A stretch of DNA of 46,944 nt from the NCBI GenBank assembly GCA_949283025.1, contig CASDRB010000014.1:1-46944 (forward strand), given 5' to 3'. A program made the position numbers and the translations under genes. Positions within the stretch are counted from its first letter, which is position 1, and every line of letters begins with the position of its first letter. Shown here piece by piece: positions 1 to 46,944 of this stretch. The notes below the pieces were generated by a model, which had not been told where the DNA came from, ran no database searches, and was given only the letters and a program-made list of their open reading frames with translations. Source of the stretch: an uncultured bacterium (GTDB lineage Bacteria; Bacillota_I; Bacilli_A; RFN20; CAG-826).

Positions 1-67
1 CAACCCCTACACCCAAGGTTAAAACACCTAAAATACCTAGGGCGATTAGATTTTTCAATTTCATCAT
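1..67 (-). CDS. 5' end of an exported protein gene (truncated by window edge)
   Basis: Only the first 22 codons are inside the window. On the minus strand an ATG-ATG start at 67/64 opens a frame reading MMKLKNLIALGILGVLTLG and continuing off the edge. This is a short basic N-terminus followed by a hydrophobic stretch, so a signal peptide or first membrane segment is likely. A GAGGG Shine-Dalgarno site lies 8 nt upstream of the first ATG. The gene is divergent from the invertase at 112, with a 44-nt spacer shared by both promoters. Product unknown; no lipobox Cys is reached before the edge. Confidence 0.6.
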   Translation of the reverse strand, partial: MMKLKNLIALGILGVLTLGVGV

Positions 68-111
68 AAATTAAACCCTCAATAAATTTATAAAATGATA
101 GGAGGGTCAAT

Positions 112-717
112 ATGGTATATGCATATGTTAGGGTATCCACAGATTCACAAATTGTGGATAATCAAAAATTTATAATAGGGGATTTTTGCAAACAAAAACA
201 AATTGCGATTAATGGATGGATTGAAGAGACTATTTCAGGAACTAAAGATTATCAAAAGCGATTATTAGGTAAAAAATTAAAAAAGAATTTTAATTCAGGA
301 GATATTTTGCTATGTACTGAATTATCAAGACTAGGAAGAAACTTGTTTATGATAATGGATATATTGAATTATTGTATGAGGCATGACATCAAAGTGTGGA
401 CGATAAAAGAAAATTATCGTCTTGGTGACGACATACAGTCTAAAGTCTTAGCATTTGCGTTTGGTATATCAGCAGAGATAGAAAGAAATTTAATTTCTTT
501 AAGAACTAAAGAATCGTTGCAAAGATTAAAAGCGCAAGGCAAAAAATTAGGAAGGCCATTTGGGTCCAAAAATGCTCACTTAAAAGGCGAGGGAAAAGAA
601 AAATATATTAAATCATTATTAGCAAAAGGGATAAGCAAAAAGAAAATTGCTAAAAGATTAAAAATACATCCAAATACATTGACTTATATATTAAAAAGAA
701 TTAATTGTAATCTTTAA
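112..717 (+). CDS. Mpi-like serine recombinase (DNA invertase)
   Basis: 201-residue small serine recombinase of the resolvase/invertase family. The N-terminus YAYVRVSTD holds the catalytic Arg7 and Ser9 of the family. ELSRLGRN (about residues 90-97) and SAEIERNLISLRTKE (about 124-138) are the other catalytic and long-helix motifs; LGRPFGSKN starts the linker, and the C-terminus (about 172-195) reads as a helix-turn-helix. From memory the whole protein closely resembles the Bacteroides master DNA invertase Mpi, which flips many promoters and so controls phase variation. Family members cut and rejoin DNA at inverted repeats through a Ser-DNA link. The SD site GGAGGG is 5 nt before ATG. The 3' end overlaps the convergent smpB by 17 bp. 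No matching invertible repeat pair was recognised in this window, so the targets would lie elsewhere. Horizontal transfer from gut Bacteroidota is possible but not shown. Confidence 0.85.
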   Translation: MVYAYVRVSTDSQIVDNQKFIIGDFCKQKQIAINGWIEETISGTKDYQKRLLGKKLKKNFNSGDILLCTELSRLGRNLFMIMDILNYCMRHDIKVWTIKENYRLGDDIQSKVLAFAFGISAEIERNLISLRTKESLQRLKAQGKKLGRPFGSKNAHLKGEGKEKYIKSLLAKGISKKKIAKRLKIHPNTLTYILKRINCNL

Positions 718-1165
718 TTTTTTGGGCGATATCTTTTTTAATATCACGATTTTTGATATCTTCTCTTTTGTCGTATAATTTTTTACCTTTAGCAAGGGCT
801 ATTTCGATTTTGCATCGTCCATCTTTAAAATAAATTTTTGTAGGAACAATAGAAAATCCACCTTGTTCAGCTTTTTGAGAATATCTTAATATTTCTTTTT
901 TATGCATTAATAGTTTTTTATCTCTTAAAGGATCTTTATTAAAAATATTTCCTTTTTTATATGGCGATATGTTCATATTGATAACATATGCTTCCATATT
1001 GCGGATAAAAACATAGGCATCATTGATGTTAACTCCGCCATCGCGGATAGATTTTATTTCGGTTCCAAATAATTCAATTCCACATTCTAAAAATTCGCTT
1101 AAATAATAATTAAACGAAGCTTTTTTATTTTTAGAAATGATTTTAACACCAACTTGTTTTGCCAT
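701..1165 (-). CDS. smpB: SsrA-binding protein SmpB
   Basis: 154 residues, normal SmpB length. SmpB binds tmRNA and delivers it to stalled ribosomes for trans-translation. Recognisable blocks are KKASFNYYLSEFLECGIEL near the N-terminus, GTEIKSIRDGGVNINDAYV (about 35-53), the NISPYKKGN segment (about 65-73), and the basic C-terminal tail with KGKKLYDKREDIKNRD that enters the mRNA channel. The start ATG at 1165 gives the expected MAKQ N-terminus. There is no SD site; an extended -10 (TGTGATAAT on the minus strand) ends 9 nt before ATG, suggesting a leaderless mRNA. It is divergent from folC and overlaps the 3' end of the invertase. Confidence 0.95.
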   Translation of the reverse strand: MAKQVGVKIISKNKKASFNYYLSEFLECGIELFGTEIKSIRDGGVNINDAYVFIRNMEAYVINMNISPYKKGNIFNKDPLRDKKLLMHKKEILRYSQKAEQGGFSIVPTKIYFKDGRCKIEIALAKGKKLYDKREDIKNRDIKKDIAQKIKDYN

Positions 1166-1236
1166 GGCTTTTATATTATCACAAAATTATTCAAAACAAT
1201 ATTTTAACTATATTAAAGTGTGATATAGTAATGAAT
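1166..1236. promoter_or_regulatory. Divergent smpB/folC promoter region
   Basis: The 71-nt gap holds two oppositely oriented extended -10 elements. On the minus strand TG-T-GATAAT occupies 1175-1183 for smpB (9 nt to its ATG). On the plus strand TG-A-TATAGT occupies 1221-1229 for folC (7 nt to the ATG at 1237). Neither has a convincing -35 box at 17 nt, which extended -10 promoters can tolerate. No SD sequence precedes either ATG. Confidence 0.5.
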
Positions 1237-2469
1237 ATGTTTAGTGATATTATAGCTTTAAATAACTATCTATCTAATTTAAGAACCGGTGATTATCAAC
1301 GGGATAATTTTGATGCTTTTTTAAAAAAAGTTAAGTTTAAATTTGATTTACCTGCGATTCATATTGCTGGCACTAATGGAAAAGGAACAACTGGCCAAAT
1401 TATTAATGACATATATGTAAAAGCGGGTTATAAAGTGGGGTATTATCGCTCACCTTATTTTTTAACCCCTTTAGAAGTGATTACTATCAATAATATCAAC
1501 ATTGAACTTCAAGAATTTGAAGAAATGATTTCTCCTTATTATAAAGAAATAAAAAAATACAATTTATCATCTTTTGAAGTTGAAACTTTTGCAGCTTTAT
1601 CTTTTTTTAAAAAACAACAATGTCAAATATGCATTATTGAATGTGGTATGGGTGGGGAAGTTGATGCTACAAATATTTTTACACCAATTTTATCAATAAT
1701 CACTTCAATTGGTTTAGAACATACAATGTTTTTGGGATCTAGCATTTCTGAAATTGCTTTTCAAAAAGCAGGTATTTTAAAAGATGATGTGGCTTGTATT
1801 ATTGGCGATTTAAATCAAGAAGCTATCGATGCTATTGCGTATAAAGCTCATGAAACTAATTCGCTATTGATCAAAAGACAAGATTATTTAAATGAAAGAT
1901 TGATTGATAATGGATATTATTTTGATTTTAAACCATATCAAAATTTATTTATTTCCTCGACTGGTTTTTATTGTTTAGAAGATGCCGCTATTGCTTTAAG
2001 TGCCATTGAATTTTTAAAAAAAGATTATCCATATCAAGAAGATAATATAAAAGATGCTTTAAAAGAATTTCATATTAATGGAAGAATGAATATATTAAAT
2101 TCTAATCCATTATTAATTGTTGATGGGGCACATAATCCGGAAGGAATTCAATTATTAAGACAATCATTAGAAAAAATAAACAAAGAAGACAAACCGATAC
2201 ATATTATTTTTGCCGCTTTTAAAGACAAAAACATCGACGCAATGTTAGCGGAATTGTCTTTTATTTCTAAAGACATTGTCTTAACTAGTTTTGAACATCC
2301 ACGAGCTAGAAAAGATAGTGATTATTTTTTGTTTTTAGATGAATATCAATATCAAGAAAACCCATTGACATTAATCAAAAATAAAATGGAAATGTATCCT
2401 AATGATATAATTGTTGTATGTGGCTCATTAGCCTTTGCATATTTTATTGTTAATGATTGGAGGAATTAA
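1237..2469 (+). CDS. folC: Folylpolyglutamate synthase / dihydrofolate synthase FolC
   Basis: About 410 residues, typical for FolC, a Mur-ligase-type ATP-dependent enzyme that adds glutamate to folates and so retains them in the cell. Visible motifs: the P-loop HIAGTNGKGTT, YRSPY, the ECGMGGEVDATN segment, ITSIGLEHTMFLG, and the C-terminal-domain start IVDGAHNPEG. The frame is open from 1159, but that start overlaps smpB. I prefer ATG 1237 (MFSDIIALNNYL) because an extended -10 lies 7 nt before it; ATG 1231 is the alternative. Directly upstream of the FolT-like transporter gene (no gap), so uptake and polyglutamation of folate form one unit. Confidence 0.92.
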   Translation: MFSDIIALNNYLSNLRTGDYQRDNFDAFLKKVKFKFDLPAIHIAGTNGKGTTGQIINDIYVKAGYKVGYYRSPYFLTPLEVITINNINIELQEFEEMISPYYKEIKKYNLSSFEVETFAALSFFKKQQCQICIIECGMGGEVDATNIFTPILSIITSIGLEHTMFLGSSISEIAFQKAGILKDDVACIIGDLNQEAIDAIAYKAHETNSLLIKRQDYLNERLIDNGYYFDFKPYQNLFISSTGFYCLEDAAIALSAIEFLKKDYPYQEDNIKDALKEFHINGRMNILNSNPLLIVDGAHNPEGIQLLRQSLEKINKEDKPIHIIFAAFKDKNIDAMLAELSFISKDIVLTSFEHPRARKDSDYFLFLDEYQYQENPLTLIKNKMEMYPNDIIVVCGSLAFAYFIVNDWRN

Positions 2470-3267
2470 ATGATGAATACTTATTCACTTTGGTGGGGAT
2501 ATAAACTACCTAGCATTCAAAAAATTGCTTTATCCGGATTATTTATTGCTTTGGCTTGCATTTTAAATAAAGTCTTAGCAATCAATTATATAAGTGCTGT
2601 GCCGTTTGTTAGAATTTCTTTTGGCGGTCCAGCAATTATTATGTTTGCTTCTTTTTTATTAGGACCGATTTATGGTGCATTAATTGGTGGATTAAGCGAT
2701 ATATTAGGTTATTTTGTTTTTGATATTAAAGCTTATCCATGGTATCCATCAATTACTTCTACATACATTTTATTAGGCTTGGTAAGTGGATTTTTATTTT
2801 ACTTGGTTAAAAAAATAAAAAATAAAAAAATATCAATGATTTGCACATATTTGACTATGTTTTTGACATTCATTAGCTTGACTATTTATTTAGTCTCAAA
2901 CGATACAGCCTCATGGTGGGGAAGAACTTATCAAATACAATTGTGGATGAAAATTGTTTTCCCATCGGCCATGTTTATTTTATTTGTTGGCTTAATATTG
3001 TTTGATTACTTTTTTGATAAGAAAAATAAAAATAGTAACGCTCCTACGAATGTATATCAATTAACTTTATCTTGTTTTGTCATTGAAATATTGATTATGA
3101 CCATCTATGGTTCTTTAATGAAATCTGTAGCTTTTGGCATGGATATATTCATCGTTATTTTGTTTTGCCAAGCGATGACTATGTTTTTTAATATTCCATT
3201 TAATGTTGTAGTCTTATCATTTATAATGAAAGTTAACCGCAAATACTATCTTAAGGAAGAAGATTAA
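2470..3267 (+). CDS. folT: FolT-like ECF transporter S component (folate)
   Basis: 265-residue integral membrane protein with about six or more hydrophobic segments. The N-terminal part (KIALSGLFIALACILNK, VRISFGGPAIIMFASFLLGP, YGALIGGLSDILGYF) is the pattern of FolT-type S components, which bind the vitamin and dock on a shared EcfA-EcfA'-EcfT energising module. That module is not in this window. SD GGAGG (2459-2463) inside the folC 3' end is 6 nt from the ATG; a second ATG follows at 2473. Placement right after folC supports folate as substrate. Another substrate of the same S-component superfamily remains possible. Confidence 0.85.
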   Translation: MMNTYSLWWGYKLPSIQKIALSGLFIALACILNKVLAINYISAVPFVRISFGGPAIIMFASFLLGPIYGALIGGLSDILGYFVFDIKAYPWYPSITSTYILLGLVSGFLFYLVKKIKNKKISMICTYLTMFLTFISLTIYLVSNDTASWWGRTYQIQLWMKIVFPSAMFILFVGLILFDYFFDKKNKNSNAPTNVYQLTLSCFVIEILIMTIYGSLMKSVAFGMDIFIVILFCQAMTMFFNIPFNVVVLSFIMKVNRKYYLKEED

Positions 3268-3268
3268 A

Positions 3269-3508
3269 ATGTTTAAATCTAGAAGACAAAAATGCGAAGA
3301 AGAAGCTAAAAAAGATCCAATTTATACTCCAACTAAAGATTTAAAAATTGACGAATCACAGTTGAGTGACGAACAAAAAGCTGAATTGGCGCCAAAAGGT
3401 ATTCCTTGGATTCCAATTATTGTTATTGGTACTATTATTATTTTAATGGTGATTTGCATTGTTGTTATTATGGCTAGCGGTGGTCCGATTGTGGAAACTT
3501 CTAGTTAA
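3269..3508 (+). CDS. Small single-pass membrane protein, unknown
   Basis: 79 residues. The N-terminal half is charged and hydrophilic (rich in Lys, Glu, Asp), followed by one strong transmembrane segment of about 25 residues (PWIPIIVIGTIIILMVICIV) and a short GGPIVETSS tail. It begins 1 nt after the FolT-like gene and sits 18 nt ahead of the endonuclease lipoprotein, so it is probably in the same operon. I do not recognise a family. The positive-inside pattern puts the long N-terminus in the cytoplasm. Confidence 0.7.
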   Translation: MFKSRRQKCEEEAKKDPIYTPTKDLKIDESQLSDEQKAELAPKGIPWIPIIVIGTIIILMVICIVVIMASGGPIVETSS

Positions 3509-3526
3509 TCAAAATAAGGAGAATTT

Positions 3527-4372
3527 ATGAAAAAATACTGGAATGTCTTTTTACTTGTCGCCTTGATGGCGTTGAGTGCATGCACCATTAATAATCCATC
3601 AACATCATCGACGAGCAATAATGATAACACAAGTCAAATTTCAACATCAAATAGTGAAGAAACTAGCACGAGCGAATCTACATCATCGACAACGACAAGC
3701 GAAGTGGATGAAGTTGAAGCATATTATCAAGATGTAGATACTTCGTTATCAGGTGAAGCGTTTTTAAAAGAATTGCAAGATTTAAACGCCAAGATGAGAG
3801 TAAGAACAGTTGGTTATAGCAACATGGGAAGTTATTTTTTAAAAACCGATGGAGATCCTGATAATCCTGGTAATTTAATCGGATTTTATTCTGGCGATTC
3901 TGCATATTTTAGTGGATCTTGGACCACATTTAATCGCGAGCATGTTTGGCCTAATTCTCGTGGTGGAAGTGCAGTAGAAAATGATATTCATGTCATTAGA
4001 CCGACAATCCAATCTCAAAATGGTGATAGGGGAAATTCATTTTTTGTCGAAGGAAAAAGTTCATCCAAAGGCGGCTGGGATCCAGCTATGGAATCTTGGG
4101 GAGATGCCAAATATCGTGGCATCGTTGCAAGAATTGTATTTTATTGTGTTGTCGCTAATCCAAATTTTGAATTAGTAGACAAGGACAATGTCAGCAGTGG
4201 CGAGAGCAACTACAAACGTTCTATGGGAAAATTAAGTGATTTATTGGAATGGAACGATACTTATTCTATCGATTGGACAGAAACGCAAAGAAATGATGCT
4301 GCTCAAGATATTCAAGGTAACCGCAATCCATTTATCGATCATCCAGAATGGGTTAATAAAATTTGGGGCTAA
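3527..4372 (+). CDS. Endonuclease I (EndA)-type nuclease lipoprotein
   Basis: 281 residues. A signal peptide ends in the lipobox LSAC (Cys19), followed by a Ser/Thr/Asn-rich linker (about 20-62) and an endonuclease I domain. The domain core reads NREHVWPNSRGG with the expected catalytic His at residue 139, followed by NDIHVIRPT and QNGDRGN, the beta-beta-alpha-metal signature of EndA/secreted DNase I-like enzymes of Gram-negative and Gram-positive bacteria. The predicted job is degradation of extracellular DNA at the membrane surface. SD AAGGAG precedes ATG. A strong terminator follows at 4391. It may supply fragments to the nuclease/ABC locus at 33-47 kb; this link is inference. Confidence 0.88.
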   Translation: MKKYWNVFLLVALMALSACTINNPSTSSTSNNDNTSQISTSNSEETSTSESTSSTTTSEVDEVEAYYQDVDTSLSGEAFLKELQDLNAKMRVRTVGYSNMGSYFLKTDGDPDNPGNLIGFYSGDSAYFSGSWTTFNREHVWPNSRGGSAVENDIHVIRPTIQSQNGDRGNSFFVEGKSSSKGGWDPAMESWGDAKYRGIVARIVFYCVVANPNFELVDKDNVSSGESNYKRSMGKLSDLLEWNDTYSIDWTETQRNDAAQDIQGNRNPFIDHPEWVNKIWG

Positions 4373-4390
4373 TATTTATAAAATTATTAT

Positions 4391-4412
4391 AAGGAGGCTT
4401 TGCCTCCTTTTT
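4391..4412 (+). terminator. Intrinsic terminator after the folC-endonuclease operon
   Basis: A perfect 8-bp stem AAGGAGGC / GCCTCCTT with a 3-nt loop (4391-4409) runs into a T-tract. It lies 19 nt after the endonuclease stop codon and ends the unit that starts at folC. Confidence 0.9.
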
Positions 4413-4455
4413 AATTGGCATTAAATAAAAACAAGAATGGTAAATATTAATTTTA

Positions 4456-4484
4456 TTTAAAAGATTTTTAAAATGTTTTACAAT
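4456..4484 (+). promoter_or_regulatory. Possible promoter of the EF-G-like gene
   Basis: TTTAAA (4456-4461), a 17-nt spacer and TACAAT (4479-4484), 44 nt upstream of the EF-G-like ATG. The whole gap 4413-4528 is extremely AT-rich, so this assignment is weak. An AAGGAGG Shine-Dalgarno site stands before the start codon. Confidence 0.35.
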
Positions 4485-4528
4485 TAAATTACATATAAAA
4501 AACCTAATGAATAAGGAGGAACTAATTC

Positions 4529-6592
4529 ATGGATTTTTTAGCCAACAAAATACGCAACGTCGCTGTACTTGGGCACCAGGGTACTGGCAAAACGACGTTG
4601 ATTGAATCGTTATTTGCCATTACCACTGGGAAGGAAAAAGGTAGCATCGAAAAGAAAAATACTATTTCTGATTTTACCGCTGAAGAAAAGAACAGATTGA
4701 CTTCATGTTCGCTTGCCGTCGTGCCTGTTGAATACAATGGTTATAAAATTAACTTAATTGATATTCCGGGTAACGACGATTTTATTTATGAGGCGATTGG
4801 CGTTTCTAAAATGATTAAAGGCGCCATATTGTTAGTAGACGCATCCAAAGGTGTCGAAGTTGAAACAATTAAACATTATAAATTATTAAAAAAACGTGGC
4901 ATTCCAACAATTGTTTATATGAACAAAATGGATAAAAATGAAGCCAAGTTTGATGTTGTTTTGCAAGATATTGAAAACAAAATTTCTAAAAATTGTGTCC
5001 CATTTTGTTTGCCAATTGGACACGAAATGAATTTTGATGGATTTGTTAATGTCGTCGATTTGAAGGCCAGAAAATATAATGGCAAAGAATGTGTCGATGA
5101 TGTTATTTATGATGATAAACGCGAAAAAGTTTTAGAATTACATAGTAAAATCACAGAGCGAGTCGCTTTGACTGATGATGCTTTGTTAGATAAATTTTTC
5201 TCTGGTGAAACATTAACCATGGAAGAAATCCACACTGGGTTAAGAAAAGGTGTATTAAATGGCGATTTAACTCCAGTTTTAGTTGGATCAGCTTTAAATA
5301 ACATTGGTTTGCACACTATGTTAGATATGATAATTTCTTATATGCCGAACCCAAGTGATTTAAAACCTTATGAAGGAACAGATGAAAAAGGTAACGTGGT
5401 CGTAAGAAAAACAGATAGTAACGAACCATTTTCTGCTTATGTTTTTAAAACGACAGTTAATCCATACTCTGGAACAATTAATATCATGAAAGTTAATTCT
5501 GGAGTTTTGCATGTTGGCGATGAGGTATACTGTCCTAATTTGGGAACCACTAAAAAGATTTCTACATTATTTTTTGTCAGGGGTAAAGACCAAATTAATA
5601 CCGATTCAGTTCAAGCTGGCGATATTTGTGGTGTATCTAAATTAGATGATGTTGAAACTGGCTACACACTATGCGATAAAAATAATGTTATCAAATACGA
5701 GCCCGCTCATCTTCCAACTGCTGTATATTTTAGATCTTTAGAAGTTAGCAATAAAAAAGATGAAGACAAACTTACATCTGCCCTTGCTAAAACTTTAAAA
5801 GAATCTCCTTGCATCGAGTTGAAACGCAATACAGAAACCAAGCAATTATTAATTGGTGGAACATCGGAAACTCACCTTGTTTACATCGCTGAAAAATTAA
5901 AAAATACTTATGATGTCAATGTCGTTTTAGGAACACCTAAGGTTGTTTATCGCGAAACCATTAAAGGTAGCGCTGAAGCCGAAGGTCGCTATGTTAAACA
6001 AAGTGGTGGTTCAGGATTTTTTGGTGTCGTTAAAATGCGTTTCCTACCTAATGAAAATGAAGAAAATGTTTTTACAGAAGAAGTATTTGGCGGATCTGTT
6101 CCAAAACAATATTTCCCAGCTGTTGAAAAAGGATTCTTTGAATCGATGCAACAAGGTTTATTGGCCGGATTCCCTGTCGTCGGTGTTAAAACCGTCCTAT
6201 TAGAAGGAAAATATCATCCTGTCGATTCTAATGAATTAGCTTTTAAAATGGCGGCCATTTTAGCGTTTAAAGACGCTTATCCAAAATGTAAACCGACTAT
6301 TTTAGAGCCAATCATGAAAATTACTGTCAATGTCGATAACCAATTTATTGGCGACATCATGTCGGATTTAACAACAAGGCGTGGGCGCATTATGAATATG
6401 GAACAATTAAGCGACGACACACAAAATATTGTCGCCTTAGTTCCAGAAGCAGAAATTTTAGATTATGTCACTAAATTGAGAGTTATCACTCAAGGATCAG
6501 GATTCTTTAATCGTGAATTTGATTCATTCCAAGAAGTCCCGAGTTATTTAATTGAAAAAGTTTTACAAGAAAACTCTTTATTAAACAAATAA
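4529..6592 (+). CDS. EF-G-like translational GTPase (EF-G paralogue)
   Basis: 687 residues, with EF-G domain order (G domain, domain II, III, IV, V). G1 reads GHQGTGKT at 15-22, G4 reads NKMD, and domain IV/V motifs such as GRYVKQSGGSGFFGVV and TTRRGRIMNME are present. It differs from the true fusA at 26217: the switch I/G2 region is diverged (EEKNRLTS instead of ERGITI), and G3 is DIPGN (78-82), so the residue at the catalytic His position is Asn82. This fits the EF-G-like paralogue family found in many Bacillota, whose role is not settled. SD AAGGAGG precedes ATG. The gene at 6640 probably shares its transcript. A role in ordinary translocation is unlikely because a canonical EF-G is present. 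Confidence 0.85.
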   Translation: MDFLANKIRNVAVLGHQGTGKTTLIESLFAITTGKEKGSIEKKNTISDFTAEEKNRLTSCSLAVVPVEYNGYKINLIDIPGNDDFIYEAIGVSKMIKGAILLVDASKGVEVETIKHYKLLKKRGIPTIVYMNKMDKNEAKFDVVLQDIENKISKNCVPFCLPIGHEMNFDGFVNVVDLKARKYNGKECVDDVIYDDKREKVLELHSKITERVALTDDALLDKFFSGETLTMEEIHTGLRKGVLNGDLTPVLVGSALNNIGLHTMLDMIISYMPNPSDLKPYEGTDEKGNVVVRKTDSNEPFSAYVFKTTVNPYSGTINIMKVNSGVLHVGDEVYCPNLGTTKKISTLFFVRGKDQINTDSVQAGDICGVSKLDDVETGYTLCDKNNVIKYEPAHLPTAVYFRSLEVSNKKDEDKLTSALAKTLKESPCIELKRNTETKQLLIGGTSETHLVYIAEKLKNTYDVNVVLGTPKVVYRETIKGSAEAEGRYVKQSGGSGFFGVVKMRFLPNENEENVFTEEVFGGSVPKQYFPAVEKGFFESMQQGLLAGFPVVGVKTVLLEGKYHPVDSNELAFKMAAILAFKDAYPKCKPTILEPIMKITVNVDNQFIGDIMSDLTTRRGRIMNMEQLSDDTQNIVALVPEAEILDYVTKLRVITQGSGFFNREFDSFQEVPSYLIEKVLQENSLLNK

Positions 6593-6639
6593 TTAATATT
6601 TCATATAAAAGCTCATCGAGCAGAAAGGAATAAATTTAT

Positions 6640-7041
6640 ATGGAACCTTATACCGAACAAGAATTATTTAATTTACGTCATGTGGTCGTTGAACCAGACA
6701 CCATTTTGGATCGCTTTAAATGCACATTGATTTGTTCAATTAATGGACGAGAAGAAGTAATTGGCAAACGCAAATGGAAAGTTAAAGATGTTAAAGGCGA
6801 AGGATACATTGGCTTTGACGCTTACAATCATTCTGTTGAAAATGCAATTACAGAAAGAGCAAGAATTACTTATGTCGGCAAAGATTACATCGTTTTGTTT
6901 TTAAGAAAACCAGCTCAAGGAAATGTTCCGGTTTTACATCGCGTTTCTTTGCAAAATAATGATTTTGTTACCTCGGTTGATACTGGCAAAGGCATCACTT
7001 ATAAATTAGTTACCACCGTTAGAGCGAAAGACATTATTTAA
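6640..7041 (+). CDS. Conserved-looking small protein, unknown function
   Basis: 133 residues, soluble, no signal peptide or membrane segment. The sequence looks like a compact mostly beta protein with many alternating hydrophobic residues (TLICSINGREEVIGKRKW, ARITYVGKDYIVLFLRK). I do not recognise the family. The start is supported by AAAGGAA (about 10 nt upstream). It lies 47 nt after the EF-G-like gene with no terminator between, only a small GCTC-atc-GAGC hairpin at 6611-6621, so the two genes are probably co-transcribed and may be functionally linked. It ends at the bidirectional terminator at 7063. Confidence 0.75.
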   Translation: MEPYTEQELFNLRHVVVEPDTILDRFKCTLICSINGREEVIGKRKWKVKDVKGEGYIGFDAYNHSVENAITERARITYVGKDYIVLFLRKPAQGNVPVLHRVSLQNNDFVTSVDTGKGITYKLVTTVRAKDII

Positions 7042-7062
7042 TAATAAGCGATAAAAAATAAC

Positions 7063-7091
7063 AAAAAAGGCAGTTTTTGCTGCCTTTTTTT
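7063..7091. terminator. Bidirectional intrinsic terminator
   Basis: GGCAG / CTGCC stem with a 6-nt loop, flanked by an A-run on the left and a T-run on the right. It can stop both the plus-strand unknown gene ending at 7041 and the minus-strand mntP ending at 7106. Confidence 0.9.
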
Positions 7092-7105
7092 ATGAACTTG
7101 TTGTT

Positions 7106-7684
7106 TTAAGCAAGCAAATGTTCAATTAAAATTATAATTCCTAACGCTATCAAAATAGTTCCACCGATGATATTAGTGATTGAATATTTTCCTTTTAATA
7201 ATTTGTTGATTTGTTGTCCTAACAAAACTCCAATTAAGGCAATGATAAAAGTGATGCCAGCGATAGTTAATACATCCCAAACAATAAAGATTGGAAGCGT
7301 TGTTAAGGTAATGCCAACCGCTAAGGCGTCGATTGATGTAGCGACTCCTTCAATTAAAATATTCCTAATTTTAAATTGTTGTGGCACGACACTTTCTGGT
7401 TTTATTAAACCTTTAATTCCTTCAAAAATCATTAAGCCACCGATGATAGATAATAAACCAAAAGCGACCCAATGGTCATATGCTTCAATATAAGACATGA
7501 ATAATGAACCTAAATAATATCCGATTAAAGGCATCAATCCTTGAAACAAGCCAAATGTCAATGCGATGACAATTCCTTGCCATTTTTTTAAACCATTAAT
7601 TCTTATACCATCACAAATTGAAACCGCAAAAGCGTCCATCGCTAATCCAATTGCAATCAAAAATAATGAGATCCAGTTATTCAT
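7106..7684 (-). CDS. mntP: MntP-type manganese efflux pump
   Basis: 192 residues with six predicted membrane segments, the size of MntP (YebN). MntP exports Mn(II) to prevent toxicity. Typical sequence: the first helix ending in LAMDAFAVSICDG, the IEGVATSIDALAVGITL helix in the second half (internally repeated acidic membrane motif, Asp in each half), and GLMIFEGI. No yybP-ykoY-like riboswitch fits the gap upstream: the promoter -10 lies only 10 nt from ATG. It is convergent with the unknown gene at 6640. Confidence 0.9.
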   Translation of the reverse strand: MNNWISLFLIAIGLAMDAFAVSICDGIRINGLKKWQGIVIALTFGLFQGLMPLIGYYLGSLFMSYIEAYDHWVAFGLLSIIGGLMIFEGIKGLIKPESVVPQQFKIRNILIEGVATSIDALAVGITLTTLPIFIVWDVLTIAGITFIIALIGVLLGQQINKLLKGKYSITNIIGGTILIALGIIILIEHLLA

Positions 7685-7694
7685 AAACGTTTTG

Positions 7695-7723
7695 ATTATA
7701 TCTAAATAGTTTTGATGTGTCTA
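7695..7723 (-). promoter_or_regulatory. mntP promoter, leaderless spacing
   Basis: Minus strand TAGACA (7718-7723), 17-nt spacer, perfect TATAAT (7695-7700). The ATG at 7684 is 10 nt from the -10 box, so the transcript would start about 3-5 nt before the codon. There is no room for a Shine-Dalgarno site or a riboswitch. Confidence 0.65.
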
Positions 7724-7739
7724 TTGATTAATTTGTTTA

Positions 7740-7769
7740 TTGACAAATTGTATAGTTGAATGTTATCGT
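7740..7769 (+). promoter_or_regulatory. Promoter of rpmG-secE-nusG
   Basis: Perfect -35 TTGACA at 7740-7745, then an extended -10 TG-T-TATCGT at 7761-7769 with an 18-nt spacer. The transcript would have a short leader of about 25 nt containing the SD GGTGGAG before rpmG. Confidence 0.55.
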
Positions 7770-7799
7770 AAATAGGCTTAAATTATATAAGGTGGAGTT

Positions 7800-7949
7800 A
7801 TGAGAGAAAAAGTTATTTTAGTTTGCACCGAATGCTTATCGAGAAACTACACAACGACTATTAAAAAAGAAAACCACACCAAGCGGTATGAAACAATGAA
7901 ATACTGCCCAAAATGTAATAAGCATACTCTTCATAAAGAAAGCAAATAG
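7800..7949 (+). CDS. rpmG: Ribosomal protein bL33 (zinc-binding form)
   Basis: 49 codons from ATG 7800 to TAG 7947-7949. The sequence starts [17 protein letters not shown] and contains two CxxC pairs (Cys9/Cys12 and Cys36/Cys39), the zinc-binding form of L33, a 50S subunit protein. The ending [14 protein letters not shown] is characteristic. It heads the rpmG-secE-nusG operon, the usual order in Bacillota, 14 nt before secE. Confidence 0.95.
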
Positions 7950-7963
7950 TAAGGGGGATTATT

Positions 7964-8161
7964 ATGGGTCTTAAAAAATTTAGCGGCGAAGTTGTCAAAG
8001 AAGGAAAACGAGTTCGTTGGCCAAAACGCGAAGTTTTATTTGCTAGCGTGCTAACCGTCATCATCATCGGAGTATTTTTTGCTTTGATGTTGTCATTAGA
8101 AGATTTAGCGGGCAATAAGTTAATCGATATCTTGCGTGATGCTTTCTCAATTATTAAATAA
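7964..8161 (+). CDS. secE: Preprotein translocase subunit SecE
   Basis: 65 residues, the short single-span SecE typical of Gram-positives. The amphipathic N-terminal helix carries VVKEGKRVRWPKREVL (the conserved WP segment), followed by one membrane helix TVIIIGVFFALMLS. SecE clamps the SecY channel and is essential for protein export, needed here for the many lipoproteins. Strong SD AGGGGG before ATG; 14 nt to nusG. Confidence 0.95.
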   Translation: MGLKKFSGEVVKEGKRVRWPKREVLFASVLTVIIIGVFFALMLSLEDLAGNKLIDILRDAFSIIK

Positions 8162-8175
8162 GGAGACATTAAATT

Positions 8176-8778
8176 ATGCCAACTAAAAATCAAGGTGTTT
8201 TATTAGATACTAAAAATCATACCGCTGATCATGCTTTAGGTGATAAAGCTTGGTATGTGGTTAATACTTATTCTACTCACGAAAAAAAAGTCGCGGACAA
8301 TTTAAAACGTCGTGTCGAATCAATGGGATTACAAGATTTGGTTTTCCGCATTATTGTTGCTGAACAAGAAGTGCCAGTGATGAAAGATGGAATGCCGACT
8401 GATAAAACTAGAATGAAAAATTTATTTCCTGGCTATGTTTTCGTAGAGATGGTCATGACCGACTATGCATGGTTTGTAGTAAGAAATACGCCAGGCGTTA
8501 CAGGTTTCGTTGGTTCTTCTGGTAAAGGAACTAAACCATTTCCAATTCCGCGCGAACAAATTGAACCAGTACTAAAAAGAATGGGTATGGTCGATGCTTC
8601 AATGTATGAACGTTATGCTGAAGGCGATAATGTCAAAATTATTCGCGGACCATTTGAAGGCACTGAAGGCAGAATCCTTTCAATTAATAAAGAAAGCGGT
8701 GCTGTTATTGTTGAAGCAGTTTTCTTTGGAAGACCTTCCAATGTCGAAGTTGAATTTTCTAATATCGAAAAAATCTAA
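8176..8778 (+). CDS. nusG: Transcription elongation/antitermination factor NusG
   Basis: 200 residues: a roughly 25-residue N-terminal extension, then the NGN domain (AWYVVNTYSTHEKKVADNL, LFPGYVFVEMVM, WFVVRNTPGVTGFVG) and a KOW domain (GDNVKIIRGPFEGTEGRI, about 154-171). It binds RNA polymerase and couples transcription to the ribosome. It is last in rpmG-secE-nusG, with a terminator after it. In most relatives rplK follows directly; here ktrA-ktrB intervene on the other strand. Confidence 0.97.
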   Translation: MPTKNQGVLLDTKNHTADHALGDKAWYVVNTYSTHEKKVADNLKRRVESMGLQDLVFRIIVAEQEVPVMKDGMPTDKTRMKNLFPGYVFVEMVMTDYAWFVVRNTPGVTGFVGSSGKGTKPFPIPREQIEPVLKRMGMVDASMYERYAEGDNVKIIRGPFEGTEGRILSINKESGAVIVEAVFFGRPSNVEVEFSNIEKI

Positions 8779-8803
8779 TATTTATCTATAAAAAATATCA
8801 TTT

Positions 8804-8832
8804 AAAAAACGCAGTATCACACTGCGTTTTAT
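8804..8832. terminator. Bidirectional terminator between nusG and ktrA
   Basis: AAAACGCAGT (8806-8815) / ACTGCGTTTT (8821-8830) 10-bp perfect stem with a 5-nt loop; the flanking A-run and T-run make it work in both directions. Its right end overlaps the ktrA stop codon (8829-8831). Confidence 0.9.
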
Positions 8833-9527
8833 TTATTCTTGACTTTGCTTTTAACTACTTTTTTGTTTCCGTTTATTCCATCTCTAAACGATCTAATTTC
8901 ACGAGTGGTTCCTACTACAAATACTTTGTCATTGGGGAATAATTTATCATTTCCGCCTGGCACCAAAGAAGTTCCATCTTCACGCACTAATAACAAGATA
9001 TTGACACCATATCGATCTTTAGTTTTTAGTTCACTTAAAGGAGTAGGGATAAAACTAGGGTTAACCATAATGGAAACTACTGAATATTTTCGATCTAATT
9101 TGTAATAGTCTTTATAGTCATAAGATTCCAATCTATTTGCTAAAGCCGCTCCAGCACTTTTTTGCGGTGAAACAACTTCTGTTGCACCAAGTTTTTCCAT
9201 GATAGGAATATAATAGTCATTATCGACACGAACAATAATGCGTTTAACACCTAATTCTTTTAAAATGACTGTCGTTAGAATCATCGCTTTATCGTTTTGC
9301 CCAAAAGCGATGATAGCTGCATCGACATCTTTAATACCCAAATCACGGAGTGATTCTTCGTTTGTGGAATCGGCGACGAAAGCAGTCTGCAAAATAGTCG
9401 ATATTTTTTTAACGCTTTCTTCGTTTGAATCAATAGCGATAACATCGCATCCAATACCTACCAATTCTTCAACAAGCGCTGTACCAAATTGTCCTAGACC
9501 AATAACTGCATATGATTTTTTTGCCAT
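8829..9527 (-). CDS. ktrA: Potassium uptake regulatory subunit KtrA/TrkA
   Basis: 232 residues: an N-terminal RCK/Rossmann domain beginning YAVIGLGQFGTALVEEL (GxGxxG nucleotide-binding loop, acidic Asp-Ser at the end of strand 2) and a C-terminal RCK_C domain (about 140-220), ending in a Lys-rich tail. The protein forms a ring that gates the KtrB channel in response to ATP/ADP; in Bacillota the RCK_C domain of KtrA also binds c-di-AMP (family knowledge). SD AAGGAG is present on the minus strand. It is the second gene of ktrB-ktrA, 21 nt after ktrB. Confidence 0.9.
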   Translation of the reverse strand: MAKKSYAVIGLGQFGTALVEELVGIGCDVIAIDSNEESVKKISTILQTAFVADSTNEESLRDLGIKDVDAAIIAFGQNDKAMILTTVILKELGVKRIIVRVDNDYYIPIMEKLGATEVVSPQKSAGAALANRLESYDYKDYYKLDRKYSVVSIMVNPSFIPTPLSELKTKDRYGVNILLLVREDGTSLVPGGNDKLFPNDKVFVVGTTREIRSFRDGINGNKKVVKSKVKNK

Positions 9528-9548
9528 ATTTACTCCTTACTAATCAGT

Positions 9549-10946
9549 TTAACCGATTAAGAAATCTTCCTCAACATAACTAAATGATTTTTCTTCTACA
9601 TCGTTGATGTTAACATGAAAAATTTGAAAGAACGTAATTGGACCTAATCTTCCAATATACATTACAATTGATAAAATAAGTTTTGATTCCCAACTTAAAT
9701 AGGGAGTAACTCCTGTTGAAACTCCTACAGTCCCAAAAGCGGAAAAAGACTCATATAAAAGATCAAAACTATCAAATTTTTGTTCGATAAATTCCGAATT
9801 AAACCCCTCAATGGATGAAGTTAAAACAAATGAAATGATGACGACACCAAAAGCCAAAATCATCAATGATAACCCTTTTAAAACTGTTTTTTGACCAAAT
9901 AATCGTTTAAACGCAACAACTTTTCTTCCTCGCAAATATGAATACATAGCAACAATGATTAAAAAAGTGGTTGTTACCTTGATGCCACCGCCAGTGGAAA
10001 GCGGAGCAGCACCTGTAAACATTAATAAGCAAGATACAACTTTCCCTGCCGTGCTGATGTCGGCTTGATTGTAATTTGCAAAACCAGCAGTTCTTAAAGT
10101 TATACTTTGGAATAAAGCTTGTAAAAAATTCATTGGATTTTCTTGTTTTAAACCATCGGTAAGCATGAAAATTCCTGCTCCACCAAAAATTAAAATCGTA
10201 GTCATAAATAAAACAATTTTTGTAAAGACAGACCATCTTTTAGCGCGTTTTTTAAATGAAAATATTTCGATGATGACAATAAAAGAAATGCCACCAGCGA
10301 CGATTAAAAACATAGTGACAAAATTTAAATAAATGTAGGCCCATTGTGGCATTGTTTCTAATATAGGATTTGATGGAGAAACAATTAAAGAAGTAGTCCC
10401 AATGATATCAAATCCGGCGTTGTTGTATGAAGAAATTGAATGAAAAATCGAAACCCAAATAACATCGCCAATTTTATCATAAACTTGGAAAAAAACTGGC
10501 AACGATAACAAAGCCCCAATTAATTCAAACGAAAAGGAAATCAAAATAATTTTTCTAACAAATTTTGAAAGGGCAAACATCGATTCTGAACCGACAGCTT
10601 GCGATAAAATATAACGGTCTTTAAATTCTAATTTTCGTTTAAATAATGTGATGACAAAAGCTAAGATGGTAAAAAAACCTAAACCACCAACTTGTATACA
10701 AATTAAAACAATTAATTGGCCAAAAAATGTCAGACTACCAATTATGCCATCTTTATAGGTGACTAAACCAGTCACGCATGTTGCAGATGTAGCGGTGAAT
10801 AAAGCGTCGACATAATTTCCCCATTTACCGCTAGTTTGACCAATCGGAGTCACGATTAAAAACGATCCAACTAAAATAACAACGATGAAGCTAATCATCA
10901 CTAGTAAGAATGGAGAAACATGTAATTTACCCTTGATTTTATCCAT
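9549..10946 (-). CDS. ktrB: Potassium uptake channel subunit KtrB/TrkH
   Basis: 465 residues, a TrkH/KtrB/Hkt-type membrane protein. It has the four pore-loop repeats of the family: TSATCVTGLVT, SSYNNAGFDI, LRTAGFANYN and FGTVGVSTG, plus GGGIKVTTTF after the third repeat. It forms the ion-conducting part of a Na/H-assisted K uptake system, with KtrA as partner. The start MDKIKGKLHVSPFLL is preceded by a good promoter but no clear SD. The pair sits between nusG and rplK on the opposite strand, which splits the usual gene order. Confidence 0.92.
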   Translation of the reverse strand: MDKIKGKLHVSPFLLVMISFIVVILVGSFLIVTPIGQTSGKWGNYVDALFTATSATCVTGLVTYKDGIIGSLTFFGQLIVLICIQVGGLGFFTILAFVITLFKRKLEFKDRYILSQAVGSESMFALSKFVRKIILISFSFELIGALLSLPVFFQVYDKIGDVIWVSIFHSISSYNNAGFDIIGTTSLIVSPSNPILETMPQWAYIYLNFVTMFLIVAGGISFIVIIEIFSFKKRAKRWSVFTKIVLFMTTILIFGGAGIFMLTDGLKQENPMNFLQALFQSITLRTAGFANYNQADISTAGKVVSCLLMFTGAAPLSTGGGIKVTTTFLIIVAMYSYLRGRKVVAFKRLFGQKTVLKGLSLMILAFGVVIISFVLTSSIEGFNSEFIEQKFDSFDLLYESFSAFGTVGVSTGVTPYLSWESKLILSIVMYIGRLGPITFFQIFHVNINDVEEKSFSYVEEDFLIG

Positions 10947-10967
10947 AGTCAGTTATTAGACGTTGAT

Positions 10968-10996
10968 ATTATACATTTTAGTATTGTCGATAGCAA
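10968..10996 (-). promoter_or_regulatory. ktrB-ktrA promoter
   Basis: Minus strand TTGCTA (10991-10996), 17-nt spacer ending in TG, and perfect TATAAT (10968-10973). The -35/-10 pair is identical to that of the divergent rplK promoter 60 bp away. The ATG of ktrB lies 21 nt beyond the -10 box, so the leader is about 15 nt. Confidence 0.7.
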
Positions 10997-11056
10997 ACTA
11001 ACAATAATTTATTGAATCCATTTCTTTTCCAAACGCGATAAAAAATAAAAAATAAC

Positions 11057-11085
11057 TTGCTAATCTATTTGTAATTACATATAAT
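11057..11085 (+). promoter_or_regulatory. rplK-rplA promoter
   Basis: TTGCTA (11057-11062), 17-nt spacer, perfect TATAAT (11080-11085). The leader from about 11092 to the rplK start is roughly 120 nt and contains the structured element at 11149-11180. Confidence 0.7.
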
Positions 11086-11148
11086 ATTAAAGCGTATTGT
11101 CGTTTGCGCGTTATGAGAGGGCACGCATACGTATAATGCAAGTAGTCT

Positions 11149-11180
11149 TGTGGTAGGGTGTCGATTTCACTCGTCCCACA
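11149..11180 (+). promoter_or_regulatory. Structured leader of rplK-rplA, possible L1-binding site
   Basis: Two stacked helices, TGTGG/CCACA and GGGTG/CACTC (one G-T pair), are separated by an asymmetric internal loop (TA versus GTC) and closed by a 7-nt loop. A helix-asymmetric loop-helix resembles the mRNA target through which ribosomal protein L1 represses its own operon. The element is 20-30 nt ahead of the rplK SD. Assignment to L1 is inference from position and shape. Confidence 0.45.
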
Positions 11181-11212
11181 GCACGGACAAATAATTTTAG
11201 GAGGAAAGTCAC

Positions 11213-11623
11213 GTGAGTAAAAAAATCGCAAAAGTCGTGAAGATGGAATTGCCTGGTGGCGAAGCTAAACCAGGTCCAAAACTTGCTTCTGCTGGCGTTG
11301 TCATGCCTAAATTCTGCACAGATTTTAATGCAAAGACCGCCGACCGCAAAGGTGAAATTGTTCCAGTTATTATCACAGCTTATGAAGACAAAACATTTAG
11401 CTTTGTCATCAAAACCTCACCGGTAGCAGGTTTAATCTTAAAAGCCGCCGGAGTTGCCAAAGGCGCGGCTAATCCAAAACAAACAGTTGGTAAAATTACA
11501 AGAGCTGATTTGAAAAAGATTGCCGAATATAAAATGCCTGATCTCAATTGTCATGATATCGATGCCGCGATGAGAATTGTCGAAGGTTCATGCAAAAATA
11601 TGGGCATTAAAGTTGTGGACTAA
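11213..11623 (+). CDS. rplK: Ribosomal protein uL11
   Basis: 136 residues, slightly shorter than the usual 141. L11 forms the GTPase-associated centre of the 50S subunit with L10/L12. It begins with GTG (11213), chosen because AGGAGG at 11199-11204 is 8 nt upstream. FCTDFNAKT, VPVIITAYEDKTFSFV and KTSPVAGLILKAAG are typical. Odd feature: the proline-rich N-terminal loop, normally PxPPVGPALGQxGVNI, reads PGPKLASAGVVM (residues 20-31), about four residues shorter and without several conserved prolines and glycines. This loop contacts the 23S rRNA/factor site and is where thiostrepton binds. Confidence 0.95.
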   Translation: MSKKIAKVVKMELPGGEAKPGPKLASAGVVMPKFCTDFNAKTADRKGEIVPVIITAYEDKTFSFVIKTSPVAGLILKAAGVAKGAANPKQTVGKITRADLKKIAEYKMPDLNCHDIDAAMRIVEGSCKNMGIKVVD

Positions 11624-11637
11624 GGAGGAAATAAAGC

Positions 11638-12327
11638 ATGAAAAGATCAAAAAAATACAATGCTGTCAACGAATTAGTCGACCACAGCAAACTATACACT
11701 GTTGAAGAAGCAGCAGAGTTAGTTAAAAAAACATCCACAGTTAAATTTGATGCTACTATCGGTGTCTCGTTGCATCTTGATGTGGATATGAAACAAGCTG
11801 ATCAACAAGTCAGAGGAACTCTCATCCTCCCACATGGTAATGGCAAAACCAAACGTGTCTTAGCTATCACCAATAAAGTTGAAGAAGCTAAATCCGCTGG
11901 CGCTGATTTCGTCGGTGGTAAGGAAATGTTAGAAAAAATCCAAAAGGAGTCATGGTTTGATTACGATGTTATCGTTGCCACACCAGACATGATGGGCGAA
12001 CTTGGTAAAATGGGCCGTATTCTTGGTCCAAAAGGTTTGATGCCAAACCCAAAGACTGGAACTGTGTCTCAAGACATTGCTAAAGCGATTAACGAAATTA
12101 AAGCTGGTAAAGTTGAATACCGTTGTGATCGCGATGGCAATATGCACATTCCATTTGCTAAAGTTTCGTTTGAAACCAGCAAAATTGTCGACAATTTGAA
12201 CGCTATTGTTTCTACAATCGTTAGAGTGCGTCCTGCCGCAGTTAAGGGAACCTACATTTCCAATGCCGTCATCCATACGACCATGGGTCCTGGCATTAAA
12301 ATTACCTTTGATGGTTTAGGTCGTTAA
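11638..12327 (+). CDS. rplA: Ribosomal protein uL1
   Basis: 229 residues, standard L1 length. L1 forms the mobile stalk next to the E site and represses its own mRNA. Characteristic segments are [46 protein letters not shown] (seen as consecutive blocks), and the C-terminal [20 protein letters not shown]; 14 nt after rplK, so the two form an operon. There is no terminator between rplA and the L10 leader, so read-through into rplJL is possible. Confidence 0.97.
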
Positions 12328-12349
12328 TCAACAATTTACAAAGATTTCA

Positions 12350-12475
12350 ATATACCAAAGACAGTAACGGCCAAGTGGCTTAATAATTCACGTTACCGAG
12401 GGAATACATAGCATATTGTTTCTCCTTGTTAGGAACTAGTATATTGGAGCCTCAATCAAAATTATGAAAAGGAGG
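12350..12475 (+). ncRNA. L10 leader (rplJ-rplL autoregulatory RNA)
   Basis: The 155-nt gap before rplJ contains the hallmark arrangement of the ribosomal protein L10 leader: AAAGACAGTAACGG near 12357-12370 pairing with CGTTACCGAGGG around 12391-12402, which resembles a kink-turn-containing stem. Downstream, CTCCTT (12422-12427) is complementary to AAGGAG (12469-12474), the Shine-Dalgarno site of rplJ. This suggests translational control, with L10(L12)4 binding favouring SD sequestration. No terminator hairpin with a T-run is visible here. Boundaries are approximate. Confidence 0.8.
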
Positions 12476-12482
12476 TAAAACG

Positions 12483-12968
12483 ATGAATCAAGCAACTCTT
12501 AATGCAAAAAAAGCTGTAGTTGAAGAGTTAGTTGCCAAGATTAAAGAAGCAAAAACCACTGTCGTTTGCGAATATCGTGGATTGACAGTTGCTCAATTAG
12601 AAGCGCTTCGCAATCAACTTCGCGAAGCAGAATCAGTCATGGGCGTTTATAAGAATTCTTTAGTTGCTCGTGCATTGACCGAATGTGGCAAAGATGATTT
12701 AGCTAAGATTATGGAAGGTCCAAACGCCATTATCTTCTCTAAAGATGTCGTCGCTGGCGCTAAAATTGCTGCTAAATTTGCTAAAAAGAATGAAAATCTC
12801 GTTTTAAAAGGTGGTCTTGTCGAAGGCCAATTCGTCGATGCCAAAGGCATCAAAGAGATTGCAACCTTACCAGGTAGAGAAGGTTTAATCTCAATGTTCT
12901 TATCGGTGTTACAAGCACCAGTTCGCCAATTCGCTTGCGCTGTTAAAGCGGTGGCTGACAAACAATAG
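12483..12968 (+). CDS. rplJ: Ribosomal protein uL10
   Basis: 161 residues. L10 is the base of the L12 stalk: the N-terminal domain binds 23S rRNA with L11, the C-terminal helix holds L12 dimers. Seen here: VEELVAKIKEAKTTVVCEYRGLTVAQLEALR at the N-terminus (split blocks of the family), VYKNSLVARAL, and LISMFLSVLQAPVRQFACAV near the C-terminus. SD AAGGAGG, masked in the leader structure. 19 nt to rplL. Confidence 0.96.
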   Translation: MNQATLNAKKAVVEELVAKIKEAKTTVVCEYRGLTVAQLEALRNQLREAESVMGVYKNSLVARALTECGKDDLAKIMEGPNAIIFSKDVVAGAKIAAKFAKKNENLVLKGGLVEGQFVDAKGIKEIATLPGREGLISMFLSVLQAPVRQFACAVKAVADKQ

Positions 12969-12987
12969 CCTATAGGAGGAATTAAAA

Positions 12988-13362
12988 ATGGCAAAATTAA
13001 CAAAAGAAGAAATTATTGCTTCATTAAAAGAAATGACCGTCGTTGAATTAAACGACTTAGTTAAAGCGGTTGAAGAAGAATTTGGTGTTACCGCTGCCGC
13101 TCCAGTGGCCGCTGCTGCCGCTCCAGTCGAAGAAGAAACTGCAAAAGGACCAAGCGAAGTCTCCTTGATTCTTAAATCCTGCGGCGCTTCTAAAGTTGGC
13201 GTTATCAAAGCTGTCCAAGCTATCACTGGCTTAGGCTTAATGGATGCCAAAAAATTAGTGGACTCTGCTCCAGCTCCAATTAAAGAACACATTTCACCAG
13301 TCGAAGCTGAAGAACACAAAAAAGCTTTGGTTGCTGCTGGTGCTGAAGTCGAAATTAAATAG
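12988..13362 (+). CDS. rplL: Ribosomal protein bL12 (L7/L12)
   Basis: 124 residues: N-terminal dimerisation domain (about 1-33), an Ala/Pro/Val/Glu-rich hinge (about 36-52) and the C-terminal factor-binding domain with [32 protein letters not shown] and the closing [17 protein letters not shown]. It recruits and activates translational GTPases such as EF-G and EF-Tu, both encoded downstream. SD AGGAGG. The gene ends 27 nt before the methyltransferase gene. Confidence 0.97.
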
Positions 13363-13389
13363 TTTGACTTCTACTTAATAAATATCAAT

Positions 13390-14019
13390 ATGCCACAATA
13401 TTTTGATTCAAAACCCACATCTTTATCTAAAAAACGTGAAATTGAGTTTAATTTTTTAGGGCGTAAATTGGTATTTATAAGCGATAATGGAGTATTTTCC
13501 AAAAACGAAATAGATGAAGGGACGACCATTTTATTAAGTGCCGTCGTCCCTTATCGTCTTGAAGGTCGCATCCTTGATTTAGGATGCGCATACGGTGCGA
13601 TTGGTTTAACTGTCGCATCGTTTAATCTCAACGCGCACGTAGTGTGTGCAGATGTCAATGAGCGCGCTGTTGAATTGTGTCGACAAAACGCGATTAGACT
13701 TCATGTTCAAGACCGAGTTGAAACGATAGTATCTGATCGTTTCCAAAACTTGAATGGAACATTTAATTCAATATTGATCAACCCGCCTATTCGCGCTGGT
13801 AAAAAGATTACTTATGCGATGTATAAAGAGGCTTACGATCATTTAATTGATAACGGTTCTATGATTATCGTCATTAGAAAAGCCCAAGGTGCACCGAGCG
13901 CTTTAGAATATCTCGAAAGCATATTCTCAAGCGTTATTGTGATTAAAAAAAGCCGAGGGTATTGGATTATAAAGGCGATAAAACAAGCAAATAAATCAAA
14001 GGAGCCAGGTAATGAGTAA
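13390..14019 (+). CDS. RsmC-type class I rRNA methyltransferase
   Basis: 209 residues. Motif I is [16 protein letters not shown] with an SAM-binding glycine-rich loop, followed by [15 protein letters not shown] and the catalytic [11 protein letters not shown] (NPP motif typical of N2-guanine methylation). A gene of this type (YbxB family, related to 16S rRNA m2G1207 methyltransferase RsmC) lies between rplL and rpoB in many Bacillota, as here. The stated substrate is by homology only. There is no evident SD before ATG 13390. The 3' end overlaps the rpoB start by 8 nt, so translation is likely coupled to rpoB. Confidence 0.88.
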
Positions 14020-17000
14020 AGAAAACAAAATTAGAGACATCAATAAATTGAAAGTTTTGAATAATGGACGTATTGATTATTCAAAAATTTCTGGCAATCT
14101 TCCTTTGCCTAACCTCGTTGAAATCCAAACTAAATCTTACGAGGAATTTAAACAAAAAGGTTTAGATGAAGTTTTTAAAGAAACTTTCCCAATCGTCAAT
14201 TATGCCGATACATTAGAGATTTCTTATGTTGGCATGAGTTTTGATAAACCAAAGCACTCCTTTTTAGAATGTAAGGAACGCGATTTAACATATAGCGCGC
14301 CAATGCGCATTCAAGTGCGTTTAAGACACAAACCTGATGGTGTTATGTCCGAATCAAGCGTCTATATGGGTGAATTACCTTTAATGACAAACTCTGGCAC
14401 ATTTATTATTAATGGTGCTGAAAGAGTAATAGTTTCTCAATTGGTGCGTTCTCCAGGTGCATACATGGAAAAGACAATGGATGAAAAATCCGGTAAATAT
14501 CTATATAATGCTGATTTGATTCCTGGTCGTGGAACATGGTTGCAATTTGAAAGCGATCAAAAAGATATGCTTTCCATTCGTATCGATCGTCAAAGAAAGA
14601 TGAATGTTGGCACATTCTTAAAAGCAATCGGTTTAGAAGAAGCTGATACCATCATCAATTTATTTGGTAAAAGAGAAAATTTAATTAATACATTAAAGAA
14701 AAATGAAGATATTACCGAAGAGCCAGCTTTGAAAAAACTTGGCTATACGGTCAGCGAATGCGCCTTGGTTGATATTTTCCGTAAATTAAAACCAGGCGAA
14801 CCAGTTACCTATGAAGGTATTTTTAATGTTTTATATCAAAAGTTTTTTGATGAAAAACGATATGATTTAGGACGCGCTGGTCGATATAAATTCGCAATTA
14901 AATTAGGTGTGTACAATCGTCTTCCTAACACAATTTTGGCTGAAAATTTAGTATCTGCTGATGGGGAAGTAGTGTATAAGAAAGGCCATAAATTGACCGA
15001 AGCCGAAGTCAACAAATTAAAAGATGAAGAATTTTTTGAAAAAGGCGCTCACACTAAAAAAATCAAAGTTAATGAAAAATTGGATGATCATTCAATTGTC
15101 AATATTGTAAAAGTTTATACAAACGACAATAAGGATACAGTTGCTAATATTATTGGTACGGATTTGAATTTGACTATTTCAAGAGTCACTATTTCAGATA
15201 TGCTCGCCACTTTTTCATATTTCATGAATATTCAAGATGGATTAGGCAAAACTGATGATATTGACCATTTAGGAAATCGCCGTATTCGTTGTGTCGGTGA
15301 ATTGATTCAAAATCAATTCCGTGTTGGATTGGCTAAAATGGTTAAAGCCGTTCAACAAAAGATGTCAACGTCCGATTTGCAAGATGCCACACCTAAAAAA
15401 TTAATTAACATTCGTCCATTGACCTCGTCGATTAGAGAATTTTTTGCTCAATCGCAGCTTTCGCAGTTCATGGATCAAGTTAATCCATTGGCAGAATTGA
15501 CCAATAAACGTCGTTTATCTGCTTTAGGTCCTGGTGGTTTGACTCGCGATCGCGCTTCTAGTGAAGTTCGTGACGTCCATTTCTCGCATTATGGCCGTAT
15601 TTGTCCAATTGAAACACCAGAAGGACAAAACATCGGTTTAATTAATAATTTAGCCACATACGCTAAAATTAATCGTTATGGATTTATTGAAACTCCATAT
15701 CGACGCGTCGATCATAGTTCTGGCAAAGCTATTGTTTTAGACGGCGTTGAAAATACTGAATATTTAGACGCGATGAGAGAATTTGATTTCTACATTGCTG
15801 AAGCTAATATTAATTTAGGTGCCGACGGTGAAATTTTGGATGAAAACGTCATTGCAAGATATCGTGGTGAAAACGTGGTTATTTCTCGCGATGATGTTGA
15901 TTATGTCGACGTTTCGCCAAAACAAATCGTCTCCATCGCCGCTGCATGTATTCCATTTTTAGAAAACGATGATACAACTCGTGCTTTAATGGGTGCTAAC
16001 ATGCAACGTCAAGCCTTGCCATTATTAAGACCATCTGCTCCATTAGTTGGAACAGGTATGGAATATCAAATCGCTAAAGATTCAGGCTTAGCGGTAATTG
16101 CTTTTGAAGATGGCGAAGTTATTTATACTGATTCATGCTGTATTAAAATTAAAGAAGGTGAAAGCGTACGCACGTACACCTTACAAAAATTTGAACCAAC
16201 TAACCAAGGAACATGCATCAATCAACATTCAATCGTCAAATTAGGTGATAAAGTCAAAAAAGGACAAATTATTGCTGATGGTCCTGCTATGCAAAATGGT
16301 GATTTGGCATTAGGACAAAATGTGACCATCGCGTTTATGACTTGGAATGGCTATAACTATGAAGACGCTGTTATCATGTCAGAACGATTAGTTAAAGATG
16401 ATGTATATACATCAATTCATATTGAAGAACATACAATTGAATGTCGCGAAACTAAATTGGGCGATGAAGAATTTACGCGCGATATTCCAAATGTTGGCGA
16501 AGATGCCAAAGCATATTTGGATGAACGCGGCATTATCATTCCAGGCGCCGAAGTTAAAGAAGGCGATATTTTAGTTGGAAAAGTGACTCCAAAAGGCCAA
16601 ACTGAACCAACTCCTGAAGAAAAATTATTGATGGCAATCTTTGCTGAAAAAACAAAAGAAGGCAAAGATGCATCACTACGTGTTCCACATGGTGGAAGCG
16701 GCATCGTTTTAGATGTGAAGATTTCACGTCGCGTCGATGGCGATGAATTGCCACCAGGCGTCAATGAAGTTGTCCGTGTTTACGTCGTGCAAAAACGTAA
16801 GATTTCTGAAGGTGATAAGATGTCTGGTCGCCATGGTAATAAAGGTGTTATTTCTCGTATTTTACCCGAAGAAGATATGCCGTTTTTACCAGATGGAACT
16901 CCAATTGATATCATGTTGAATCCACTTGGTGTCCCGTCTCGTATGAATATTGGACAAATTCTTGAAGTCCATCTAGGTATGGCTTTAAAGAAATTAGGTT

Positions 17001-17638
17001 ATAAGATTGCCACCCCTGTCTTTGATGGCATCACCAATGAAGAAATATTTGATTTGATGAAAAAAGCTCAAATGGATCCAGATGGCAAAACCATCTTGTA
17101 TGATGGTCGCACCGGTGAAAGATTTGATGAAAGAATCACGGTCGGTGTCATGTATATGATTAAATTAGTCCACATGGTCGACGACAAATTGCACGCTCGT
17201 GCTACTGGTCCATATTCATTGGTTACTCAACAACCTTTGGGTGGTAAAGCCCAAAATGGTGGACAAAGATTTGGTGAAATGGAAGTATGGGCTTTAGAAG
17301 CTTATGGTGCGGCTCATATTTTACAAGAAATTTTAACTATTAAATCTGATGATCGCGTCGGAAGAAGAAAAACTTATGAAGCGATTATCAAAGGCAACCA
17401 AATCCCAAAACCAGGTATTCCGGAAGCTTTCAAAGTTATGGTTAAAGAATTGCAAGCTTTATCTATGGATGTTCGCTTGTTAGACCAAGCTGGAAATCGC
17501 ATCGATATGGATGCTTTGGCTAAGGAAGCCGAAAAAGAAGAAAGAAGAATCAATTCTTCGATTCGTTCAATGACTGATCAATCGGTCGTTGATACAGAAG
17601 AAGGTTCGTTTACAGCGGACACTTCTCACCAAGAATAA
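14012..17638 (+). CDS. rpoB: RNA polymerase beta subunit RpoB
   Basis: 1208 residues, full length for a Gram-positive beta subunit. The rifampicin region reads [19 protein letters not shown] followed by [10 protein letters not shown]. The position equal to E. coli His526 is Asn here (codon 15503-15505, residue 498), the residue linked to natural rifampicin resistance in Mollicutes. Other core motifs: [48 protein letters not shown] and the C-terminal [29 protein letters not shown] lies inside the upstream methyltransferase gene. 14 nt to rpoC. Confidence 0.98.
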
Positions 17639-17652
17639 GGAGGTAAGGATCG

Positions 17653-20600
17653 ATGTTTGACGTAAAAAAATTATCTGCGATTAAAGTGGGGTTAGCCTCA
17701 CCTGAAACTATCCGTTCTTGGTCTCATGGTGAAGTCTTAAGACCTGAAACCATTAACTACCGTAGCCAAAAACCAGAATTAGGTGGTTTATATTGCGAAC
17801 GTATTTTTGGACCTTCCAAAGATTATGAATGCAACTGTGGCAAATATAAAAAGATTCGTTATGCTGGCATTATTTGTGAAAAATGTGGTGTTGAAGTCAC
17901 TTCTAAAGAAGTGAGAAGAGAAAGAATGGGACATATTGAACTTGCTTCACCTTGCACCCATATTTGGTATTTAAAAGGTATTCCAAGCCGCATTGGTTTG
18001 ATATTAGACGTTTCTCCTAAACATTTAGAGGAAGTCGTCTATTTTGCCGCTCACATTTGTTTAGACCCAGGCAAATCAAAATTATTAAATGCTCGCGATT
18101 TTGTCGATGAAAAAAATGGCCGCGAAGTATTTGTTCCAATCGTCAAAGAAATTTTATCTAATGATGAATGGGGCTTAAAAGGTCAAGAAGATACTTATGA
18201 TGGACAACGCGCTTTAGACATTATCAATAAGTTGCAAAATCCTAATGAAGTATTTGATTTTGAAACTACTGCTAGATTTGTTGCAAAATACAATGGTTGC
18301 GTTTTTTCTGAAGGCGCTGAAGCTATTAAAAAATTATTGCACAATGTCGATTTAGAAAAAGAAGCAGAGGCTATCAAATTAAAATTAAAAGATGCTTCTT
18401 CTTCAAATCGTGCCAAATTGACCAAGCGTTTGGAAGTTATTGAAGATTTCCGCAAATCAGATAACAAACCTGAATGGATGGTGTTAGATGTCATTCCGGT
18501 TATTCCACCGGATTTGCGCCCAATGTTGCAACTTGATGGGGGACGTTTTGCTACGTCTGATTTAAATGATTTATATCGTCGAGTTATCTCTCGTAACAAT
18601 CGTTTGAAAAAATTGATTGATATGAAATCTCCTTCGGTCATTTTAATGAACGAAAAGCGTATGTTACAAGAAGCGGTAGATGCTTTGATTGATAACGGAC
18701 GTAGAAATAAACCAGTGCAAGGAGCTGGTGGAAGAGCTTTGAAATCTTTATCAAGTTCTTTAAAAGGTAAACAAGGTCGTTTTAGACAAAACTTATTAGG
18801 CAAACGTGTCGACTATTCTGGTCGTAGCGTCATTGCTGTTGGTCCATCTTTGAAGATGTATCAATGCGGCTTGCCACGTGAAATGGCTATCCAATTGCTT
18901 CGTCCATTCATCGCTTATGAATTGATGCATCGTGGATATGCTACTGCTCATAAACAAGCTGACCGCATTATCGATCGTTATGAAGATGTTGTCTTTGACA
19001 TCATTGAAGAAATTATTTCATATCATCCAGTGTTATTAAATCGTGCTCCAACATTGCACCGTTTAGGTATTCAAGCTTTCCAACCAGTTTTAGTTGATGG
19101 ACGCGCTATTCGTTTGCACCCATTAGTTTGTACTGGATTTAACGCTGACTTTGATGGTGACCAAATGGCGGTTCACGTTCCATTAAGCAAAGCTGCTCAA
19201 CAAGAAGCTTTGGAATTAATGCTCGCATCAAATAATATATTAGGTCCTAAAGATGGCAAGCCAATCGTCACCCCATCTCAAGACATGGTTTTAGGAAATT
19301 ATTATTTAACTTTAGAAGAAACTAAAGATGAATTTTTAGCCAAAGCCGACAAATTAGAAAAAGCTAATGACTTTGAAGAAGCTGAAAAATATCGCGTTTT
19401 TGCAGCGTCTGAAGGCAAAACCTTTAAAAGTGTGGATGATGTCATCAAGGCTTATACAACCGGACAAGTTCATTTGCATAACCGCATTGCCATTTTAGGT
19501 TCAGCCTTATTAAAATCGTATTTTGATGATGAACTCAATCAATCCTATTTATTGACAACTGTCGGTAAAGTTATATTCAATTTAATTTTCCCATCTGATT
19601 TCCCTTATTTGAATCAATTAAAAGTGAAAACAAGCGAAAAGAAATTAGATAATGGTGAAGTGGAAATTAAGCGTTCTTATTCAATTGATTTTAGCTTAGA
19701 ACATCTTAAAAAATCATTTGTTCCTCGCGGCACGAATATTAAAGAAGAAATTGCTAAACGCGAAATTGGCAAGCCATTCTCTAAAGGCCATTTAGGAACA
19801 ATCATCAACGAAATATTTATGCGCTATGGCACAACTAAGACATCTGCTGTTTTGGATAAGTTAAAAGACCAAGGCTTTAAATATGCAACTGTCGCTGGCA
19901 TCACTGTATCTTTAGCCGATATTCGTATTGTCGAAGGCAAAGATGAAATGATTAAAGAAGGCGACCGCGAATTAGAAATCATTAATGAGCAAGTCGACTC
20001 CGGCTTATTAACCGATGCTGAACGTCACAAAAAAGTCGTTGATAACTGGTCTAAAGTGTTGGATAAAGTTACTAAAAAACTAACCATTCAATTCCAAGAA
20101 GACCGCAAAAACCCATTATTTATGATGTCTGATTCCGGTGCTCGTGGTAATATTTCCAACTTTACTCAATTAGCTGGTATGCGTGGCTTGATGGGTAATA
20201 CATCTGGTGGAACTATCGAACTTCCAGTTAAATCATGCTTCCGTGAAGGTATGTCAGTTTCTGAATTCTTTATTTCTACCCACGGCGCCCGTAAAGGTGG
20301 TGCTGATACGGCTTTAAAAACAGCTGACTCTGGTTATTTGACTCGACGTTTAGTCGACGTCTCTCATGATGTAATAGTTAGAGAAGTCGATTGTGGAACC
20401 GATCATGGATTTGAAGTTTCAGATATTTATGATTCAGCAAGAAAAACAATTATCGTCAACTTATACGATCGTTTAGTTGGTCGTTATGCTTTAAATGATG
20501 TTATCGATCCAAATGATGGTCATGTCATTGTCAAAGGTAATACGATGATTGATGAAATAAGCGCACGCGCTATTGTCAATGCTGGAATTACTAAAGTAAC

Positions 20601-21621
20601 TATTCGTTCTTTATTTGGTTGTGAAACCAAAGACGGAGTTTGTGCTCATTGCTATGGCCGCAACTTAGCCACTGGCAAAGAAGTTGAAGTTGGCGAGGCC
20701 GTCGGTGTTATGGCAGCACAATCTATCGGTGAACCAGGTACTCAATTGACAATGAGAACTTTCCATACTGGTGGTGTTGCTGGTAGTGATATTACTCAAG
20801 GTTTGCCACGTGTTCAAGAATTGTTTGAAGCCCGCAATCCAAAAGGCGAAGCCTTAATTTCTGAAATCGATGGCGAAGTAATCGATGTCAAAGCTGATGG
20901 TGGACGTTACATCGTTACTGTTAAAAACGATTTAGAAGAAAAAACTTATACCACAAACTATGGCGTCAGATTAAGAGTTAACAAAGGCGACCATGTTAAA
21001 AATGGTGGAAAAATTACTGAAGGAGCAATTTCACCTAAGAAATTATTAGAAGTATCCAATTCTTTAGCGGTGGAAAATTACATCTTAAAAGAAGTTCAAA
21101 AAGTTTATTCTATTCAAGGTATTTCTATTTCTGATAAACACATTGAAGTCATCGTTAGACAAATGCTTTCAAAAGCCTTTGTTGTCGATGCTGGAGACAC
21201 AGATTTACTTGCTGGCACAACAGTGGATATCCAAGCTATTACTGATGCTAATGCGGCGGTATTGCTATTAGGTAAACGACCAGCAGTATTTACGCCATTA
21301 ATTTTTGGTATTAGAAAAATTGCTTTGGAGACAGATTCGTTCTTATCTGCTGCTTCATTCCAAGAAACTACTCGAGTTTTGACTGATGCTGCAATCAAAG
21401 GCAAAACCGATCACTTGCATGGTTTGAAGGAAAATGTTATCGTCGGTAAGTTGATTCCTGCTGGACGTGGATTGTTAAGCGAAGAGGAAGAAGCTGATTT
21501 AGTCAAAGACTTCACTGTCAAAAAGACGATGGCAAAAGTTAAAGACCAATACATAGAAGCTCATGATCGTGCCATCCAAGAATTAGAAAACAAATTAGAA
21601 CAGCAAGAAGAGCAAAATTAA
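17653..21621 (+). CDS. rpoC: RNA polymerase beta' subunit RpoC
   Basis: 1322 residues. The N-terminal zinc site has Cys60, Cys62, Cys75 and Cys78. The catalytic NADFDGDQM motif (Asp499, Asp501, Asp503) binds the active-site magnesium. The bridge-helix/trigger-loop region ([30 protein letters not shown]) and the second zinc site ([13 protein letters not shown]) are present. The C-terminus ends in a charged coiled-coil-like tail ([13 protein letters not shown]). It has an AAGGAGG SD and is followed by a strong terminator, closing the rif-type operon. Confidence 0.98.
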
Positions 21622-21629
21622 GCTTAAAG

Positions 21630-21652
21630 GCCTAGGATAACCTAGGCTTTTT
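21630..21652 (+). terminator. Intrinsic terminator after rpoC
   Basis: GCCTAGG (21630-21636), ATAA loop, CCTAGGC (21641-21647), then TTTTT: a perfect 7-bp stem 8 nt after the rpoC stop codon. Confidence 0.92.
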
Positions 21653-21697
21653 ATTTATAATAAACTGCAATTAACATCAATTTTTTTAGTCTAATGT

Positions 21698-21726
21698 TTG
21701 ACAATGAGGCGATTTTGTAATATCCT
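21698..21726 (+). promoter_or_regulatory. Promoter of the first M6-like protease gene
   Basis: Perfect TTGACA (21698-21703), 17-nt spacer, TATCCT (21721-21726). The leader contains a palindrome TTTACTT-AA-AAGTAAA (21744-21759) just before the AAAGGAGG Shine-Dalgarno site; it could be an operator or an RNA hairpin. Confidence 0.6.
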
Positions 21727-21780
21727 CAATACATAATTTTCTATTTACTTAAAAGTAAAAATCGAAAAGGAGGAAACGAA

Positions 21781-23361
21781 ATGAAAAAACTTACTTACTT
21801 GGGTTTAATCGGCATTGCTTCTATCGCATTGACGGCATGTGATACTAGCGGTGGCAAAACATGGGATAATTATTTCCAAATCGATCAAAGCCAATATAAA
21901 GTCACATTCAACGATCTTAGAACTGCCTATGTCTATGAAGCTGAAGCCAATCAAAAAGGTGATGTTAAAGCTTTGGTTGTTCCAGTTGAATTAAAAAATT
22001 ATTCAGCAGATAAATTGCCAGCTGGAAGAGAAGGAACAAAAGAAGACATTGAAAAAGCAATTTTTGGTGGAGATTCTAGTGAAGATCCAGAAATGGCTTG
22101 GGAATCATTGCATACTTTTTATTACAAATCTTCGTATGGTCAATGCAACATTACAGGAACGGTCACCGATTGGTATTATATTGATTTAACTCCAACCGAA
22201 TTTTCAAAAACATATGGTACTGATAGTCTTGTCGCTGAAATTTCTGATTATTATCGAAAAGGTGAAGGAAAAGACCAAATTAACCTTGATGAATACGACG
22301 CGAATAACGACGGATTTGTCGACTTGTTATTGATGGTTTATTCATGCCCAACTGGCGCTGATAACTTGTCAGATTCAACCTTCTGGGCATATACCACTCA
22401 ACACAGCAACCCAACCGCTAAAGATGAAAGCGGCAATCCTACTCAAGAAGCTTTAGATAATCCGTTCTTTTCTCGTTATTGGTGGGCTTCTTACACATTT
22501 ATGTATGAAGATGGATATTATGAAAATGGTGTCCATAAAGACTGGACTAATACTCAAATCAAAAATAATGAAGCTAAAATTGACACTCATACATATATCC
22601 ATGAATCAGGTCATGGTCTTGGGTTAGCCGATTATTATTCTTATGATTATGATGGCGGGGCACCGATGGGTGGCGTCGATATGATGGATAATAACGTCGG
22701 TGATCATAATGCTTATTCCAAAGCTTTAATGGGCTGGATTTCTCCATATGTTCCAACTGGAGATGCAAAAATTACTCTACGTCCATTTGAAACTAGTGGC
22801 GACGCAATTATTATTCCTGCACGCGAGGCCAATTGGAAAGAACATTCATATTCTTTATTGGACGAATATTATATTATTCAATATGATACTCCAGAAGGTT
22901 TAGCATACGATGATGGTTTAGATGCATACGCTGGAAACTATCCAGTATATTATAATGTACCAGGTGTTCGTATTTTACACACTGACTCTCGAATTGGCAC
23001 ATTTAGAAACGACAATGGCAAAAAAGTATTCGGCCAATATGTTTCTAAACCATGGTTAAACGACTCTTCTTATTGGTCTGATTTTGCTCATGACAATACT
23101 CCAAGTAGAACAGTTAACGGGTTTAATTTATTAGAACTCATCAAACCAGATGGAACAGCATTCACAACTGGTCGCGCTGATAATTCTTGTTTATTCCAAA
23201 CAGGAGATATTTTAAAAGATCGCGAAATGAACACCTTAAATCCATATTCAGATCCATTAAATCGTCAAAACTATCGCTTAGGTTTTGAAATTGAAATTGG
23301 CAAAATGGATGAAAATGGTGTTGAAATCATCATTCGCGCTGTTGAAGCACCAGCTGAATAA
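21781..23361 (+). CDS. M6-type zinc metalloprotease lipoprotein
   Basis: 526 residues. Signal peptide with lipobox LTAC (Cys20). The zinc site is HESGHGLGLAD, i.e. HExxHxxGxxD with His274, Glu275, His278 and Asp284, the pattern of M6 (immune inhibitor A-like) peptidases. A Met-rich segment MGGVDMMDNNVGDHNAYSK follows and probably forms the Met-turn region. DANNDGFVD (about residue 175) resembles a calcium-binding loop. The predicted role is proteolysis at the outer face of the membrane. A second, diverged copy follows at 23464. Own promoter, SD AAGGAGG, and a terminator at 23386. Confidence 0.85.
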   Translation: MKKLTYLGLIGIASIALTACDTSGGKTWDNYFQIDQSQYKVTFNDLRTAYVYEAEANQKGDVKALVVPVELKNYSADKLPAGREGTKEDIEKAIFGGDSSEDPEMAWESLHTFYYKSSYGQCNITGTVTDWYYIDLTPTEFSKTYGTDSLVAEISDYYRKGEGKDQINLDEYDANNDGFVDLLLMVYSCPTGADNLSDSTFWAYTTQHSNPTAKDESGNPTQEALDNPFFSRYWWASYTFMYEDGYYENGVHKDWTNTQIKNNEAKIDTHTYIHESGHGLGLADYYSYDYDGGAPMGGVDMMDNNVGDHNAYSKALMGWISPYVPTGDAKITLRPFETSGDAIIIPAREANWKEHSYSLLDEYYIIQYDTPEGLAYDDGLDAYAGNYPVYYNVPGVRILHTDSRIGTFRNDNGKKVFGQYVSKPWLNDSSYWSDFAHDNTPSRTVNGFNLLELIKPDGTAFTTGRADNSCLFQTGDILKDREMNTLNPYSDPLNRQNYRLGFEIEIGKMDENGVEIIIRAVEAPAE

Positions 23362-23385
23362 ATATTTGCATTTATCAATTAAAAG

Positions 23386-23409
23386 ACATGGGGTACTCCC
23401 ATGTTTTTT
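23386..23409 (+). terminator. Intrinsic terminator after the first protease
   Basis: ACATGGG (23386-23392) pairs with CCCATGT (23398-23404) around a 5-nt loop, followed by a T-run. It separates the two protease genes into different transcription units. Confidence 0.9.
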
Positions 23410-23463
23410 ATTTTGCGGTTATCTAACTTTATTTTAATATAAAAAAATGATAACATTATTGGC

Positions 23464-25074
23464 ATGTTAAAACATTTATCGAAATTAATGGTTTTAGTGT
23501 TGATTCCATTATTGCTCAGTGGATGTTTTTTATCGACTTCTTTAGAATACATTCCATATCAAGATTATGTAACTCCTTTGAATAACAAAAATAACATTGA
23601 TACTGATACATATTATCAAGTTGAAAAATATGATGAATTAACTTATGCGGATTTAAATGGCAATCAACACATCATCGACGATTTTAAAGATGTTTATTCT
23701 TCTTCAAATAATGGTCGTCCATATTTAAATATGAATTCATTGGGTGAACAAAATTTATTAGTTATTCCTGTCAGCTTTACTGATTCTGATAAAAAAAATC
23801 AAAATGAAAAGCTCATTCATTTGCAAAATGCTTTTTTTGGCAGCAAAGAAAAAAATATTTCTGAATCTGTTGCTTCTTTTTATAATGTGTCATCTTATGG
23901 TCATTTAAAATTAAAAGGCAAAGTGAGCGATTTTTTTAATTTAAATATGTCATCTAGCCAATTGCAAAACAAAATTAATTCAAAAACAAACGCATCTCGT
24001 TATGTGGCGTCTAAAGCCATTGAATGGTATATGAACAATTATGATGATATTTCTTTGTTTGATAACGATAATGATAAATACATCGACGGAGTATTTATTG
24101 TTTATGACGCTCCATATGTTACAAATAATAAACAAAATTCATTATTTTGGGCTTATACCGACCATATGAAAAAAAGTGAGACAATTTCATTTAAAGATGG
24201 AACAAAAGAAGTGGTGAACGATAAAGAATATTGCGTGAGTACATATGCTTGGGCATCATATTATTTTACAAATGTGAACAATAATTATGTCGATAGCCAT
24301 GTTTTTATTCATGAAACTGGCCATATTTTTGGTTTACAAGATTATTATTCAAATGGTGTGTATCAACCACTTGGCTATTTGGATATGATGGATTATAACA
24401 TCGGCGATCATAACGCCTATTCAAAAATGTTGCTTAATTGGACAACACCATATGTGATTAAAGATGAAATGACAATTACTATTTCACCTACCATAACAAG
24501 CGGGGAAACTATTTTAATTCCATGCAAAAAATGGAATAACACCCCATATGATGAGTTTTTGTTAATTGAATATTATGCACCAATCGGCGTCAACGCCTAT
24601 GATTCAAAATTGTCTTTTTCTTACCAAAATTCACAAAATGAAGTTAAAACTGGCAAAATTTTTACAAATTATGGCATCAAATTATATCATGTTGATGCGA
24701 CTTTAGCTTATATAAAAAATAAGGGGTTGGGCACTATAATATCTTTATTTGATGACCCTGATGTTGAACAAAAACTAGCAGATTATGTTTTGGATTGTGA
24801 ACAAAATGAATTATACCCGACATATTGCATTGATTTTGCCTACACAAATAATAATGCAAATCACCCTTTTATTTCTTTATTGGAAAGTTCTGGACAAAAT
24901 AGTTTTAAAAATGGTGAAGCCGCCACTAATGAGACGTTATTTAGACAAGGCGATAGTTTTGGAATTGACACTTATCAAGATTTTACATTTTATGATGGAA
25001 GTTCGCTTTTATTTGCTTTTCGAGTTGATAAATTAACCTCACAATCTGCGACAATCACCTTTATTAAGAAATAA
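23464..25074 (+). CDS. Second M6-type metalloprotease lipoprotein
   Basis: 536 residues, a diverged paralogue of the preceding gene. Signal peptide with lipobox LLSGC. Zinc motif HETGHIFGLQD (His283, Glu284, His287, Asp293), followed by LGYLDMMDYNIGDHNAYSK, nearly the same Met-turn block as in the first copy. A DNDNDKYIDG loop precedes it, as in copy one. No Shine-Dalgarno site: a TG-A-TAACAT extended -10-like element (23448-23456) ends 7 nt before ATG, so the mRNA may be leaderless. No clear terminator before the rpsL promoter. The substrate is unknown; two copies with different promoters suggest distinct conditions of use. Confidence 0.82.
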   Translation: MLKHLSKLMVLVLIPLLLSGCFLSTSLEYIPYQDYVTPLNNKNNIDTDTYYQVEKYDELTYADLNGNQHIIDDFKDVYSSSNNGRPYLNMNSLGEQNLLVIPVSFTDSDKKNQNEKLIHLQNAFFGSKEKNISESVASFYNVSSYGHLKLKGKVSDFFNLNMSSSQLQNKINSKTNASRYVASKAIEWYMNNYDDISLFDNDNDKYIDGVFIVYDAPYVTNNKQNSLFWAYTDHMKKSETISFKDGTKEVVNDKEYCVSTYAWASYYFTNVNNNYVDSHVFIHETGHIFGLQDYYSNGVYQPLGYLDMMDYNIGDHNAYSKMLLNWTTPYVIKDEMTITISPTITSGETILIPCKKWNNTPYDEFLLIEYYAPIGVNAYDSKLSFSYQNSQNEVKTGKIFTNYGIKLYHVDATLAYIKNKGLGTIISLFDDPDVEQKLADYVLDCEQNELYPTYCIDFAYTNNNANHPFISLLESSGQNSFKNGEAATNETLFRQGDSFGIDTYQDFTFYDGSSLLFAFRVDKLTSQSATITFIKK

Positions 25075-25118
25075 TTTTTATCAAATTTTTAGTTTCAATT
25101 TATAAAAAAAGCAAAAAA

Positions 25119-25148
25119 TTGTTGCATGAAAAATAAAGTTTATATAAT
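25119..25148 (+). promoter_or_regulatory. rpsL-rpsG-fusA promoter
   Basis: TATAAT at 25143-25148 with TTGTTG (25119-25124) 18 nt upstream. An alternative -35, TTGCAT (25122-25127), has a 15-nt spacer. Transcription would start near 25155, giving a leader of about 108 nt. Confidence 0.65.
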
Positions 25149-25156
25149 ATATAGGA

Positions 25157-25248
25157 GCGTGTGAATTTGACATGCAATGACCGTTTGGTCGTTTTTTAAA
25201 TAAAAATACGATACACCCGGTAGCGTTGCAAATCACAACAGTTTGTGA
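25157..25248 (+). promoter_or_regulatory. rpsL leader with attenuator-like terminator and SD-proximal hairpin
   Basis: Three hairpins follow the start site. (1) GCGTGT/ACATGC at 25157-25175. (2) AATGACC/GGTCGTT at 25176-25193, directly followed by T residues to 25197, the form of an intrinsic terminator inside the leader. (3) TCACAA/TTGTGA at 25233-25248 abutting the AAAGGAG Shine-Dalgarno site of rpsL. The arrangement suggests premature termination control of the str operon. The ligand or regulator is not evident. Confidence 0.55.
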
Positions 25249-25262
25249 AAGGAGATTATATT

Positions 25263-25682
25263 ATGCCAACAATTAATCAACTCGTTCGTCAAGGAAGAAC
25301 TAAATTGGTCGAAAAATCAAAAGCTCCGGCATTAGGTAAACGTTGGAACACTTTGAAAAGCAAAATGAGCAATCAAAATGCTTCTCAAAAGCGTGGTGTT
25401 TGCACCCGTGTCGGCACCATGACCCCTAAAAAGCCAAACTCAGCGTTACGTAAATACGCCCGTGTTCGACTTTCTAATGGTTATGAAGTCACTGCTTATA
25501 TCGGTGGAGAAGGCCACAATTTACAAGAGCACTCAACCGTCATGATTCGCGGTGGACGTGTCAAAGATTTACCTGGTGTTCGTTACCATATTATTCGTGG
25601 TACCTTAGACTGCGCTGGCATTGAAGCCCGCCGCCAAGGCCGCAGCCAATACGGCACAAAAAAACCAAAAGGTAATAACTAA
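25263..25682 (+). CDS. rpsL: Ribosomal protein uS12
   Basis: 139 residues from ATG 25263, the standard length for Gram-positive S12. An in-frame GTG at 25245 would add six residues but overlaps the leader hairpin and [14 protein letters not shown] and [15 protein letters not shown] (the streptomycin-region lysine is present, so no resistance change is seen) are diagnostic, as is the C-terminal [11 protein letters not shown]12 lies at the decoding centre of the 30S subunit. First gene of rpsL-rpsG-fusA. Confidence 0.97.
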
Positions 25683-25728
25683 TTGGTAAAAAACAAATTT
25701 TATTTAAAAGTTAAAAGGAGGAAAAAAT

Positions 25729-26199
25729 ATGCCACGTAAGGGAAATGTCGCTAAAAGAGATGTCTTGCCAGATCCAATTTACAACTCAAAATTAGTGACT
25801 CGTTTAATTAATAGATTGATGCTCGATGGCAAAAAAGGCACCGCTGAATCAATTTTATATAATGCTTTTAATAAAGTTGAAGCTAAAACAGGCAAACCAG
25901 CAATGGATGTCTTTGCAACCGCCATTAATAACATTATGCCTGAAGTTGAATTAAAACTACGCCGTATCGGTGCTGGTAACTATCAAGTCCCAATTGAAGT
26001 TAGCCCAGAAAGAAAAGTTACTTTAGGACTTCGTTGGTTAGTTAATTATTCTCGTTTAAGAGGAGAAAAATCGATGGAAGATCGTTTAGCTGGCGAAATC
26101 ATTGACGCCGCTAATGGAACTGGAGCTTCTGTCAAGAAAAAAGAAGATACACATCGTATGGCCGAAGCCAACAAGGCTTACGCTCATTATCGTTGGTAA
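25729..26199 (+). CDS. rpsG: Ribosomal protein uS7
   Basis: 156 residues, normal length. S7 nucleates assembly of the 30S head and touches the E-site t[26 protein letters not shown] at the start (a familiar block), GGNYQVP-like [16 protein letters not shown], and the C-terminal [11 protein letters not shown] are typical. SD AAGGAGG. It is followed 17 nt later by fusA. Confidence 0.97.
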
Positions 26200-26216
26200 T
26201 TGAGGTTTAGTAGTAT

Positions 26217-28298
26217 ATGGCACGTGAATATGATTTACAACATACTCGCAATATAGGCATCATGGCTCATATTGACGCCGGTAAAACAACTACGACCGAA
26301 AGAATTTTATTCTTCACCCATAAAATCCATAAGATTGGCGAAACTCACGAAGGTTCCGCGACAATGGACTGGATGGTGCAAGAACAAGAAAGAGGTATCA
26401 CTATTACCTCAGCTGCTACCACCGCGTTTTGGAAAGGTAATCGCATTAACATCATCGATACTCCAGGGCACGTCGACTTCACGGTCGAAGTCGAAAGATC
26501 GCTTCGTGTTTTAGATGGTGCCGTCACTGTTTTAGATGGTAAAAATGGTGTTGAGCCACAAACCGAAACTGTGTGGAGACAAGGTAGCAAATATGGCGTT
26601 CCAAGGATTGTCTTTGTCAATAAGTTAGATGCTATCGGCGCTGACTTTGAAATGTCTGTTCAATCCTTGCATGATCGTCTAGCAGCCAACGCTGTCGCTG
26701 TCCAATATCCAATTGGTATTGAATCGACATTGCGCGGTTGTATCGATTTGGTGGAAATGAAAGCTTGGGAATATACTTCCAAAGATCCAAACGACCCACC
26801 AGTAGAAATTGCGATTCCTAGTGAATATGCAGATAAAGTTGCTGAATTGCGCATGAAATTATTGGAAGCTATTGCGGCTTTTGATGATGACATAATGATG
26901 AAGGTATTAGAAGGTGAAGAACCGACAGTTGAAGAAATTAAAACAACAATTCGTAAAGCTGTTTTAACTGGTGAATTCTTCCCAGTATTCTGCGGTTCAG
27001 CATATAAAAATAAAAACGTTCAATTGTTATTAGATGGCGTTGTTGACTACTTGCCATCTCCATTAGATATCCCACCTGCAAAAGGAGAGGATAAAAATGG
27101 TAACGAAGTCCGCTGCGAAGCATCTGATGATAAACCACTAGCCGCGTTAGCATTTAAAATCGCTACCGATCCATTCATTGGTCGTTTAGCTTATGTCCGT
27201 GTTTATTCTGGCATTTTAAAATCTGGTTCTTATGTTTATAACTCCACAAAAGGCGTTAAAGAAAGAATCGGTCGTGTCGTGTTGATGCACGCCAACCATC
27301 GTGAAGAAGTCGATTGTTTAAATGCTGGTGATATCGGTGCGGTCGTCGGTTTAAAAAATACTATTACTGGCGATACATTGTGCGATATGGACAATGTCGT
27401 CGTTTTAGAAAAAATGGAATTCCCCGAACCAGTTATTGAAGAAGCGGTGGAACCAAAAACTAAAGCCGACCAAGAAAAGATGACGATGGCTTTAATTAAA
27501 TTAGCCGAAGAAGACCCAACATTTAAAGTGCATACTAATGCTGAAACCGGACAAACTATTATTGCTGGTGTTGGCGAATTGCATTTGGACGTATTGGTCG
27601 ATCGTTTAAGAAGAGAATTCAATGTTCAAGTCAATGTCGGTGCTCCACAAGTTGGTTATCGCGAAACTATTAAATCTTCAGCTGAATGTGAAGGAAAATA
27701 CATTCGTCAATCTGGTGGACGTGGTCAATATGGCCATGTTTGGATCAGATTTGAACCAAATCCAGGCAAAGGCTTTGAATTTGTTGATGCTATTGTCGGT
27801 GGAACCGTTCCAAAAGAATATATTAAACCTACCAAAGATGGTTTAGAAGATTCACTAAATCGTGGTTTAGTGGCTGGATATCCTGTCATGGATATTAAAG
27901 CAACATTATTCGATGGCTCTTACCACGATGTTGACTCTTCAGAAGCTGCTTATAAAATCGCTGCTTCCATGGCTTTAAAAGAAGCCGCTAAAAAGTGCAA
28001 TCCGGTCATTTTAGAACCGATTATGAAATTAGAAATCACCGTTCCTGAACAATATTATGGTGATGTCGTCGGGGATATTTCTCGAAGACGAGGACTTGTC
28101 ATGGGCGAAGATCAAAGAGGCAACGCCAAAATTATCGATGCGGAAGTACCGCTATCACAAATGTTTGGTTATGTCACTGATTTGCGTTCTATGACTCAAG
28201 GCCGTGGCAACTATACAATGCAATTTGACCATTATGGTGAATGTCCACGTTTCGTCGCTGAAGAGATTATCAAAAAGTCCGGAATGTCTAACCGTTAA
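26217..28298 (+). CDS. fusA: Translation elongation factor G
   Basis: 693 residues, canonical EF-G. G1 [10 protein letters not shown]2 [12 protein letters not shown]3 DTPGHVDF with the catalytic His, and G4 NKLDA. Domain IV contains [12 protein letters not shown], domain V contains SRRRGLVMG and the ending [18 protein letters not shown] drives tRNA-mRNA translocation and ribosome recycling. The SD is weak (TTGAGG, about 11 nt from ATG). It is a full and ordinary copy, in contrast to the paralogue at 4529. Confidence 0.98.
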
Positions 28299-28315
28299 TT
28301 GATACCTTAAAGGTA

Positions 28316-28363
28316 TTGACTAAAAACCAACATTTGCTATACTATTTTCGTGTAATGACGAAA
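28316..28363 (+). promoter_or_regulatory. tuf promoter and leader hairpin
   Basis: TTGACT (28316-28321), 16-nt spacer ending in TGC, TATACT (28338-28343). Immediately downstream TTTCGT/ACGAAA (28346-28363) forms a 6-bp hairpin followed by TTTT, possibly a weak attenuator or a 5' stabiliser. SD TAAGGAGG is 9-10 nt before the tuf ATG. A short palindrome ATACCTTAAAGGTAT precedes the promoter. Confidence 0.65.
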
Positions 28364-28388
28364 TTTTAAATCTAAGGAGGAAATTTCA

Positions 28389-29573
28389 ATGGCAAAAGAA
28401 AAATTTGATAGAAGCAAAGTTCACGTGAACATTGGTACTATCGGTCACGTTGACCACGGCAAAACTACTTTAACCGCCGCGATCACAACCGTTCTCGCCA
28501 AACAAGGCGGAGCGAAAGTCATGGCTTATGATCAAATCGATAAAGCCCCAGAAGAAAAAGCTCGTGGTATTACGATTAATACTGCTCACATCGAATATCA
28601 AACAGCCAAACGTCACTATGCCCACGTTGACTGCCCAGGGCACGCTGACTATGTTAAAAACATGATTACTGGTGCAGCTCAAATGGATGGTGCTATCCTT
28701 GTTGTTGCTGCTACTGATGGTGTTATGCCACAAACTCGCGAACACATCTTACTTGCTCGTCAAGTCGGTGTTCCATACATCGTTGTATTCTTAAACAAAT
28801 GCGATTTAGTCGACGATCCAGAATTAATTGAATTAGTTGAAATGGACGTTCGTGACTTATTGAGCAAATATGGCTTCCCAGGCGATGATATTCCAGTCGT
28901 CAAAGGATCTGCTCGTGAAGCATTAGAAGGCAATGAAGAAGCTCAAAAAGCTATTTTAGAATTAATGGATGCTGTCGATAGCTACATCCCAGATCCAACT
29001 CACGATTTAGACAAACCTTTCTTACTCGCTATCGAAGACGTCATGACTATTTCTGGTCGTGGAACTGTCGTTACTGGTCGTGTTGAAAGAGGCAGTGCTA
29101 AATTAGGTGATGAAGTTGAAATCGTTGGTATCAAACCAACCATCAAATCCGTCATTACTGGTTTAGAATCATTCCGTAAAATTCTTGATGTCGCTCAAGC
29201 TGGCGATAACGTTGGTGTCTTGTTAAGAGGTGTCAACCGTGATCAAGTCGAACGTGGTCAAGTTTTAGCAAAACCAGGTAGTGTTACTCCACATACCAAA
29301 TTCAAAGCTAGCGTCTACGTTTTAACTAAAGAAGAAGGTGGCCGTCACACTGCATTCTTAAGCAACTATCGCCCACAATTCTATTTCCGTACCACTGACG
29401 TTACTGGTGTCATTACTTTACCAGCTGATGTCAAGATGGTTATGCCAGGCGATAACGTTGAATTAACCGTTGAATTAATTCACCCAATCGCTATTGAAAA
29501 AGGTACCAAATTCTCCATCCGTGAAGGTGGACGTACTGTTGGTGCTGGTACAGTCAACGAAATCATTAAATAG
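28389..29573 (+). CDS. tuf: Translation elongation factor Tu
   Basis: 394 residues. G1 GHVDHGKTT, switch I with [11 protein letters not shown]3 [21 protein letters not shown]4 NKCD, and domain II/III blocks ([21 protein letters not shown]). EF-Tu brings aminoacyl-tRNA to the ribosomal A site. Own promoter and strong terminator, so tuf can be expressed independently of rpsL-rpsG-fusA. Confidence 0.98.
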
Positions 29574-29601
29574 TTGCATTATTTAAGAGAAATTAGACAA
29601 T

Positions 29602-29629
29602 AAACCTAACGCATATCGTTAGGTTTTTT
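29602..29629 (+). terminator. Intrinsic terminator after tuf
   Basis: AAACCTAACG (29602-29611), 5-nt loop, CGTTAGGTTT (29617-29626) and a T-run: a perfect 10-bp stem. Confidence 0.93.
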
Positions 29630-29667
29630 GTTTATTTTTGTTTATGATATAAATGGGGTTTAATTTT

Positions 29668-30465
29668 ATGGAAAATTATTGGTATATTGTCATTGGCTTT
29701 TCTATTATTTTCATTGCTACGACATTAGGAAGTGCGCTTGTCTATTTATTTAAGGGCCAAATTTCGCCCAAAATAAACACCATTATTCTTGGTTTTGCTT
29801 CTGGTGTAATGATTGCTGCTAGCGTATGGGGATTGATTATCCCATCTATTGAAATAGTTATCACCGATTATGGATGGGGAGTTTATAGCTTTGTACCTGC
29901 TGTCATTGGCTTTTTATTAGGCGGTGGCTTTTTAGTTTTATTAGACCATGTCGTTCCTCATTTTCATAAAGGCACAAATGAAGAAGAAGGACCCAAAAAC
30001 AACGCACCAAAATCTTTAAAATTGTTTTTAGCAGTTACAATTCATAACATACCAGAAGGTTTAGCGGTTGGTTTTGCTTTTGGTGCGGCTGCTGCAATTA
30101 ATCAAACTGCAGGTTATGTCTCAGCATTAGCTTTAGCGATTGGAATTGCTATTCAAAATTTTCCAGAAGGTGCAGCAGTGGCTTTACCAATGCGCAATGT
30201 TACTAACAGTAAACACAAAGCATTTTTATATGGTATGGGATCTGGTGTAGTTGAACCTATTTTTGCTATTATTGGATATTTTTTAGCATTTGCTTTAAAT
30301 ATTTTGCAACCTTGGCTATTAGCTTTTGCTGCTGGGGCAATGGTGTTTGTCGTAGCAGAAGATTTAATTCCTGATTCAAAATTAAATGAACATCCTCATC
30401 TAGGAACATGGGGTTTGATGGTTGGTTTTGCTTTGATGATGATTTTAGATATTACATTAGGTTAA
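29668..30465 (+). CDS. ZIP-family metal transporter
   Basis: 265 residues from ATG 29668; the frame also opens at ATG 29653, but that ATG overlaps the likely -10 (TATAAA at 29648). About seven or eight membrane helices. The ZIP signature is clear: helix IV VTIHNIPEGLAVGFAFG and helix V GIAIQNFPEGAAVALPM hold the metal-site His/Asn/Glu residues. A His-containing loop (DHVVPHFHKGTNEEEG) precedes them. GufA/ZupT-like members import Zn, Fe or Mn; the exact metal is unknown. A weak GGGG SD is 9 nt upstream. The mntP exporter in the same window suggests balanced divalent-metal control. Confidence 0.9.
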   Translation: MENYWYIVIGFSIIFIATTLGSALVYLFKGQISPKINTIILGFASGVMIAASVWGLIIPSIEIVITDYGWGVYSFVPAVIGFLLGGGFLVLLDHVVPHFHKGTNEEEGPKNNAPKSLKLFLAVTIHNIPEGLAVGFAFGAAAAINQTAGYVSALALAIGIAIQNFPEGAAVALPMRNVTNSKHKAFLYGMGSGVVEPIFAIIGYFLAFALNILQPWLLAFAAGAMVFVVAEDLIPDSKLNEHPHLGTWGLMVGFALMMILDITLG

Positions 30466-30526
30466 ACAAGTATCATTGACAACTTGTTCTAAAATTTTAT
30501 AAAATTAACATTGTTATATAGAACAA
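30465..30526 (+). promoter_or_regulatory. Promoter of the RDD gene pair with three AACAA-type half-sites
   Basis: TTGACA (30476-30481), 16-nt spacer, TATAAA (30498-30503). Inverted half-sites flank it: AACAAGT (30465-30471) with ACTTGTT (30482-30488) around the -35, and TTGTTCTA (30484-30491) with TAGAACAA (30519-30526) around the -10. The first pair can also form a weak RNA hairpin just after the ZIP stop codon. A repressor operator is an inference. Confidence 0.45.
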
Positions 30527-30568
30527 ACGTAAAGATAAATCTTTAATAATTATGTATATTTACGATTG

Positions 30569-31690
30569 ATGAACGAAACTAATAACACTGAAAATTTGAA
30601 TTTAAAAAAAGAGATAAACATTGCTCCAATAGGGAAAGGCAAACGAATGCTCGTGTTTTTAGGTGACCTTTTTATCACCTTTATGATTGCTGTTTTCCTT
30701 TTAAACATCGCTGTTTTGCCAATTGGTAAAGTATCCAGCAATTACGATGGTTGGATGGATGAAATTGACGTTCAAACTAAAAATCGCAATGAAATATTAT
30801 ATGGAAATCAACTCCTTTTTTATGAATATGAAGAAGATAAGAACAATTTTGAATCCAATTTATATTATTCTGGAAATAAATTTGTTGAACAAATGGTTTT
30901 ATCTAATGAAACAAAATATGATGTTTTGGCTACATATTTTATCAGTATAAAAAACGAAAAGAATAAATATTTGGAAATATATCAAATAGTAGATGAAGAA
31001 TACGGATTTTTGCTTTTTGAAGATGGGCAAATAAAATTAAAGCCAAAATATATCGAGGCATTTGCGCCAGCTTTTGATAAAAACGATGAGATGAGCGAGA
31101 ATGCTAAAAAAGATTATGAATTATTTTTACAAAAAATATTTTTAAATTCTTACTCCTATCTTATTGAAGACATTCAAGAAAACGACTTAACCTATTTAAA
31201 TTATTCTTATATTGAATGCCAAAATGCAATTGCTGATGCTAATCGCTATTATGATTTATTAGTTTTGATTTGTACTTATATTTCCTTTTTATTAGCGTTT
31301 ATTATTTGCTATTTAGTGTATCCATTAATTAATAAAAATGGCAAAACTATGACAATGTCAATTATGAAAATTGAACGCGTTGGAATCAACAATATTTATT
31401 TATTAAAAAAAGGCGAAGTCGCCTTGTCTAGCATTTATAATTTAGTGTCGAATTTTGTAATGACTTTGTTTTTGCCTTTGCCTAATGTGATGTTTTCATA
31501 TGTTTTTGCAATCGGAGGGGGAACATTGTTTGTAATGTCGGCTCTTTCTTTTGCTTTAATTGTCGCTTCCTTTTTTGTTATTTTATTCAACCAGTTTAAT
31601 CGCTCATTATTTGATATTTTATCTAGAACCGTCATGATTTCTACTGAAAGTTTAGACGAAATTTATCGTTTGAAAGGATATGAAATTTAA
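30569..31690 (+). CDS. RDD-like membrane protein 1
   Basis: 373 residues from ATG 30569; a TTG two residues earlier is the alternative. One membrane helix at about 30-55 (LVFLGDLFITFMIAVFLLNIAVLP), then an extracytoplasmic region of about 165 residues, then further helices near 225-250, 285-310 and 315-345. The last third (LAFIICYLVYPLINKNGKT, followed by a MKIERVG segment) follows the RDD-family layout, but the conserved Arg-Asp-Asp residues are poorly kept, so family membership is tentative. Function unknown. No clear SD; TATATT lies 8 nt before ATG. Stop and next start overlap (TAATG), so it is translationally coupled with the second gene. Confidence 0.7.
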   Translation: MNETNNTENLNLKKEINIAPIGKGKRMLVFLGDLFITFMIAVFLLNIAVLPIGKVSSNYDGWMDEIDVQTKNRNEILYGNQLLFYEYEEDKNNFESNLYYSGNKFVEQMVLSNETKYDVLATYFISIKNEKNKYLEIYQIVDEEYGFLLFEDGQIKLKPKYIEAFAPAFDKNDEMSENAKKDYELFLQKIFLNSYSYLIEDIQENDLTYLNYSYIECQNAIADANRYYDLLVLICTYISFLLAFIICYLVYPLINKNGKTMTMSIMKIERVGINNIYLLKKGEVALSSIYNLVSNFVMTLFLPLPNVMFSYVFAIGGGTLFVMSALSFALIVASFFVILFNQFNRSLFDILSRTVMISTESLDEIYRLKGYEI

Positions 31691-32709
31691 TGGAAAATCA
31701 AATAAGTGAAAAAAAGATTGAAATCGTTTATCGACCAGCGAAATTTTGGCATCGCTGCATCGCTAATTTAATTGATATTTTATTATTTGTTTTAATGTTC
31801 TTTTTATTGTTTTTAGGAATTAGAGCAATCGTGCAGACGACACCTAGTTATCATAATGCTGACCAAAAAATAACTGAGATTAGATTAGAAAGTGGATTAT
31901 ATGTTAAAGATAGTAAAGGCGAAATTAGAGATATAATTACCTATATCGGTGTCATCGATGCTGATTTGTCTTCTTATGGTAAAATTTTATATGCCGAAGA
32001 TTCTATTGATACATTTTTATCATATGTTGAAAAAGTTTGTGATTCTAACGATGCTCAAGAAATTAAAAATAGTTATGACGAATCAAGGTTAAATAAAAAT
32101 TTATGCGATGATGCAGGCAACCCATATTTTATAAAAGATAGTGGTGGAAATATTATTAGAAATGAGCAATGCAACGCTAAACTTCAACAATACTACGATA
32201 ATTTTTATGTTCCATATATTGATAATACTTTACAAGGTTATTTAGTTACACGTGTTCCCAATTATTATGAATATACAAAATATATGTCAAATATGTTGGT
32301 ATTTGTAGAATTGCCAATCTCTTATTTGACAAGTGGAATTTTAGTCTATTTTATTCCAACTTTATTTTTTAAAAGGGGGAGAAAGACTTTGGGGAAAGCG
32401 ATCTATCACATTGGATTGGTCGATAAAAATATTTTAAGTCCTTCTTTTAAAAGAAATTTGGCAAGATTTTGCATATTCTATTTTGGGGAATTAATTTTAT
32501 CCTTATTTACTTTTGGGATACCATACATCATTTCTTTTTCTTTAATGGCTTTTTCAAAAAAGAAACAAGGATTTCCGGATTTTATGTTAAATTTGCAAGA
32601 AATTGACACATCCACTAACAACATTTATTTTGATTTTGACGAAATAAGTATTAACAATTTAAAGCATGAACACAAGCCGGTTGACTTTAAATTGCGCGAT
32701 TTACCATAA
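31690..32709 (+). CDS. RDD-family membrane protein 2
   Basis: 339 residues. The N-terminus AKFWHRCIANLIDILLFVLM is the RDD first helix (Arg and Asp conserved), followed by a 150-residue extracytoplasmic insertion with several Tyr/Asp-rich stretches. The second helix is near 205-228 and RGRKTLGKAIYHIGLVDK is the typical cytoplasmic loop. A third helix pair is near 258-295. Some RDD proteins act in ion transport, but no substrate can be assigned. The large outer loop is shared with its neighbour, so the two probably form a heteromer. The next promoter begins 20-60 nt after its stop. Confidence 0.78.
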   Translation: MENQISEKKIEIVYRPAKFWHRCIANLIDILLFVLMFFLLFLGIRAIVQTTPSYHNADQKITEIRLESGLYVKDSKGEIRDIITYIGVIDADLSSYGKILYAEDSIDTFLSYVEKVCDSNDAQEIKNSYDESRLNKNLCDDAGNPYFIKDSGGNIIRNEQCNAKLQQYYDNFYVPYIDNTLQGYLVTRVPNYYEYTKYMSNMLVFVELPISYLTSGILVYFIPTLFFKRGRKTLGKAIYHIGLVDKNILSPSFKRNLARFCIFYFGELILSLFTFGIPYIISFSLMAFSKKKQGFPDFMLNLQEIDTSTNNIYFDFDEISINNLKHEHKPVDFKLRDLP

Positions 32710-32727
32710 TTGATTTAATTCATTTTT

Positions 32728-32793
32728 TAATTTGTAAAGTAATTGTGAATGTTTGAAATAATTTTTTACAAATTATAGGTAATCGTTTATAAT
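32728..32793 (+). promoter_or_regulatory. Promoter of the ABC/nuclease locus with 11-bp inverted repeat
   Basis: TTTACA (32765-32770), 17-nt spacer, perfect TATAAT (32788-32793). A perfect 11-bp inverted repeat, TAATTTGTAAA (32728-32738) and TTTACAAATTA (32765-32775), has its right arm exactly over the -35 box; the arms are 26 bp apart. This looks like a pair of operator half-sites for a repressor or looping regulator. The leader of about 38 nt carries GGAGG before the first gene. Confidence 0.65.
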
Positions 32794-32837
32794 TTATTTG
32801 ACCGAAAGAATTACATAATCGGAGGTTACTTACTTAT

Positions 32838-34835
32838 ATGAGCAACAAAAAAATTCTGAACACGTTATTGATGGCGTCTTTAGTATTTGGTCTAGCTGGA
32901 GTCTTGTCCTTATCCAATACTTTTGATAATAGTTCCATCAATTACGCTCCAGTTGTTGCAGAAGCCAAAAAAGAAGTAATTGATGCTGAATCGTTTGAAG
33001 ATGCCGTTTTATTAGAAGACGACGATTTGGTTGTTTCCATTACATCATCGACCACAACTTCGAATAGTCAGGCTTACCAAACTTCTTTTTCTTCTAAAAT
33101 TACAACTTACACGACGAAAGAACGAAATGTGTTTATTCGTATCGATGATCCTAACTATACTGGTCAAGAGGAATCTCAACCTGATGAGACTTTAAGACCC
33201 ATTTACAACGCTTCCGTATTTGCTGTTTTAGATGTTAGACAAAATAGTGGGGATGTAATCATTCCGCGCACTTTAACATTTGGCACTAAATTTATTTTGA
33301 CAGTAACATCAATTGGTTCTGAAATTGTTGGCGATAATTCGTTAGATAGAGTAACGTCAATTATTATTCCAGATTCTGTTGTTGGCATAGTTGATGATGC
33401 GTTTTCTAATTTAGGAGACAATGCTAAAAATGTTACTTTCAAAGTGATGCAAACTGAAGAAGAGGCAAATTATGATGCCTCAGTTTTTCCAAACGATAGC
33501 ACGGTAGTTTGGGGATATGTGCCAACCGATACAGAAATTAAGTCGATGGACACTGCCATTTCTGGTTCATCGCGTGATTTTGGCACTGGAAAAAACTTTA
33601 TTCTTGGCTATAACAGTGGCAGTGAGTATTATCCATTGGTAGTTGGATATACTGTCACAAAAAAAGATGGCAGCACTGAAAAAAGATATTTAGAGTTGCC
33701 ATTGTCAGCACCAGATAAAAATAATTATGATGGTGTTGGTGAAGCAATTGGTTCAGTCTCGTTTAATAAAAATATCGATATTGAATTGAATGCTGGCGAA
33801 ACTGTTAATGATGAAGAAATATATTTTTATAATATTTTCCCAGCTGTTCAAAATGATGAAGGATATTATGTTCCAAACACTGCTGAGCCATATTATTCTC
33901 ATGGCAGTTGTTCATACATTAGGAAAGATAATTTATCAAATTATATAACTTATAAATATGATTCTTTGAGCACTTTTGCTGGATTTACTTCTGTTTGTAT
34001 CGATGTCAATTTAGTTGATGGTGTTTATGAAGTAATGAAACCAACTCAATATAACGCAAACATTGCTAATATTGAATCGGGGCAAATGTATATTCGTTAT
34101 CGATTTACTTCATTTAATTTAGCCTCTTATCGTATCACATATGAAAACGCTCGAGGTGAATTAACGACGATTACTACCCCAATTGTCACTCCTGTTGATT
34201 ATCATGTTTTATCAAAACAAGAAGGTAACAAAGTAAGTTTCTTGTTAGAAAATCGTAAAGTTGCTCCTGATTTTGATGCTAGCAAAATTCGTGGTTTAGA
34301 TTTTGTAGGCTTGTATGTAACTTTAGATTTATTTATTCCTAGCACTAACTCAATTGTTACTAAGTCTAATTTTTCATCTCGATTTGGTATTTTAGAAGTT
34401 CTTCCTTTAACTGAAGAAAAAGTGCCTGTGTATAATATTAATTTCATTCTCATCATTACGATGGTTGTTTATGCTTTAATTTATAGTGGAATAACCATTG
34501 CTTATTTCTTGTTTGCAAAAAGAAAATACAAAAATGATGAGTTCCGTCGCGTTAAACCAAAACAATTCTTTAAGACTGCTGGAATTGGTTTAGGCGGATT
34601 AGCCATTGTAATTTTGGCTTTGATGTTTATTATTTTCCGTTTTGAAGCTTTTAATAATGCTGTTGTAGTTTATAATCCAATCGACGCGTATGTCATCGTT
34701 TTCGCCGTCGCTGCAGTTATTACAATCGGCTATTACATTAAGTTCTTCTACACGATGATTAAGACTAATTTAGAAAAGAAAAAGGCTATCAAATTAAAAC
34801 TTGACGAAGACGTCCAAGATGATGGCACTAAATAA
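32838..34835 (+). CDS. Large membrane-anchored surface protein heading the ABC locus
   Basis: 665 residues. N-terminal signal/anchor (TLLMASLVFGLAGVLSLS), then a long extracytoplasmic part to about residue 530. It includes a short leucine-rich, BspA-like segment near 160-190 (VTSIIIPDSVVGIVDDAF) and many beta-rich stretches. The C-terminal part has three membrane helices (about 535-560, 580-600 and 615-640) with a basic cytoplasmic loop and a Lys-rich tail. I do not recognise the whole protein. Position as first gene, 19 nt before the ABC ATPase gene, suggests it is an accessory subunit or surface receptor of the importer. SD GGAGG upstream of the ATG. Confidence 0.75.
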   Translation: MSNKKILNTLLMASLVFGLAGVLSLSNTFDNSSINYAPVVAEAKKEVIDAESFEDAVLLEDDDLVVSITSSTTTSNSQAYQTSFSSKITTYTTKERNVFIRIDDPNYTGQEESQPDETLRPIYNASVFAVLDVRQNSGDVIIPRTLTFGTKFILTVTSIGSEIVGDNSLDRVTSIIIPDSVVGIVDDAFSNLGDNAKNVTFKVMQTEEEANYDASVFPNDSTVVWGYVPTDTEIKSMDTAISGSSRDFGTGKNFILGYNSGSEYYPLVVGYTVTKKDGSTEKRYLELPLSAPDKNNYDGVGEAIGSVSFNKNIDIELNAGETVNDEEIYFYNIFPAVQNDEGYYVPNTAEPYYSHGSCSYIRKDNLSNYITYKYDSLSTFAGFTSVCIDVNLVDGVYEVMKPTQYNANIANIESGQMYIRYRFTSFNLASYRITYENARGELTTITTPIVTPVDYHVLSKQEGNKVSFLLENRKVAPDFDASKIRGLDFVGLYVTLDLFIPSTNSIVTKSNFSSRFGILEVLPLTEEKVPVYNINFILIITMVVYALIYSGITIAYFLFAKRKYKNDEFRRVKPKQFFKTAGIGLGGLAIVILALMFIIFRFEAFNNAVVVYNPIDAYVIVFAVAAVITIGYYIKFFYTMIKTNLEKKKAIKLKLDEDVQDDGTK

Positions 34836-34854
34836 ATGATAAGGAGTATATATC

Positions 34855-36771
34855 ATGGAAATTAGAATTAAAGATTTAACAAAAGTTTTCCCAGGAGATG
34901 CTAAAAAGAACATTCGGGACACTATCGCTGTCAAAGATTTGGACTTCGTCGTTCCAGACGGTCATTTAGTTGGGTTGTTGGGTCCTTCTGGATGCGGTAA
35001 ATCAACCACCCTATACATGATTTCCGGACTTCAAATTCCCACCGCTGGAGAAGTGTGGTTTGGCGATCAAGAAGTAACAAATTTATCACCAGAAAAAAGA
35101 GGAATTGGTTTAGTTTTTCAAAACTATGCTTTATATCCTCATATGACTATTTATAAAAATATTGAATTCCCTTTGACTAATTTAAAAGTTGAAGTTCCTT
35201 TGGTGACATTTTTTGAATTCACTTTAGTTTATGAATATAAATTACTAGAAGATGATTTACCAGCTGGAATCATGAAATCTGTATTTTCATTAGCTCGTAA
35301 AACTGGCTTGCGACGCAATCAGTTCCGTGCCATTTCATCCATTGAAAATGGTGTGATGAAAATTACAGTATCATTAATTGATGTTGCTAAAAATATCAAA
35401 GATGTGTTTGTTGAAAACTTTACTAAGATTGTTCCTGCCAAATTGGTGGATTCAAGCGAAAGACAAACAAGCGATGCCTTGTTTGATAATTCCGTTCGCG
35501 CTACGGTGAATACAATTGGTGAAAAACAAGTTTGTTTAATGACATTTAAAGGCAAACTCGGCAAGAAATTTTCCACTGGATTAATTGATGATACTATTAA
35601 TGCTGTCAAGGTAGTTGCCAAACGTTTTGGAAATGTAAAAAATGTGGTCATCTCAAGAACGCAATCTGGTTACGAGTTGATGGTAATCATTGATGGCGTT
35701 CGCTCTCTTGATTTAGAACAATGTGTCAAGACATTATGTGAAACATACAATTATGAAAGTCATTTGTATGTTATCAACGAAGTAAGAGATTCTGAGTTGC
35801 AAAAAACAATTAAAAATCACTTAAGATCTAAAAAAATTAAGTTCTCTGATTTCAAACTATATTTTGATAAAGTTCATGTCAAAGTGTATTTTAAGATGAA
35901 TCGCGCAGCCAAATCTTTAGTTGAAGAGACGATGGACGAATTGACAAAAATGCTAAATTTAAGCGATGTAACTGTCGATACTGTCCAGGCTATCGCCCAT
36001 CGTCGATTAACCAAAGAAGAAAGACGCGATATTGTCGTTGATACTGCTAAATTGGTGCAAGTAGATGAATATTTGCAAAGAAAACCATCACAATTATCTG
36101 GTGGCCAACAACAACGTGTCGCTATCGCCCGTGCATTAGTTAAAAAACCAAAAGTTTTATTATTAGATGAACCTTTATCTAATTTAGATGCGCGTTTAAG
36201 ACTTCAAACTCGTGAAGAAATTAGAAGAATCCAAAAAGAGACAGGAATTACCACTGTTTTCGTTACTCACGACCAAGAAGAAGCAATGTCTATTTCGGAT
36301 AAAATTGTCGTTATGAAATTAGGGGAAATGCAACAAATTGATACTCCTCAAAACGTTTATAACGATCCTAATAATTTATTCGTCGCTCAATTTTTAGGTA
36401 CGCCACCAATCAATGTCTTTAAAGGTAGAATTGAAGGCAAAAAGATTATCGTTGGCAATGATGTTATTTACGAGGCAAAAGAAAATATTGCTAAAAAAGA
36501 TAAAGACGTCTATGTTGCTATTCGTCCAGAAGGTTTCTTAGCAGCTGAAAAAGATGAAAAACATGTCTTAAACGCTGATGCTGAAATGATTCAAATTTTA
36601 GGTCGAGATGTTTCTATTGTCGCCAAAAATCCACATTGTACAAAAGAAACATTTAAAATCATTATTCCAAGCGAAGATATTAAAGAAACCAAAAAATTGC
36701 GCTTAAAAATTAAACCAAATAAATTATTTGTTTTCGATGGGGAAACAGAAAATAGAATCCGCTTTAAATAA
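34855..36771 (+). CDS. ABC importer ATPase with a ~270-residue insertion
   Basis: 638 residues; relatives (MsmK/UgpC/MalK type) have about 370. Walker [10 protein letters not shown] at 43-51, Q-loop Gln89, signature [10 protein letters not shown] at 414-423, Walker B LLLDEP with Asp438/Glu439, H-loop [10 protein letters not shown], and a C-terminal TOBE-like regulatory part (about 515-638). Between LTNLKV (about 107-112) and LTKEERR (385-391), where the helical subdomain normally runs on directly, lies an insertion of about 270 residues, in frame and with the same base composition. It is mixed alpha/beta by eye and has no recognised family. Mycoplasma ATPases of nuclease-linked loci are also unusually long, as I recall. 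It energises the two permeases downstream. SD AAGGAG. Confidence 0.93.
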
Positions 36772-36785
36772 TTGGAGGGCTCTTT

Positions 36786-37877
36786 ATGTGGGATAAAATT
36801 TTAAAATGGTTACACATTAGAAAACCACAGACGAACGAAGCGATTTCACAAGTAGAAGTGGAAGCCGCCCCAATATATGAGGCCGGCTATAACCAAGAAG
36901 AAAAAACTATCGTCCGTTTAATTTCTAATCGCCGTCGCAAAACCGCTTATCAAGTAACTGGCGTCGATGATGTCGCTGCAAAAAACAATTGGAAAGGATG
37001 GCTTTATTTAGCACCTGTTATTGTTTTAATTGCTGTATTTTTGATTTATCCATTAATCAACACAATTTATATTGCGTTTACTGAAAATTATCAATATGCT
37101 TCAGGTCTTAATGATGGATTTACTTTCAATAACTTCGGTGTTATTTTGGGCTTAACCACTACTGCAAATGGTGCAAGGGAAACATATTTTACTAAATATG
37201 CTATACCTAATACATTTATTTTGGTTTTTGTCACTGTTCCTGTTTCTACGACATTGGCTTTGATTATATCTGTAGCATTAAATTCTATTAAATGGTTTCA
37301 AAAGGTATTGCAAACTGTATTTTTCCTTCCATATGTTACTAACGCAATTGCTGTTGGTATGGTGTTTAGTGTCATATTTGATGATTATGGTATCGTCAAC
37401 TACATTTTTGGCACAAACATTGTATGGATTTATGGAGCCGAACGCTGGGTAGCTATGGTTCCGTTAGTGCTATATATTGTTTGGTCTTCTATTCCATTTA
37501 AGATTTTGGTTTTTTTAAGTGGTCTACAAGGCGTCGACAAACAATATTATCAAGCTGCACAAATTGACGCTTGTTCAAAAGCTAAAGTTTTATGGAGAAT
37601 TACTGTTCCCTTACTTTCTCCACAAATCTTATATATTTTGATTACTTCATTTATTGGTGCATTTAAAGAATATACATCGGTTGTTGGATTGTTCAATGGT
37701 CCTGGAACGATGGGAAAAGCAGGGGATCCTAACATGGAGACAATTGTTTTCTATATTTATGAAAACCTGTCCACTAAAACATCGTTTGCTGCAGCGGCAG
37801 CTGTGTTCTTATTTGTTATCATTTTGATATTTACATTCATTCAATTTGGGGTCTCTAAAAAGAGAGTCCATTATTAG
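36786..37877 (+). CDS. ABC permease, MalF/UgpA type
   Basis: 363 residues. A roughly 70-residue cytoplasmic N-terminal extension (charged, ending AAKNNWKGWLYLAPVI) precedes six membrane helices. The coupling EAA-type loop reads YYQAAQIDACSKAKVLWRI with the following VPLL. Sugar-type importer (CUT1-like) permeases of this form pair with a MalG-like partner, the next gene. SD GGAGGG; 14 nt after the ATPase gene and 12 nt before the second permease. Ends with TAG. Confidence 0.93.
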   Translation: MWDKILKWLHIRKPQTNEAISQVEVEAAPIYEAGYNQEEKTIVRLISNRRRKTAYQVTGVDDVAAKNNWKGWLYLAPVIVLIAVFLIYPLINTIYIAFTENYQYASGLNDGFTFNNFGVILGLTTTANGARETYFTKYAIPNTFILVFVTVPVSTTLALIISVALNSIKWFQKVLQTVFFLPYVTNAIAVGMVFSVIFDDYGIVNYIFGTNIVWIYGAERWVAMVPLVLYIVWSSIPFKILVFLSGLQGVDKQYYQAAQIDACSKAKVLWRITVPLLSPQILYILITSFIGAFKEYTSVVGLFNGPGTMGKAGDPNMETIVFYIYENLSTKTSFAAAAAVFLFVIILIFTFIQFGVSKKRVHY

Positions 37878-37889
37878 GAGGGCGCGAAA

Positions 37890-38864
37890 ATGAGTACAAA
37901 AGCTGTTAGATCTTATATTGATTTTAAAAACGTTCGCGTCAACGAGAACATTGTTTTATCAATTGAAGAAGCTGGAAAAACAGTGGATGCCATTAAATCT
38001 GGTGAAAAAGTCGCTAAGATTATTATGACAGTATTAACTTATATCTTTATTGTTGCTTTAGCGTTGACTGTCATTTTCCCATTTTATTGGATGATAATAA
38101 CCTCTTTAAAACAAAGAGCGGAAATTGTTTCTTCAATTCAAACCTTTTTCCCGACCATCGTCATGTGGTCAAACTATGTTTATGTTTTCCAAGTCTTTGA
38201 TTTTGGACTATACATGTGGAACACCATCGTCGTTGCTATTTTTTCAACGATTGGTACTTTAATTACTACGATATTTGCTGCCTTTGCTTTTGCTAGACTA
38301 AAGTTTAAAGGCCGAGATGCTGTTTTCATGATCTTTTTAATGACGATGATGATTCCTGGTGAAATGATGGTTATTTCTAATTATATTACCGTTGCATCAT
38401 TTGGTTGGATTGGCTCTGAACAGACATTGACAGAAGCTTATTTATCTATGATTGTTCCATTTTGGATTTCCGTCTTTTATATTTATTTATTAAGACAAAA
38501 CTTTAAACAAATTCCTAATGAATTATATTTAGCTGCTAAAGTTGACGGAAAATCAGATTGGCACTTCTTATGGAGAGTGATGGTGCCGCTTGCCGCTCCA
38601 ACTTTAATTTCTATTACTATTTTAAAATTTATGGGAACTTGGAACTCATATGTGTGGCCTAATTTAGTTACAAACAATCCTGATTATCGTTTAATTTCTA
38701 ATGGTTTGCGTGGTTCCGCATTCCAAGATGTCGATACTGGATTTGTTGAATATGGTTATCAAATGGCTGCTACCGCGTTAGTTACTGTTCCATTGTTCTT
38801 ATTGTTTGTTTTCTTTAGAAAATATATTATGAAAGGTGTAGGAAGAGCTGGTATTAAAGGCTAA
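37890..38864 (+). CDS. ABC permease, MalG/UgpE type
   Basis: 324 residues with six membrane helices after a 50-residue cytoplasmic N-terminus. PFYWMIITSLK and the coupling loop LYLAAKVDGKSDWHFLWRV with VPLAAPT are standard for the MalG/UgpE family. It forms the channel with the preceding permease. SD AGGAGG. A 77-nt gap with no terminator separates it from the first binding-protein gene, so they are probably one transcript. Confidence 0.93.
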   Translation: MSTKAVRSYIDFKNVRVNENIVLSIEEAGKTVDAIKSGEKVAKIIMTVLTYIFIVALALTVIFPFYWMIITSLKQRAEIVSSIQTFFPTIVMWSNYVYVFQVFDFGLYMWNTIVVAIFSTIGTLITTIFAAFAFARLKFKGRDAVFMIFLMTMMIPGEMMVISNYITVASFGWIGSEQTLTEAYLSMIVPFWISVFYIYLLRQNFKQIPNELYLAAKVDGKSDWHFLWRVMVPLAAPTLISITILKFMGTWNSYVWPNLVTNNPDYRLISNGLRGSAFQDVDTGFVEYGYQMAATALVTVPLFLLFVFFRKYIMKGVGRAGIKG

Positions 38865-38941
38865 TACTACAACATTAATTTGATTTAATTAGTCTTTCTG
38901 ACAATTAAATAAATAACGCATTTTTCAGCAAAGGAGGAAAT

Positions 38942-40438
38942 ATGAAAAGTCGTTTATTAACACTTCTACCTGTTGCTGCTACTATGTTGTTAGCTGCCTG
39001 TGCACCAACAACCAAACCAACAAGTAGCAATACGGAAACTAGTGGAACTAGTGAAACTAGTACAACTACATCAACACCCGCAGAAGATTACTTCATCAAA
39101 GAAAAAACAACCATTACATTCTGGAACACTTTCTCTTATGCCACGCAAATTGAAAATATGATTGCTAGCTTTAAAGAAGTTGAACCAAATGTTGAGGTAG
39201 TCAATGTCAAACAGTCTGGATCATACAATGATTTGATGAGCATGACTATTCAAGGCTTCCCAGCCAATAACTATCCAGATTTAGTCGTTGCATATCCAGA
39301 TCATGTCGCTGAGTATTTAGATTATAACAAAGCGATTAAATTAGATGATTATATCGATAATCCAGAATATGGATGGACTGCTGAAGAAAAAGCTGACATC
39401 ATTCCTAACTATTTAGCCGAAGGACAAGCTTATCCAGTTCCTGGCACATATTCATTGCCAATGGCTAAATCGACTGAAGCTATGTATTACAATGCTGATG
39501 TTTTAGTAGGATTAAACTTAAAGTCTATCGACGCAACCATCAATAATGGTCAGCCATTATCAACTGATTATTTAAATAATTTAACTTGGGAAGAATTATT
39601 TGATAAATTATGCCCAGCTATTGTTGCTTATAATGATTCTTTACCAGAAGCTGAAAAGATTTTAAAAAGCGATCAAAAATACCATGCTGTTTTTGCTTAT
39701 GACTCTGATGATAACTTATTCATCACATTAGCTCAACAATATGGATATGCTTATACTGAAATTGATCCAGTAACTGGCGAAGGCAAAATTTTATTTAACA
39801 ACGATGGAATGAAATCATTGATGAAAAAATTCAATGACGCTTATAAAAAAGGCTATTTCATTACCAAAGGTTCAGCTGGCGGTGATTACACCAACACATT
39901 ATTTACAAAACAAAACACTTTATTCTCAGTTGGTTCAACTGGTGGTGTCAAATATCAACAATCAGAAACTTTCAACGTTAACGTTGCTAAGATTCCACAC
40001 GCTGAAGGAAAAGACCCATATGTCATTAACCAAGGACCTTCTGTTGCATTCTTAAATCATAATGATGAGAATCGCGCGTTAGCTACATGGTTATTTTATA
40101 AACATATGGCTAATGAGACCAATTCTTTAACTTGGGCATTAGAAACTGGCTATATGCCAATTAGAGAATCTAATTACTTAACTGATGAATATATCGAATA
40201 TGCTAATGTTGCTGGAAAACCAGACAAATCATTAGAATTATTAACTGCTAAAAATGCTGCTTATGTTTCTACTGTTTCTAACGATTTATTCGTTTCACCA
40301 GTCTTTAAAGGTTCATCCGAAGCTCGTAATCAAGCTGGTTCATTAATGACTTTATGCTTAACTGCTGCTACATGCGATGATGCTTTCTTGGATGCTGAAT
40401 TTACAAAAGCGGTTGATAATGTTTTATTAGAAATGTAA
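38942..40438 (+). CDS. Solute-binding lipoprotein 1 of the ABC importer
   Basis: 498 residues. Signal peptide with lipobox LAAC (Cys20), a Thr/Ser-rich linker to about residue 48, then an extracellular solute-binding protein family 1 fold: ITFWNTFSYATQIENMI, PDLVVAYPDHVAEYL, YSLPMAKSTEAMYYNADVL (the ligand-loop region) and GYMPIRESNYL near the C-terminus. It is anchored outside and delivers ligand to the permeases. It is clearly paralogous with the next gene. The family binds sugars or glycerol phosphates; given the nuclease neighbour, nucleosides, nucleotides or oligonucleotides are possible. SD AAGGAGG. Confidence 0.92.
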   Translation: MKSRLLTLLPVAATMLLAACAPTTKPTSSNTETSGTSETSTTTSTPAEDYFIKEKTTITFWNTFSYATQIENMIASFKEVEPNVEVVNVKQSGSYNDLMSMTIQGFPANNYPDLVVAYPDHVAEYLDYNKAIKLDDYIDNPEYGWTAEEKADIIPNYLAEGQAYPVPGTYSLPMAKSTEAMYYNADVLVGLNLKSIDATINNGQPLSTDYLNNLTWEELFDKLCPAIVAYNDSLPEAEKILKSDQKYHAVFAYDSDDNLFITLAQQYGYAYTEIDPVTGEGKILFNNDGMKSLMKKFNDAYKKGYFITKGSAGGDYTNTLFTKQNTLFSVGSTGGVKYQQSETFNVNVAKIPHAEGKDPYVINQGPSVAFLNHNDENRALATWLFYKHMANETNSLTWALETGYMPIRESNYLTDEYIEYANVAGKPDKSLELLTAKNAAYVSTVSNDLFVSPVFKGSSEARNQAGSLMTLCLTAATCDDAFLDAEFTKAVDNVLLEM

Positions 40439-40504
40439 TTATTTCTATTATACCCATCAAAGTAAATTATAACGTTTAATAAATTTGCCTATAGGGAGGA
40501 AATT

Positions 40505-41983
40505 ATGAAAAAAAATGCTTTAACGTTAATTTGCCTAATGAGTGTTGTTTCTCTTATAGGCGGATTGGCTAGCTGCACGCCAGGAGCAAACACTTCTGGC
40601 GGCAGCACAACGACTAATACTGGTGGCGATGTCAAATCAGTAACGTTTGATTTTTGGCACACTTTTGGACAAGGTATTGTCGACAATATTCAAAAAAAGA
40701 TTGACGCTTTTCACGATTTAGTTTTAGAAAATGAGGGCGTTAATGTCACTATTAATTTTGCGTATCAAGGAAGTTATGATGATATTGTGAGCAAGATTAC
40801 TCAAGGTTTTTCCGCTGGTAATGTACCAACATTAGCAGTTGCTTATCCAGATCATGTTGCAAATTATTTATCAGCAGAAACAAAACCAGGTGAATATGTT
40901 GTCAATATTCAAACTTTAATAGATGATCCAACCATTGGTTTAGGTAAAGAAGAATATCTTGGTGATACTTATGGAGAAGATGATTTTGTCGCTTCCTTTT
41001 TAGAAGAGGGAAGACAATTTGTAAGAGAAGGTACATATACTCTTCCTTTTATGAAATCATCAGAAGTTATGTTTTATAACGAAGAAGCCGTTTTAAGAGC
41101 TTTAAAAGTAAAAGATCCGACATTTGTTGGTTCTACAAAAACATATCTTGAAAATTTATCATGGGACGAATTTATCGAATTTGCTGATTTTATTATGGAT
41201 AACAAAAATTCAGTTTTATCGACAATGGAAGTCCCGGTATATTATGATTCTGATTCTAACTTATTTATTTCTAAGATGTTCCAAAATAACATTGCATATT
41301 CAAGCATCGGCGAAGATGATAAAGGTGTTATCGATTTTGAATCAGGGCAAGCCCGAACCGACGCCGAAGCAATGGTCAGCGAATTAAAACAACAATATGA
41401 TTTAGGTACATTTACCACAAAAGGTTTACAAGGTACTTATGGAAGTGATTATTTCACTCAAATGAAATCTATTTTCTCAATCGGATCAAGTGGTGGTGCA
41501 GGTTATAATATTCCTACTTCAGATACATTTACAGTTGGTGTTTGTCGCGTTCCTTTTGATAACGACAACCCGTTGTATGTTTCCCAAGGACCATGTTTAA
41601 CTTTGTTAAGAAATCCATCAAAATCTGCTAGCGAGAACGATTTGCGCGTCAAATATGCATGGAAATTCTTAAAATACATTACTACTCCACAAAATAATGT
41701 CGATATTTGTATATATGGTTCTGAAGGATATATTCCTGTTCGTGAATCCGCTTATACAACCGACTCATATTTAGAATTTTTAGTCAGTGGGGAAGATTAT
41801 GCAAAAACTGCAAAAATTTTATTAGATGATATTAATGGTGATTATTTAAATACTGCTGTATTTACTGGATCTGCTCGTCTTAGAGACGAAGTTGGTGGTT
41901 TAATCACTCAAGTTTTAGCAGGACATAAGAGCGTTACACAAGCTTTTGAAGACGCTATTAATACAACAAAATTATTTATGTAA
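40505..41983 (+). CDS. Solute-binding lipoprotein 2 of the ABC importer
   Basis: 492 residues. Lipobox LASC (Cys24), a Gly/Thr-rich linker, then the same family 1 fold as its neighbour. Corresponding blocks are VTFDFWHTFGQGIVD, LAVAYPDHVANYL, YTLPFMKSSEVMFYNEEAV and GYIPVRESAYT. The two copies keep the AYPDHV and P(V/I)RES segments but differ through most of the domain, suggesting different ligand preferences on one channel. The SD GGGAGG overlaps a small palindrome CCTATAGG. 15 nt before the SNase gene. Confidence 0.92.
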   Translation: MKKNALTLICLMSVVSLIGGLASCTPGANTSGGSTTTNTGGDVKSVTFDFWHTFGQGIVDNIQKKIDAFHDLVLENEGVNVTINFAYQGSYDDIVSKITQGFSAGNVPTLAVAYPDHVANYLSAETKPGEYVVNIQTLIDDPTIGLGKEEYLGDTYGEDDFVASFLEEGRQFVREGTYTLPFMKSSEVMFYNEEAVLRALKVKDPTFVGSTKTYLENLSWDEFIEFADFIMDNKNSVLSTMEVPVYYDSDSNLFISKMFQNNIAYSSIGEDDKGVIDFESGQARTDAEAMVSELKQQYDLGTFTTKGLQGTYGSDYFTQMKSIFSIGSSGGAGYNIPTSDTFTVGVCRVPFDNDNPLYVSQGPCLTLLRNPSKSASENDLRVKYAWKFLKYITTPQNNVDICIYGSEGYIPVRESAYTTDSYLEFLVSGEDYAKTAKILLDDINGDYLNTAVFTGSARLRDEVGGLITQVLAGHKSVTQAFEDAINTTKLFM

Positions 41984-41998
41984 TTTGGGAGGTAAAAA

Positions 41999-43432
41999 AT
42001 GAATAAAAAATTATTATTTATTCCTTTATTAGCCTTGGTTGGTGGTTTGGTTGTTGGATGCGTTCCAACTCAAACAACTGATACTTCTACTTTGCCTGAA
42101 TGGGTTGACTATGTTCATAATGGTTCTGTAACCCTTCAAATTGATTATCAAGGTAAAGATTTTTATAAAGACGGTATTGGCGAGATGAATTTGCATATGT
42201 GCATCGATGGTGATACGGCTCATTTTAAACCTGTCATCACTACGACAAGTTCTGAAAATGTTAAAGCTCGTTTTTATGGCATTGATACTCCAGAATCAAC
42301 TGGTAAAGTTCAAATGTGGGGCAAGGAAGCTTCTTTGTTCACTCAAGAAAAATTAGAAAACGCTGCCGCTAATGGTACAATAGTTGTTTCTACATATTAT
42401 GATTCATATGGTGCTCCTATTCCAGATAGCACAGGCGAAAGATATGTTTCGTTGGTGTGGATTAACGAAGAAAAGAAAAATGCACCATACGATGAATTAG
42501 TCTTATTAAATCTTTGGATTGTTCAAGAAGGTTTATCGTGGGTTAAAAATGTTTTAGAAGTTCCAGCATATGCTGATACTTTCTATGCTGCCGAAAATCA
42601 AGCCAGAGCTTATAAACTTTGCTTATTCTCTGATGAAATTCCACCTCATTGGCCAACTGGCGAATATGAGATGACTTCTTTGTTAGATTTAAAACGTGAA
42701 ACCGTCAAACTTTTAACTGATCCAACTTATGAAAGTGTTTTTGATAATAAAAAAGTTATCATTCAAGGTACAGTTGCTGGTTTTGCCAATCACATTTTAT
42801 ATTTACAAGATTATTTCTCAGAAGATGTTTCTGGCACACCTGGTGGAGAATATGCCGGTATCAACATTTTTGTTGGCATGAGTCCAATTCCTTCAAAATA
42901 CACAACTAAAAATACTTATTTAGAAATTCATGGTTTAGCTCAATATAGCGAAAACTTTGGCTTCCAAATTACCGATACTGAAGGCCGATATCCAATTGTT
43001 GCTAATGATAGTGTTGAAACAAATACAAAGATTTTATTCACAGCTGAAGAAAATGTTGATGAACATAAATTGTATGAATTCCAATACACCGCTAGTGAAT
43101 TAAGCAAAGTCGTCAGCGAACAAAATTATGAATCGCTTTATTGTGCAGTTCGCGTCACTGATGCTATTACTATTCGAGATGCTTATGTTGCTAGCAGCAA
43201 TGAGATTACATTGTATGTCGAAAATTGCGAATTCCAAATCTATTTGACATTTATGTATCGCGGCGATCCAGATTCTCCAAGTTGGTATTGGACCAAACCA
43301 GAAGAATTTATTGGTCAATCATTCTATCTTAATGGTATTTATACATACCATAAGACAAGCAGCGGCAAAATTGTTTATCAAGTAAATCCAATTACTAATA
43401 ACGATTTAGTATGGACTGGCGCTGGCGCTTAA
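41999..43432 (+). CDS. Thermonuclease (SNase-like) lipoprotein with OB-like C-terminal part
   Basis: 477 residues. Signal peptide with a lipobox ending at Cys21 (GLVVGC). The SNase domain (about 33-205) has the calcium and catalytic residues of staphylococcal nuclease in order: DGDT (Asp70/Asp72), Arg91 in RFYGIDTPE, Asp96, Glu99, and Arg148 in GERYVSL, equivalent to Asp21, Arg35, Asp40, Glu43 and Arg87. The C-terminal part (about 225-470) looks like two OB-like modules (KVIIQGTVAGFANHILYLQD and a second AVRVTDAITIRD unit), which could hold nucleic acid. Predicted to cut DNA or RNA at the surface, next to the importer. SD GGGAGG; 15 nt after the binding-protein gene. Confidence 0.92.
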   Translation: MNKKLLFIPLLALVGGLVVGCVPTQTTDTSTLPEWVDYVHNGSVTLQIDYQGKDFYKDGIGEMNLHMCIDGDTAHFKPVITTTSSENVKARFYGIDTPESTGKVQMWGKEASLFTQEKLENAAANGTIVVSTYYDSYGAPIPDSTGERYVSLVWINEEKKNAPYDELVLLNLWIVQEGLSWVKNVLEVPAYADTFYAAENQARAYKLCLFSDEIPPHWPTGEYEMTSLLDLKRETVKLLTDPTYESVFDNKKVIIQGTVAGFANHILYLQDYFSEDVSGTPGGEYAGINIFVGMSPIPSKYTTKNTYLEIHGLAQYSENFGFQITDTEGRYPIVANDSVETNTKILFTAEENVDEHKLYEFQYTASELSKVVSEQNYESLYCAVRVTDAITIRDAYVASSNEITLYVENCEFQIYLTFMYRGDPDSPSWYWTKPEEFIGQSFYLNGIYTYHKTSSGKIVYQVNPITNNDLVWTGAGA

Positions 43433-43453
43433 TAAAATAAAAAGGAGAATTGT

Positions 43454-43930
43454 ATGTATTGTTGTCATTGCGGTAAAAAAATAAATGAACTAGGTCTTGA
43501 AAGCAAGAAATCTTCTTACGCTGACTTAGATGTTGAGATTGATGATAATGCCAAAGTGGAATACGTTTGTCCACGCTGCGGTCATTTAATTCATGACAAC
43601 ATTTCTGAAGACGAAGTAAAATCGTTATCAAGAGCCGCCCATTCTGAAATTCAAAGAGGCAGCAATTCTTTCGCTATTGGTATGGGCAATTTATCAATTG
43701 GCATCATTGCCTTAGCGATTGCGATTATTTTCTTCTTTTTAGCTAAAAAACCAAACAATGAATTCCAACTAGTCACAACTTGTGCAGAATTTTATGTCTC
43801 AATGGCATTGTTTGTTATTTCTGGAATACTTTTAGTAGTTGGTGGAGTATATACGTTATTAGGCATATTTAAAAAACGTCATTACTTCGCCTTGCTAAAT
43901 GATATTAATAACCAGACCTTTGTTCAATAA
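43454..43930 (+). CDS. Zinc-ribbon membrane protein
   Basis: 158 residues. A zinc-ribbon of two CxxC pairs (Cys3/Cys6 and Cys39/Cys42) is followed by a Ser/Glu-rich linker, then two membrane helices (about 75-97 and 112-138) with a basic loop and a short cytoplasmic tail. The cytoplasmic ribbon at the N-terminus suggests a regulatory or scaffold role; no enzyme motif is visible. It lies 21 nt after the SNase gene in the same direction. I do not recognise a named family. Confidence 0.8.
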   Translation: MYCCHCGKKINELGLESKKSSYADLDVEIDDNAKVEYVCPRCGHLIHDNISEDEVKSLSRAAHSEIQRGSNSFAIGMGNLSIGIIALAIAIIFFFLAKKPNNEFQLVTTCAEFYVSMALFVISGILLVVGGVYTLLGIFKKRHYFALLNDINNQTFVQ

Positions 43931-43941
43931 ATTATTGAACA
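43921..43941. other. Perfect palindrome at the end of the zinc-ribbon gene
   Basis: TGTTCAATAA (43921-43930) and TTATTGAACA (43932-43941) are exact inverted repeats around one A. The left arm overlaps the stop codon. It has no T-run after it, so it is a poor terminator; a second small hairpin TCAAG/CTTGA follows at 43968-43982. Could be an operator or an mRNA 3' stabiliser before the last gene. Confidence 0.4.
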
Positions 43942-44005
43942 TATCGTCAATCATCATTCAAGTTTCGCTTGATTATTAAATTGGTTGTAATAATAGGAGG
44001 AGATT

Positions 44006-46759
44006 ATGAAGAAAAGATTATTACCAATCGCGTTATTGGCAGTTCTTGGCTTAGTTGCTTGTAATCCTACTACTTCAAGTTCTACAACTGGAGGTGGTGA
44101 GACCACAACTACAACAACGACAGAACCACCAGTGACAACAACCACAACATCAGATGATCCTGAACCAGCCAATTCGTTTAGTATCTCAAACAAAGACGAA
44201 TTGACAGCTGAATGGCGTGTCGGACAAGCAAATCGTACTATTGAATTTGCATCTGATCCTGCCATGAATGTTAGTGCCGAAATTAGCAACGGCAACTTGG
44301 TCATCACTTCTAGCGATGCTAACGTTATTGAAGTTATTGGCAAAAATTTAGCAGTTAAAGCTGCAGGCACCGCTACGATTACCGCTACATGGAGAACTTT
44401 AAGTGACACTGTCACTATTTCTACTTTAGATAAAGCACCAGTCATGGGCTTAAAAGCTGTTCGCGAAGGCATCGCAGATGGTAGCATCAAAGAAGATTCA
44501 ATCGTGGACTTCTATGGTGTTGTTACTGCTACCATGGAACAAACATTAGACCATATTTATTCAGGTGTCTATGTCCAAGATGGCGATTATGCTATGATGG
44601 TTTATTCAGGGACTACTGAAACTGGTTGGTTTGATGACTCAATGACAATTGGAAGTTATGTTTACGTAAAAGGTACATTAGCACCATACAATGGATTAAA
44701 TGAGGTCAAACCTACAGAATTCCGCGTCATGACCGACGAAGAAAAGGCTGCTTATACTGTTGCCACCCCAACCGCTGTCGCTATTACTGGCGATACATAC
44801 AATGCTACTGACTTATTAGGTCAAGATGGACGTTTATTTACCATGACCGATGTCGTTTATAAGAGTGGCAAAATTACAGATTTAGATGAACACACCAACA
44901 TTTTATTCACTGCTAAAAATAGTGAAGGTCAAGATGTTGAAATTACTTATCGCGCTAATTATCATATTGGCACAACTGCAATGGCAGAATTAAAAGAAGT
45001 TGTCGATGGTTTATCTGCTGGTAGCGTCGTTGATTTAACTGGTGTTATTAGTTGGTATAACGTTCCACAACTTGCTCCTCAATTCTTAGACGGAAAAACT
45101 CCAGCTCAAAATATCACCGTTCATGAACAAGCTAACCCTGAAACATTTACCATCGTTGGCGTTCCTGAAACATTTACCGTTGGTCAAAGCGTTAATTTAT
45201 CAATTACCGCAACTCCAGCTGGTGCCAATGCTTCTGCTACTTGGACATCAAGCAATCCAACAGTTGCAACTGTTGAAGGTGGATTAGTTACTGCTTTAGC
45301 AGAAGGTACTACCACAATTACCGCAACCTCAACTGTCGTTCCTAGCGTTACTGCTAGTGTCGAATTAACAGTTGGCGCTTTTGTTGGCGAACCTGCTTAT
45401 AAATTAGTTGCTTCTATCGATGAAATTTTAGCTGATGAAGCCGCTAATAAAACTCAAATTTACATCTTAAATGGCGCACAAGCTGTCGATGTGAAATCCG
45501 ATCAATACGGAAACATGTATTTTGTTAATGGCGATGGAAAAATTCAAGTTTATGGTTCTACCGCTACATTAAGCGCATTTGAATTCGATCAAAACACAAG
45601 AACTTACTCTTTTGATAATCCAAAAGATTTCATGACTAATACATTCACTTCTGGAATTAAAAATGGTGATTTATTAGACGTTTTGGTTATTCGCGATGAA
45701 TATAAAGGTACCAAACAATTGAATGCTGTTATTCGCGGCGTTAATGGAACCGTTATTCCATCTATTGTTGATACTTCTGATACTGTTTATGAAACTGCCA
45801 TGAACACCTATGTTGCCACTCAAATTAGTGGAACAATCACTGGCTGGCAATATGAAGATAGTGAAAATGGTGGTACATATGGTAATGTCACTATTAAAAC
45901 CGAAGGTGCTACAAATACTGTATTAGTGTACGGATTAACCGCTCAAACATCATGCTTAAAATATGATGCTGATGAAGGTTATATCTATATGTCAAATCCA
46001 AAAGATTTCTTAACCAATCCAGCTACTAAAGATTTAGCTATTGGTGATGAAATTACTGTTGTTGGTGTTCGTTGCGATTATAAAGATGCACCACAAATTA
46101 AAGGTTATTTAGTTTTAGCTGCCCAACCAGAATCTGTTACTGTTAGCGGTAGTGAAACCCTTTATGTTGGCAATACCGCCACTTACACAGCCGCTGTTAC
46201 TCCAACTGCTGCAGCACAAGACGTTGTTTGGAGTGTTGATAACGCTGAATTAGCTGAAATTACAAGTGAAGGCGTTTTAACTGCAAAAGCAGCTGGAACA
46301 GTCGTTGTTACCGCTACTGCAAAAGGTAATGACACTGTTAAAGGCACATTATCAGTTGAAATCGTGGCTGTCCCAGAAGGCACCACAATCATCAATATTG
46401 ATTGCACAAATATTCCTGAAGAAAAACAAGAACAACCTTTTGGTACTGTCAATTTAGATGAAAACGTGACCTTTGCTACTGAAAAAGGCACATCTAAAAC
46501 TGATTTTAGATGGTGGACATCTGATTTAAGATGCTATGCTGGAAATACAGGAACATTTAGCATTGCTGAAGGTTATAAAATTGCTTCTATCGAATTTAAT
46601 GTCAAAGGAGATATCATTCAATCTTGTGAAAACGCTACTAATTCATTTGATGGCATTGATCTTGTTACCTTGACTCCAGTCGATGGAACACAACCAATTA
46701 ACATTGTATTTGCAAAAGGCAATATCTATTCAATTACGGTTGTTTATACAGTCTTATAA
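44006..46759 (+). CDS. Large lipoprotein with Big_2-like and repeated OB-like modules
   Basis: 917 residues. Lipobox LVAC (Cys19), then a low-complexity Thr/Ser/Pro linker (about 20-52). Modules in order: a Big_2-like Ig fold (about 58-132), an OB-like unit (about 145-245), a weaker second OB-like unit (about 255-370), a Big_2 domain (about 385-455), two duplicated OB-like modules marked by NPKDF at 538-542 and 664-668, a second strong Big_2 domain (about 710-787), and a C-terminal beta module with RWWTSDLRCYAGNTGTF. OB-like modules next to secreted nucleases often grip nucleic acid, so a capture role is inferred. No catalytic motif seen. SD AGGAGG; terminator at 46785. Confidence 0.85.
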   Translation: MKKRLLPIALLAVLGLVACNPTTSSSTTGGGETTTTTTTEPPVTTTTTSDDPEPANSFSISNKDELTAEWRVGQANRTIEFASDPAMNVSAEISNGNLVITSSDANVIEVIGKNLAVKAAGTATITATWRTLSDTVTISTLDKAPVMGLKAVREGIADGSIKEDSIVDFYGVVTATMEQTLDHIYSGVYVQDGDYAMMVYSGTTETGWFDDSMTIGSYVYVKGTLAPYNGLNEVKPTEFRVMTDEEKAAYTVATPTAVAITGDTYNATDLLGQDGRLFTMTDVVYKSGKITDLDEHTNILFTAKNSEGQDVEITYRANYHIGTTAMAELKEVVDGLSAGSVVDLTGVISWYNVPQLAPQFLDGKTPAQNITVHEQANPETFTIVGVPETFTVGQSVNLSITATPAGANASATWTSSNPTVATVEGGLVTALAEGTTTITATSTVVPSVTASVELTVGAFVGEPAYKLVASIDEILADEAANKTQIYILNGAQAVDVKSDQYGNMYFVNGDGKIQVYGSTATLSAFEFDQNTRTYSFDNPKDFMTNTFTSGIKNGDLLDVLVIRDEYKGTKQLNAVIRGVNGTVIPSIVDTSDTVYETAMNTYVATQISGTITGWQYEDSENGGTYGNVTIKTEGATNTVLVYGLTAQTSCLKYDADEGYIYMSNPKDFLTNPATKDLAIGDEITVVGVRCDYKDAPQIKGYLVLAAQPESVTVSGSETLYVGNTATYTAAVTPTAAAQDVVWSVDNAELAEITSEGVLTAKAAGTVVVTATAKGNDTVKGTLSVEIVAVPEGTTIINIDCTNIPEEKQEQPFGTVNLDENVTFATEKGTSKTDFRWWTSDLRCYAGNTGTFSIAEGYKIASIEFNVKGDIIQSCENATNSFDGIDLVTLTPVDGTQPINIVFAKGNIYSITVVYTVL

Positions 46760-46784
46760 TCATCAAAAATTAAAATTTAGTTTT

Positions 46785-46812
46785 AAAGTGGGTCATTTGG
46801 CCCACTTTTTTA
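46785..46812 (+). terminator. Intrinsic terminator closing the ABC/nuclease locus
   Basis: AAAGTGGGTC (46785-46794), ATTT loop, GGCCCACTTT (46799-46808) with one T-G pair, followed by T residues. It lies about 25 nt after the last stop codon and ends the locus. Confidence 0.9.
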
Positions 46813-46838
46813 TTATCGAAGCGAGTATCGCGAGATAA
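46813..46838. repeat. Imperfect hairpin in the terminal intergenic region
   Basis: TTATC-gaa-GCGA, loop GTA, TCGC-ga-GATAA forms nine base pairs with a 3x2 internal loop. A smaller AACCT-TAT-AGGTT hairpin follows at 46869-46881. No gene is visible between 46760 and the window end (185 bases). Function unknown. Confidence 0.4.
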
Positions 46839-46890
46839 AAACCACACGCTATGCGCGAGAGAATTGAAAACCTTATAGGTTAGTAATGAA

Positions 46891-46944
46891 AAAACCTCCG
46901 TGTTAGAATTAATTCGGTTCGGCAACCAAATTAATTTAACAGGA
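46891..46944 (-). terminator. Long hairpin at the window edge, likely terminator of a minus-strand gene beyond it
   Basis: The left arm 46897-46919 and right arm 46924-46944 pair over about 20 bp (TCC, TGTTA, AATTAATT, GGTT) with bulged G at 46900 and 46906, one C/A mismatch and a CGGC loop. Read on the minus strand the stem is followed by GGAGG and TTTTTT, the form of an intrinsic terminator. The right arm runs to the last base, so the full stem may extend outside. Confidence 0.55.

Follow-up and report, generated by a model that had tools for sequence, protein, structure and literature searches.

Inversion of the G segment of Mu and D108 swaps alternative gene ends. The gene of the Gin serine invertase adjoins one arm of that segment in the D108 annotation. 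For the Mpi invertase of Bacteroides fragilis, inversion of 13 scattered regions has been reported, of which seven are capsule promoters (PMC4747536); PMC5903667 likewise reports its multi-region inversion. For the Vpma proteins of Mycoplasma agalactiae, an adjacent Xer1, recombination between position -72 and the start codon, and one unique promoter have been described (PMC2268961). In the MBA and UU172 systems of Ureaplasma, a conserved N-terminal region with the signal peptide is described as fused by inversion to alternative bodies; the repeats (~21 nt) lie inside the gene, and the source leaves the enzyme unsettled, with tyrosine recombinases suggested (PMC3047005). In the Bacillus-like Firmicutes of a 2025 survey of gut invertons, the median number per genome is given as 0 (PMC11892184). 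Our literature search, with most subscription journals outside its reach, found no description of the layout reported here.

The locus that we compare with these systems opens a stretch of 46,944 nt (hereafter the window), which is the entire contig C14 (G000:C14) of a 1.196-Mb genome from an uncultured bacterium (16 contigs; assembly 97% complete). The size, base composition, and genes of this genome suggest an RF39-like member of the Bacilli. The locus shares with B. fragilis Mpi the recombinase family, by curated score, and a tie to surface variation, but here there are two local sites, which overlap gene starts rather than flank a promoter. As in Vpma, the recombinase gene adjoins surface genes; Xer1 of the Vpma/Vsa type, however, is a tyrosine recombinase, whereas the window enzyme is a serine recombinase with a Resolvase domain, and here the layout would comprise two genes, with a repeat that takes in the signal peptide. 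The likeness to Ureaplasma MBA and UU172 would lie in a constant signal-peptide region joined to alternative bodies, and that to Mu and D108 in a serine invertase beside one arm of an inverted segment, although the window enzyme is only 29% identical to Gin, which falls outside the Mpi-type clade and whose target is tail fibres, not surface proteins. Lactococcus plasmid pJM1F and a Bacteroidales contig (L026) also encode a member of this recombinase family, with inverted repeats in the gene next to it and an alternative specificity part in opposing orientation, but the target of these systems is DNA-modification specificity. By analogy, the window case would work like the Vpma and Ureaplasma switches, with a recombinase from the family of Mpi.

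The recombinase gene is an open frame from an ATG at 112 to a stop codon at 715-717 (Table 1). Residues 2-145 of its product match the Pfam Resolvase domain (E = 3.1e-28), and residues 1-197 of 201 score 285.1 bits against NCBIfam NF009949 (master DNA invertase Mpi family), an Mpi equivalog with a curated whole-protein cut-off of 272 bits. The first-pass annotation, which had called it a full-length Mpi-type serine invertase and quoted the blocks SRLGRN and AEIERNLISLRTKE, both present in the translation, was thus right on this point. The nearest solved structures by sequence are the DNA-invertase chains 4m6f (E = 2.6e-9) and 3uj3 (E = 1.1e-8). In a tree of 27 proteins, B. fragilis Mpi itself not among them, the recombinase clusters with those of Mpi type (97/94) and stands apart from both Gin and the Tn3-like recombinases of its order; the phylogeny that had been proposed as a check places it with Mpi-type recombinases and not with those resolvases. 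It is 43-64% identical to the other 22 Mpi-type rows, which come from Bacteroidota, Spirochaetota, Lactococcus, Campylobacter, Desulfobacteria, cyanobacteria, and a phage, some of them on plasmids; this spread over many phyla speaks against the earlier picture of a gene that is notably Bacteroides-like and sits in an unusual host. Three other genomes (G004, G016, and G045) have recombinases at contig edges; these were weaker matches and, by the tree, other serine recombinases, not Mpi-type. The window's own genome also has large serine recombinase genes at the end of C16 (L002 and L005) and on C2 (L001), with open frames of 322-554 aa, which likely derive from other mobile elements.

Table 1 Features at the start of the window (positions on contig C14)
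Feature	Position	Strand	Basis or remark
5' fragment (22 codons) of exported surface-protein gene, divergent from invertase	1..67	-	Cut at contig start
Right inverted-repeat arm: ribosome-binding site, start codon, signal-peptide codons	1..80	-	Runs off contig
Spacer with invertase ribosome-binding site	81..111		No promoter match inside in scan
Mpi-type serine recombinase (invertase), 201 aa	112..717	+	NF009949 score, Resolvase domain, tree
SmpB gene, conserved right-hand neighbor fixing synteny	704..1165	-	NCBIfam SmpB, 195.4 bits (cut-off 130)
FolC gene, conserved right-hand neighbor	1159..2469	+	TIGR01499, 303.6 bits (cut-off 162.65)

The divergent start of an exported protein had been noted beside the invertase. 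It is present (ATG at 67-65, minus strand, MMKLKNLIALGILGVLTLGVGV...), though only as a fragment, truncated by the contig start at position 1. Positions 1-80 are identical (80/80) to C10:72014-72093 in opposite orientation, and the C10 copy, which reads 20 codons further, likewise runs off its contig end. The identity between the two copies stops abruptly at the ribosome-binding site, and the sequences upstream are unrelated. C10 ends exactly 141 nt past the onset of identity, and 141 nt is also the overlap at several other contig edges, so that the contig most likely stops where the assembly graph branches, with an arm of 141 nt or more; C14 carries 80 nt of it, not 141, and two other contig edges overlap by 34 and 69 nt. 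When the whole assembly (97% complete) was searched with a 25-nt stretch of the arm, which is a piece of the arm and not an established core site, two places only were found at up to three mismatches (C10 forward and C14 reverse), and a 112-bp query of the same genome returned one strong partner. Within the window itself, the longest inverted-repeat pairs measure 22-37 nt, are for the most part 72-87% alike, and do not include the exported start; its partner arm sits on another contig.

The start codons of the exported gene and the invertase are just 44 bp apart. A promoter scan of the C10-side flank found four matches, little better than shuffled sequence (mean 2.6, SD 1.7), and counts in the flanks of both arms were also close to those of shuffles; the case for a sole promoter on the C10 side is therefore one of synteny and the 44-bp spacer. 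Aligned with its relatives, the C10 upstream region is alike mainly at the ribosome-binding site and start. Near-dyad stretches are visible by eye around the start codon in this genome, in G127, and in L029, a Spirochaetia contig, but yielded no common crossover core. The search for repeated inverted sites that had been suggested earlier thus yields one inverted pair (C10/C14), spanning gene starts and not many promoters. We take this pair of ribosome-binding sites and signal-peptide starts as the likely target, which the first-pass annotation had not foreseen. Its idea of phase variation survives as a link to variation of the adjacent exported protein; lipoproteins as the target are not supported, since no cysteine is visible in the available part of the neighbor's signal region.

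The surroundings of the two arms point to one ancestral surface-gene slot. Three genomes of the same genus (G001, G003, and G004) have the order desulfoferrodoxin gene, O-antigen-ligase-like gene, one surface gene, smpB, folC, the surface proteins being 567-622 aa long with a signal peptide and a C-terminal membrane anchor (by eye). G004 has an extra small gene after the desulfoferrodoxin gene and two more before smpB; the latter, one of them helix-turn-helix-looking, lie between the surface gene and smpB (L106 6599-7400). This gap, which holds the invertase in the window and small genes in G004, may attract insertions. G002 also keeps the ligase-like gene, smpB, and folC in this order, and the listed frames include no surface gene between them. 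In the window's genome this order is split, its left half closing C10 and its right half opening C14, and these ends belong together because in G001, G003, and G004 the genes of both flank one surface gene. On the simplest reading of these gene orders, a single surface gene would have been replaced by a segment with two facing starts, and the invertase would have been acquired on the smpB side of the right start; an insertion of greater length separating C10 from C14 is conceivable.

The slot also varies between the closely related G001 and G003 (L104 6852-8645 and L105 3900-5765), which are 95% identical in DNA over 562 nt (upstream region and start), then unalignable for ~550 nt, then 84% identical; the proteins have an identical signal peptide, a near-identical C-terminus, and a different early body. 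Neither genome has an Mpi-type gene above cut-off, so that the slot is variable even without such a gene. In search of the missing segment, an exact 37-nt pattern gave 0 matches in viral contigs and a protein scan of viral contigs gave 0 relatives, while a scan of genome contigs gave seven relatives, none recognized as the same species. The window's genome has two more exported or anchored genes that are truncated at contig ends (L074 2327-2998 on C1; L078 2784-2999 on C5). These fragments may be portions of a single gene or belong to other variable loci, and both were considered as the missing bodies. The C5-end fragment was rejected as the missing body: it has its own locus, with an exported gene also present in G001, G003, and G004 and followed there by what we take to be an arginine decarboxylase homologue. 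The C1-end fragment had no relative in the other five genomes searched.

Contig breaks are concentrated at the Mpi-type genes of the order. In four of the six over-cut-off genomes the invertase start has an edge <400 bp upstream (46, 103, 111, and 352 bp), and G031 and G127 have none that close; contig counts put the probability of such a pattern at P ~1e-6, a value obtained with rounded counts and with the 400-bp threshold picked after the data were seen. Two further genomes from a sample of the phylum have edges 109 and 475 bp upstream, so that a break falls within 500 bp in 6/8 over-cut-off genomes. The excess agrees with either repeats or mixed orientations at the arms, and repeats by themselves would suffice.

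The NF009949 cut-off was exceeded in 6/279 genomes of the order. An evenly drawn second sample, of 392 genomes from the phylum, had four above it, two of which were already among the six, giving eight distinct genomes (G000, G031, G127, G157, G075, G080, G363, and G553). The other genomes of the genus gave 0/4 above cut-off. A seventh genome of the order, G156, has a damaged Mpi-type copy with five in-frame stops (L120, G156:C30, 177-605), which by its sequence appears to be a decayed switch.

The divergent neighbor of the invertase is a surface gene in three of the eight genomes and restriction-modification specificity-like in five, the match being strong in two and weak in three. In G075 and G553 it is homologous to the TaqI-like specificity protein of pJM1F (64% identity over 78 residues and 53% over 116, respectively); the weak matches are to G075, over 25-28 residues in G080 and G363 and over four of the six visible residues in G157. 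On pJM1F itself, the Mpi-family gene adjoins an N-6 methylase gene and an opposing TaqI-like ORF, with inverted repeats of 321 nt (71% identity), and in the Bacteroidales contig an Eco57I/PglX-like gene has, at its 3' end, a stretch of ~0.8 kb flanked by inverted repeats of 29 and 37 nt. Three other Mpi-type relatives (L027, L031, and L113) showed no clear adjacent inverted repeat.

An intact parallel among surface genes is found in G127, a genome of the same family, in which the surface-gene start region beside the Mpi-type gene (C9) has two further copies, in inverse orientation, on C23. These arms are 177 nt long and 94% alike (C23 1-177, where the contig begins, and 3951-4127), cover the 5'UTR and signal peptide, and enclose a convergent pair of surface genes (570 and 738 aa), whose products share 34 identical N-terminal residues, differ in their bodies, and both have bacterial Ig-like domains. 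The third copy of the 5'UTR adjoins the Mpi-type gene, and the tie between C9 and C23 is one of shared sequence alone. In the Spirochaetia contig, two convergent genes for exported proteins, neither product with a family match, flank the Mpi-type gene; their starts form 37-nt inverted repeats (95% alike) with identity that again begins at the ribosome-binding site. G031 differs: its Mpi-type gene stands behind one of two divergent surface genes, and a 16-nt inverted repeat (15/16), a match reached in 0/60 shuffles, bounds 81 bp between them (L091 2823-2935). This looks like a candidate invertible promoter, that is, promoter inversion and not an exchange of starts.

We consider it likely that the window gene is the local invertase of a two-way, either/or surface-protein switch. 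The arms on C10 and C14 would enclose an unassembled segment of a few kilobases with two alternative, convergent surface-protein bodies, both joined to the signal-peptide repeats at the segment ends. The enzyme would most likely exchange strands inside the facing start regions and so turn the segment round. With the C10 side, where relatives keep their surface gene, as the presumed promoter side (from synteny and the 44-bp spacer), its upstream region would lead into either body by turns, and the exported protein would change in its body behind a constant upstream region, start, and signal peptide. Single cells could thus probably swap one surface protein for another. This reading is favored because the inverted arms are identical at 80/80 positions with unrelated upstream sequence and exactly two copies in the genome, and because the intact G127 segment and the Spirochaetia contig have parallel layouts. 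Against it stand the lack of an over-cut-off invertase in four of the five genomes of the genus, the different layout in G031, the C14 arm of 80 nt rather than 141, and the near-shuffle promoter scan of the C10 side.

A recent duplication or gene conversion might instead keep the starts of paralogues alike, with the invertase an unrelated passenger or active elsewhere. Gene conversion could maintain identical starts without any invertase, and G001 and G003 differ by an exchange at this very slot with no Mpi-type gene above cut-off; yet the abrupt end of identity at the ribosome-binding site, the inverted copies that face each other by synteny, the invertase abutting one copy, and the recurrence of the same triad in G127 and the Spirochaetia contig make this explanation improbable. 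The first-pass annotation had seen a master invertase that flips many promoters at once, genome-wide, as in B. fragilis. The family is named for B. fragilis Mpi, the 13 regions that Mpi is reported to invert (PMC4747536) set the precedent, and the repeat in G031 is a promoter-inversion layout; with the 25-nt arm stretch at C10 and C14 only, one strong partner for the 112-bp query, and several relatives that adjoin their own likely target, we regard genome-wide action as very unlikely here. We give equally little credence to the view that the gene serves a mobile element or a restriction-modification cassette that landed beside a surface gene by accident. The specificity-gene neighbors in 5/8 over-cut-off genomes and the relatives on plasmids and a phage would agree with it, but no restriction-modification gene adjoins the invertase in the window, where the neighbor is a surface gene with an inversely duplicated start. 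Replacement of the master-invertase reading by that of a local surface-protein switch is, for an argument from sequence, well supported.

Taken across the order, Mpi-type invertases seem on balance to be a portable local switch with two cargos, DNA-modification specificity genes and anchored surface proteins, the repeats of the surface version comprising the ribosome-binding site and signal peptide, so that the start would be constant and the body exchanged. It is also somewhat probable, by analogy, that the surface version, run by a serine recombinase, is the counterpart of Vpma in mycoplasmas and MBA in Ureaplasma. With its two arms, the locus offers an exact junction that can be tested. The contig breaks suggest that draft assemblies tend to lose just the variable segment, and such switches are possibly under-counted. 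If our reading is true, the label "master invertase Mpi family" in automatic annotation may often mark local switches, and a programmed, mycoplasma-like surface switch, run by an unrelated class of recombinase, would operate in small-genome, apparently uncultured Bacilli.
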